In this document: positions 1 through 64,000 of the stretch, piece after piece
Position numbering within the stretch: the first letter of the stretch is position 1
Layout: each line of letters starts with the position of its first letter
Source: Mucor racemosus
Taxonomy: Eukaryota; Mucoromycota; Mucoromycetes; Mucorales; Mucoraceae
DNA length: 64,000 nucleotides
Direction of reading: 5' to 3'
Assembly: GCA_027405735.1 (NCBI GenBank)
Contig: JAPEHQ010000020.1
Location: forward strand, 558,001 to 622,000
The notes under the pieces: generated by a model
What the model was told of the DNA's origin: nothing
Databases searched by the model: none
What the model saw: the letters and a program-made list of their open reading frames with translations, nothing else
Program-made: the position numbers and the translations under genes

Positions 1-552
1 CATAAAAAGACAAATAATGATTTTCAAATAAAAGTTTAATTGACCAGTAAATACTTCTATGTTTATGTGATGAATAAAGACAATATTTATGATTCACGAG
101 AACTAAATGCATTTTTTTACACTACTGATTTTCGCAAAATCTATAACAAGATCAAAAGCCCCATTCTAGTTTTCTATTTTCTACAATCATACAAGATGAA
201 TTGGGCAATAAATACAGCGTATTCTGCTTATATCATCCATTGCTATATAATAATTTACCTCAAATCAATTTTTGGAAGCCTGGATATATGATGACTTTTC
301 TCGGTAAGCTGAGCAAGCGATACTCAAAGATTTATTTAGCATGTATTCCATACATTTTGAAGTTATTCTAAGTCTATAATCTGTTTCCAAGTGCTATTTT
401 ACAATGCTATAATTTTTGTTTTGTTGAATATAACTAAAGAATGGAATATGAAATCAATGTGGCAAATAATATCTAACTTTTGATTTATACATTTCGATTT
501 TAGAACAGTAAAGTACATAGATAAAGGTTGATTGCACCCCCTTCGTCCATCC
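1..552. other. AT-rich intergenic stretch, no gene seen
   Basis: No open frame here has a recognisable domain or splice pattern. The longest frame (83 codons at 40-291) is low-complexity and AT-driven. The stretch is the upstream flank of the first zinc-finger gene copy. Confidence 0.6.
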
Positions 553-570
553 AAGTGGCTTATGGAAAGC
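553..570 (+). promoter_or_regulatory. shared upstream motif, zinc-finger copy 1
   Basis: AAGTGGCTTATGGAAAGC starts 35 nt before the ATG at 588. Closely similar words precede the other family members (7975, 10877, 16946, 20296, 58571). It may be a core-promoter or co-regulatory element, or simply sequence that was duplicated with the genes. Confidence 0.45.
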
Positions 571-587
571 TATATTGTAGAAAGGCA

Positions 588-1264
588 ATGAAGTTGAGAA
601 GCAGAACTCGGAATAAAATTATCATCAAGCTAGAGAATCCAACATTTGCATTCAAATATCACCTTATTTCAATTCATTCCATAGGCAATCAAATTCCAGA
701 AAAAGGTAGCTTGGAATCCGACGTTGACGATCCCAACTTTTACTGTCGTATCTGCAAACAAACATATGCTGATAAACTTTATTATCGTCATCATCTTTGT
801 AGAAACCACAGAATGAAATTAAAGTCTCTAAGAAATTGTCAATATGATCCCGATTTCTTTCCTGATCCACTTGATTTGAATTTTTATTGCAGTGTATGCA
901 AATCAACAAAACCATTGTTGAAAAGACATCGTCAACATTGCAGAGTAGCTCATTTTATGGGCCTAAATTCTATACCTTTTGCCTATCTTGATGCAGTAAT
1001 TGACCTTCAAAGTCCTGGTTTTTATTGCGCCAAGTGCGATAAACATTTGATGAGGACGAGTAACTTTTTATATCATCTAGAAGCAATACACTCGCTGAAA
1101 CAACCCAAGTTTCCTTATCCCAATGCAAATATTGATGTATTTGATTCCAATTTTTATTGTGCAGTGGCGATAAACATCTCTCATTGAAATACGCTTACGA
1201 ACTTCATTTCGAATGTGTTCACGACTTGGAAATCCCACATGCTAAAAAGCTGGATATACAATAG
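588..1264 (+). pseudogene. Disabled C2H2 zinc-finger array gene (internal deletion and frameshift)
   Basis: The ATG at 588 opens the family's leader (MKLRSRTRNK, then the psi-K-x-E motif IKLE), but the frame runs directly into the middle of a finger (FAFKYHLISIHSIG) with no intron. By comparison with the 11-finger paralogue at 10942, the rest of exon 1, the intron and fingers 1-6 are missing. Fingers equivalent to 8, 9 and 10 follow, in the C-x2-C-x12-H-x4-H pattern with DPN-type linkers. In the last finger the codons for the second Cys are disturbed by an apparent one-base deletion near 1165, so translation stops at 1187. The other frame continues the finger to a stop at 1262-1264. The copy is probably non-functional, although the shortened 199-residue product could still be made. 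Confidence 0.75.
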
Positions 1265-1529
1265 TATATCCATGTATATATGCGCATGCTTTCTATATCT
1301 ATGTTTGTACCCTAATTTAAAAAGCACATAAATGAAGACATATCTGTTATATATAACAATAGCAATAGTTTTACAGTAAAAAAGAATTATTAAAGTTTTT
1401 TTTCCTTTCATCAATGAATTTGTTTGATACATTTCGTTTTTATTTTAATATAAAATCAATCATCAATCATGTAAAAGCTTACTTTTGAAAAGTCTCTATA
1501 CATGCAAGTTTAAATATTTTCTGTTTTTA
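1265..1529. other. Intergenic stretch downstream of zinc-finger copy 1
   Basis: AT-rich sequence; no supported gene. It separates the disabled zinc-finger copy from the first dispersed repeat. Confidence 0.5.
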
Positions 1530-2900
1530 TATATATAGGATAGAACTAAAAGCTATTCTGCATTTTTTGTTTCAGCAAAAGCAACTAATTTTTCGTCGAG
1601 ATAATCGAAATAATAGTTCATATTACAGCTTGAAGCATATCATAACTGAGTCTCAAAATCGATTTGTTGTTGTGAAATCAATTGAAAAATGATCAAAAAA
1701 ACAAATTCGTTTAATGGCTCATGAACTGCTAAGTAAGTTGAAGTAGTGTGCTAAATAGTTTTTGTTCATTTTTGGATTCTGCATCCGCGTAAACAAAATT
1801 CAAACAAAAGTTTCCCAGTAAATTTTACATAAAATACAATCGAAATTTTGGTGGTTATTTGAAGTTGCACATCATTTTTTATAATTATATTTCAAATATT
1901 AAGTAGTGGATATGATTCACAAAAAATTATCTATCGAATGAATTATTGCTGAATTCTCTGGTGGCTGTATTTTTCATAGAGAAGACAAGATTTTTGCTAA
2001 TTTTTTTTAAAATTCAGAATTTGGGATGAGGATATACACGTAAAAGATTGAAGCTAGAAGTGAAGACATCTCTTTTTACAGATTTTTGTGGATATCTCCA
2101 CGAAGAATCAATATTTTGGAAAAAACTAAATTGGGTTCGAGAGAACTCAACGAGGCTGATGACTTGAATGTGTAAGGCACGTTGGTCAATATGGTAGATA
2201 TTTTGTAACCTATTACAAAATGATCAAAAAAAGAGTTTTTTTAGAAAAGGTGCTTCAAATTTTTTTATGCTTAAATATGTTGTAGAGTATTTTAAAACAA
2301 ATAAGTTTTATTATTAAGAAGTATTAATGTATTTTACTTTTTTGCAGAGATATTAAGGCTCAAAGTTTTGAATTTTTCAAGCAGAGAAAGGCAGGTTTCT
2401 TTTTGAAAGTCGTGCTTTAATCCATCAAAAATAGCTCTTTGCTAATGATAATAAAATATATTATGCGTATATACATTGCACGTTACGTACAACTTCAAAT
2501 TTCAATTTCGAGCCATTATTTGGTTTTATAAAAATTTTCAAAGAATATTTGAAACAACCCATACAAAATAGTTTAAACAAGTAGACATTTTCATTTCTCT
2601 ATTTCCACATCAACTCTGAAATGAGCCTCTTGTGATTCTATGGATGAACACTAGACGTACCTAATATTGCAAAGGAAGGAGCTCATTTGGACCCATATTC
2701 GGCGAGAACTGGCGTGTTTACAAACCTTAGTATGTATAGATATTAGGTAATAATTAACGTGTTGTTCAAACTTACTAGTGCATAATGACCCATGGAAGCT
2801 GATATATAAAATATTTGTAGTACCTATTTATACCACTATCCATGAACAGTGGAAGCTTACTTGGATCAGTTTTCATATAGAGGTCGTATTTAAATTGCTT
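1530..2900 (+). repeat. Dispersed repeat, copy 1, with long extension shared with 13.6-14.9 kb
   Basis: This stretch shares long runs of sequence with 13590-14940. From about 2100 to 2860 the two copies differ only at scattered positions. The first part (1530-2300) belongs to a wider repeat family seen at 6.6-7.6, 38.7-40.0, 42.7-43.4 plus 47.7-48.2, and 60.8-61.5 kb. Landmarks are ATTTTTCGTCGAGATAATC, a run resembling AAATTATCTATC and the phrase GATATCTCCACGAAGAATC. No coding capacity was recognised. The type of element is unknown (possibly a non-autonomous transposon or solo LTR). Confidence 0.75.
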
Positions 2901-4110
2901 TTAATAAAAGTGCATGATAGCAAGCTATAGGTGTACTTTGGCAATGATGTTCTCCACGAAAAATAGGTTGTGAAATCTGCCCATGGAGATCATTGTGTCA
3001 AAGATATGTACCTACTACTCTCATGTAAGGTTGGAGCTCGTTAGGATCGAAATTCGATGATATAGGGTTGTTGTCGTCAGTTTTTAGGGATGTAAAAAGT
3101 AGATTTCAGATGGTTTTCCAATGGTTTTCCAATGGTTTTCGCTCAATATTGAGCCGAATTACGTCAAATATTTAACAATTATGTGTCTTACCTCCATGGG
3201 CCATTGATACAATATCTGTTCGAAAATCGAAGAGCCAGTATTAGAATATAAGTGTACTGGTATAACTTTTTCGACTAAAGCTGACTTAAAAGCAATTGTA
3301 ATAAGTTGAACGCCTAAACTGAGACGTTAATTTTTTGTATACTCACGATAGACCTAATTAAAAGCTACACTGTAATTTTTCATAGAAATAATAAAAATAA
3401 TACTTCATACTACAGCTTAAAATGTCATGAACCTGTCAAGCTTAATATAAATAATCATCTTATTTTCATAATTTCTTTTGTTTCTTCGTCAATTCTCCTC
3501 ATCATTTCCCTTATCATATATTCTGAAATAAATCTAAACAAACGAATAAGTCTTTATCTGTGTCTTTTGCCCCTTATATAATATAATCCTGATATAAAGC
3601 CTCTCATAATAACTAGATTCCAAAATCATTTTGTGGAATTGATCAGGAAATAATTCAAAGAAAAATCGTTTAATATTTCATGAACTACAAAGCAAGTAAA
3701 CTTTGTTTATATATATACTTACGATAGCCAGAAACTAAAATAATGCAATTAGAACTAGATATATTTATCTAAGTATATTTATAAGAAAAAAGAATGAAGA
3801 TGTCAAACTATGAGTATAAATATCAGTGTATTTATATGTTTTAGGAGCGCGGATATAGGATATAACACTCAATAATAACTAAATATTAATTTCATAAGTT
3901 GGAAGACCAGTTGTAGAAAATTTTGATGGGAATAGATTGACCAGAAACAGTTCCAACAAGGAGGAAGCAAATTTAAGTAGATGGAATATTCTTGGATGAT
4001 TGATTATATTAGACGGGAGAATATTCTTTAATAACGGAAAGAACCAATGCAATACTCATTATATACATATTTACATTGGCTCAACTTCAATAATATCCCA
4101 TCACCTTATT
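2901..4110. other. Non-coding stretch with a partial repeat fragment
   Basis: No gene is supported. About 3340-3720 contains degraded pieces of the dispersed repeat (for example AATACTTCATACTACAGCTTA and TTTCATGAACTACAAAGCAAG). A short tandem triplication of ATGGTTTTCCA lies at about 3110-3141. Confidence 0.5.
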
Positions 4111-6484
4111 ACTACGGCCGAACTATGCTTCCAATGGGCATAATAATCTGCACAGATGGAAAGAATAATAAATTTTGTGCAGATCAGGCAGCCCAGATGA
4201 GCAGAGCAATGAGATCAAGGTTTTTTAGTCAATTTATTAAAGTATATCAATCATAATATAATTAATAAAGAAGATAATTTGAATGGTTTAAAGCAAATGC
4301 GAGTTACCCTGATTCAATAGAATTGTCTTATTGACGAGATATATCAATTTGAAGTTTGGGGTTTGAAAGAGTTCTGCCCAAATATTATAAAATCTCTTAT
4401 TTTTAAGACTTACAAGGCTTATACGCGGAATATTAATTTCAAAAATTATTCTTGTCCAGATCATCAATTTTGACATTTTTTAATTTTTTTTTTCTAATTT
4501 TGCAAATTTAGAGTTAATTGTAATACCAATTATAAAAAAAAATATACACATGTACCAAATTTAGTGCTCTATTTGCTCAATAAAAAATAACAAACATTTT
4601 TATTGCAAAATATTACATGAAAATCCTTTAACCAGAATCCCGTTTTTAGGACAAAAGTACAAAATTTTATTGATTAACATTCAATATTAAGCTTTTATAA
4701 AATGCGTATTAGCTATGGCTACAATTTTCTCTCACAATGTAGTATATTTAAACGTTGATTTTGGTATCAAAATTTGATTTTTCTATTTTTTGATCAAAAT
4801 CATGAGTGTTGGTAAGTCTAAAATGAGCCGCGAAAATGTCCGCTACAAAAACTGAATTTTCAGACCATACGTGATTAAATATAAGAAAAGTTAAAAAAAA
4901 TACTTTTTTATTTAAAAATTAGACGTACGATAGTACAGTATACGAGACTTAGTCGTTCAACCTTGCTAGGCTCAATTACGGCGTCGCTTTAGGGGCTCGT
5001 TTTTGCAATTTTTTAATGAATGTACTGTATGATATGTGATATGACAGACAGGTGTTCTAGTAGGAAAATGTATGTTTCTGCGGTAACACATATTGTCTAT
5101 TTTTCTTAGTTTATAGTTCAGGCGCTGTAATGCTGCTTTTACATTGGCTGAAATGAGGAATTTAGCAGGGTTTTAAATGCGCTAAATAATGTAAAGCCTT
5201 AAAAATTCTTTTCTACGTGTACTGTTTCCATCCTTTTGTTTTCATATTCCAAAGATATATTCACCGTTTGATAAGGAATATCAGACTATCAAGCTGGTAT
5301 TCTTTTCTTTTATCTGAATGCGCATTCTAATGTAAGGGACTAATGTTTCTAAATTAGGTAGCAGTCTATATTAGAGACTGATATTTTTATTTAGCCGCAT
5401 TTTAGGATCAAATATCATTATTTACTACTCTATTGTTGGACGTATTTCTTGATTACCAGATGAAATTGAAGGCAATGATATTTATATCTACTCAATGAAA
5501 AGCTAGAACTGACTACAAACCCACGAAATGTTCCAGAAAAGTGATAACATTTCAAATGGTATAGAAATACAAAAAAAAAGAATAATCCGATGACTTGCCT
5601 AATAACCATAGTTTTAATGGTAGCTATGCTTGAAAACAAATCCTTTTATAGCTGACAATCCGTAAGCTAAAATAGTAAGTTTAAAGAAGGTGAATCTGTT
5701 TAAATTTTATGTGTAATAAAGTAGCATTTACAATCTTAGATTTGGCTTACATATAAATTTAAGCAGTAAGCGTTACTTAAGTTTATGCTCGAGCAAAAAC
5801 TATTGTTGCTGTAAACATTAAAGCTATAAACATATTTACAAATGATGATAATAGTAAATATATTGGTTCTTGCATCTATTGCTCTACATCAACAACGTAT
5901 TGAATTGTACTGTCTATAATCTATATTAATAAAAACAAATGTAATTTAAAAACCCATTCCAGTAAAAAAAAATGCAATGGAATTTTGAGAACGGCACGAT
6001 GCTCATGTACAAACCAACTTGTGCCCAAAAGGTCAGCTCATTATGCTCATGATCAGATTTTATTATTATGCACAAGTAGGGACAATGATATGCTTATGGG
6101 CAACAATTCTACTATTACTATGAAGAAAAAATCTCTTAATTCTCTTAATTGTGCCACATTAAGGAAAATAAGAAAATTTCCATTGCTTATTTTTTTTAAA
6201 TTTGTCTTATTTTTCTTAATGTGGCACAATTAAGAGAATTAAGGGATTTTTTCTTCATAGTGTATTATGCACACATGGGATTAATGTCGTCATGCACATG
6301 GACAGAATTTATAATCCTGCACATACAGGGTTAGCGTTGTGCTCGTGTGTAGTTTCTTTTGTTGTGCCTATTTGCATATTGTTATCTTTTTAATCATATT
6401 CAGTGGGCACAGCAGCTCAGGCTATAGTGTGCAGCCCACCTGGGCATAACAAAATCATCTTGTGCAGCACAGGTCGGCCGTAGT
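4111..6484. mobile_element. Putative 2.4-kb element bounded by inverted ACTACGGCCGA
   Basis: ACTACGGCCGA at 4111-4121 is matched by its exact inverse TCGGCCGTAGT at 6474-6484. Inside each end lie similar subterminal words (TGGGCATAA and GTGCAG/CTGCAC) in opposite orientation, as in non-autonomous DNA transposons. No transposase frame was recognised and no convincing target-site duplication was found, so boundaries and class are uncertain. A second foldback element (6117-6261) sits inside the right part. Confidence 0.45.
6117..6261. repeat. Long near-perfect inverted repeat (foldback/MITE)
   Basis: The left arm (about 6117-6180) and right arm (about 6198-6261) are reverse complements over roughly 60 nt with few mismatches, separated by a loop of about 17 nt. 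The arms start and end with ACTATGAAGAAAAAATC and its inverse and contain GTGCCACATTAAG. A transcript would form a long hairpin. It is most simply a MITE; it could be a source of small RNAs. Confidence 0.8.
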
Positions 6485-6639
6485 GTTAGACTAAATATAA
6501 TATACAATATAATTATTCCATCTTAGTCCATAATTGAAATACAGCTTATATGCATTATTCCTCAATATTCCTAACTCTAATAATCATGTACAGATAACCT
6601 AGCCAAGCTTAATATTTAGTCAGCATCCTAAACAAACAT
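6485..6639. other. Short spacer, nothing seen
   Basis: AT-rich sequence between the inverted-repeat element and the next dispersed repeat; no gene supported. Confidence 0.5.
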
Positions 6640-7640
6640 AGCCTATTAAATGGTCTTCGTACAATTTTGAGCTCTGCATCTATCTAAATAGAATTCAGAC
6701 AAATACTTTACATTAAATTTTGCGTAAAATGCAATTAAAATTTTGGAGATTTTTGAAGATACACATCAGATTTTATAAGCATATATCACAAATAAGCAAT
6801 TGAGACAATGTGCTGCACAATTATCTATTGATCGAGCCATTATTGAACCTTTTAACTGCATTTTTTGTGGAGAAAACAAGATTTTTGGCAATTTTTTTTC
6901 GAATCTAGAAATTTTGATAAGGGTACACAGGGGAAAAATTGAAACTAAAACGAAAGTATCTCTTTGTAGATATTTTTGAGGATATCTCCACGAAGAATCA
7001 ATATTTAAAAAAAAACCTAAATTGAATCTTCTGAGAGAACTCAATGAGGTTGATGGCATGAATATAAGAAAAACACTCTTCAATTTAACGAATATTTTGA
7101 AATTTACTACAAAAATGTCAAAAAAATGAAAAAAAATAAAAGTACCCAGAATTTTTTTATACTGAAATACGTTATAGAACACACAAAACAAGCAATTTTA
7201 ATTATTAAAGCTTGTTAGTATAGCTTAATTTTTTGCAGAGATATTCAAGCTCAAAGTTTTTAATTTTAGCAATGAAATACCTGTAAAAATCTGAAACATT
7301 AATACTAAAAAGATTATACCATCTGCTAGGGATATGATATTTTCGGAAATGTGTTTTTGAATTAAATTTGAACATTTCAGGTACATTAGTATGCATTTTT
7401 GTTTTTGTATTATTTATTGAAAATAAAAGGCTGAGCAGGTATGAAAGTTGGACATCTGTTTTCAGGAAAAAAGCAGTAAATTTTACCAGTGCTCGAGTCT
7501 TTCGTAAGATATGAAATATTTTTAGGAACGGGCGGCATAGTGCGACCAATTTATATCGATTTTCCAGTATATAGGATATATTCTTAAATTTTTTCAGCAT
7601 GCAGTTAGTTGTAGTAAAAAAATGCACGCTTCGATTTTGA
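6640..7640 (+). repeat. Dispersed repeat, copy 2
   Basis: Shares the order of landmarks with 13.6-14.4 kb (+) and, reversed, with 38.7-40.0 kb: a GCATC...AATTCAGACAAA segment, TTTTGCGTAAAATGCAATT, AATTATCTATTGATCGAGC, GGATATCTCCACGAAGAATC and GAGAGAACTCAATGAGG. The distal part (7200-7640) matches the reverse complement of 38750-39200, so this copy is among the longer ones at about 1 kb. Reading frames of 140-150 codons on its minus strand are interpreted as chance, since they are not kept between copies. Confidence 0.7.
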
Positions 7641-7974
7641 AGGTTGAAAACTTTCAAAATTAGCTTTTCAGAAAATCAATTTTACTCAAGTGAGTTTGTA
7701 TAATAAAATATATATGTATGTAACACTTTGTTTTAGCATATGCACTATATACATTTGTCATGTTCTATAGCGCATTTTGTATCCTCTTATAGTCATCCCT
7801 TTACAAAATTACATTTTTTGTGTTCTGTTGTTTGCCTAATGCACTTACAAGGAAAAGTACGATACTACCAAATACCAAAATATGATTTTAGATGTTACAA
7901 GCCTTTGCATGATTCTACGCAGAACAAGCTTTCCCTTTAATCGGATTGGCCATAAACCTTACCAACAAAGAAGA

Positions 7975-7990
7975 AAGTGGCTTTGAAAAG
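7975..7990 (+). promoter_or_regulatory. shared upstream motif, zinc-finger gene 2
   Basis: AAGTGGCTTTGAAAAG starts 96 nt before the ATG at 8071. It matches the motif before the other zinc-finger family members in sequence and approximate position. Confidence 0.45.
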
Positions 7991-8070
7991 TTGTTTATAT
8001 CAAAGGATATTTATTGTTTCAAACCGCATCTATTGATTTATCTGTTTGATTGTCTTTTTATTAATTGAAA

Positions 8071-9412
8071 ATGAAACTGAGAAGCGGAACCAAGCATAAT
8101 TTAGCCAATATCAAGCAAGAAATATCTTCAATTGGCTCTAATCCAGACACAGAAAACAAATTTTGTAAGGACAGCAAGATTATCAAGAAACATCAATTAC
8201 ATGGCGTTTATCCAAAAGAAGAATGTTCGAGCAGTAGCAGATTTGTTGGAGCATTCGAAAATGATCAAAATAAAAGTAACATTTACACACTACAAAGAAA
8301 AAATTATATCAATAATTGCTATCTTGAAAAAGTTGATTGCATTAATATTGAGATCAAGCAAGAAGTTACAGCAAAATCAGGATCACTATTAAGCGCAACT
8401 CCAGGTATGTATGACATCAATTGAGCAATCAAAATTATTAATACATGTGTTTGTTAATACAGATAGTTCCTCTGATAATGGTAATAGAGATTACTGCTAT
8501 CGATGCCAAGCATGTAAAGAAAAAATGAGCAAATTTACATTATTAGTCGAACACCGTAGGTTGATCCATAATATCCGATACACAGGAAACTCTATAAAGG
8601 ATATAGATATAGAGCCAGATATTCATAATCTCGAAAAGTATTGCCAACCTTGCGAAAAATCATTTTCATCTGCTCCAACTTATAAATCTCATTTGAGAAA
8701 AGTTCACTGTATGCTTTTCAAGCGATTGCCGCTTAAACCCCAAAATGATACCAAGCCTGATCCCAATAATTCCAACTTTTATTGCTGTTCATGTAATCGT
8801 ACGTATACAAATAGAAGACTATATGGAATTCATTTGAAATATAAGCATCAAATGAAGCTGGCTCGCCCACGTCGAAAAAAGAAACTTGGTGTTCTTCCGG
8901 ATTGGAATGACCAAAATTATTGTTGTCAACCTTGCGGGCATACATTCAAGCGACGTTACTCATATCACAGACATTGTATTTTTACACATCATATGGATCC
9001 ACCGAAAACCGATAGTCCTGACATACCTAATACAGGATTTCACTGCAAAGTATGCAACGTTACTCTCAAAAGTGGAAACTCCTATAACAACCATTGTCGC
9101 TATCTTCACCCTAGATATGATAAATCAGCCATTGCAAAACTTCCTGTTTCTCCAGATATATCAGACCCCAACAACTATTGTAAAATATGCAAGAAGATGT
9201 ATAGCAATAAGTACACTTATCGTTCACATTTGAGATATATTCATAAAATGCTGGATATTCCGAAATTTCTAAAGAAACCTAAAAATATCGCACCTGACAT
9301 CAATGACCCTAATTACTATTGTCGTTCTTGCGATAAAACTCTATTCTCGGTATATACGTTTCGATATCACCTTTGGAGCGTCCATTCCATACGTGAAAAA
9401 ATTCAAACGTAA
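8071..9412 (+). CDS. C2H2 zinc-finger array protein, 7 fingers, C-terminally shortened
   Basis: Exons 8071-8404 and 8463-9412, with a 58-nt GT-AG phase-1 intron, encode about 427 residues. The ATG at 8071 (MKLRSGTKHN) matches the leader of the paralogues. Exon 1 is acidic/polar, with psi-K-x-E motifs at residues 14-17 (IKQE) and 95-98 (IKQE). Exon 2 has seven C2H2 fingers of the form C-x2-C-x12-H-x4-H, about 45-52 residues apart, joined by linkers ending in DPN. The frame stops in the linker after finger 7, where paralogues carry four more fingers. Sequence beyond the stop still resembles finger-8/9 linker DNA but is deleted and ends in a run of about 27 A. A nucleic-acid-binding regulator is likely from the fold; the target is unknown. 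Confidence 0.85.
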
Positions 9413-9516
9413 CGCAGCTTTGGACCTGAAATGGACGATCCCAATTCCTCCCCTGATCCATTTGATTCTAGTTTGTATTGCTGCGTGTGCAAAAAAAAAA
9501 AAAAAAAAAAAAAAAA
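9413..9516 (+). pseudogene. Decayed 3' remainder of zinc-finger gene 2 ending in poly(A)
   Basis: After the stop at 9410-9412 the DNA (GACCTGAAATGGACGATCCC, then CCTGATCCATTTGATTCTAG and TGCTGCGTGTGC) still matches the linker-finger 8 start and linker-finger 9 start of paralogues, in another frame and with one whole finger deleted between them. It stops abruptly at a homopolymer of about 27 A (9490-9516). Confidence 0.7.
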
Positions 9517-9985
9517 AGTTATTAGAGTCTGTAATAAACATGTCGCAAATCAATGGTATATAATATATATAAATCAATAGCTTTTTTAGTATATAATAGT
9601 CTTTGATCATGTTAAACAAAAACCGCTCATTAAAATGATGGTTTGTGCTGTTGTTTCCATGAAAATCAACATTACCAACAAATTTTTGAAGGATTGCTTT
9701 GATGTATTCCTTCCTCAAATCAGCATAAAATCAAATTAAAGCTACTTTTGAGAAGCATATTTAGATGCTTTTATTTTTTTTTTTTCAACAAGGCACAAAA
9801 ATTGCTGATATCCCTTGAACATCCCGATGCTTTGACATAAAAAGGACATATTGAGCAGCTGTAAAAAGTGCATATGTAAACAATATGGCAACAATAAAGT
9901 GGTCTGTTAAGCTCTAGACAGGAGCGTTATATTTTTTATCTTAAACTCTCATGTTGTAATCGCTGTTGCTTTATTTCGACAATAA
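9517..9985. other. Spacer between zinc-finger copies
   Basis: AT-rich sequence without a supported gene. A weak form of the family upstream motif (AAGTGGTCTGTTAAG) lies at about 9898, before the leader relic. Confidence 0.5.
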
Positions 9986-10234
9986 ATGAAACAGAAAAAC
10001 AGAAAGAAGCGTGTGCCAGTAATAATCAAGCAAGAGAAATCGTCCATTGACTCTAATACCACAACAGCAAATAATGACAATAAATCTAGACAAATACCTT
10101 TAGCAGACAACCAATATTCAAGATTATTGAACGACGAGGAACTTAATTTGAGAGAAGAGAATTTGGGAGTTTCAAATATCACCAAAAAAAAAATGCGAAG
10201 AAATCTCACATACAAGCGTATTAAAATCAAATAA
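9986..10234 (+). pseudogene. Leader-exon relic of a zinc-finger gene (no fingers)
   Basis: An ATG-initiated 82-codon frame begins MKQKNRKKRVPVIIKQE, closely resembling the family's leader exon (basic start, then IKQE). It ends at a stop without the expected phase-1 donor, and no finger sequence follows for 700 nt. It is best read as a truncated duplicate of exon 1. A small functional protein cannot be excluded. Confidence 0.55.
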
Positions 10235-10876
10235 GAAAACATAGAACTAGTTTACCCAGATATAAATGACTAATGTGTATATACTCTGTTCGCAATATAA
10301 ACAAGTTATTAGAATTGTCATTTATGCAATGAGAAGAAGAGAAATTTCAAGCCATTGTTAAATAATCACAAAATAATCCATAATACTGTATTAATGATGG
10401 AGAAGCGCTATTTCAAATGCAGATTCATGCAGATTGTCCCAACAAAATCAAATACCCATTATCCTTCTAGATAGATGATAATAATACAATAAAACTAGGG
10501 TAATGGACACAGTATACCCATATTATGTTATAATTTTTAACTTATAAATATCTATCACTCCAAGTTTAAATATATAATAATCTTTCTGAGTTAGAGATCG
10601 CACAATATACCGTATATTCAGAGAATTTCTTTAGCATATATCCTGTGTACTTTGCTATGACTCTAAGTCTGCAAACCTTCATCAAGCGTTATTGTAAAAG
10701 TAAAAGTTTTTTTTTCTTGATTTATGCAAAAAATTGGCATCCTAATCAATATACGAACAAAATGTCTAGTTTTTGGTTTTACACATTCCGATTACAGCGC
10801 ATATAAGGAGAGCAGTTTTAGGATATCCCATAAAAAATACGTACTAAGTTTTTTACATTTGCTTTTGTCAAGATAT
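10235..10876. other. Spacer, no gene seen
   Basis: AT-rich stretch; one 72-codon frame (10724-10942) starts at an ATG but overlaps the promoter region of the next gene and has no recognisable features. Confidence 0.5.
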
Positions 10877-10893
10877 AAGTGGCTTATGAAAAC
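10877..10893 (+). promoter_or_regulatory. shared upstream motif, zinc-finger gene 3
   Basis: AAGTGGCTTATGAAAAC starts 65 nt before the ATG at 10942. Almost identical to the words at 553 and 20296. Confidence 0.45.
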
Positions 10894-10941
10894 CTTTGAA
10901 AGTTTGGGTTTTTTTCATCTGTTTGAGGTTTTTCTTGATTA

Positions 10942-12848
10942 ATGCAAAATAAAATGAAACGTAGGAGTAAAAACACGCGTACTTTACCCAATATCAAGCA
11001 AGAAGAGCCTGCGATTGATCTCAATCTTTATAAAGCAGCACCTTCAACAGATAGTGGTAAAAACATCTCTAAATACCAGTTACCTGATTTTGATTCAAAT
11101 GGAAATGATTGCAGTGGTAACAAATTATTAAAAAAAACCGAAAACGATCAAACTCAAAGCAACAGCACATTGAGAAATACTGGTGAAATCTGCAGCAAGA
11201 TCAGCAAAGAAATTGAGAGTGCTGAAATTGAGGTCAAGCAAGAATTTAAAATAAAACATGAGACACTAGCAAACGCAAATTCGGGTAATTTCTTTATTAA
11301 TCGAACAAAATGTATGTCTATTGATGCATTGTAAATACAGATGAGGCTCTTGATGCAAATCAAAACGATTATTATTATCAATGCCGAACATGCAATATGA
11401 AAACTAGCAAATTACAATCATTAATACAGCACCGTGAATCGATTCATAACATCAAATTCAGAGGAACATCGATAAAGCGTATTGATTTGGAGCCAAATAT
11501 CAAATATCCTAACAACTATTGTCAATCTTGCGAAAGAGCATTTCCGTCTTTTAAAAAATATCGTGTTCATCTAAGATTAGTTCACTATATGACTATAAAG
11601 CGATCACGATATAAAACCCGAGAAGATATTAAACCTGACCCTGATAATCCCAACTTTTATTGCTGTTCATGTGATCGTACGTATCCAAATAGAAAAAAAT
11701 ATCGAATCCATTTGAAACATAAACATGAAATGAGACTGGTTCCCCTGCTTGGAAGGAAGAAACTTAATACCCTTCCTGAATGGAATAGCCAAGATTATTA
11801 CTGTCAATCTTGTGAACATACATTCGAAGCAAGAGATTTGTACCACAAACACTGTATACTTACACATCATATGAGCCCACCAAAAATCGAACGTCCGCAC
11901 ACACCGGACCCGAGTTTTCACTGCAAAACGTGCAACGTTACCCTCAACAGTAAAAACGCTTACAACAACCATTATCGCTATTTTCACCCTAAATATATCA
12001 GATCAGCCATTGCAAAACGTAATGTTCTTCTAGATGTATCAGGTCCCAATGATTACTGTAAAGCGTGCGATAAGCAATTCAATTGTAATCGAGACTACTT
12101 TTTGCATTTGCACTATGTTCATAAAATGCTAGGTATTCCTAATATCAACCAAAATCTTAAAGAAACTACCCCTGATGTCAATGACCCCAACAACTATTGC
12201 CGTTCCTGTGATAAAACACTTTCCTCGAAACATGGGTTTAAAAGGCATCTTTTGTCTATCCATTCTATAGGTAAAAATATTCCAAAGCAAGGTAGCTTAC
12301 AACCTGATGTTAACGATGTTGATTTTTACTGTCGAGTTTGCAAACATAAATACGCTACCAAACAACATTACCGAAATCATCTTCGCGAAATGCATAAAAT
12401 GAAGTTAGAATCGTTATTGACTAGTGCATATAGCCCTAACTTTCTTCCAGATCCTTTAAACCCCAAATTTTATTGCTGTGTTTGCAAATCAACCAAAAAG
12501 ACATTGGGCGGACATCGAAGTCATTGTAGAGAAATTCATTTAATGAAACTAGATCCTATTCCTTTGGCCTATCCTAATGCAACGATCGATGTCGAAAGTC
12601 CTGATTTTTATTGTGCAAAGTGCGATAAGCATATGAAAAAGAAAGCATATTTTGTAGATCATCTGCGAAGAATACATTCAATAGAACCAGTTAGGTTTCC
12701 TTACCCCAATGCAGAACTTGATGAATTTGATCCCACATTTTATTGTGCAATCTGTGATAGACATCTCTCTACAAAATACATCTTTAAAATTCATTTGAAA
12801 CACACTCACAATTTCGTAAGTACACCTGTTGGAACTTTACGTAATTAA
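10942..12848 (+). CDS. C2H2 zinc-finger array protein, 11 fingers (full-length family member)
   Basis: Exons 10942-11284 and 11341-12848 are separated by a 56-nt phase-1 intron; the product is about 616 residues. A second in-frame ATG at 10954 (MKRRSKN) aligns better with paralogue starts and may be the true start. Exon 1 carries IKQE near its beginning, and VKQE plus IKHE shortly before the intron. Exon 2 has eleven C2H2 fingers, each C-x2-C-x12-H-x4-H, with long linkers carrying PD-x-x-DPN-FYC. Finger 9 departs from the pattern (C-x2-C-KSTKKTL). The finger order corresponds one-to-one with the genes at 20369 and 58672, so the array is a fixed register rather than a freely shuffled tandem. 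It is probably a nuclear DNA- or RNA-binding factor; its function is not known. Confidence 0.88.
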
Positions 12849-13589
12849 CAGTAAAATTTCTCTATCCATGTACCTGCTGTATTAAAAACACCAATAAACA
12901 TGTAACTATATGGCCGTTATAATAAGAGTGATATATAGTTTAGATTAAAAAGCACTCTTAAAAGTTGATACATCTTTGAAAAGCAATGCTGAAAATCCAT
13001 TAATAAATGCAAATTTCAAGATTTTATATGATACACTTTGCATTTATTTTAGTCTACATATAATTAGAAACGAATTTTGAAATTCTTTTTGAGTATGCAT
13101 ATATTGTACTATTAAATTTTGCATAGAATTAGGGGGAATAAAAGCAAATGTCGCTACTATATTGTGACAGAAAACGCATATTTGACAACAAGAAATTAAT
13201 TGTGTCTATTTTATGATACTCGCCCTCACATATAAAAAAGTCAAATCGAGTTTTTACTTTTTAATGGTAATTCGAAAGTCGATGAGTCGTTCTAATTGTG
13301 TTTGTTGTTTTACTCCAAGCATCATGTATTTCTTATACATGCATATCGTTTAATCAAACGGAACTGATGTACGGTACCGTATATGTTCTTATTCTTGGTA
13401 ACTAGCAAGCTTCTGACAATCCCAATATATACCTTCCCTCTATGATTCGTTGATATCTGTCCGAAAATAGAAGAGCTAATACCCGAATATAAGTGTACTG
13501 GTATAACATTGGTCAAAGTTAACCTAAAAAAATCGATTGAAAAAATTGAGCACTTAAATTAAGGTATCACTTTATTGTATTCATAGGAT
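12849..13589. other. Intergenic stretch, no gene seen
   Basis: AT-rich; AATAAACA-type signals shortly after the stop of the preceding gene could serve polyadenylation. No other feature is supported. Confidence 0.5.
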
Positions 13590-14940
13590 ATATAGATACA
13601 ATTGAAAACTACTCTGCGTTTTTTGTTTCAGCGAAAAATATTCATTTTTCGTCGAGATAATCAACATAATACTTCATATCACAGCTTAAACCTATGTGGA
13701 CGGAGTTTCAAATTATATTTGTTAAATTGATCAAAAATGATCAAAAAACAAAATTGTTTAATGATTCATGAACTACAAAGTAAGTTGAACTAGCGTATTA
13801 AATACTTTTTGTATCGTTTTAAATTCTGCATCCACATAAACAAAATCCAGACAAATGTTTCACATTAAAGTTTGCGTAAAATACGATTCAAATTTTGGAA
13901 GTTTCTTGAAGATACACATCACTTTTTATAAGCATATTTTTAATACAAGTAACGGAAATAATCAATAGTAAAATTATCTATCAATCGAGCTATTTTTCAA
14001 CCTTCTAGCTGCATTTTTCGTAGAGAAAACGAGATTTTTGTAGAGCTTTTTTTTTTCAAATTCAGAATTTGGGATGAGGGTATACACGTCTTTTTTTGGA
14101 GCAAAACCAGAAATATTCTTTTGAACACATTTTTGTGGATATCTCCACGAAAAATCAATATTTTGGAAAAACCTAAATTGGGTCCGAGAGAACTCAACGA
14201 GGCTGATGACTTGAATGTATAAGGCATGTTGGTCAATATGGTATATATTTTGTAACCTTTTACAAAATGGTCAAAAAAAGAGTTTTTTTAGAAAAGGTGC
14301 TTCAAATTTTTTTATGCTTAAATATGTTGTAGAGTATTTTAAAACAAATAAGTTTTATTATTAAGAAGTATTAATGTATCTTACTTTTTTGCAGAGATAT
14401 TAAGGCTCAAAGTTTTGAATTTTTCAAGCAGAGAAAGGCAGGTTTCTTTTTGAAAGTCGTGCTTTAATCCTTCAAAAATAACTCTTTGTTAATGATAATA
14501 AAATATGTTATGCGTATATATATTGCGCGTTACGTACAACTTCAAATTTCAATTTCAAGCCATTATTTGGTTTTATAAAAATTTTCAAAGAATATCTGAA
14601 ACAATCCATACAAAATAGTTTAAACAAGTAGACATTTTCATTTCTCTATTTCCACATCAACTCTGAAATGAGCCTCTTGTGATTCTATGAATGAACACTA
14701 GACGTACCTAATATTGCAACGGGAGGAGCTCATTTGGACTCCTATTCGGCGAGAACTGGCGTATTTACGAACCTTAGTATGTATAAATATTAGGTAATTA
14801 ACGTGTTGTTCAAACTTACTAAATGCATAATGACCCATGGAAGCTGATATATGAAATATTTGTAGCATATAACTATTTATAACATTATTTGTGTAGAATG
14901 AAAGCTTAATTGTATCAGTATTTATATAGAAGAAATCCAT
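13590..14940 (+). repeat. Dispersed repeat, copy 3, near-duplicate of 1.5-2.9 kb
   Basis: The segment from about 14150 to 14890 is almost the same as 2100-2860, base for base, with scattered substitutions and a few small indels. The left part (13590-14100) matches less closely. The repeat ends abruptly at about 14940-14955, where finger-2 coding sequence of a broken zinc-finger gene begins, so the repeat has replaced that gene's promoter, leader exon and first finger. Confidence 0.8.
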
Positions 14941-14959
14941 GATGCTAAAAGATATTGCA

Positions 14960-16255
14960 GATGTTGTGAGATAGCATTTTCCTCCGTTTGGATATATAGA
15001 AATCATTTGGGAGGAGCTCACAATATGATATTAAAGTCATTACGAGTTCGACGTCAAACTGACATCAATCCTGACCCTGATAATCCCAATTTTTATTGCT
15101 GTTTATGCAATTGTACGTATGCAAATAAAAAATGCATATCTCAGACATTTACGAACTTTCCATAAAATGGATCAGGTGTCGTTAAATAAGAAAAAAAAAC
15201 CGACATTCTTTCTGAATGAAATAATCCAAAATTTTATTGTAGGTCGTGCAAATATACGTTGGCAACAAAAAAAATGTACCATCGATATTTTACACTCGCA
15301 CATTGCATAGAAGCACCAACAATCGAACATCTTGACAGGTATGTTTCCAACTTTTACTGCAAAGTATGCAACATCAGTTTAAAAAGTAAATCCTCTTACA
15401 GAAATCACTGCCGTTACTTTCATCCGTTAAGGTTAAAACCGGCTATTTTGAATCCTGATGGTCTTCCAGATGTGTTTGACCTGAATAATTATTATAAAGC
15501 TTGCCAAAATACTTTTATCACTAAATACGATTACTATTCACATCTAGGTTATATTCATAAGAAGCTGGATATTCCACAACTTCAAAAAAAAAAAAAGCTT
15601 GGAGACATCACTCATGGCATCAATGATCCCAATCGCTACTGTCGTTCTTGTGATAAAACGTTTTCCTCAAAATACATGTATTAAATGCATATTTTGTCAA
15701 TTCATTCAATATTCAAACGTACCTTCAATGAAAGACAGCTTGCAACCTGAAATTGACGATCTTAGGTTTTATTATCGTGTCTGCAAACAGAAATACAAAA
15801 ATAAAACAGTATACCGCAGCTATCTTTGTGTGATACATAAAATGATATTAGTATCGTTACGAAAGCGTTCAGACAACTATAATTTTTATCCTGGTCCTTT
15901 AGATCCCAATTTCTATTGCCGTGTTTGCAAATCAACCAGAAAGGCGCTGAATAAGCATCGAGACATTCATTTTATGAAGTTGGATTCTATACATTTTGCC
16001 TGCCCTAATACAGTAATTGATCTTAAAAGCCCTGATTTTTATTGTACAAAGTGTAATAAACCTTTGATAAACAAGTATACATTTGAACGTCATCTGCAAA
16101 AAATTCACGCACTGCACCCACTCAAGTTTCCATATCTCTATGCAACTATTGATATACTTGATCCCAAAATTTACTGTGCCATGTGCGATAAACATTTGTC
16201 GAGGAAACAGGCCTATAATCTTCATTTGAAGTATGTTCGCAATTTGGACAATTGA
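14960..16255 (+). pseudogene. Zinc-finger array pseudogene, 5' truncated, several frameshifts
   Basis: Family finger sequence starts abruptly at about 14960 with the equivalent of finger 2 (YCRCC...HLGGAHNM). It runs through recognisable fingers 3 to 11 in three reading frames: a shift near 15130, a stop/shift around 15210-15260, a stop at 15682-15684 inside finger 7 and a further shift before 15729. Several ligands are also lost (for example Tyr for Cys in NNYYKAC and RFYYRVC). The last 175 codons (15729-16255) remain open and would encode four fingers. There is no leader exon. The copy is dead or at most a source of a short fragment. Confidence 0.85.
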
Positions 16256-16945
16256 AAACTCGAATATATATAGGTACATACAACGAATATAGTTATGATC
16301 TCTCTACCTTCCATGCTATATAAAAAAAAACCAATATATAAAAGGCTGTTATGATTGAAATAATTTATAATGACAAAGAGCACATTAAAATTAATAAAAA
16401 AAGTAGTTTAAAGAATTGTTTTGATGCAAATCATTTTTATTTCAACAAAAAATCAACTAGAAATCAATTTCAAATGACCCTTTTAAGTTACATATTTTTT
16501 ACTTTTGTAAATTGCATCGAAAAAAGATAGGAATATGCCAATGTCGCTCAGAATATGCTCCATTTTTAGGTCTCATTCATTCCAGTACTTTGGCAGGAAA
16601 TGCACATTTGGTTTACAAAAAGTCGATTTTGTTTCCTTTCATGTATGAAGATAGCTTTAAAAAGTTTTAAAATGCCCTCATCCCTTTCAAAAAAAAAAAA
16701 AAAAAAAAAAAAAAAAGAAACTTGTCATGTAGATCGTTGTTGTTTGATTCTAAAAAAATGGAGTTGAAAAAAAGAATCAAGCGAGCTATAGTCAAGATCA
16801 AGAAAGGAAGGTCAATAAACAATCCATTCTAGTTTCTGTTTTTCATCAATACACTCAATGCTTATTGACCAAGGCACACTTTTCGAAATACTTTAGTGTA
16901 ACCTGCCTGAATTGCATAATACAGTATATTCTTTCATGAAGCGAA
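16256..16945. other. Spacer with homopolymer tract
   Basis: No gene supported. A run of about 26 A lies at 16690-16716. Confidence 0.5.
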
Positions 16946-16957
16946 AGGTGGCTTTGG
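16946..16957 (+). promoter_or_regulatory. shared upstream motif, zinc-finger gene 4
   Basis: AGGTGGCTTTGG begins 80 nt before the ATG at 17026, with one apparent inserted or substituted base relative to the other family motifs. Confidence 0.4.
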
Positions 16958-17025
16958 CTAGTTTTAAAAAGGTTTTCACCCCCTTTATTAATTTTGTTTC
17001 TATACACAAATTAACTGAATATTCA

Positions 17026-18566
17026 ATGAAGCTGAGGAATAGGCCCAGGCGTGATATATCTAAAGTCAAACAAGAAGTATCTGCAAATGACTTTAACCTT
17101 CGTACGGCAAGATCACCTTTGATAAACAATAAAGACACTACAAAATGCCTAAAAGAAGAAAAAGAAGAAAAAGAAGATGATGCAAGTAGTAGCGAGTTTG
17201 TTGGTCGTAGCGAGAATGATCCAAATCAAGTAGATAACAGATTAGAAAGAGTTGCCCATATCAACAACACTGGTTCTGAAGAATCTGAACGACTTGATGT
17301 TGAAGTCAAACACGAAGCAACGACAAAATTTGAAGTTGTATCAATTCCAGGTAATACATTAGCCCTTTGAACAAATAAACATAAACTAAATATATTACAA
17401 CTGAAGATAAATCCCGTTCACCACCCGAGGGCAGGGATGGTGATTATTATTATTGTGATATGTGTAATGAAGAAATGACCGATTACAAATCAGTATTAGC
17501 CCATCGCCAATCAGTCCACAACATAAAGTATAATAGAATAACCCTAAAGCATATCGATTTGGAACCGGATATTAATGATCCCAATTTTTATTGTCAAACT
17601 TGTGAAAAGACATTTCGATCAAAAATGTATTATCGACAGCATATAAAGGAGGTTCACCATATTCATTTAAAGCGCTTGAAAACAAGAGTAAGGAATAATA
17701 TTATTCCAGATCCACAGAATCCCGACTTTTATTGTCGTTCATGCGATCTAACATATGGAGGTAAAAGACAATACCACGACCATTTAAGAAGATATCATAA
17801 AATAAGACAAATTCGAATGAAAGATATAAATTCCGGCATTCTTCCTGATTGGAACGATCCATCCTTTTATTGTATAGCATGTAATATGACCTACAAGACA
17901 AAAGCTTCTTTTTCGATACATTGCAGACATATTCACAACATGAAGAGACCTGAAAAGACTGCAAAAGATGAATTTCCTGATCCAAATGAACCTAGCAATC
18001 ACTGCAAAATATGTAACATTAATTTCAAACACAAATTATCTTACAGACAACATTGTCGTTATAAACATAACATGAAGTTTTCGAAAATGTTTGCCAATCC
18101 TGATGTTACTCCAGATTTATCGGACCCTAATGACTACTGCAGAACATGCAAAAAATCATTCAAGAGTAAATATGGCTACCATTGGCATTTATTTTCTGTT
18201 CACGAAATGGATGTTCCAAGTTTGAAAAAGCAAACCAACAACATCTCACCGAATATTGATGACCCTGATAATTATTGCAGTGCTTGTGATAAAGTATTAG
18301 CCACAAAATATGGCTTCAAGAAGCATTTAATAGTAGTTCATTCTATAGATTGGCCAGTGCGAGAAGAAAACTTGCAACCTGATGTGAACGATCCTAACCT
18401 TTACTGTTGTGTTTGTAAAAAAAATTACAAATCTAAATTATCTTACCGTAAACACCTTAAAGCAAGACACAAAATATCAACTCGACGTCTACCAACCCGC
18501 TTACAGCGTACGGATCCTGCTAGCCCCAATCATCCCGATGTTGTCATTGATACTCAACAGTTCTGA
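17026..18566 (+). CDS. C2H2 zinc-finger array protein, 8 fingers
   Basis: Exons 17026-17350 and 17407-18566, with a 56-nt phase-1 intron; about 494 residues. Leader MKLRNRPRRD, then VKQE near residue 16 and VKHE about 15 residues before the intron. A lysine/glutamate-rich stretch (residues 43-53) lies between. Exon 2 carries eight fingers of the family type with DPN linkers. After finger 8 the protein ends in a short tail (RRLPTRLQRTD...), about three fingers earlier than the 11-finger paralogues. The DNA after the stop does not obviously continue the array, so this looks like a settled shorter form rather than a fresh frameshift. Target and function are unknown. Confidence 0.87.
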
Positions 18567-20295
18567 TTGTCTCAATCTGTCTTGAGAGAATTGACAAAAG
18601 AACCTCTTTTCAAAATAAAATCTTAAATGTAATTGAAAACTTACTTGCGATGTATTAATGGCTATATTGTGCGCAATATAATTTCAATTATAGCTCAAAA
18701 GGAAGTTTTAAAATTCATTCAAGATTTGTTCATAAACTCACAAGCTTTGTGCATTACAGCAATTATATTCTGAAGCGACTATATGCCTCTATTTAAGTTC
18801 TAAAGAAGAAGAAAATACATATACAACTTACAGCAATCAGTAAAAAAAAAAAAAAAAAAAAAAAAAGAAAAAGAAAAAAAATGGCATCAAATAACTAAAT
18901 GTTGCAACCTCACCCAAGACATTCAAAATAAAAGATTTTATAGTTTATATTGTAATTTTTATCTTATTGTTGTATTGAATTAATAGTTCCTGAGCGTTTT
19001 CAAGTACCTAAGTTGTATAGAAACAGAGTTCTGGACTTTTTGGAGAGGAAAGAGGGAAACAAAGAGATCCAACCACCTTTCAAAATAGCCAGATTTCTCT
19101 AATATTTCTGAAATAATCTGCTTGGAAGGGCAACAAAAAATATCCAAGGATTATATGACACACTGTATTCATCCAACAAGTTGAAAATTATAAATATGTG
19201 TTGGCACATTTTGTGAATAAATCCTTTAAAGCCAAAATACGACCTAAAATCAATAACTTTAAGGTCATAAATATATTGTTTTTCGAGCGTTTTGAGGCGT
19301 CTAGATTACACAGAAATATTCCTCTGATCCTGCAGTAACTAACTAATGCATTATCTCAATTTTTTTTTTGTGGTTGAAAATTGAGCGATTTCGACCCATT
19401 TTACCCTTGCAACTATAAGGGAAAATTGATCAAAATCGCTATTTTTAATTTTTTACCCGAAAAACGAAGACTTTCAATAAGGTATATATTAGTAGAAAAT
19501 GACCGCAATTCTTCAGGAAACAACATAAAGTTATTTAAATTGACGGTGATTATCCAAAATATAAAGCTTTGGCCAAAAAACCTGTTTTCCTAATATCGAA
19601 TTTTGCATGAAACTTTGAGGGTAAATTTTGCTTGTAAATACCATTGTTAGATCCGCCAAAAAAATCTGTACAAATAACAATTAATAAGATACATAGATTT
19701 GCTATTAAATTTCTTGAGATAACCGTCAATTTGTTGACAAAAGCAAAAAAATCCATCCAAATTATAAACAAAATTTGTGAAGCGGTGTTTCAATCCATAT
19801 TCTACTACCAGTGTGAGACATATGCTGAATATTGACGAAAAAACATCAATAAAACACTAATTTAATTGCAAACAACTGGTAAAATTTCTAGAAATTGCTT
19901 TTAAGTGCTAATATTACTAAAATCCAGACGTTTTTAACTTTAAAAGTGTCTAAATTCATGAGAACGGAAGCATTTTGTAACAGCAGCAAATAAAACATTC
20001 TGAAATCGCAGGGCTGCTTAATCGACCAAATACAGCGGTTGAATGGATCTTTGACCATGTTCCTTGTTTATTTATACTCGAAAATATCAAGGCTATATAT
20101 TTCTAATGCTTTTTCTATGTTACGAGTCAAATACAGATTGTAATCTGTGGAAATATATGAACGTTTTAGTTTAAACGTGGCCATCCAAATCACGCTAAAT
20201 CTTTACTGGGATGAAGATTCTGTATCTGATTTTATGTCGACTAATAGACTTCAAATCCTCAAAAGAAAGTTGGTTACACACCTTTTCATAAAAGA
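18567..20295. other. Intergenic stretch, no gene seen
   Basis: AT-rich, with an A-rich tract at 18841-18880. Frames of 63-73 codons at 19381-19835 on both strands show no recognisable features. The stretch 19370-19850 has the feel of a decayed repeat but no family was assigned. Confidence 0.5.
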
Positions 20296-20311
20296 AAGTG
20301 ACTTTGGAAAC
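20296..20311 (+). promoter_or_regulatory. shared upstream motif, zinc-finger gene 5
   Basis: AAGTGACTTTGGAAAC starts 73 nt before the ATG at 20369; one base differs from the AAGTGGCTT core of its relatives. Confidence 0.45.
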
Positions 20312-20368
20312 TTATGGAAATGAACGTTTCATCTTTTTCAACTTATATGATTGTTTAATTGAATAAAG

Positions 20369-20690
20369 ATGAAATTGAGAGCCAAGCGTAATGCGCTCAA
20401 CATCAAGCAAGAAGTTCCTGAAGTTAACTCTGTCCTGGATACAGTAATATCACCTTCAAAATATCACAGTTCTCGATCTTCTGGTTGTTTCTTGAAAGAA
20501 GAAAACTTGAATAGTAACAAATTTACTGGGAAACGCGAAAATAATCAAACTCAAATGATTAGCACATGTGAAATAACTAGCCAAAGTGATACGAATACTT
20601 CTGAGAACATTGAATGCACGGATACGAGTATGAAGCAGGAAAGGACAGAAAAAGCCGAAGCGTTATTGAACACGACCTCAGGTAAATATA

Positions 20691-20725
<35 letters not shown>

Positions 20726-22305
20726 TGAGCAAAAATGCTTATTATTAATGCATGATTATTACATATGGAAAAGCTAATACAAGCAATCAAGAATACTATT
20801 ATCAATGCTCTATATGCAATGAGAAAAAAAGCAAGTTTTCATCATTAGTAGAGCATCGCAAATCGGTCCACTCTGTCAAATACAAAGGAAGAACCATAAA
20901 GCATATCGATCTAGAGCCAAACATTCATGATTCTGGAAATTATTGTCAATCTTGCGATAAAACACATTCATCTTTTGTCATATATCGACAACATTTGAGA
21001 ACAGTTCATGGTATGCTTATGAAGCCAATGCTTGGTAGATTACGAAATAACATCAACCCTGATCCTGATAACCCCGAACCTTATTGTCGTTCATGTGATC
21101 GCATGTATAGAGATAGAAATAGATATCGCAGCCATTTGAGAGAATTCCATAAAATGAAACTGGTGCCAATAAAGATGGAAGGCTGGATGATAAAGAACCC
21201 TGATATCCTTCCTGATTGGGATGATCCAAACCGTTATTGTAAATCTTGTGAGAATACCTACAAAACAAAATTATCATATCAAAATCATTGTAGAATTAGA
21301 CACCACATGAAAACACCACCATCAAAAATCGAACGCCCTGATTTAAATGATCCCAACTTTTACTGCAAATTATGTAAAACAACTTTCAGCACTAGAGGTT
21401 CCTTTGCGACCCATTGTAGTTATTTTCACCCAATACACTCCAAGTCAAAGATTATAAATCCAGATGTTCTTCCGGATATATCAGATCCCAATAACTATTG
21501 CAGCGCATGCGAAAAGACTTTTATCAGTATATTTACTTATCGTAAACATTTACAAAACATTCATAAGATGCTGGGTGCCCCACATTTTCCAAAGAAGCCT
21601 AAAGATATTATCCCTGATATAAATGATCCCAATAACTATTGCCGTTCTTGTGATAAAACGCTAAGCTCCAGATACTTGTATAAAATGCATCTTTCCCGCT
21701 TCCATTCTATAGGCAAGAGGAAAGTTCGAAAAGAGAATACCTTTCTACCTGATGTGAACGATCCAAATTTCTATTGTCGAGTCTGCAAATGTAACTGCGT
21801 TGATAAAGATAAATACCGGACTCATCTTCGTGAAGTGCACAAAATGACACGAAAGTCTCTCAAAAGTATGGATCCCATATTACTTCCAGATCCTCTAGAC
21901 CCTAATTTTTACTGCAGTGTATGTAAAAAAACAAAGAACAAGCTTGGTGCATACCGTAATCATTGTAGAAATGTGCATAATATGAAATTGGACCCTATAC
22001 CTAACGTATATCCTGATGTAGAAATAGATATCAACAGTCCTGATTTGTATTGTGCAAAGTGCGAAAAACATTTAATGACGAAAAGCTCCTTTACATGCCA
22101 CTTGAAACGGGTTCACTCTTTGGATCCCGTGAGACATGTTACTTTTCCAGATGCCAAAATTGATACATCTGATCCCAATCGATATTGCTCAAAATGTAAC
22201 AAATACTTTGCAACCAAACAAAGCTTTAACGCTCATTTAAAAAATTATCATGATTTGAAATGTCCTTTTATTAGACGCTTTAATTGGTCAGGTGAAAGTG
22301 TATGA
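20369..22305 (+). CDS. C2H2 zinc-finger array protein, 11 fingers
   Basis: Exons 20369-20681 and 20774-22305; about 614 residues. The intron is in the family position and phase (1) but is 92 nt instead of 55-58 nt, because it contains an (AT)n run at about 20695-20720. The only acceptor that keeps the frame is the AG at 20772-20773. Leader: MKLRAKRN, IKQE near residue 13 and MKQE about 17 residues before the intron. The eleven fingers are in the same order as the gene at 10942, each C-x2-C-x12-H-x4-H with DPN linkers, and all zinc ligands look intact. It is probably one of the functional members. It may act as a transcriptional or RNA-level regulator; nothing in the sequence gives a target. 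Confidence 0.88.
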
Positions 22306-24001
22306 TTCATTAAACAATCTTTTTAATATGCTCCATCATGTTGTTAATAAATAAGTATTTGCTCTGACAGTAAAGACACGTAATATTTTGAATATTATAA
22401 ATTTTAAAAAATTATTCTTGCATGCTATATGAACATTTTGGCACATTTCCAAGTTTAAATAGGATTTAAAACAAGTATTGTATATGCTGATATTTTTTGT
22501 TTTATTGGTTTATGTACAAAATCAACATAAATATGTCAATCTGGTCAGAAAGCTTAAAATTCGGCTGTTAAAAAAAAACATACGTGGTATAATCTTATGA
22601 TTTTGCTAATTCAAACATTACAGATGTTAATTAAATCAATTCTATAATATATACCCATAATTTTATATAATATTTTTTTATGTACCCAATCAATAGGGTC
22701 ATTATACGTATATCAAATGCTTGTATGTGGATTATATAACCCCATAACATTTGGAATTGAACGCACTTGTTACATAGTTGAGTCTCCGTTTTATTCCTTG
22801 TTTTTAGGCTTTTCTTTTTCTGTCTTGGTCTTTAAAAAGCCATACGTTACATTATAGTATAACAACGATGGATCATTGTGTTATGTATACGCAAAATAAG
22901 CTTTTGTGATACCCATGATACAAATCGGAAGAGGCGTTTAAAGTTTTTATATCGAGATCTTGATAGATCTGAGGCGTGTGTGCACGTATTTCAAATATTT
23001 CGAGTACATTTACCATTTGCATTTGTATTTGCGTTGATATATATATATATATATAGTAGCATTCATGGTTTGAAATGATGAGAATAAATATTATGATATG
23101 ATTCTAGCCCTCTCTTTCCCATATTTGAGGTTTTAAACGGCTATTTGCATACGATTCTACAACAACTATTCAGCTATGATCCGATACATCGACAGACACC
23201 TATAAATTATTTTATATTCTAAAATATAATTAAAATTCTCGATGCTAATTAGTTTCACCTTTTAATATTTGGGGTCATAGCTGTCAAAAAATAGTTTGGA
23301 TCTGTCAAACTTTAATTGAGCGCACGGACCTTTTTTACATCATATGTTTGTTTTTACGTTTGTGATCGACGGAATACATATAAGGTACACTTGTAATAGC
23401 ATGATTATCCAAGTAGCTTTTCTTTCCCAGCTTTTTGTAATGGCTGACAAAGATTTATTTCATACATTCAATAGAATAATTTAGAAAAAAAAAAGGCTGC
23501 TATATAAATGTGAAACCTCCCTTTTTTAAAATTTACAATCAAAAATCCATTTAGTGAATACACTAGGAGATTCCCATCAAAAGATATTGCGATAAAATAG
23601 AAAATATTACACCATGAAAACTGTCTATAAACATGGCTCAATTCTTGATTTGTTGGTATCACTTTGTAACACATATAAAGTTTGTTTATTAATGCCGCTT
23701 TCGTCAAAAGATTCCGAGTAACACGAGCAATTGCTTGGTAATATACACTTGCTTTTTTTTTTTATCAATTAATCAAATAAAACTGCAGATATAGAAAAAT
23801 GCGCATACAAAATCTTTGTGAATTTATTCATCAAGTTTCCGTAATTCATGCATTTGCTGTATTTTCATCATCATTTCATATATATTTTTCAGAAACCTAA
23901 CCATGGATGAAAGTAGGGCATATTTCCTGCATTTTTATAATTTGATTCTAAATGTTCAAACAGTGAAATAAATACAAACAATTTATTATATAGAAATTTA
24001 A
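22306..24001. other. Gene-free stretch
   Basis: Downstream of the zinc-finger cluster and 3' of the MIT-domain gene. AT-rich, with a short (TA)n run at about 23037-23055. No coding region or RNA gene was recognised on either strand. Confidence 0.55.
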
Positions 24002-24274
24002 TCAAATAATAGTTGGTTTAGTCTTGTTGAAACCAAATGTATTTATAATATTATTATTTGAAACGATAACTTGAGCTTCTGGGTAATTTAAAATGATACT
24101 GGGAGCAATTTTAATGGTTTTGATGGGAGAATTTGGCATAGATAAGCATAGAGATAATATCATATCACTATATTGATTATTACCAGCATCTTCTAGATTA
24201 GAAGTATTGATAATAGTGCCTCCACTTTTGATAATGGCAGGATTTTTTAATGAAAATGTTGTCTTGACTCGAAG
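24002..24274 (-). pseudogene. In-frame continuation of the MIT-domain gene beyond its stop codon
   Basis: Directly after the TAA at 24277-24275 (minus strand) the same frame stays open for about 90 codons, to a TGA at 24004-24002. The sense is protein-like (for example NTSNLEDAGNNQYSDM, then PNSPIKTIKIAPSI) rather than AT noise. Either the stop is a recent nonsense mutation or sequencing error, or the C-terminal part is made by readthrough, or it is chance. See findings. Confidence 0.5.
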
Positions 24275-24669
24275 TTAAGAGACACGTTTATTAGTAACCA
24301 ATGTTGCAAAAGTTCTATTTGCGCTTTTATCAGAAAGAGGGGGAGGAGAGGCGGGTATTATATTTTCGTTATTATTAAAGCATTTAGGAGAAAATGAACG
24401 ATTTGTGTTTCTCCAAGAAGAAGTAGCATTGAGACTAGAATCACGAATTGGTTCGGTACAAGCTAATGGAGCTGGAGGAGATGCTCTTTGTTTACGCTGA
24501 CTTGATTTCTTGGGGATAAAAAGCGCTATAGAGGTTTTCTCTGCTTTACGATAAACAACCGGACAACAGTAATTACTACCATGTACCATACAAGAAGTAT
24601 TGTATTGCTTGTCTGTAATAAATGGGCCTCCAGTATCAAATTGTTTTTGACGATGTAAATATTCTTCCA

Positions 24670-24701
<32 letters not shown>

Positions 24702-25551
24702 ACAGCAGGTCTCACCATGTCCTGATTATCTCCACCTCTTTTTGGTATAGTTTCCTTATTATCCTCGGGGATATTGGTAGGCTGTTGGAGATAAAGAAGA
24801 GCAGAATTCTGAGACGGAGGGAAGGTATACGGTATGAATTTACCATGGCATTGCTGAGGAAGAATGTTATCAGAAGACATATGATGATTTTTAGTACGAG
24901 CTAATAACTAAAATTAGTCTCATTGAATACACATTACATTCAAGTTTGTTATATTTTACCTTGTCTACTCCATTTAGAGTGCTCAAGAGGAAGCATTGGA
25001 GAACTCTTTGAAGATTTAGGTTGAATATCGACTGATTTATGGGGTTCTTTTTTATTGTGATTAAAATTGAAAATGTTACTAGTAGATGTAGTCTCCTTCT
25101 TTTTAGCAGGCTTTTTTGCAAAAATGTTCATTAGCACTGTATTGAATTTTGATTGTTGAGGAGATGTAGGTAATATATTGACCTCATCTTGCTGGTGTTG
25201 TGTTTGTTGTTGTGCTAAACTTGTATTTTGTTTATTTTCATTATCTTCAGACATTTTCAAATACGATAAAAAGTTAATTCTTTCGAGATAAATGTTACAC
25301 TGATGATATTATATGAGTTTTTGATGTATTTAGTATTATTACAAATAACTTACAATCGACTTCAGCCCTTCTGTATCATTTCCATTGCTTGGATGTTGTA
25401 GTATAAACACCAATAATTCAACAGTTTCTGTATAAAGAGCAATTGCATTATGAAAATCGCTTGAAGTGTCATAATTGACAGCGGTATTTGCTTTTTCTAA
25501 CGCAAGATCGATGCATTGCTTGATCGTAACATCCTTAAATGAGGTTTTCAT
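24275..25551 (-). CDS. MIT-domain protein (microtubule-interacting and trafficking domain)
   Basis: Three exons on the minus strand: 25551-25354, 25299-24960 and 24900-24275, about 387 residues, with introns of 54 and 59 nt. The N-terminal ~80 residues fit a MIT three-helix bundle: IDLALEKANTAVNYD, a middle helix with ALYTETVELLVF, and a last helix completed across the first intron (KSI, then CNIYLERINFLSYLK). This matches the family's Y-L-x-R-x-x-x-L signature. MIT domains bind ESCRT-III tails or tubulin, so an endosomal or membrane-trafficking role is expected. The rest is low-complexity: Q/S/P/K-rich, with an alanine run of ten encoded by a GCT/GCA repeat at about 24678-24705. No AAA ATPase or protease domain follows, so it is not Vps4. 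The frame continues beyond the stop. Confidence 0.75.
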
Positions 25552-27528
25552 AATTGGTATATAATTTAGAAAATGTTATACCTCCTTTTATACTTTTTTT
25601 TTTTCCTCAGAAACAAGAAACGGTTATGATTATGGTTAATTTATACCAATATAAAAACATGGCATATTATCCATCTCCTCTCTTTATAATACGGAACATG
25701 TTCCGAATTGGAATTAACCAGCACCATGTATTATTAAAAATCCGTTTTATAAAACTAAAGTGATGTTTCAGTGCAGCTAAATTCACCAATAGTTTGTTAT
25801 TTCTAAGCAAAATGCTCTCACGGCTGTTATAAAAAAAAGTGGATGTTGTTTGTAAAAGGATCGTATTGTTGGATAAGGAGTATAGTACTTTGTGTATGAA
25901 ACCTGAATGTAAAGAAAAAAAATATACAAAGCAATCATATATCAAAGGTTTTACAATTGTAACGATTTTAGCATATGGTATGATTTTTTGTACATTTTAA
26001 AATCCCAGCAATTCATATCAATATATACCCAATTCAATACGTAAGTATATTGCCTAGAATCATCATCATCGTCGTCTTTTTCTTCTTCTTTTTCTTCCCC
26101 TTCTCCTTCTCCTTCTCCCTCTCCTTCTCCTTCTCCCTCTCCTTCTCCTTCTCCAGGTGACAAAAGTGATGTATCATAAACGCTAATATGAAAAGGTTTA
26201 ATCCATCAACGCTTGTAGTAATATCGTTATTTTTCCTTGGTATTATTTTACATATCAATGCTACAATCAGTGCTCTCTTTCCTTTTCTCGCTGAAAAATA
26301 ACGAATACTATCTCATTGAGCCTTAGTATATAAAACAATTGCATGTAATGTTTATTATCAGTAGTTTTGATGATATATGAAACCTTTTGTCGAGAGTAGT
26401 AAAACTGAGTTGTTATTGTGGCACCACAACACCCCTCATTTCATAGGATTTATTTCGTACATAAACCATTATATAAAATGTGATGAATGCAATTTTCTAT
26501 ACCCCTATACACCGAATAATATTGTGTATTTTTTTGTTTCGACTTTTTATATGAAAAACTTACATTGTATTCGTCTTTTAAGCCAAAAGAAAGATTCTTT
26601 TTTTAAAAACAATCGTCCTACCGCAAATGATAAACTTTATATGTAATATTACTCATATATAACAACTTTTTACAGATGTTAACTTAATAGATTATGTGCT
26701 TACTACATCATGTTTATCCTTTTACATTTTACTAAAGAAAAGAAATGTAAGAAAATAAAAGAGAGAATGTTGTTTATTCACATACATGTGAGGAAAGAAA
26801 AAGAGGCGGTCTCTTGATTTATTTTTACTTGTGGTGACACTACAAGTATTATATACATAAATTTTACGCTAAAGAATGTATAGATAAATGATGTAAAAAA
26901 AAAAAGAAAAAGAAAAGTATTCAAAGCTTTTCTCATATTTTATTATTGTACATCATGGTATTATATAGAAACCTTGGGTTAGATTGTCTATATAAAGATT
27001 TCTTTTATATTAACTTTTGTATCTATTTCACACGTGCGTTTAGAATCTATCTAAGATGCTGAACCGTTTGTACTTTGATAAACAAACTTAGATACGGAAT
27101 GTTTCGAATACTAAAGATGGTATCATATTGAATAACTACTTTAAACTAGTGGTTATACAGAAAGAAATGGCCATGTAAAGATTTACAAAGATTTACAACA
27201 TATTCTACTTTATGTGAATTTTTGACGATATGTTGTATAATACTACTATCATTACGAAATGGAGACTTTTAATAATTACAATGTCTATTGTTTCTTATGA
27301 TCATCATATTTAATGTAAAATAACAAATCTTACAGTTTTATTCAATTTTTTCGAATTTAACAAAAATTCAAGATACACATGTTTCATTTGAATATTTTCC
27401 ACAATTTCTTCCTTGAATGATACCACAAATATATACAAATAATCTAACGGATAATCGCTTATTTTATTTGACTTTATATATATATATATATATTATACAA
27501 TACAATACAATACATCAACCTTAAAAGT

Positions 27529-27563
<35 letters not shown>

Positions 27564-28107
27564 ACAACTAAATTATATTAAATTAAAATTAATGAAAAAA
27601 TGATACATCACAGCCTTAATATCATAATTGTTTGATCTATTTCTTTTCTTTCCTTAAATTCCTTTTGGTAAAAGTAAAATAAATGTCATACAAATGAAGT
27701 ATTTATATTAGCGAGTTAAAATTTATGTTTTATGGTGTACACATTCAACTTTATATCCTACCAATTAATGAACATTATATTCCATCTCCAAAAGTAATTG
27801 CTTATCGATTCCCAATTGCAAAATCACCGATCAAATAGAATAAAAAAAAAATAGATGATGAAAAAAGAAAAAAGAAAACCTCACTAACTATAATCCGCCA
27901 TTTTAGCGTATAATTTCACATTGCATGTGCTCAATTTCTTGTTTCTTTCAATTACATTTACCATTCAAATCATTGGAATTATCCCGCATTTGCTCTTGTG
28001 AGTATGTGTGTGTGCGTGTGTGTATGTGTACGACAATTTGGTTATTTTTAAACATTGTATGTTTAGAGATCCGGATAAGTTAAAATTCACATCTACTTTT
28101 TTTTTTG

Positions 28108-28144
<37 letters not shown>

Positions 28145-30406
28145 CCACACGTTTGTGTCCATTCAGAAAAATGATGATACAACAGGGGTAGTTCTGTGTG
28201 TCATAACTATTAGTGTTATGCTATACTACAGATCAGATAAAAAAAAACAAGGCAGTAGAAAAAAAAAGTAATAAAAAAAGGGGGTACTTATGATCTGCTA
28301 CTATCATACGTTAATCTAATAATAAACATATATAAAAAACGAAAAGAGCACGAGCATTGAATACTTTTTGTATTTTTCATATCAAACAGTAATTGCACGA
28401 GTAAAATAAACCTTTTTATACACTGACAGCAATACAATTCCACCCTTGCTAGAGTCATAATCAATATAATTCGTTCTGTTTCTTGTAATTTGACGTGTTC
28501 GCATTTCATCTTAATAAGGATTAGCCTACTTGCTGGGCTGGCTTTATTTTTTTTTAACAGGTAACCTGGCTACTAAAACCAACTGGCCCTGGCTCACCCC
28601 CACTTCAGCTAGCTGAATCCAATTCCACGGCATTGTCGATTATTTTACATGGATTTAATAATAATAATTAACGATCTTTCAATTTTAAATAGTATCACAA
28701 AGAAAGAAAAAACTTTGGAAGCAATTATGATTTATATGTTTCTTTTCTATAAAAAAGCTATTATATAGTCTTTTATATATGTACATATATACATTTTTTG
28801 AGTGATATCTCTCTCTCTCAATTGATTGACACAAAAAAAAAGAGGACCGAGGTTTCCCCCCTCACATTTTTCTTTTATAATGTTTATACTATTTTCCTCG
28901 AGAAATTACTATTTATGGTACTTATTCCTGCTTTAAGGCCTGTTGTTAACATTAAAACATTACAGTTCACAGAGTTGAGGAATTATTCTAGCCTTATGTA
29001 ACTGTATTTCATACATGTAAATGTTTATTGGTGATATTTTACCGAGAAAAATGTTGTAATTCCCAGAGATCTACCTTTTTGTTACTCCTTTTGCAGTTTT
29101 TTTTCTTGTGTATGGAAATTTTTTGTCTCTACTACACACAAGAAGGCTGCCATTAAAAAAGTGAAACAAAATTGATTAAATCAATACAACACAACGCTTT
29201 TTTTTGTAATTAATTAATCATTTAGCTATTGTTGTCTCTATTTTTGAAATCTTTTTTTTTTTTTTTTTAGTTTGAATGAGAAAAAAAAAATGTTACATGA
29301 AATTCGATCCTCGTATGTTACTAGAGAAATAATCTTGAAATTAAGGTTTATATTTTGAAACATGCTAAAAAAATTCTTTAAACTTTTGGGTTATAATGTT
29401 AAAAAAATTGCATTATTGCCGTCGCCCATTTAAATTAAATCTGGGTTTAAAGCGGAGTATAATTGACCTGAGACCGTGAGGATCATAAAATTGTGTACCT
29501 TTTTCCCGCTCTGTCCCCCCTTCAATCATAAGCTTTGGTACAACTAAATAATCTCAGCAAAGCATTATTAATGCCTTGTTTTTCATAATAACTCCAATAG
29601 AAAAAAGTGGTTGGTTACACTTCAATTAAAAAAGGACCGCATTTAACAATGCCTTTTTTAATGATTTTTCATAATCTAAATACATGGATGTGGGGGACAT
29701 GTGGGGGGACGATCAAAAAAAGAAAAAAAAAGAGGGGTATGAAGATGACAAAACTTGATAGATTGTTTATAGTATTGAAACATTAAACATAAGAATACAA
29801 TTTCTTTTTCGATCCATTATAAGAGGAGATCAAATATTGTAGATGTACAGCTTTGTATTCTAATCTACACAGTCTGAACCCTTTTTTTTTTTTTTTCTCA
29901 AGATATTTTAAAATTTTCTCGGATATTACCGTTGCTTCTTCTCCTCCTGGGGTGTATTATTTTTTAAAGTGACTCCGTTTATATCAATTTATATATATAA
30001 ATACAAGATTTTTTTAATTCATTAAAGCAGTTGTTTCTTTTCTTCTTTCTTTCTATCTTTCCTTTTCAAAAAAATAGTGTTTTTGAAAAGAATCTACAAT
30101 TTTATATTCAAATCTAGGAAAATAAACTCTTCATCCCGCCTCTTCTCCACCACCTCCTCCTCTTCTCTTTTTCTTTCTCTCCTCCCCCCTTTTTTTTTAA
30201 ATTAAAAAAGTCACCCTGAATTTTTTTCTTTCAAAAAAAAAAAAAAAAAAGAGCTTATACCTTGAATCCAACTAAATCAACATAAACCATCAATCAAAGA
30301 AAAAACAGAAAAGCCAATCTTTTGTATTTACCATATTCTTCCCACACTTTATTCCATCGTTTCCGTATACATAAACACTCGCAAAAGTAACGAAGAAAAA
30401 AAAAAA
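25552..30406. other. Long gene-poor interval between divergent MIT and APSES genes
   Basis: About 4.9 kb with no supported gene. It holds many homopolymers (A-runs at about 27530-27560 and 28110-28140; T-runs at 29254-29268 and 29880-29896), a (GT)n-like stretch at 28001-28028 and a (TA)n run at 27475-27491. The last 400 nt before 30407 are strongly pyrimidine-rich on the plus strand, ending in A-rich sequence before the ATG. That is a typical fungal promoter/5' leader, so much of this interval may be the promoter and long 5' UTR of the APSES gene. Small ORFs (for example 26377-26646) are not recognised. Confidence 0.55.
26084..26158. repeat. Polypyrimidine satellite with 18-nt higher-order period
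   Basis: TTCTCC units are arranged so that a CCCTCT variant recurs every 18 nt, giving about three higher-order units. The other strand reads as a Gly-Glu or Lys-Glu run in two frames, but no gene context supports translation. Confidence 0.7.
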
Positions 30407-31941
30407 ATGTTTTCATATAGCGATCCTATCTTTCAAGCAACCAACAATAGTCCAGTAAAAGATGTTGGCTTTACAGAATTAACTACAACTTCTTCAACCA
30501 CAAGTGCTAATAGTCTAAACAATAACCACAACAACAATAATAGTAATGGTCCAATGTATGCATACAGTGATATGCTTTACTCTGTAGAACAACATAATGT
30601 GAGTACAACTTCATTGGGTCTACACCAGCATCATCATCAACAACAGCAGCAATCAATTGCATCTCAGCAACAACAACAACACCATCATCAACAGCAAATG
30701 TGGCATGAACAACAACAACAGCAACAACAGCAACATTCAAATCATTATTTTAATACAGATGTACAACAAGATCAATCACCTTACGATCATTACAACATTT
30801 CACCATTTTCTTCTCCTCTCATTAATACAAGTAATACAATGATAATGGGTACTACATCCCAACGTTCTTCCGTTCAATCGTTGCCTTCCGTTCATCTTAT
30901 ACCTTCTACATCCACATCTGTGCAGCAACAGCAGCAACAACAATTACAATTACAACATCAACATCAACAACAACAGCAGCAACAAACAAGTCAAAGACCT
31001 AGAATCACTACTTCTCTATGGGATGATGAAGAAACTGTTTGCTATCAAGTTGATGTTCGAGGTATCTGTGTTGCACGACGCCAAGGTATTTTTTATAACT
31101 CAATTTAGTATTATAAAGCCCCTCGCTCATATTTTTTTTCATAGATAATGACATGGTAAATGGTACAAAATTACTCAATGTCACTGGTATGTCTCGAGGC
31201 AAAAGAGACGGTATTCTTAAAAACGAAAAGGGTCGAGTTGTTGTCAAAGTAGGAGCAATGCATCTTAAAGGTGTTTGGGTTACATTTGCTCGAGCCAAAG
31301 CTTTAGCTATTCAATTCAACATTGTAGATCAACTTCATCCATTATTTGTAGATGATCCAGCTTTGTATTTTTATTCAAATCAATTAGCTCACAATTATTA
31401 TATTCCAAATCATCCGATTTACCTTCAATCTCAAGATTCATTTCAACAACAACAGCAACAACAACAACAACAACAACAACAACAGCAACAGCAACAAAAC
31501 AAACGTTCTTCTTCTTCTGCATATTCAATGTATTCAAATAACAATAGTAACTCTAGTCTTGAATTCCCTGTCTTTCATTCTTCCTCTCCCTCTCCTTCAA
31601 ATTATCATAATCAATCACTACCACCACAATCACATCCTCAGCAACAGCATCAACATCAACTTCATCAACAACCACCATCACAACAACAACATGCACAACA
31701 AGAATATCATCATAATTTACCTGCCGCTCCTTCTGTGCCTTCCATGATACCAGTACAACAACAACAACATCAAATGTCACTTTATGGATACACATCTTCT
31801 TCTACCTCCCCTCCTCTCACTTTTGCTCACGTTCCAATCACTACTGCCGCTAATACTACTACTATTACTACTACTACTCCTACTACTACTACTAATTCCG
31901 CTGCATTAGCAACTGTTGATTCAATCATGAATCATTATTAA
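30407..31941 (+). CDS. APSES-domain transcription factor, StuA/Efg1/Phd1 type
   Basis: Exons 30407-31085 and 31145-31941 with a 59-nt phase-1 intron; about 491 residues. The APSES DNA-binding domain spans about residues 205-305 and is split by the intron. It contains [15 protein letters not shown], then [44 protein letters not shown] and a closing [13 protein letters not shown]. These are the hallmarks of the StuA/Efg1/Sok2 branch rather than of Mbp1/Swi4, and there are no ankyrin repeats. The flanks are Asn-, His-, Ser- and Gln-rich, with several polyQ runs encoded by mixed CAA/CAG. Family members control hyphal growth, sporulation and morphology as nuclear DNA-binding factors. The intron position within the domain and the very long upstream interval fit this family. 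The exact orthology cannot be fixed without a tree. Confidence 0.93.
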
Positions 31942-32480
31942 AGAAAATGTATATGTTATTTTTTACCCCACCAATTTTTGATTTAATTTTTTTTTTTTTT
32001 TTGCTTTTTTCTTTCTATTTTTTTTTCTCTCTCCCTCCATTCATTTTTGTATAATAATTTTTTTTTTTAATAAACTCCAAAAAAAAAATTGAAAATCTCA
32101 TTATTTGTCTTGTTTATTCCTCAATATCACACCCCAAGATGTCAAACTATTATCAGCTCAGGGGTACAGATTTTTGAATTCAATCCCCGTTTTTGTGTGT
32201 GTTGATTCCACTCCGCCTTTGTTTTTACCCCAAACTTGAAGGACTTTTCAAAACGTTTTAAAGGAGAAGATTACATGCTCTATGGATTTAAAATGTTCTC
32301 CAACATATGTATAGCTTTGATAAAAAATTTATTTCACAAAAGAAAACCACATCTCAATTTAAATCGACGTCCAAATCAGCTGATCATCTAAAATGGGCAT
32401 GCAATCTGCTTTTATTTTAACGAAAATAATAATAGCACATAAACATATGTACACACAAATGTAGATTACTGCTTTATTGT
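31942..32480. other. 3' flank of the APSES gene
   Basis: T-rich sequence with AATAAA at about 32067, a probable polyadenylation region. No further gene. Confidence 0.5.
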
Positions 32481-32489
32481 AATTTGCTA

Positions 32490-33260
32490 TGTTTTAGGAT
32501 TGCTCCACAAGCTTTGAAGGAATCTCTAGAAGAGTTGCTAAACGAACGGCCCAACAGCATCGACTGAACATGAAATTTACTGCTGAGCGAGCCGTGGCTT
32601 TATCTCCCTATCTTTAATCCCATAAAACTTCTCACCCATAATGTGAATGAACTAAAAAAACGTGCACATGAACCAACAGAATAACAGTTTTCATATTAGA
32701 GAATGGGCACAACATTAGTGAGTTTGGCTCTTTACCAATAATTAGGGTCCTTATCCCAAACATAATTACCCTTTATGTCTTTTGAATTCTGATGTTGTTT
32801 TTAGTACTTTTTCCAATGAAAAACCGTGATATACAACGTTTTTAAACACCTCTTATTTTACAAAAGAAATTAGGAGCCTTTATGGTGTGGGGTAATTGAT
32901 TAAATATATTGTTCTTTAGTCCAATCAGTCAATACCATTTAGTTCAAAAATCTAAAATATACCAAAAAAGGAGCTCATAATACAAGGTAACACACTCTTT
33001 GAAGTTGCTAAAAATCATGCTTCTTGTTAAAGATAAATGAATTACATCTTAAAACGCATCTAAAACCATCTTGCATAAAGTATACTACCATTGAATCGCC
33101 AAAACTAGCCTATTTCAGTATTTTAAATGCCACTTTTTTTAAGGTTAATGGCTATCTGAAGCACGCAAAAGTATATCAGACTGATGCTACTGTTCCATGG
33201 AATCATTCCAGAGTATTTTTTCTATTTTTTGCATACTTTGATTTCATCTCAATTTTTTGC
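32490..33260 (+). mobile_element. Decayed Tc1/mariner (IS630-type) transposase relic
   Basis: Scattered, frame-shifted pieces read like a Tc1-type transposase in the right order. A helix-turn-helix-like fragment (RVAKRTAQQHRLNMKF) lies near 32530-32585, LGAFMVWG near 32873-32896 (compare the family's GGSVMVWG) and YQTDATVPWNHSRV near 33174-33215 (compare QQDNAPCHRSRV around the second catalytic Asp). Stops and shifts interrupt all frames. Ends were not found. Confidence 0.5.
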
Positions 33261-34190
33261 TTATGGTACCTCATCCAAAATTTCAAATTTCATAAAATTC
33301 AACTTTTAGTCGAAAAATGCGACTTTTTACTAAGGCATTTATAATTGAGATATGATTGGAATAATGCCAGATTTGTGTTGGAAGCATTTATTTTGATTTA
33401 GTATACCGACTTTTTGGACTTCTTCTCGAAAAACTGAAAAACAACCTTTTCTAGAATAGTCAGAAATTTTTGCGGATAAAACAATAAACAAAAATTTCTA
33501 TCAAAAAGAACGTGCAAAATTACATACTTTTTGTTAAAACGTGTTGTGGTTAAAAGTTTAAGTTTAAGGTTGCAAAAATCCTTTAAAGATTAATTTTTTT
33601 AAAAAAATTGTCAAACCCGATCAAAATGAACCAGTTATGAACTCGTATTTAAAATCCCGCTTCCACCTGTTTCATTTTGATTATGCCTTCAAATCGAGAT
33701 TGAATGGTACGAAAGAATGGATTTCATGAGCTATATAAAGTTGGTAGCAAAAGTATGATATGTGCCACAAGAAAGTAAATAAATTTTACAGTTTTTTAAC
33801 TCATATTGATGTCATTATTAATATATATGGAAAGATATATCCACACATTTTATTAGCTTTCATTTGGATATCGAACGATATTTTTGTTCAAAAAAAGGCA
33901 ATAAAAAGTATTCAGGATCAAATGCTCCAGTGTAACATGTCTTTTTTTTTGCTTCCACCCCCCAAAAAAAAATTTAATTCTTCAGATTATGATATTTGGA
34001 CATTTTTTAATCTAGAAACAGTAAGTGGGGTCGGGCGTATATATATACTTTTTACTAGTTGTTTAATATAGTTTGATATTTTTCATTACATATTATTAAG
34101 ATAAATAGGACAATAAGTTGTTGTATAAACTATTTTTTTAAAAAAAACTTTTTTTTTTCTTATATTAGTGTGCAAACAACACACAAAAGG
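33261..34190. other. Intergenic stretch, no gene seen
   Basis: AT-rich; a 103-codon frame (33760-34071) has no recognisable features. Confidence 0.5.
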
Positions 34191-34246
34191 AAAGGAAAGG
34201 AAAGGGGAGGGAGAGGGGGGGGGGGGGAAGGGGAGGAAGGGAGGAT
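34190..34246 (+). repeat. Purine tract with 13-nt G run
   Basis: GGAAA repeats grade into GGGGAGGGAGAGG and a G homopolymer, then GGAAGG units. It lies 20 nt beyond the stop codon of the aldo-keto reductase gene, whose transcript would carry the C-rich complement. Confidence 0.8.
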
Positions 34247-34263
34247 ATATAATTATATTTAAA

Positions 34264-35639
34264 TTATGATTTTCTAAAATCAAACACATCTTCTGGCTTA
34301 TTTGCCAATAACTAAATTAATGCAAAAGAAAAAAGGTCAAAAAAATGGGCAGTTACTATTTCAAAAAAACAAATATTTACCCTGTCTAAATCAAGCATAA
34401 TTTCATCTGTTAATAATCTAACAACACCTATTGCTTGAATATCTTCTCTTGCTTGAGCAGGTGTTGAAGCTCCAATAATGACTGAAGTAACATTTTGATT
34501 TTTCAAACACCAAGCAATACCTAATTGAGCTGGTGTACATCCAATACGCTTTGCAATATTCTACAAATTACTTGTTTAGATGCTATCGAAACAGAGTATT
34601 TCGTTCTATTACTTACACACATCATTCTGATTTTTTCTAATTTTCTTCTTCCCTCATCACTGAAAAATCCAGATCTCAAACGATTAATGACAGGATGATC
34701 TTGAATAGCTAAACGACTAAGTTTTGGGATTTGCCCATCGTTGTATTTTCCACTCAAAAGTCCTAGTATCATATAAATCATTTTAACTTTTGCTGGTTCT
34801 TTTGTTTTACCTATTTATAAACAACTTACCAGACGCTAATGGAGACCATATACAAGTACCAAGATTATATTTTTGATACATTGGTAAATATTCTTTTTCG
34901 ACACGTTCACGATTCAACATGTTGTATTGAGGAGACTATTTACACAGGTTATTTTTTTTTCTTTTAATGCTTTAGAAAATTTCATAGCAATTTTCATACC
35001 TCGGTAATAGGGGCAATCAATTGCAGTCGATTTGCAACATTCATAGCTTCTGTAATCAAATATGCTGGCCATTCACTTGTACCCCAATATAAAGCCATAC
35101 CTTTATCAATACACCAATTAAATGCTCTGACAATTTCTTCCATTGGCGTATCTGGATCTGGTCTTTGTGCATATAATATATCAACATAATCTAATTGAAG
35201 TCTTTGAAGACATGCAACTGTGCCTTCAAATACGTGTTTTCTCGATAATCCTCGATCATTTGGTCCTTTACCTCCCCAAAATACTTTGGTAGATAACACA
35301 AAATCAGATCTTCTTAATCCTTTTTGATTTCTTAATGCCAATCCTAAATCAATTTCTGCTTGTCCACCTAATTTTTTTTTTTTTTTTTCACGGTTTTAAT
35401 ATTTGTATATCAACTATTTTGCTCTATTATTTACCAGCATGACTCTCTGCAACGTCAAAATGATTAATGCCCAATTCTAATGCTGTACTGACAATTTCTG
35501 AAGTTTGTTCTTTTTTTTTTTTTTTTTTTTGTATTTAATTGTTTTAATATTGTGATCTATATCTATATTTGTATATTACCAGGAGATATTTGTCCACCTA
35601 TATATATACATTTGATTTTATTAATATGAAGATTTCTTT

Positions 35640-35671
<32 letters not shown>

Positions 35672-35752
35672 AAATGTAATCCATGAACCTAAAGACAAAA
35701 TACTAACTTTCAAGCCAGAATTACCAAGATATCTATATTCCATTTGTTCCAT
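34264..35752 (-). CDS. Aldo-keto reductase, voltage-gated K+ channel beta-subunit type, atypical active site
   Basis: Eight exons on the minus strand: 35752-35671, 35597-35580, 35509-35435, 35367-35000, 34935-34830, 34762-34617, 34560-34381 and 34311-34264; 340 residues, the usual size for the family. The start [17 protein letters not shown] is the standard AKR opening; an ATG nine bases further on is also possible. Kv-beta-like signatures are [52 protein letters not shown] and VIIGAS. Known members are cytosolic NADPH-binding TIM-barrel oxidoreductases; fungal ones are mostly uncharacterised. Asp52 and Lys86 of the catalytic tetrad are present, but the Tyr position is His57 (DVAESH versus DTAEVY), and Gln126 stands where AKRs have His and Kv-beta has Asn. 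Exon 2 is only 18 nt. Catalytic activity is therefore doubtful; NADPH binding is likely retained. Confidence 0.9.
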
Positions 35753-35965
35753 AATAGGCTTGTTATAAGGAACGTTACTAGTATCACTCGTATAAAAAAA
35801 AAGAGATAAAAGGCAAAAAAAAAAAAGGAAATTTAATTACCAATATTTTTTTCTAGTTATTTCCAAGGGTTAAAGTTTAAGCAACCACCAAAAAAAATAA
35901 TCTGTATTACAATATTGTCATAGGAATTCCCAGAAGAACGAAAGAAAATTTTATTTATACATGTT

Positions 35966-37487
35966 TTATGATGCTGGACAAGTGTCAGGAATTGGAACAG
36001 AGATGGATTTGGCTTTTTCAGTAGGTTTTTTACTTGATTTGCATCTTTGGCCATCAATCAAAATGTTTTCTTTACCAGTGATTTTGGATCCATAGATTTT
36101 AAGTGTAACGGGGTTTTTAAGGTCTTTTGTTTTAGACCAACCATCAACAAGCGATTGAAGATCTTGCATACGATCAGCGGAATCATTCCTACATGTAAAT
36201 ATTCTTGTTAATTTATAAAATACATATAAAAAATGTGTTGCTATGGTTACCAAACTCCTCCAGGATAGCAACATACAAGCTGACGACGTGTAGTAAGAAA
36301 TCTTGTTAAATAGGCCTTTTCAGACTCATTCTTTTTCTTTTCTCCTGTTAATTGAAGGATTCGAGGAAGATTTATGAATGGCTCAACGTACTAGAGTGTA
36401 GAGGTTAAAGGATTAGCCCTTTTTTTTTCTTTTTTTTTTTTAGTTTGTTTTAATCGTTTCTTACCTGCCAACCATGTTGAACAATAGTATCTATATCATG
36501 ATTATTATTTTTAATAAAACAAAAAGGAATTTTGTATCGAGAAATGTAATAAACTTACCATAGAAAATGGCTTTACCAAGGTTTGATTTTACACCAACAC
36601 TTGCAGCATATTTTAATGCTGGTTTAAGATACATGGATTGTCCAACATCTAACTGGGTTTGAACAAATACAGGATCTTCACAAGATGCCTTTTTCCACGC
36701 ACTGGCAAAACCACTCAAGTTTTTAGTATTGTCCCTTTGTGGATCACCGAATAAAAAAGAGCTTAGTCGTTTCAATTCATTTAAATACTTTTTCATGTTG
36801 GCTTTGGGTTGTCTTCTAACGTATTCTTTTACAACGGCATATGCGTCATTGGTACCTGTAGTGAAGCCAATGTAACCACTATTATGTTGTCAGTATAAAT
36901 GCAATCCAAGGAATATCTTTAAGGTTTACCATGTGTATCCTCGGCAATCGCCTAGTTTTTCTGCAGCCTAATTATATAATAATGTTAACCAAGTGCACAT
37001 GTATATTTGTTTGTTTCGTCAAGATATTTACAGCATATCCCATTTTTGTATTTCCATTCTCAAAGCTAAATATAAAATATTGTTAGAAAATTGTAAGCTT
37101 TTAAATATTGAAATAATATAACAACTGAGCTTACACATTAGTGATCAACTCTGCCATTTTAATTGCTGTAACATCCATTGTCTGATTTGGTAATTTACTT
37201 ATATCGTAGAACCTGAAATATATTGTGTGTGAATAAAATATGCTTATATTTTTTGTGATTAATTGGACCTACGTTGTGCAATTGCTCAATTTAACACCTG
37301 ATAATTCACCTTGTGTCTTTTTCGAACTATCTGTACATTGCCCTGAATTTGAAAGCTTGCTAAATTGAAATTTATTACAGATGGAATTCTTCACTGCAAA
37401 TTTGCTTCCAGAGCAATAATTTGAACTGGAAGCTGCCATTGTTGTTGAAATCAAGGCTAAAACAGTAGCTAAGTTTCTGAAACGCAT
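35966..37487 (-). CDS. Secreted chitosanase, glycoside hydrolase family 46
   Basis: Eight exons on the minus strand: 37487-37273, 37212-37135, 37065-37032, 36967-36930, 36878-36559, 36490-36465, 36390-36251 and 36188-35966; 357 residues. The N-terminus (MRFRNLATVLALISTTMAAS) is a signal peptide, so the enzyme should be exported. GH46 hallmarks: VFENGN with the presumed acid Glu100, GDCRGYT with the presumed Asp116, and GYTCGYIGFTTGTNDA, followed by a mostly helical body. The 16-residue Glu-Asp spacing and the GYTCG-x-x-GFTT word resemble the Bacillus MH-K1-type subgroup as I remember it. GH46 enzymes hydrolyse beta-1,4 links in chitosan, a major wall polymer of mucoralean fungi, so wall remodelling or nutrition is plausible. 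GH46 is mainly bacterial and has been reported in some fungi; eight introns argue for long residence here. Exon 6 is 26 nt. Confidence 0.85.
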
Positions 37488-37566
37488 TATATTTGTTTTG
37501 AATAAAGAAGGAATGAAAAAAAGAAAGAAAGAAATCAAAAGAGAAGAAGAAGAAAAAAGCAAACAC

Positions 37567-37575
37567 CTTATATAA
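37567..37575 (-). promoter_or_regulatory. TATA box of the chitosanase gene
   Basis: TATATAAGG on the minus strand, about 80 nt before the ATG at 37487; a pyrimidine-rich stretch (minus strand) lies between, as expected for a fungal core promoter. Confidence 0.5.
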
Positions 37576-37599
37576 TAATACCCAGGATCAGAGATCCAA

Positions 37600-38744
37600 T
37601 TCGTTTTTATTATGAGTTATCCCATCAAGTATGTTTCACTAAATGAATCAGAATTCTTGCAAAGGTCAGCAAATAGCGTTCACCATTGATTAAACTCACC
37701 AAAGACTTGTTATTTACATGCTTGAATTCTATCCATATGAGGAAATAAACTTTCAAAATAGTGTTACTGTGACCATGTAAACAACGCTTAATTAATATGT
37801 ACAATAATGAATGATCCTCTATCCTCTCCTTTCCTTCACATTATTATAGCATCATCTGATGATGAAACATATTAAATGACGCATTGTAATTAATATGGCC
37901 ATCTATTCGCTTATTAAGTGGTGATACCCTTGGAATAAAGGTAGGACATTGTGGTGGGTTAATTTTCTTTTTTTGTTCAGAACCCAATTAATTTTTTAAT
38001 TGCTTGATTTCTAGTGAGTCTAACTATGCAATGAAAATATTTATGTAATATATCACCTTTTACAAGCCTATGCTGAATGTATTTATTCATACTAATGATG
38101 GATAAAGCTTACCGATTATGCTCTTGTTGAATGTCTTGCATTGAAAAATGTTCAATTCTCAAATATTCAAAGTGTTGTTTATCACTTTTTGTCGGCTCGG
38201 AAGTGATCTCTGAAAGCCGGAATCCATGCCGCAAACATTAAAGCTTCGAATTAAACGCATTCACTTCAGATCTAGGGTTAATGATGGAAATATTGCTACA
38301 AATCGAATGCGGACGATACAAAACGTGCGGGGTAGATAATGTAGGCACCAGATTATTGTAATTCGTAACACTTGTTGTTACGATGTCCATAGGTTAAGCC
38401 TCTGCCGTTAAATTCCTCCATTTCTATAAAACTCTATATGAATATAACACCTAAACCCGTTTTTTTATACTGAAGGTAAGCAATTACACTCGATTAATTT
38501 CTTTTTCATCTAATGAACTATATAGTAAAGAAAAAAAGTTAAATTATATCTTGTATGGCTGCACTCCATAGCATTAAAACAGTTGAGATAGTTTGAGAAT
38601 GCGACAAACATTACATAATAGTATCATAAAACTCCAAATGTTAAAACCTCCCTACAGTATGTGGTCTAGGCAAGTACTATATCTATGAATATAATTATGT
38701 TGAAATACAAAATGATCATCCCCACAAAGTTGCGAGCCTTTAAA
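37600..38744. other. Intergenic stretch, no gene seen
   Basis: Upstream of the chitosanase; no supported coding region on either strand. Confidence 0.55.
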
Positions 38745-39955
38745 TTCGGGAGCGTGCCCTCTTTTTTTATAACTAACCTCATACTATTATATAAACACTT
38801 TTTATGATATACCTTAAACACTGCTAAACGAATATTATATAATTGATTGCATTATGCTACCTATTCCTGAATTTATTCTACATCTCACAAAAGACTCAAA
38901 AACACGTAAAATTTACTGCTTTTTCCTTGAAAACTGGGTCTCACTTTTCATCCCTGATCTACTTTTGTTTTCACTAAATAACACCAAGAAAAAAATATAC
39001 GCCAATGTACCTGAGATGTTCACCTTTAATCCAAAAACAAGTATACGGAAATATCCTATTTTTTACAGTTGGTATTAATTTTTCAGAGCTAAGGTTTCAG
39101 ATTTTTTACTCGTATTTCACTGCTAATGGATTGAAAACTTTGAGGCTTCGTATCTCTAGAAAAAATTAAGCTATACTAACACTTTTTAATAATAAAACTT
39201 GCTTGTTTTAAAGCGCTCTATAACATATTTTAGTATAAAAAAATTCTGAGCACTTTTATTTTTTTTTGCACTTTTTTTTGACACTTTTGTAATGGATTTC
39301 GAAATATTGGTTAAATTGAGCAACATTTTTTTTGCATTCATGTCATCCAGCTCGTTGAGCTCTCTCAGATCCAATTTAGAGTTTTTCAAAATATTAATTT
39401 TTCGTGGAGATATCTTCAAAAATGTGTACAAAAAGGTACCTCCATTTCTAGCTTCCATTTTCCCCTTGTATACCCTCATCCTAAATTCTGAATCTGAAAA
39501 AAAATTGACAAAAATCATGTTTTCTCTACGAAAAATGTAGCTAAAAGGTTCCACAATAGCTCGATCGATAGATAATTTTTTTGCTCATTACTCCAATTAC
39601 TTATATGTTAAATTTGTTTATTAAGATTAATTTGTATCTTCAAAAAACCTCCAAAATTTCAATTGCATTTTACGCAAAATTTAATGTGAAATGTTTATCT
39701 AAATTTTATTTAGGTGGATGCAGAGTTCAAAACTGTAGAAAAGCTATTTAATATACTAAGTCGACTTACTTTGCAGTTCATGATCAATTAAACGATTTTG
39801 TTTTTTTCATCATTTTTCGTCCATTTTTTAAAATAAATTTTGGAACCCAGTTATCATAAGCTGTAAGCTGTGATATCGACTATTATTTTGATTATCTCGA
39901 TGAAAAATCAATATTTTTGGCTGAAACAAAAAATACAGAGTAGCAATCAATTAGA
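38745..39955 (-). repeat. Dispersed repeat, copy 4 (reverse orientation, about 1.2 kb)
   Basis: This is the reverse of copies at 6.6-7.6 and 13.6-14.4 kb. One end carries GGGAGCGTGCCC, the other the ATTGATTTTTCATCGAG/GTTTCAGCC words (CGATGAAAAATCAATA on the plus strand). It is the least interrupted member here and serves as the reference for locating the LINE insertion in copy 5: the plus-strand phrase CATCCTAAATTCTGAATC continues directly into TTGACAAAAATCATG. Confidence 0.75.
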
Positions 39956-42659
39956 TCTATATCGTGAATACAGAAATTAAGCCCCGGATAATGAGTTTTA
40001 AGTTTTACAAAATAATAAACTAATATTTACAACTGCAGAAAACAGAGAAAAAAACCCCATCCTTGTGAATATTGATTCAATTAATCTCCAATTATACATG
40101 ATGGTAGATTTAAATATATCCTGCATAAAAATTTATATTTCTACTCTCACAGATCACTGTGAATTGAGGAAACCATCCGCAAAACATGATATTTCTGTCC
40201 AATAAAACCACGTGTTGTGTCGTATATTTTCATGTTTGATAAATAATACTTAAAAATAATATAATTAAAAGAGAATGAGTAATGAATTATTTCTTCAAAT
40301 TTATAATGAAAACAAGATATCGTTTATTTAGATATAAAAGTACGGCCATTTATATTGATTTGACATTGAGATCCTGAGATGTTGTAATTTAATAAGGCAC
40401 AATTGAACCATTATTAGATCTTTTTGATAGTGATATATGGATGGAAATAGATCAATCATAATTTAACCGTGCTTGCAGAGCTTATGAGTTGCCTTGGTTC
40501 AATGTTGCGCTAAATATTATGTTTGGATATTGATTTGATAGTTATTTGATTAACTAACCGCTGGGATGAAATAATATGATGGTGTCATAATTGTGGTCCA
40601 AACGTTCTTGTTAATTGTGTCGGTTTTCGAGGATATTAAACAGCCAATTTTGAAGCCAATTCCATTTCTAACTCACATTGAAATGTAATTCTTATAAATA
40701 GTCTTTTAAACCAAGACCTAGAAGCTCTTGGTTCTTTCTTTTACCATTAGTTTTTCTAGTAATAAAGCCTACGTTCTCCATGATAAATGTTACTAGTCTT
40801 TATTATTATTCTTTCTATAAATAAGATTGTATGTATCCATAAACTCTCAAATTGCTGCTGAATATACTTAGTACGCTAGAAGTTTCTTTTTTATAATATC
40901 CGATATCAAGACTTTGCGGTTCAATGCATTACATAGCCAATATATTGTAAGATGTATTGATACTGCAGAAGGTGATGACGTATGGTACTTGGTGGCATAC
41001 AACATGCATGATGATAAATAATAAATTGACGGAAGCCTATACATACCTCTGGGCATTATTCTCAAGCTTTTGTTGCATCCACAGATCTGGGTTCATTCCT
41101 TGGTTAAGATTACGACACAGTTTGATATGTTAAGTTCTACCTTGCTGTGTATTATGTTATAAAGCTCAGTTTATACTGTACGTATTGAGGAATGTGGAAC
41201 TAGTGTGTGTCACCTAGTAGAATTAATTGGATATATATATATAATTAGACTCATTTTAGACTAGTCATATAATTAGAGAATGTGAATATAAAAGAAGATG
41301 TTTCGATCTTATAATACAGTTTACATGATTAAATTATTGCGTGCAGAATGTGTCTCTCTCGTGCTTGTGAAATAAGATATTCATAAAAAAAATGGATTTC
41401 CGAAATAGCACTAAAAATACTGGAGTAGAGAAAAGAAGAAAACAATTGGTAGTCTTTTGAAAGCTGTGTGTAGAAAGGTAAAACGAAAAAAAAGGCGAGG
41501 GGGTGATTAGCTGCGCTTCTAGCCCGGCAAACACAAATTCCGAAGAAAATCCGTTTACACGGGTTTCGAATCCACAACCTCTTCGTTTGAACTAGCTGTA
41601 AAGCGCATAAGTCTAGCAACTAGGACAAACGTCCCCTCTATGTTTGCTTTTTTTAATTGCCATCCTTGTACTTATCTATTATTTTGTTTTCTCTATTTGT
41701 GCAATATTGAGCAATTTGACCATATTGTTTTTCTTTGGTATATAATACTGCTATTTTCTGAGTGTCAGCAGCAATTTGGTTTACAAAAAAATCTTTATTC
41801 ATGTTCGAAATATAAAGAAAAATCAGTTATTTCTGCCCTATATCATGTAATTATTATACTAGGTAAAATAATGCAAAGCCGACGTTATTTCACTAGAAAA
41901 TCTAACTGAAGTTTTCAGTGAACATATAATCAATAGATATTGCAATGAAATGACACATTTATAGACCAAAGTCGCCATTTATCAAACAAAGTATCAACAT
42001 CTCAACCAAGTATCTTATAAAAGAATGTCAACAAATACATTATGATTGAACACCTGTAAAATAGGCATCAACACACAAACATCCACTATTTTACAATTCC
42101 TATAAATATAACATACTTTATGAAGATATCATTCTTTTTCTTCAGATTTCTTTTAATCACAATAAAACTGTGAAAAGACTATAATTGTATTTATCAACGC
42201 TCTTATTTTTTTATTTTATTTTTCATTTTTATAAAATTACTTCAATTTTATTGCAGATACAAAATAGCGCTAGGTATATATACAAAAATTTAATGGTGGA
42301 TAAAACGTGTATATATATACAGTAACAAAGTTTTTATAATCTATAAAAGTTACGGTCATCAATGCTAAAAGTACCAGATCTCGTCCGATCTTCACAGAAA
42401 AACAATATCTGTTAATACAGTATATATAATGAAAAATGATTTTTAGATTTTTTTCTATGTAGAAGCTAAGCAATCACACTTTATGATATTTATGTAGTTA
42501 TTTTTCTTACTAATTAAACAATAAAAAAATTACAATTTATTTTATTCGTTCTATCCTTTACAACCTATTTTGACTTGTTGTAGTACACGAAGAAACTAAG
42601 CTCAATAAGTTAAAATGAATTCTAGTATTAAATTTGAATTTTCAAAAAATAAAATTGAT
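39956..42659. other. Gene-free stretch
   Basis: About 2.7 kb with no supported gene. A tRNA-like T-arm word (GATTCGAA) occurs on the minus strand near 41565, but a cloverleaf could not be closed. Small frames at 41329-41909 on both strands are not recognised. Short (TA)n runs lie at 41230 and 42310. Confidence 0.5.
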
Positions 42660-43405
42660 AGTTTCAATCTTCAACACCGGAGCGTACTATCTTTTCTATA
42701 ACTATCCTCATACTAAACCTTTTTAGGATATACTTTAGACACTACTAAGTAGACATAAATTGGTCGCATTATGCTACCTATTCCTAAATTTACTTTATAT
42801 CTCACGAAAAACTCAAAAACGCGTAAAATTCACTGCTTTTCCCTTGAAAACTGGGTCCTACTTTCCATCCCTGCCAACTTTTTTTTTCACTAAATAACAC
42901 CAAGAAAAAAATATACGCCAATGTACCTGAAATGCTCGCCTTTAATCCAAAAACAAGTATTCGAAAATATCCTACTTTTTACAGTTGGTATTAATTTTTC
43001 AGCGCTAAGGTTTCAGGTTTTTTACGCGTATTTCACTGCTAATGGGTTGAAAACTTTGAGGCTTCGGATCTTTAGAAAAAATTAAGCTATACTAATACTT
43101 TATAATAATAAAACTTACTTGTTTTAAAGTGCTCTATAACATATTTGAGTATAAAAAAATTCTGAGCACTTTTATTTTTTTCATTTTTTGGGCATTTTTA
43201 TAGTAGGTTTCAAAATATTAGCTAAATTGAGCAACATTTTTTTTGCATTCATGTTATTAAACTCGTTAAGCTCTCTCGGATCCAATTTAGAGTTTTTCAA
43301 AATATTGATTTTTCGTGGAGATATCCTAAAAAATGTGTACAAAAAGGTACCTCCATTTCTAGCTTCCATTTTCCCCTTGTATACCCTCACTCATCCTAAA
43401 TTCTG
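42660..43405 (-). repeat. Dispersed repeat, copy 5, left part (split by a LINE)
   Basis: Closely similar to 38745-39490 in the same orientation. It stops at TCATCCTAAATTCTGAA, where the LINE begins, and resumes at about 47727. Confidence 0.8.
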
Positions 43406-43407
43406 AA

Positions 43408-46400
43408 AATACAGGCATAGAAGGTCGATTTATACTAGCCAATATACATTATACAACGGAAGAAGAACCTTCATCTTTCAATGCTATAGCAACAACATTA
43501 AACATTTACGGAAGAGCAACATCAAAGAAAGATAATGTGGCGTTTTATACGGAATTGATGGAGAACTCTTTTTTAACTTACATGCTAACTTCAATTCAGC
43601 ATAATCTTTTCGTCGTGGGAGATTTCAACTATAAATATGAATTGAAAAAGAGTGATGGTACAGTAGAAGCAACTACAAAGGAATGGACAACGTTCCTAGC
43701 GAACCATTTCATTGATTGCTTTAGAGAGGATAAGCGAGTAACTTGGCATGGAACCCGAGGCACAGCACATATTTTGGACTATATCTTTTGTAACAATCAC
43801 TCATATGAACACGTAACTGACTACAGGCAGGAGTATTTAAATCCAATTTGGACAGATCACGATATGCTGGTCATTACCGTTCGACTGAAAAAAGACCGTA
43901 GACAGGGTCCAGGAGCGTATAAATGCAACCCCTTTTTAGCCCAAAAGAAGCAATTTCGGACTGATTTGGTACCATTTCTGGAAGGACTACAAACTACAAG
44001 GGAATTAAAGAAGACAACACAGACAGCTCAAGAGATATGGGACTGGATAAAGGTTGAATTTAAAGAATACGTACGGCAATATCAATTAGAAGATCTGAAC
44101 TGGAGGAGAAAACAATTAAAGAGACTACAATCAAAGCGTAACCGGTGTATGAGACTTATGAAGAGCCGAGGACTGATATTTCAAGTGCTACCTACCATTG
44201 AACGTCAAATTAGTTCTTTGCAAGACTCTATAGCTGAAATTGAAGTTCTCAAATTAGGGAAGTATTGGCGAGAGAATAATGAAAAGAATGCTGGTTTCTT
44301 AAAAAAACTCACCATTTCTCGACAGACTAAAAGACAATTGAAGCAGCTCAGACATCTTGAGACTCAATTACTTTGTACTGATCAAGAAACTATGAGCGAG
44401 ATTACTGGGAATTTTTACACCCAACTTTACACACCCGATGCTACAGATGACAGATCGACGAGACTACTATTGAATCAAATTACTCCCAATATGCAATTAG
44501 ATAGTGAGCAGCAAACAGATCTGGAGCAAGAGATAGAGATTGATGATATACTTTTTGAATGCAAGCGTACGCCAAAATTTTCCTCACCAGGAAGTGATGG
44601 AATACCCTACCCTTTGCTTTCCTTGATATTGAAATTCCCACCGTTCAAATCACTACTGGAAGAAATTTATAATGACGCACTTACTAAAGGCATTTTTCCT
44701 GAATCATGGAACATATCACAAATGACTCTACTGTATAAGAAAAATGACCCAAATGATATAGCCAATTTTAGGCCTCTCTCATTATGTAATACTGATTATA
44801 AGCTGCTCACGAGATTAATCAATCGTCGAATGATGGAAGTGGCTCCGCAACTTATTAATGAGAATCAAGCTGGCTTTGTGCCTGGTCGGTTCATTGCGCA
44901 AAATGCAATGAGATGTCAAGTTATCATGGAAGACGCAGAAAGGGGATGGAATTTGGTTAAACAAAAGAAACTTCCAAACCAATCTGACAGTTTAGCAATT
45001 GGACTTAGCTTAGATCAAGAAAAAGCTTATGATCGAGTAAACCTCAAGTATTTGCATGCAGCTCTCCTTAAGTATGGATTTCCCACAAGATTTACTAGAT
45101 GTCTGATGAATATGATGGGACAAAATCTATTACGGATAAATGTCAATGGCTACTTTACGAAAGATGTACCTAAACTTAGAGGCTTGAAACAAGGTGATCC
45201 GGTGTCAGCTATCTTGTATAACCTCGCCATTGAACCTTTCTTAAGATCTATACTAAATGATCCACTATATCAGGGCTATCAAATGAAATATGATGCTACG
45301 CATCCACTGTATTCTACTGAGGCGCCTCTGGTACATACGACAAAAATACTTTGTTATGCGGATGATGCACTTGCATTAGTACAAAATCGGAATGATCTGC
45401 AAAGATTAGAGTACCACCTGGAAATATATTATAAAGCTACTAATGCTAACATTAACTACAACAAGGTTGAGGCTATATCTCTCTCTGGCAAAAACACAGG
45501 CTCTTACTGGAGAAATGCTTTAACGGACATGAAGATTACCAAATTCACAACCATCGACGATACGGTACCAGTTACCTATCTCGGCTTCCCATTGCTGCAC
45601 TCAATACGACAAAGAGAAGTCTTTATGGCGAGGTTCCTCGATAACTTGAGAACGACTGTCAAGATATACAATACTAGGACTCTATCGGTGATCGGCAAAG
45701 CAACAGTACTGAATAGTCTGTTACTATCAAAATGCTGGTACCTTTTAAGAGTTACTCCACTAACTCTTAATAATATTCAATCCACAGTCTCAATAGCTAA
45801 CCAGTATCTTCGTAAAGGGATCTTCCCCGTCATACCCTGGTCAACCTGGATAAAACCAAAACCGCTGGGTGGTCTAGGCGTCTTGGATGTTGCTACACAA
45901 CAATCTGCTCTGTATTTCCGATGGGTTCAACCCTTGTTACAACCCTCCTCAAATCAGACAATCCTCGACCATATGCTACGAATGCTCATCAATAAGCGTA
46001 ATCATAGCCAATATGTAGAAATGCCATTGCTGTTTCCTGCTAGTAGAGCGTCTGGAATGTTCAAACAAAGGACAACAACTGTAGACATGATATATCGATC
46101 AATTGACAACGTTCCCCGGAATTTTGAAGATGTAGAGATTACCACGAATACAGCTAGGATATTACCTCTGAAGATGGTTTTGCAGGTTACTCCCTTGGTT
46201 CCTAAATTACCTGTCCGTGTCAAGTCCATGACGGTTGGAGATATATACACCAATGACACTTTGAATACACAACTCAAGGCTATACCGATTAAAAACATTG
46301 AGCAAGCTCATAGACAAGCTAGTAAAAAACTGCTACGACAAATTCAAGATGACTCAATAAGGTTACAGCCTTACATATCAAGACTGATACGGGACTCCCC

Positions 46401-46443
46401 CCACCGAAACAGATGTAGCTACGGACATGCCAGATGCAACTGA
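43408..46443 (+). pseudogene. LINE ORF2: endonuclease (partial) and reverse transcriptase
   Basis: Open for about 1,010 codons with no start codon at its beginning, because the element is truncated. The endonuclease/exonuclease/phosphatase remnant shows FVVGDFNYKYE, a TWHGTRGTAHILDYIF segment and WTDHDMLVITV (the terminal His motif); the N-terminal catalytic part is lost. Reverse transcriptase blocks follow: SSPGSDGIPY, FRPLSLCNTDYK, NQAGFVPGR, LSLDQEKAYDRV, RGLKQGDPVSAILYNL and LCYADDALALV, with the catalytic Asp pair intact. The stop at 46441-46443 comes before the usual C-terminal domain, which continues in another frame. The product cannot support retrotransposition on its own. Confidence 0.88.
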
Positions 46444-47053
46444 GCATAGCACCGTGGATTTCTCCCCCTTTGTTAAAAACCTCTTCCCTGCTGAAAGAGC
46501 CAATATTGCTCCCACAATTACAACGAAATCTTTTAGAAGAGCTTGCGCTACGGGACATTGCTCAGCCATACCTGGGATGAATTGGAAGTACTTTTGGGCG
46601 CTCTCCTTGACACTTGTACAAAGAAATGTTTTATATCGTTTTCTAACAAGGTCAATACCGCACAAATCTATTCTACACTACTTCAAGATCATTGAATCAC
46701 CAACTTGTTTTGTTTGTAAAAGCTCAAAAGAAGACGCTGAACATCTACTATTTCTCTGCCCACCTAAAGCCTCAATATGGAAGGATATTATCTTCGAATT
46801 CCTATGGCCCACGGTATCAGTAAAAGATATAATACATGCCTGCTCCACCCTAGACTTTACAGACGTGAAATATGTCTCTAAAACCTATACTACTGCTCCT
46901 ATGGTTATTATTATGACTCTGGCCAACATTTGGAGAGCTCACTTTCGACTAATTTTCCATGATGCGCCCTTTAACCGGGACATGGTGGTAAAACAAATCA
47001 AAGAAGAGATCCAGTTGGTCCATGATGAAAATGAAGTCCACAAGCAATTATAA
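46427..47053 (+). pseudogene. LINE C-terminal zinc-knuckle region in shifted frame
   Basis: Overlapping the end of the RT frame, a second frame has WKYFWALSLTLVQRNVLYRFLT and a Cys-His cluster, CFVCKSSKEDAEHLLFLC. This C-x2-C-x7-H-x4-C pattern is the RT-associated zinc-binding domain that closes many LINE proteins. It should be part of the preceding protein, so a frameshift near 46,400-46,440 separates them. Confidence 0.8.
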
Positions 47054-47118
47054 ATATAACAACTCCCACAGATTATTGATTCACCTTAACGCTAACTCAT
47101 TTACACTTAAAACATATA

Positions 47119-47617
47119 CAGTCGTGATTCGATTTAGTGGAATTGTTGGGAGGGAGAAAAGTGTCCACTAAATCGAATTTTCCACTAAATCGAATAAATC
47201 ATTTTCCGTAATATTGGATCAAAAAATGAGAATAAAAAGGCGTTACTAGTTTATAGTATTAAATAATATTTTTAATAATAAAGGCTTTTCATATGCAAGC
47301 AACTGAATTGAACAGTGGATAACAAGAAATTTAATAAAAAACTGAGGTAAATTAGGCACGTGATTTGGTTACTCTCCATATTTCTTCTAATTTCATGGCT
47401 ACCAGATCAAGCTATTGCCGGCTAAATACAGTTTTATCCAATAATATTTATATATTACTAATATAGTGGACTGGTAGAAACGAAATTGTCCACTATCCAC
47501 TGAATCGATTCAGTGGATTTAGGCAGTAAAATTATTAAAAAAAAAACGGGAGATTTCAAACTGTCCATTAAATCGAAAATCCGTTATTTATGAGTCCACT
47601 AAATCGAATCACGACTG
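47119..47617. mobile_element. MITE with TA target duplication, Tc1/pogo-like ends
   Basis: The 499-bp element begins CAGTCGTGATTCGATTTAG and ends with the exact inverse; the terminal inverted repeat is perfect over 23 bp. It is flanked by TA on both sides. No coding frame. The word CCACTAAATCGAA and variants recur internally in both orientations (about 47163, 47180, 47490-47520, 47560). CAG...CTG ends with TA duplication fit the Tc1/mariner/pogo superfamily. It sits in the LINE 3' region and so is younger than the LINE insertion. Confidence 0.88.
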
Positions 47618-47727
47618 TATTACCCAATTTACACTTGCGACCGCCTCTTGGTAGGTTCTACGGATCTCTACTTACACGGAGCAATAAATAAAAACAATTT
47701 AAAAAAAAAATAAAAAAAAAAAAAAAT

Positions 47728-48180
47728 TGACAAAAATCATGTTTTCTCTACGAAAAATGCAGCTAAAAGATTTTTCAATAGCTCGATCCATAGATAATTT
47801 TTGTGCGCATCATTGTCATTAATTATATTTTAAATATGCTTATAAAAAGTGATGTATATCTTCAAAAAACTTCCAAATTTTCGATTGCATTTTGCGCAAA
47901 ATTTAATGTAAAACATTTATTTGAATTTTACTCAGCTAGATTCAGAATCAAAAGCTGTACAAAAGACATTAATTCTCTAGTTCAGATTACTTTAAAGCTC
48001 ATGAGCCATTAAACAATTTTGTTTTTTGAATCATTTTTTGATCGATTTGACACATTGATTTTGGAAGTCAGTTAGCATAGGGTTTAAGCAGTAATATGAA
48101 CTATTATTTTGATTACCTCGACTAAAAATCAATATTTTTCGTTGAAACAAAAAATACAGAGTAGGTATCAATTATGCCTT
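47728..48180 (-). repeat. Dispersed repeat, copy 5, right part
   Basis: Continuation of the repeat interrupted at 43405: TTGACAAAAATCATGTTTTC, then CTACGAAAAATGCAGC, up to the AAAAATCAATATTTTTCG word also found at the end of copy 4. Confidence 0.8.
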
Positions 48181-49801
48181 CCTTATAAATGGAGAAAATT
48201 AATACCTCAAATCAGGTATTTAATTTTTACAGCCGATTTAAGTCAATTTTTGATCATGCCAGGTCAATGTTAGGTCAATGCATTTATATTCTGGCGTTAA
48301 ACTTTTTATGATAACACAGATATCATATGCATAGATAAAATAAATGTTTATATTTGTTGGTAAATAATTAACACTTAATTGAAAAAAAATAGACTTATAC
48401 GGATCAACAGGAATCAATTATGGGGCACATTCATAGATTTGGCTTAAAGTTATAGTATATATCATTCAATTCGTAACCTTTGTAAAGCATTGCCGCTTAT
48501 TGATGTATATCAGATGTATTTAAAGTTAAAATAATAAACATTTGGGCCCTTCAATGATCAAATAGCTTGTTTATTTGTCAATACTTGTCCTCTCGCCATA
48601 GCGCAATCAGATCGGATGAATATAATATCATACGTTTGACGACTTTTTTTTATATTATATATATATATATCATGGCATGTATTATCATTCTGTCATCGAT
48701 TGATATTTTTCCACCAAGAGAGATTAAGAAAAATAGTTATATATTAGCATTTAAACCTCTTGTTTTATCAGATTATACTTAGGTTTAAGATATAGCTTGA
48801 CATTTTGGAACATTATTCCAGGAAAAGAATGAACACTTTAAGGATATTTTAACTAGACTTTTATAGCAAAGTCTTGCCATTAATTAATAAAACAAATGTA
48901 GTTTAATAAGCTTTATGCTGTGTTATTTCATGTTTGCTCTTTTGATACTAACATCTTATATATCTAGTGTTCTTAAAATTAGATTCTACGATTTCCGAGA
49001 AATTTTTTATCAAAAATTGACATGTAGACTTAAAATAAATCAATCCAACGCATATTGTACAACATTTGCGTTGAAGCCATGCATGGTATAAATTTCCAAA
49101 TGCACTAGATCAAGTCTATTCAACTGTAACATTTGCTTTTTAAGCAAAATCAGCTATCAAAAACTAATTTTTGATTCTCGAAATTTCAACAATTTTTTTT
49201 TTTTTTTTCGTGTTTCAACGATTTATTTTAGTCAGAATTTCAAATAGTTTTGATAAAGTACTTGATAATATGGGGGGTACATTACAGCACTTTTTTATGA
49301 TAAAGTTACTGATAAAAAGAAGGTCAACTTTGATTCTGATTTGAACCCTTCACATTTTGGCTGTTTAGCTAACAAATAAGCTTATTTTCCCCTGTAAATA
49401 TAGTGGTAGTACTATATACAGAGCACAGAATAGAGTTTACAAATTATATGTGGTTCTCTGTTCTCAAGAATTCTGCCTTTTACTGACGTTTCACCACACT
49501 ATAATATGAGGTGTATATTATTGTGAAACTTTGGCATTATATAAAATACAAAACGATGTAACTTTCAAATTTTATACATAAAAGTATGGCGCAAAAGTGT
49601 ATATTTTCTTATATAGACATTGCTTGAAGAGATGAATGCTCGATCTACTGCGGTAATATGACAATACGACTTGTAACTATATTTATATTATTACATTTAT
49701 GGTGTCTTTTTTTTTTTTTTTTTTTTTATTATTATTATTATTATTGTTATTTTATATTTATGAGTTACGAAATTGGAAAGCCGAATCAGGGCCAGGGGAA
49801 A
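48181..49801. other. Intergenic stretch, no gene seen
   Basis: AT-rich; (TA)n at about 48655-48671 and a T-run followed by (ATT)n at 49708-49745. No supported gene. Confidence 0.5.
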
Positions 49802-50525
49802 CTATACAATCATTAAAGGTCTTGTTTCATCATCTATATCTCGAACTTGTTGATGTCTTTGTAAAGACGGTGATCCAGGTTGTTGATGCTTATGTGAACC
49901 GATTAATATACAAAAGGAGGCAAACAAAAGAATAAGCGAGAATAATATAATGGATAGATAATTGATCCATAAAATAGCGCAAGAAATGAATGCATTATTT
50001 TGAATCTCCAGTGGAATGACTTGAACATCAGTTTTAATCCTATAAATGAGGTGTGTACCTTTTTTTGATATGTTAATTTCTATATACAATAAATTCTGCA
50101 AGATAAATGTTATTACCAAATATTGATGTAGCCATTTGGATCAGCAATGTCAAACAAGTAAATCGAATAAACCATGATTTGTGTTGAATTATTTTTTCAT
50201 ATTTTGCATTTGTATTGTTTTGCTGAATGGTTTGATGTCGACAACATGCTATGAATGTAGTGATTATTACAGATACACTTGATAGAAAAGAACATGATAG
50301 AAAAATGAAATATAATTTGGCATTTGGAGATAGTTGAATATTGTGCCAGTCATCTTGGTCTGTTCTTTTTTGCTCAAACAAGATGAGTTTTAGCAGAGTA
50401 TCAAGTGTTGTATATAAATTATAGCTATTTAATGGTACCAAAGATACAATGGACAAGACTAAACCAGCCATACCAATAAAACTAGATATTAAGCCAATAG
50501 TTGAAATGATTCTGCTATTTGACAT
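49802..50525 (-). CDS. Four-transmembrane membrane protein of unknown function
   Basis: Two exons on the minus strand, 50525-50117 and 50058-49802, give 221 residues. The 58-nt intron is phase 1 and has a TTAAC branch-like word. Four hydrophobic segments are visible: about residues 6-32 (GLISSFIGMAGLVLSIVSLV), 73-97 (FIFLSCSFLSSVSVIITTF), 119-140 (across the intron) and 160-187 (ILWINYLSIILFSLILLF). The C-terminal tail is polar and ends in RPLMIV. The topology recalls SUR7/claudin-like or tetraspan proteins, but no diagnostic motif was seen, so only membrane localisation is inferred. It lies 160 bp downstream of MSH2 on the same strand. Confidence 0.65.
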
Positions 50526-50685
50526 TAGAGTTATAATAAAATAGAAACTAAAAGAAATAAAACCCCATCTAGAAGAAATTCAAAAATACAAAAGATAAAA
50601 TATTTTATATCAAAAAAACAAGGCGGAAATCAAATAGATCTATTTTGTGTTTGTGTACCTCGAAAGATGGTAAGCACATTGAGAT

Positions 50686-53600
50686 TTATTCAGTATCGAC
50701 ATTCATCAATACTTGCTTTAAATAAGAATTATTCTCGATATCTTGGGCGTATTTAGATTTGACCAAGTTGATCTTTGATTCCACATCCTCACCATCTTGA
50801 TTTGCAATAGCTAATTCACGGACAATTTGTTGCATAAGTTTATTGCCATCCTAAGAAGAAAACATTTAATAACGATTTCCCCATGAATATGCCATTACTA
50901 CTTACAATCACCGACTGGGGCTCATCTTTGCTTGATCCTCGTAATGTATCTGCTTCATCATCCAATTCACTGGCTTTACGTTTAGCAAGATTAATAACAG
51001 ATCGAGGAAAGTTTGCTAGTTCAGCAACATGAATACCGAAACTACGATCGCCTACACCTTCATTTACTTTATATAATAATGTCACATCATGCTGTTCACC
51101 AACATGTACAGCAACGTGCAAGTTTTTAACATGGTTTACTGTTTCATTTAATGTGGTTAGCTCGTGGAAATGAGTTGCAAATAAACAAAATGCTCTGACT
51201 TTAGTTGCAATGTGTCTAGAAATAAGAGTGATTAATCAGCCAATTTACATGGGGCACAATCTATAACTTACTCTGAAATAGCCCAAGCTAAACCAAGACC
51301 ATCATAAGTACTTGTACCTCTGCCCAATTCATCAATAATGACAAGAGAATTACGAGAAGCAGCCTTTAAAATAGTAGATGTTTCCAACATCTCGGCCATA
51401 AAAGTAGATACACCCTTCAATTGACTATCTCCAGCACCCACACGAGCCAAAATAGAGTCAAATATACATAATGTAGCTGTTGTACATGGCACAAAACATC
51501 CAATTTGCGCCATAAGAGCAATGACACCAACTTGACGAATATAAGTAGACTTACCACCCATATTAGGGCCAGTAATAATCTGGAATTCAGAAGTTTCTCT
51601 CACCATTTCCACATCATTTGGGATAAAAGTAACATAATCTTGAACTTCTAAACAAGGATGACGGGCATCTGTAAGAATGACATCTCCTTGTCCACAGGGA
51701 TGCATGGTAGGACGAACATAAGGTGTAGGTGCCATGACAGATACATGTGCAAAACTAACCAAGACATCCATATGAGCTAAAACAGATCCAAGTGCTTCCA
51801 AAGCTGGACAATAAGTTGCAACTATAGAAATAATTTCTTTCACCATGCCTCTTTGTTTATCTTCATACTCGTTGGATAAGTCCTTGTGCGATTCACTCAA
51901 CATACGAAGTTTGCTGGTTGTAAAGAATGTGCCTGACTTTTGTGTAGATAATTCAATATATTCGCTCTTGTTACGAAGTTTGCTTGATTCTGCGCGACCA
52001 ATAACTCGGAAACAATTGCCATATAAACTGTGCTTTTCGAGTTTTAACTTTTTCTCCATATCTAAATTGAGTTTTGCGCCTACTCTACTATGTTCCTCTT
52101 CCATTTGTCGAGTGAGCTTGGCTAATTTTTGATGAAGATCTATAGAATGTGTGTTGAGCTTTTGAATATTATATCATTGACGTTATATGTTTTACCTTGC
52201 AATTCCTCATTATATTCAGCCTTGATGATATATTCATGATTTTCCAATGCTTCAAAATCAATAGTTGTTACAACTAATTCCTCTAATTTTTCTAATTGTG
52301 CTGCATAATCTCTAATTTTAGATGTGTAGGTCTCTTCAATCAATTGAGCAATCTTGGGATCAGCAGGTTCTTGACCTTCTAAGCATTGTAATAAAGCTGG
52401 TAAACGGATAACTACTTGATAAATACGTACAACGTCTTGTAAATTGGCATTGCCTTTTTGAAACTTTTTCCCTAATCTATGTAAATCAGGAATTTGTTTC
52501 AAATGATCTTCTTGTAGTGATTGTCTTAATTCAGTATTGTCATAAAATGCTTCCACAATATCTTGACGTTTATCTAATTACAAATTGCATTCAATATTCC
52601 ATGCAAATCATGCACTCGTCTATCCATAACACTTACTGATGTCGTTTAAACTCAATAAAGGTTGCTTTAACCATTGAGCAAACAAACGACTGCCTTGTGC
52701 TGTTTGACATTTATTTAACAATCCATACAGACTAGTTGTTTTTGTTGGTCCATCTTGAGCAGTGGGCATTAAATTCAAGGCGCTTAAAGCAGGTCCATCC
52801 AATCTCATGTATTGTGAAAGATCGTGATGCTTCAAAGTGTATTTACTGAAATTCTCTTCGTCTTGCAACAATTCCAAATATTTGATTACACAAGCACAAG
52901 ATGCCATTGCATCCTTCATCTCAAATTCAGCTACATATGAAAAATGTCAGTAAAAAGATCAAATTCACAGATATATATATATATAAAAGACATACGCAAA
53001 GCTTCAACTGATATATCACCCTCGAGTAAACGATTTAAATCTTGAGCAATATTTTTGCTATCATAATCACTCTTTTTTCTATCAGTAGCAATGACATTAC
53101 ATCTCTCCAAAATCCCTCTAATCTTGTGTCCTTCGAGATCCTTTTCCTCTCGTCCTCCGCTATTCAAAAGCAAACACTCTTTTACACCTAATTGAATGAT
53201 CAAAGACTCTAAATTGGAATACAATTCATTATCTATGAACTGACTAACACCTAATTGTCGAATAGTTGTGTCTGCAAATGAGACGCCAACATTCTATTAT
53301 TTTTGTTTTAGCATGTAATTTCTTTGGAGCCAAAATGTAAAACCAAACCTTATTATCCCCTGAAGCACCATATTTAATGGCAATGACTACAGGAGCAGAA
53401 GTCATTTGTGTACTAGAGAACAAGAAATCCTCTACATCTTGTAAATTTCCCGGTGATGCCTTTCGAATAACTTGCCATTCATTTCTGTTGTTTTTCCAAA
53501 TCTCGATTCTTAATTGCTTGTTTAATAAAACGTCTCTTAAAAATGATTCAGCCGCCTTGTTTGTCAATTTTGTAGTTGCAAGACCAGTTAAATGGTCGCC

Positions 53601-54020
53601 TATAAGATACAGTTAGTATTTTGCAATCCACAAGTACTTTTTTTTTTCCCCCCAATTCTTACCAAACCAATACTTGAGAACTGACGTAGTTTCATAAACA
53701 TTTTTAGCCACATATTCAGCATCTTCACCATGAAAAGTATAATATATAGAACCATTTGCTTCTCTTTCAAATAATCTAATAGTACCCTCTTCTGTCTATA
53801 GATAAACATAGCAATTATAAGTGTTGTATACAGGACTGTCAACTATTTGTACATAAACTTACAGGATCTAAAGCTCTAAAAAATTTGACAAATGTTTGTT
53901 GCTCCGGTTTTTCTATATGTATATATATATGAGATGTTATTGCTTTTATTCAATTATTGTTGTAGAGTCCTTTTTACCAAGGTCGGGTAAATCGTCGAGA
54001 GCAGATGCTGATGTACTCAT
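50686..54020 (-). CDS. MSH2: DNA mismatch repair protein MSH2
   Basis: Ten exons on the minus strand: 54020-53978, 53912-53863, 53795-53663, 53599-53349, 53293-52996, 52930-52637, 52573-52196, 52139-51272, 51215-50906 and 50850-50686; all junctions keep the frame. The product has 929 residues, close to the 930-960 of other MSH2 proteins. The N-terminal domain shows [24 protein letters not shown]; the ATPase has the Walker A motif GPNMGGKST at about residues 673-681, [20 protein letters not shown], the Walker B motif [11 protein letters not shown] and [12 protein letters not shown]2 pairs with MSH6 or MSH3 in the nucleus to recognise mismatches and loops and recruit MutL proteins. The absence of the MSH6 Phe-x-Glu reading motif and of an MSH4/5-type shortened N-terminus supports the MSH2 assignment. 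Everything expected is present; the gene looks functional. Confidence 0.96.
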
Positions 54021-55026
54021 TTTTAAATAATGTTTTGTAAAATAGATAGATCGTTAGAAAGCGAGCGCGCTCAAAACGCCAAATGGTTTCTTCAAAGGAC
54101 GTGTTCTTTTTTTTGAATATCAGATCCTTTTTGACGTTTAGTTTGAATGTCCTTGTGCAACCATCCAAGCATTTGATGTATACACAGAGCCTGAACCATT
54201 TAGATTTTGTTACAATATCCCCTTTATTCATTTATCTTTTTAAATTCTACGTAAACATACATTTAATGTTGTGCTTATAGAAAATCTGGTATTAAAATAT
54301 GAGCATTTGCCATTTTTCATTATGCTATAATTTCAAGCAAATTGTGTCAATTTTATTCAAAACACTATCGAATACTCTGTAAAAGTAACATTTGTATTGA
54401 GATATTGCATGCGCTCAAGTAAATTCTGGATATTTATTGCATATAATGAGCATAATCAATCTTTTTTTTTTTTTTTGGCCACAATTGCTGCAGATTTTTT
54501 TTTTTTTTTTTTGGATTTAGTAGCCTCAGTGTTCAAATACCAATACAAGCACCATTCTAACAATCAAATCCAAATAAAAAACATTAACAGATACCCGAGA
54601 TATTACCAAACAATTTTGTAGCACTTTTTTATGTTTATCCTACTTGATGGTTTAGAATAAATCTTTTGAAGTGTTTATTTGAACTTTTTTGTGTACTTTC
54701 GGAGCTGACATTTGCTATCAAAAGTTACTGATGCATACACATTTACTATATTAAATACTATGTAATTCGTGTCGGCTTCTTGTAAAGATGTTCTCAGTAT
54801 AACGTTAGATGTATATTTACATAATTGAAAGGTATACACACTAAATAAGTAGAATTAAAAATTTTGAATTAAATTTATTGAATCAAAGAGTAATTACGAC
54901 CGTGATTAGTTTGCCAAAGAAAAAACCGGATTTTAATATGTATCTATCAATGAATATGCTTATAAGCTTTTCTGGCATTAAAAAGAGTTTCTTTCGCTTC
55001 CTTCTAAAACTTGTTTGATATCTATA
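54021..55026. other. Divergent promoter region of MSH2 and the F-box gene
   Basis: One kilobase of AT-rich DNA with two T-runs (54462-54476, 54497-54512). No gene supported. Confidence 0.55.
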
Positions 55027-56130
55027 ATGCCTTCATTAAACTCTTTACCATTAGAGCTCATTCAAGAGATCTTGGGTCATATCGATTCGGTAAAGCAATT
55101 GGTACAATGTAGATTAGTCAACAAAATCTTTAGCGACATTGGTGAGCGTATCATCCTCAAAAAACAAATCACAATCAAAACCACCTTTAGAGCAATACAA
55201 CTATACGAATATTTAAAGAATAAACGTTCTAGATGCAGCCAGATTACTCATCTTGATATCAATGTTCCATTTTATGATGACTCTTCGCCATTCATCAATT
55301 TATTGCGATTGGCTTTTACACCATCAATGGAGGCTCTTGGTGGTTTGTCAGATTCACCCGTAATATTTGCTGCTTTATGTGATATTTCAAACAGCTCCAC
55401 AACCAAGTTTAACAAAGTCAAGATGATTCCTTCCTGCAAAAGAGATTACGATAATAATTATAATAATGCATTATTACAATTCAAGGAAACATTGGAATCT
55501 ATGTGCTTGACTTATTATAATTCCATCAACTGGAAATTTGTGCATCGCTTGAAAGAATTCAAGGTCTTAAATCCACTTTATTTGGAGTTGGCTGTTCAAA
55601 CTGTTGAAACTTTAGAGAATATCTTGAAAGAGTGCACCCAAATTAAAGAGCTTACCATACACCTTGCTTTTCGAATCGACACAATCTCAAAGGAGCGTTT
55701 GAATGCTTTGCTGAAGGCTTCAAATCAAATTACTACATTAAAAAATCTTACAATCAAAGGAGTGTGCCGACCAGATCTTGTTGAATATCTTGCTCATAAA
55801 TACCCAAATATTGATTATATTTTAATTGACACAGTCAACCGTGATCCTCCTTGGGACGCATATACTCACCGTATCTCATTGGATTTTCACAATATTGATC
55901 ATATAATCAATTTGTTTGGACACATCCCAAGTTATGAGTTGAATTTTAGATTAAAGCGTGGATTCACATTGAAAACTATCCAAAACTGCATCCTTAAAAA
56001 CAACGACAAAAATCTCATTAGTGAAACTAAGGTGCGAGATGTTATATATTATAATATAACAACTCGAGGTCCTGAAATGAAGAGTATAGTAGAACGTATA
56101 CATAACTTGGTTGTCAAAAGTAATAACTAA
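55027..56130 (+). CDS. F-box protein
   Basis: A single exon of 367 codons from the ATG at 55027 (MPSLNSLPLELIQEIL). Residues about 5-45 form an F-box: LPLELIQEILGHIDSVKQL, then VQCRLVNKIFSDIGERII. F-box domains bind Skp1 and bring substrates to SCF ubiquitin ligases. The remaining 320 residues have a loose leucine periodicity (for example IKELTIHLAF and TTLKNLTIKGV), compatible with degenerate leucine-rich repeats as in many fungal F-box/LRR-like proteins. No other domain was recognised and the substrate is unknown. It is divergently arranged with MSH2. Confidence 0.8.
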   Translation: MPSLNSLPLELIQEILGHIDSVKQLVQCRLVNKIFSDIGERIILKKQITIKTTFRAIQLYEYLKNKRSRCSQITHLDINVPFYDDSSPFINLLRLAFTPSMEALGGLSDSPVIFAALCDISNSSTTKFNKVKMIPSCKRDYDNNYNNALLQFKETLESMCLTYYNSINWKFVHRLKEFKVLNPLYLELAVQTVETLENILKECTQIKELTIHLAFRIDTISKERLNALLKASNQITTLKNLTIKGVCRPDLVEYLAHKYPNIDYILIDTVNRDPPWDAYTHRISLDFHNIDHIINLFGHIPSYELNFRLKRGFTLKTIQNCILKNNDKNLISETKVRDVIYYNITTRGPEMKSIVERIHNLVVKSNN

Positions 56131-57020
56131 TTGTCAATATATGCTGCTTCTTTCTTTATTAAAATGATTCCAAATATAAAAAGTCAAAATTAAATGCTAG
56201 TGTGGCAAATCACAATCAATCACCTTGCTTACAGTTACATATATATGTACCATAAACAAAAGTGTATCTAAATAAATAAAAGTTGCATATATCTTCCCTT
56301 GCATCTTGATACGAGAAAGAATTATATCATCTTACTTATCTGTTACATTTGTCAATTGCTGTTTATGCAAACTGCCTTTGAAATAATTTGACGGCTCAAC
56401 TCAGTTCAGGGGTACAATATCCGAACACTATGCAAAATAAGTTGGTCAATAGAATGATGTGTCTGCAAAGCAAATCAGATACAACCTCACTTTCTGTATA
56501 TTTGACTTGCATATGTATATATATATGATATTAATCAAAAAAAAATGCACATGCTCCTCTGATAAAGGAGGCTGATGATCAAGTTCATTGAATGAAAATA
56601 GGAAATTACATACTATCCTCAGACCTACGCTATTGATTTTGAAATAATTTCATTTGCGAAAAGATATACTATAATCAACTAATTTAGTGTTTATGGCACT
56701 ATCAAAGCTATAATTTAAATGCTTGCATATAATTATATGTAAAACCACATTCTTTTTAGTGGCAAGGGCTCCTTGCTTCATTGGTAAATGTGTCTAAAAG
56801 CAAATGTAATTAATAATTAAAAAAGAAGGGTCTATTTATACCAGTAATGCCGCAAATTGGGGAGTATACTTGAAAAGATTAACGATATAACTGATGAAGG
56901 CATCTATGTTATATGAAGGTGGGTGGGGATGATCGGTTGAAAGGACAGAAAGAGCCAGTAGATTAGGAGAGAACCGAATATATGCATATAACAGATAAAC
57001 CCGTTGTAATTACCGAATTA
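56131..57020. other. Intergenic stretch, no gene seen
   Basis: 3' flank of the F-box gene and upstream region of the HPr-like gene; no coding region recognised. Confidence 0.55.
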
Positions 57021-57030
57021 GTATAAATAT
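57021..57030 (+). promoter_or_regulatory. TATA box of the HPr-like gene
   Basis: GTATAAATAT lies 61 nt before the ATG at 57082, a eukaryotic-type core promoter; no Shine-Dalgarno sequence precedes the ATG (AAAAAATTAAATA). Confidence 0.55.
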
Positions 57031-57081
57031 GCTGGCTTATATCATGTATACCGGTATTCACTTTATCAAAAAAATTAAATA

Positions 57082-57342
57082 ATGATCTCTCAAGAAGTAG
57101 CTATTAGTACTCCCAAAGGTTTCAAGGTTCGCCCTGTAACAAAATACATCAAGACTTGTAGAGGTATGAAGTCTGAAATTATCTTGTCTTGTAAGGGAAA
57201 ATCTTGCGACTCAAAGTCTCCTTCTGGTTTGATGAGCTTGGCTTTAGAAAATGGTGATGTTGTTACCCTTTCTGTGAACGGTACTGATGCAGAAAAGAAT
57301 TTCCCCATTTTGGTAGATCTCCTGCAAAAAGTAGGACATTGA
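57082..57342 (+). CDS. HPr-like protein (PTS phosphocarrier fold) lacking the active-site histidine
   Basis: An intronless frame of 86 residues. It aligns without gaps to bacterial HPr through at least residue 60: QEVAISTPKGFKVRP against the family's QEV-x-I-x-x-P-x-G-L-H-T-R-P. In HPr, His15 takes a phosphate from enzyme I and Arg17 assists. Here residue 15 is Lys, with Arg17 and Pro18 kept. Ser46, the site used by HPr kinase in Firmicutes, is present (DSKSPSGLMSLAL). The C-terminal GDVVTLSVNGTD and FPILVDLLQK fit the last strands and helix. Loss of His15 with Ser46 kept is the pattern of Bacillus Crh, a purely regulatory HPr paralogue, so a phosphotransfer role is unlikely and a binding role more likely. 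Flanks are fungal and a TATA box precedes the gene, arguing against contamination. Acquisition from bacteria is inferred. No PTS partner gene lies in the window. Confidence 0.85.
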   Translation: MISQEVAISTPKGFKVRPVTKYIKTCRGMKSEIILSCKGKSCDSKSPSGLMSLALENGDVVTLSVNGTDAEKNFPILVDLLQKVGH

Positions 57343-58569
57343 TTTGCCTATTTACAATAGAGCTGTTTCAGTAGCCAAGATTTGCTATTTACTAATAAAT
57401 AAATACGAGGTCTTTATATGTCAGTAAAGACAAATTTTGGCACTTATTACACACAAGCATAATAGCAAAAATAAAGAGTACTATACACAAGAATATGATC
57501 GATTTTTACTTTTAATTACTGGATATACAAATTTCTACAGCTTAAATTTATGCATTTTATACCATTGTATCTCGAGAGGAAATACAGTTATAGGCCTCAA
57601 AATGACACTTTTATAATGCTATGCTATCTTCTTTATTATTCCTTCTTATTATACCTTGTTATAGATACATTTACCAAAGCTTTATCTCGAAATTTTTACA
57701 TTTTGATAAGATCAAGCAGCATAAATCTGAAAACTCAGTTTATTTTCCGCACATTTTTAATCCTTGTATACCCTCATCAAAAACCTCAAAAAACAGAAAT
57801 CTGCAATTTTTTCCACAAAAAAATAACTTTAACCCTATGAAATGTCAGTATGAAATGTACATATGGGTTTGAATAATTTTATCCAAACAAGTATCAAAAG
57901 ATTACCTATTGAAAATCATGACTTTTATGCAAGACAAAAAATAACGATTAAAGGATTTTTACGCAATATTTTAATAATAAAACTTATAAAATAAACAATA
58001 TTTAAGTAGAACGTAAAATTTCGTATAAGAATGTTTTTTTTAATTTAGTGGTTATTTAATAGAAATACCCATTTCTGTTACAAAAGCTATCAAAGTTGAA
58101 AATTTTTTATCCAAATCGCGACATTTTAACATCGAAAATTGAACCCTGTTTGAAATATAAGGTTTTGCTCAACATTTTTCAAATTGATCAGTTATTGTAA
58201 ATGTAATGCATTAAATCCATGTTATTTTATTACTTGGAAGCTATTTGTGGGTGTTATATATCATGGTTTTTTTTATCATGACAAAAAAAAAAGGGATATA
58301 GTCTTGATGAGAGACAATTTTTAAAAAGTAAAATAGCATAACTTTCGTAATGCAACATTTGAATAAGTTTACATTGTCAATTATCCTCCTCTAACCATCT
58401 GTCAATTATACGTTTAAAAAACATCCAACACTAAAATCAAGTACATATTTTATGCTACATATAATACCATAATGAAATTGATATTTATCATCTGTTTTCA
58501 CTAGTTGGTTTAATATTTCTGTGTGGTCGAACAGGCATCCTCTAATAAATTCTGCAGTTACATAAAAGG
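57343..58569. other. Intergenic stretch with possible repeat fragment
   Basis: No gene supported. TTGTATACCCTCATCAAAAA at about 57763 and the following ~60 nt resemble a fragment of the dispersed repeat. Confidence 0.5.
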
Positions 58570-58570
58570 G

Positions 58571-58584
58571 GGTGGCTTATAAGC
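58571..58584 (+). promoter_or_regulatory. shared upstream motif, zinc-finger gene 6
   Basis: GGTGGCTTATAAGC starts 101 nt before the ATG at 58672. It matches the GTGGCTT core upstream of the clustered zinc-finger genes, although this gene lies 36 kb away from them. Confidence 0.45.
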
Positions 58585-58671
58585 GATAGAGAGTAATAAA
58601 AGAGGCATTCCACGCAGTTTCAAGTATATTAATTACATAATTCTACCCTTTTCTAATACAAACTTCGTTCA

Positions 58672-60586
58672 ATGAAACTTAACCTGAGCAATAACAACGC
58701 AAATTCCAAAGCATTTATCAAGCAAGAGCTTCTACCACTCGATTTCACTTTTAATACACACCAAGATGAAATCCATTTTGAACAAGAAGAAGATGATGAT
58801 GATGATGAAGAAGAAGCACCTTTCACAGACTATACTCTTAAAGATGATGATATGCCAAAAACTGAAGAAATATTATTGAATGAAATTGAATTCAATTTGA
58901 GTGAGCAGCATTACGATAGCAAGCAAACCCAAATTACACGCGAATTGACATCTAAAAGAAAAAGAACAAAAGAACCTGAATATCCAACTTGCATAGTCTA
59001 TATACCTAATGAGAGTATGGACGAAGTATTAAAGCGAGAGGAAACAACAAAACCCATTCCTTTAAATGGTATTGATTAAAGAGGATTACTGTAGAATAAC
59101 GTATTAACGTATAGCAATTCTAGATAAAACGCTTATACCAACCAATCAAGACTATTATTATTCATGCCCAACATGTCAAGAAGTTGAAACTGATCTTGAT
59201 TCATTCATACACCATCTTGATTCAACCCATAATATCCGACACAAAAACTTGGTTGTCAAGCATACTGATTTAGAGCCTAATATTCATGATCCCAATTTCC
59301 ATTGTCGTACATGTGAAAGAACCTATCCAAACACAGAAAGATATTGGAGTCATTTGAGATTAGCGCATTATATCACTTTCAATTTAACAGGATCAGCGGT
59401 AGCAATGAACGATTGTACTTGTCGAACATGCGATAAAACATTTACAAATAAAAAGGAGTTTAATAAACATATGGTCAAGGTTCATCGAAGGAAAAGAAAC
59501 GCGGACATTCTCCCTGACTGGAACGACCCAAATCAATACTGCCGTTCTTGTGATTATTTCTATAAAGGAAGATCCAACTTTCAAAATCACTGTAATTTAG
59601 TCCATCATATGCAACGTCCTGTAAAAAAAGCTCGGCCACAAGGCATCCCTGATACAAACGATCCCAATTTCTACTGTAATGTTTGCGAGAAGACTTACGG
59701 CGGGAAACAACAGTTCAGACACCATTGTAGAAATGTACATCATGTATCATTCAAGCGACTTCCAAATCCTGATATTACTCCAGACCCCGAGGACCCCAAC
59801 AATTATTGCAGAGCATGCGATAGAACCTATACCAAGAAATTCACTTATATCAGACATTTGATCAATAATCATCAAATGGAAAACCTTCCAAACAGTCCAA
59901 AGAGATGTAGGCCTAATATATTGCCTGATGTCAATGACCCTAATTTTTACTGTCGTTCTTGTGATAAGAAATTGGCAGCCAAAACACACTACAATAGACA
60001 TCTTTTATCGGCCCATTCTATTGGCGAGCAAACCCCAGAAGCAGGTAGAGAAAAATTGATGCCTGACGTTGATGACCCTAATTTTCATTGTCGTGTCTGC
60101 AAACGAGATCTTCTTACAAGCACCAAATATCGGCAACATCTTCGATCTATTCACAAAATGGTATTAAAGTCTTTAACTTCTGCCAATTACGATCCTAATT
60201 TCTTCCCTGATCCCCTCGACCCCAATTTCTACTGCCGTGTTTGCAAGATAAACTATGATAGAATTGGAATATACCGTACTCATTGCAGAAACACTCATCG
60301 TATGACATTAGACCCTATTCCTTTCGCTAATCCTGATGCTGAAATTGATATCAATAGTCCTGATTCATATTGTGCAAAATGCAATTTATATTTCAAAGGA
60401 AGATTTATCTTTAAAAAGCATTTGAAATCTAAGCACAACGTTAAGTTTACTAAAATAGTCAATCCAGATGCAGTTATCAACGTAGATGACCCAAATTTCT
60501 ATTGTGCTAAATGTGATTTGCATCTCTCAAAAAAACCAACTTTCCAAGCCCATTTAAAGAAATTGCACGATTTGCCTAATTGCTAA
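58672..60586 (+). CDS. C2H2 zinc-finger array protein, 11 fingers (isolated family member)
   Basis: Exons 58672-59068 and 59124-60586 with a 55-nt phase-1 intron in the family position; 619 residues. Exon 1 (MKLNLSNNNAN) has IKQE near residue 17, an acidic run (EEDDDDDEEEA, encoded by GAT/GAA repeats) not seen in the paralogues, and LKRE about 12 residues before the intron. Exon 2 holds eleven C2H2 fingers in the family order with DPN linkers. Finger 3 is unusual in lacking the aromatic residue before the first Cys (NDCTCRTC), and its linker to finger 4 is short. All zinc ligands look intact. This copy is separated from the cluster and could be the ancestral or a relocated member. The target is unknown. 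Confidence 0.88.
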
Positions 60587-60849
60587 CTGAAATGTGATAC
60601 TGTAGCTAATCCCTTTTAAAAATGTCGATAAATTGACTTGCTTGCTATATATTATACATATTGCTTATTGATAATTACCAAACGGTAATAAATGTTATGT
60701 TTTATTCTATCACTTTAATCTTAAAGTTTCAATAAAAGGTAACTACAGCCCTGCATCTTCAATTTTGACTCCAATTCGCTTAAAATATTTGGAAATCATG
60801 CATAATGGTGAAAATATATAACAGATACAAATGATATTGTACTTTGTTA
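60587..60849. other. 3' flank of the isolated zinc-finger gene
   Basis: AT-rich; AATAAA-like words near 60685-60735 may be polyadenylation signals. No gene supported. Confidence 0.45.
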
Positions 60850-61485
60850 GAGCATACAGCCTTTTCTATAGCCAGCACCCTATATACTAAACACTTTTCG
60901 AATATACCTTTGACACTGTAAAATAAATTTGAACTGGTCGCATCATAATACTACATATCCCTAGATTTATTGCATGTTTTACAAAAGACTCAAAAGCACT
61001 TTTTTTTTTTTTTGAGAAACTGGGCTCGACTTTTTGTCCCTGATTGAATTTCTTTTTTCCTTAAATAACAACTAAATAAAAATATATGTCAATGTACCTG
61101 AGATAATCAATTTTAATCTAAAAATAAATATCTGGAAATATCCTATTTTTTGCAGTCGCTATAACTGTTTTAATGCTAATATATCAAATTTTTATAAGTA
61201 CTGTATTTCACTGTTAATAGTTAAAAACTTTGAGTTTTCATATTTCTGCAAAATATTAAGCTATATTCGCATTTTTTTATGATGAAACTTGCTTTTTTTG
61301 AAGAGCTCCATAGCATATTGAATTATAAAAAAATTCTGAGCACTTTTATATATATATATATATATATTCCATTTTTTTTTTTTTTGACTTTTTTGCAGTA
61401 AATTTCAAAATATTCGTTAAATTGTGCAGCATTTTTTTTCATCCATTTCATGAAGCTCGTTGAGCTCTATCAAATACAGTTTAGT
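60850..61485 (-). repeat. Dispersed repeat, copy 6 (diverged)
   Basis: Same orientation and order as copies 4 and 5 (CCCTATATACTAAACACTTTT, ACAAAAGACTCAAAAGCAC, then AAAAAAATTCTGAGCACTTTT) but with many more changes. It ends near the AGCTCGTTGAGCTCT word. Confidence 0.7.
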
Positions 61486-62640
61486 TCTTCAAATCTACTT
61501 TTTACAATTATAAAACAGATAATCAAAACATAGCACTTTCTAACTTTATATAAAAGTAGGTACGCATTTTTGACACAATGGTATCAAGTTCCAACTTTTA
61601 CTTGCGCATTGAACTTCATAAATTGACTTAAAAATGCTACTGTATATCCAGAAAATCATTGCTAAAGTGAGCCTATGGTCTACTACTTACTTCTATTAAA
61701 AAAAAATATACACAATGGATCCGCACTACTTTTGGGAAAAAGTTTTTACTAAAATTAATCACCAATACAAATACTTATGTTTTTTCGCTGGGTTTTCCCT
61801 CTGAAATTATTGAAACCAGAATTAGCATTTGGAATTATAAATCAAAATCTGTGGAATAATTTGTTCGATAAATTTGATTACGGGTTCAAGTAACATTTTA
61901 TAATAGGGGTGTTGTCGAGTCCAGTTTACACTAGTAAATTTGGCTGGCAAATCCCGGCTCGACTCCAATACTATTTTATAATGAAATTTATGTGTTGTCA
62001 TAGACGTATATGCTAAATTTCAGCAAACTTTGTACCATAAACATCTCGGAGAAATTCAAAGATACAGTAAAATAAATTGCAGATTTGTTTTCAGCAGCCA
62101 ATTTTACCCCAGAAAACTTGGTTGCCTGATTCCTAACGATACTTTTGTAAAAAAAATGTGAAAATTCTCCAAATTGTTAAAACTACAAAAGAGAAAAACA
62201 AAACATAACAAGATTTACAATTATGAGGTTTAGAGGTCCAACAATTTTCCAAACAAAAACACCCCTAAAACTTTAGTGTATAATAAACCATTGAAAAACA
62301 AGAAGATTTAGCCTAGAAATTATTGTTTGCAAGCTTATTAAAAACTCGAGATATTTGACATCTTAGATTGAGATTTTAAGCTGGGGAAAAGCAAGTGCTT
62401 CACTTTTGAAGCCTTTATACTCACTGAAAAATGAAGATGAATAGAAATAACTTTTTTGCCAATATTCTGTAGCATCTCAAATGTAGCTCTACATTTTTTA
62501 TTTCCTGGTTATCTATTGAAATGGGGGCACGCTCCGATTTTGAATATCACCATATAAAATTGTATAATCAGATATGCACATGTGACTGAGCTTCAATTCA
62601 AAAAAGTGTTCTAATGGAAAAAAAATCCAAAAAAAAATCC
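61486..62640. other. Non-coding stretch, possibly further repeat debris
   Basis: No gene recognised. GGGGCACGCTCCGATTTTGA at about 62525 resembles one end of the dispersed repeat, suggesting more copies, too diverged to delimit by eye. Confidence 0.45.
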
Positions 62641-63560
62641 AAAAAAAACCTTGTATGTTTAATTACTCAAAAAAATGCATAGTAAGTTTAACTGGAGTAT
62701 TAAATATCTTGGGTTCAGTTTTTAATTCTGAATCGATCTATATAGGTTTTGAGAATATTTGTCTCATAAAATCCCTAGTAAATTTAATGTCAAATTTTAG
62801 CGGTTTTTGATCAAAAAGTACCCTTCATTCAAACACAACCTTAAAATATTTTATTTTCATATTATGCGCAACAAAATTATCTACAGAATCAGTATTTATA
62901 CGTAGCTGTAGCCCTATTTTTCGTGGGGATACTCATTTTTTTTATCATTTTTTTGTAAAACCAAAAATTTACTCTTGTATATCCTCGTCCAAAATGGATC
63001 ATTTTTTGTATCACTAAAAATTAATCATTCAACCTCAATTTTCTCGACGAAAAATCAATATTTTTTGACGAGATAAAATTCGTTGGATAGAAGCTAATGA
63101 GTACTATCCTATAGTTTTAGCTTTGAATACCGGTCATCCCTTTATGGATCTTTATGACAGAAAAATGGTACTTCCACAAAATTTTCGAGAAAAATAAAAC
63201 TCTTGAAACCCAACTAAAACCTAAATATCTTAGTAGAGAATAAAAATAAAGTAGAGTTTACTTAATAACCATCATTGCAATACCTTAGTATTTTTTGAGT
63301 TATTTGCATCTCAAATGCGGTTCCTTAATTGTAAGCTGGCGATTTTTGAACCATTCAAATTTGCCAACTGCGAAAGATTGAATATTTTCGGAAACATAGC
63401 TTTAGATTAAAGTTGAGCATCTCATGTTCATTGGCATATACTGTATGTAGTTTTTTTGATACCATCTAGTGAAACAAAGAGCCGGGCTGAAATGTGAGAA
63501 TCAGTTTTTCAAAGGAAACGCAATAAAGAGGAACTATCATTATCTTAAAAATACACCAAA
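62641..63560 (+). repeat. Dispersed repeat, copy 7 (old, diverged)
   Basis: Weak but ordered similarity to 6640-7600: AATTCTGAATCGATC...GAGAATATTTGTC, AAATTATCTACAGAATCAG, TTTTCGTGGGGATA, ATTTTCGGAAACATAG and ATCTCATGTTCATTGGCATA. Boundaries are approximate. Confidence 0.5.
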
Positions 63561-64000
63561 GATTTTAAAAGTACAATAAGAGTATCATATAATACATTTT
63601 TATAGTTATTTTTTTTCTGGTATAATTACTTCTCAAATAAATAATAATTGTATCATTAAAATTATGTTTGTATCATTAAATAACAAAAACGGTCAGGGAG
63701 GGAGTCTGACGTGTGAAGGTAAGCTTGTGCAACCTTCTGGACTGTGTGTGTGGTATCATGATATTCTGGGGTTGTGAATATGCTTGATACGTGATAGTGG
63801 AGCAGATAGTTCTTCAAAGTCTACCTGTCTTTGAGGCTTTTTGGGAGATATAAAATCTATTTAGGAGTAGGTATCGCAATAAGATTACAAACTCATTTGA
63901 AAGCCTACTGCTCAAACATTAAAAGTGCATAATGTATGAGTATATTGTTTTGCAGCACGTTGCGTGAGTGCAAAAATTAAGCCCAGGATTGTAACGTGAT
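63561..64000. other. Window end, no gene seen
   Basis: Slightly GC-richer than its surroundings (for example GGTCAGGGAGGGAGTCTGACG at about 63691) but without a recognisable gene or RNA. Confidence 0.45.

Follow-up and report, generated by a model that had tools for sequence, protein, structure and literature searches.

An HPr-family protein of Mucorales with lysine at the phosphorylation site, probably a non-catalytic binding protein

The genome of the fungus Mucor racemosus encodes a protein of the HPr family that has lysine at residue 15, where the PTS phosphocarrier HPr, the central relay of bacterial sugar uptake, has its phosphorylatable histidine. The same replacement is found in all 11 full-length fungal sequences compared here. 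Lysine in place of the phosphorylated His15 suggests a non-catalytic binding protein, and from its sequence the fungal protein is likely no longer to carry phosphate. We consider it reasonably probable, taking the parts together, that the gene stems from one gammaproteobacterial acquisition and that its product, with Lys15, is now non-catalytic and binds an acidic partner through the basic face of helix 1.

The gene and its family

The window analysed here, 64,000 bases long, runs from base 558001 to base 622000 of a contig of 1,035,000 bases; the assembly has 54 contigs and totals 53,218,998 bases. A preliminary description of this DNA had placed in it an 86-residue protein in HPr numbering, with Lys15, Arg17 and Ser46. 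Location, length and residues are all borne out by an uninterrupted single-exon reading frame, running from ATG to TGA (Table 1), and by a gapless phmmer alignment of product residues 1-82 to residues 1-82 of E. coli HPr, which makes the residue numbering of the two identical.

Table 1. Features of the HPr-type gene and its surroundings, in positions of the window
Feature	Position	Strand	Basis
Reading frame of HPr-fold protein with Lys15, Arg17, Ser46 and Pro47	57082..57342	+	Profile, alignment, genome search, predicted model
Lys15 codon (His15 in HPr)	57124..57126	+	Read from DNA and translation
Codons 16-27, predicted helix 1 (Arg17, Lys21, Lys24, Arg27)	57127..57162	+	Helix H16-27 in predicted model
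Codons 46-48, Ser-Pro-Ser	57217..57225	+	Gammaproteobacterial HPr has Leu-Phe at 47-48
TATAAATA, candidate TATA box	57022..57029	+	Consensus match only
AATAAA, candidate polyadenylation signal	57394..57399	+	Consensus match only; 52 bases past stop codon

The family assignment made earlier is likewise confirmed by profile searches. The product matches Pfam PTS-HPr (PF00381) with 60.5 bits (E 1.6e-16) against a cut-off of 23, residues 2-82 spanning profile positions 1-80 of 81, and it scores 56.1 bits with NCBIfam TIGR01003, above the cut-off of 47.9. The top score, 61.8 bits, is reached with the NCBIfam HPr model NF008104, yet lies under that model's own cut-off of 153. A predicted structure model with a mean pLDDT of 92.2 shows the open-faced β-sandwich fold of HPr, and predicted helix 1 corresponds to the partner-binding helix of HPr. 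Structures of E. coli HPr, with 38-41% identity to the product, are the best match by both profile and structure. Arg17, next to the active site, is kept in the Mucor racemosus product, and there is no histidine within the fold, the sole one being the last residue, His86. Elsewhere among the fungal rows, histidine is seen as the last residue of P0002 and in the N-terminal extension of P0005.

The TATA box reported earlier corresponds to the candidate that starts at 57022, 60 bases upstream of the first base of the ATG; a second AATAAA is seen at 57470. Base composition had also been described as like that of the neighbours, and this holds for GC, GC3 and codon use. The reading frame has a GC of 0.391 (0.311-0.394 in 11 other reading frames measured) and a GC3 of 0.345 (0.175-0.369 in the same 11). 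Its codon-use score, 12.1, is higher than about 60 of 101 equal-length windows drawn from six neighbouring reading frames, these windows overlapping and the same six frames having also trained the codon table.

Genomic setting

With PF00381, a search of all 53,218,998 bases gave a single match, at this same locus (59.5 bits), and sequence search found the same one. On the upstream side is an MSH2-like gene encoding MutS domains III, IV and V, on the downstream side a C2H2 zinc-finger reading frame; these flanks, called fungal in the preliminary description, are eukaryotic. A closer upstream reading frame, 54982-56130, reads like an F-box protein and has no Pfam match at 1e-5. A reverse transcriptase gene, which reads like the LINE type, is found 10-14 kb upstream of the HPr gene; its region, 43363-47053, comprises a reading frame at 43537-46440 followed by an overlapping one in another frame. 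C2H2 zinc-finger proteins make up five of the ten reading frames scanned (8411-9412, 11397-12848, 17460-18566, 20752-22305 and 59108-60586), a dense run within 52 kb.

The HPr family is known mainly from bacteria, and the control matches of PF00381 comprise bacteria and one archaeon, which might raise a suspicion that the gene is bacterial contamination or lies on a wrongly joined contig. Against this, eukaryotic genes flank it on both sides in a contig of 1.035 Mb, its codon use is host-like, 11 further relatives exist of which four are from named Mucorales, and the profiles of Enzyme I and EIIA found no match in the assembly. We therefore regard contamination as barely credible.

Fungal relatives

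Protein searches retrieved 11 relatives of the fungal kind besides the Mucor racemosus product (P0002-P0011 and P0015). Four of these are named, from Mucor saturninus, M. flavus, Thamnidium elegans and Helicostylum pulchrum; the rest are taken as fungal on the strength of clustering with these four. Identity to the product is 62-69%, excluding the shortened P0011 and P0002, a near-copy at 99%, while bacterial HPrs reach up to about 41%. No further named fungus was seen among 18 proteins at E ≤10 (933 candidates) in a word-based search that may miss distant relatives, and no protein named as Glomeromycotina came from the protein-database searches.

Three of the relatives depart from the common pattern. 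In P0005 and P0015, Arg17 is replaced by Phe and Cys, respectively, and each carries a single extra residue in the turn leading into strand 2. Within the fungal tree the two branch apart from each other, and they may be additional gene copies on which constraint has relaxed. In P0011, from Helicostylum pulchrum, nine residues are absent where helix 1 begins, in the region of Lys15-Arg17. The corresponding 27 bases would make a short intron, so either a true deletion or an error in the gene model may lie behind the record.

Databases already label the entries from Thamnidium and Helicostylum as PTS HPr components, and the UniRef labels of the M. flavus and M. saturninus entries read phosphocarrier protein HPr. 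The phosphohistidine transfer that such names imply is unlikely because the histidine is missing. A published survey (PMC8778642) counts HPr homologues (TCDB 8.A.8) in several early-diverging fungi, many of them in Glomeromycotina, and gives their role as unknown. Searches of open-licence papers turned up no account of the Lys15 form. As far as these searches show, HPr homologues in fungi are known and the residue-level Lys15 variant appears to be new.

Residue conservation

Conservation was counted site by site over 11 full-length fungal rows, including the Mucor racemosus product (P0001), five gammaproteobacterial rows, three of the Crh group and 16 other bacterial rows. P0012-P0014, P0016 and P0019 were called bacterial by sequence, and rows L023 and L024 we take to be FruB and ptsA. 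Left out of both tree and counts were P0011, nine residues short, and P0017, a near-copy of P0016, as well as two duplicates, L002 (of L025) and L022 (of L011).

All 11 fungal rows share Lys15, Pro18, Lys21, Ile23, Lys24, Arg27 and Lys30 in the first half of the protein, then Lys45, Ser46, Pro47, Leu50 and Met51; Ser48 is present in ten and Arg17 in nine. The gammaproteobacterial rows have His15 (5), Arg17 (5), Gln21 (4), Lys24 (5) and Lys27 (4), followed by Ser46 (4), Leu47 (5) and Phe48 (5). Residue 15 in the 24 non-fungal rows is His in 20, Gln in three and Asp in one, and never Lys, so that the change probably arose within fungi or in an unsampled donor. Pro47 occurs in three of the 16 other bacterial rows too. 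Ser46, one of the three diagnostic sites of the preliminary description, does not by itself mark a regulator: it is present in 4/5 gammaproteobacterial, 2/3 Crh-group and 13/16 other bacterial rows. Summed over residues 12-27, the product has a net charge of +6 and three further fungal rows have +5, compared with +2 in E. coli HPr and 0 in Crh. The aligned sequences thus indicate that the fungal helix-1 face has gained basic charge and that the hydrophobic plug at 47/48 has been abandoned.

The partner face holds no significant excess of invariant columns (12 of 25 in the patch versus 22 of 61 elsewhere, p 0.34), which speaks against too tidy a picture of the interface. Such a lack of clustering on one face would suit a structural relic under weak constraint, its fold kept with little or no function, as would the loss of Arg17 from P0005 and P0015, both of which also gain one residue at a common turn, and the nine residues missing from the Helicostylum record. 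We nevertheless think a relic unlikely, given 11 intact full-length copies, including those of three named species of two genera, and the invariance of Lys15, Lys21, Lys24, Arg27, Ser46 and Pro47.

The invariant Lys15 and the net charge of residues 12-27, +5 or +6 in each of four fungal rows, could also be read as the mark of an anion or phosphometabolite binder. At the amino end of helix 1, Lys15 and Arg17 would then form a putative pocket that accepts, in place of a protein, nucleic acid or a small molecule bearing phosphate, much as the corresponding site at residue 15 of HPr holds a phosphoryl group. Arg17 is, however, lost from two of the 11 rows, and we judge this reading quite unlikely. 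The same loss also counts against the binding protein that we prefer.

Origin

In a tree of 35 rows, the 11 full-length fungal sequences unite (100/97) and join gammaproteobacterial HPr (98/98), while Crh is grouped apart with Priestia and Niallia paralogues (97/90). The profile built from the fungal sequences agrees, giving 80.7 bits to E. coli HPr and 48-51 to Crh chains. The alignment comprises only 87 columns, and a forced grouping of fungal rows with Crh, although costing 11.6 log units, is not rejected on the full panel (AU p 0.226). It is rejected on a pruned panel (13.6 log units, AU p 0.036), in which the fungal and gammaproteobacterial sequences again group together (96/94). For this panel seven rows were dropped, namely the long branches L024, L026, L027 and L014, L018 with its odd composition, and the aberrant copies P0005 and P0015. 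A forced group of fungal rows and Bacillota HPr is not rejected there (9.3 log units, AU p 0.174). In view of the 87 columns and these AU results, transfer from a gammaproteobacterium is likely rather than demonstrated. A single ancient acquisition, by an ancestor of part of Mucorales, is likewise likely from the sequences.

Searches for a donor among genome contigs gave one weak actinobacterial locus with 30% identity. Among plasmid records, 32 matched, the top rows being mostly Enterobacterales ptsH copies at 37-41% identity; 12 of the 32 were taken for the tree. No relatives were found on viral contigs. The HPr of Candidatus Stammera capleta (L014), a reduced insect symbiont, has Phe14, Thr20, Lys21 and Arg27 in common with the fungal family, a resemblance likely to reflect drift to AT-rich codons; its residue 46 is Asn.

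Missing PTS partners

The assembly was searched in six frames at E 0.1 for the proteins with which HPr works, a procedure in which introns could hide weak exons. No matches were found for the Enzyme I N-domain (PF05524; control matches in 7 of 14 genomes), PEP-utilizer C (PF02896; 14 of 14), EIIA-Glc (PF00358; 6 of 14) or EIIA type 2 (PF00359; 7 of 14). Nor was HPr kinase found, either as HPr kinase C (PF07475; 4 of 14) or with TIGR00679 (4 of 14). This last absence is the least secure because the controls matched least; the B. subtilis control was detected with only one of the two HPr kinase models, TIGR00679. To our knowledge, HPr kinase is not known from fungi. A comparable search recovers two glycogen phosphorylases as long single frames.

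Proposed function and partner

Studies of the E. coli protein provide a framework for the binding role that we favour. The unphosphorylated form of HPr is described as the one that binds MtlR, Rsd, EI and LsrK, with Phe48 contacting a hydrophobic pocket and Arg17 and Lys27 placed against acidic partner residues, and acidic residues near His15 repel phospho-HPr (PMC6763467). An H15A HPr is reported to act as a regulator of the unphosphorylated type (PMC5320558), and a peptide of HPr residues 9-30 binds EI and Rsd alone (PMC8509676), so that helix 1 can suffice.

The fungal protein, presumably produced in its host, would not be expected to take up phosphate from Enzyme I in the manner of HPr, whereas Lys15 would place an extra positive charge exactly where partners bear acids. 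It may thus permanently mimic unphosphorylated HPr, with a stronger charge interface. We suggest that the basic helix-1 face (Lys15, Lys21, Lys24 and Arg27) docks on an acidic partner, charge standing in for the Phe48 plug. Against this, partners of unphosphorylated HPr usually anchor on Leu47 and Phe48, both lost here, so that contacts known from HPr may not apply to the fungal protein; with Phe48 gone, the partner surface must differ from known HPr ones. The idea in the preliminary description that a carrier had become a binding or regulatory protein remains likely, with His15 lost and Ser46 kept.

Ser-Pro is the minimal site of proline-directed kinases and also a frequent helix start. Ser46-Pro47 might accordingly be phosphorylated by a kinase of CDK or MAPK type, and phospho-Ser46 would then put negative charge into the basic face and could release the partner. 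More simply, the pair may be a mere helix start, with Ser as cap and Pro in the first turn. In E. coli, S46D weakens the binding of HPr to MtlR (PMC6763467).

By analogy, glycogen phosphorylase is the first candidate partner. HPr regulates the E. coli enzyme (PMC11046441), and complexes of the two were released in April 2026 (9s8b and 9s8k). For both glycogen phosphorylases in the fungal genome the yeast enzyme is the closest match, and both resemble the E. coli enzyme along some 800 residues. A bacterial source for them was considered and rejected, both being nearest the yeast enzyme. Many fungi have one such gene; here the paralogues (L007 and L008) have long open frames and a near-identical N-terminal stretch starting at MSTTPTS.

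Put together, Mucorales might have taken over a bacterial PTS carrier and made of it a metabolic signal protein that is fixed in the 'unphosphorylated' state and targets fungal glycogen phosphorylase, a proline-directed kinase acting at the new Ser46-Pro47 as an off-switch in place of HPr kinase; to this full scenario we give only a slim chance. If the simpler binding role is true, a relay protein can outlive its pathway by retaining its binding face alone, with neither kinase chain nor histidine. The fungal HPr would then offer a clean test of whether regulatory contacts are separable from phosphotransfer, and the database names that call such proteins PTS phosphocarriers would need correction.

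Comparison with known systems

The passages of PMC8778642 that deal with fungal HPr homologues make no residue-level statement with which the Lys15 form could be compared.

Crh of Bacillus subtilis, a paralogue of HPr, resembles the fungal protein in lacking His15 and having Arg17 and Ser46, and the fungal protein had at first been described as Crh-like. Crh works with HPr kinase and CcpA. A true analogue in the fungus would be a regulator switched by phosphorylation of Ser46, binding a transcription factor as P-Ser-Crh binds CcpA. The likeness stands as far as a non-His residue 15 with Ser46 kept, seen in 11/11 fungal rows, and kinship is left unrejected by the full-panel AU test. In mechanism the likeness is not supported: the Crh group has Gln15 (3/3) and the hydrophobic Ile47-Met48 (3/3), the fungal family having Lys15, Pro47 and mostly Ser48 (10/11) instead, helix 1 of Crh is neutral where that of the product carries +6, and no counterpart of Crh's HPr kinase was found in the assembly with two profile models. 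Kinship too is disfavoured by the best tree, by fungal-profile scores about 30 bits lower for Crh than for E. coli HPr, and by the pruned-panel AU test. A true Crh analogue consequently seems to us decidedly unlikely.

The closer counterpart is the HPr of E. coli and other gammaproteobacteria (ptsH; PF00381, NF008104). There, Enzyme I and EIIA accompany the protein, and their profiles are without match in the fungal genome. Fold and numbering are shared, as are Arg17, Lys24, Lys40, Lys45 and Ser46; from E. coli HPr to the Mucor racemosus product, His15 has given way to Lys, Gln21 to Lys and Leu47-Phe48 to Pro-Ser.
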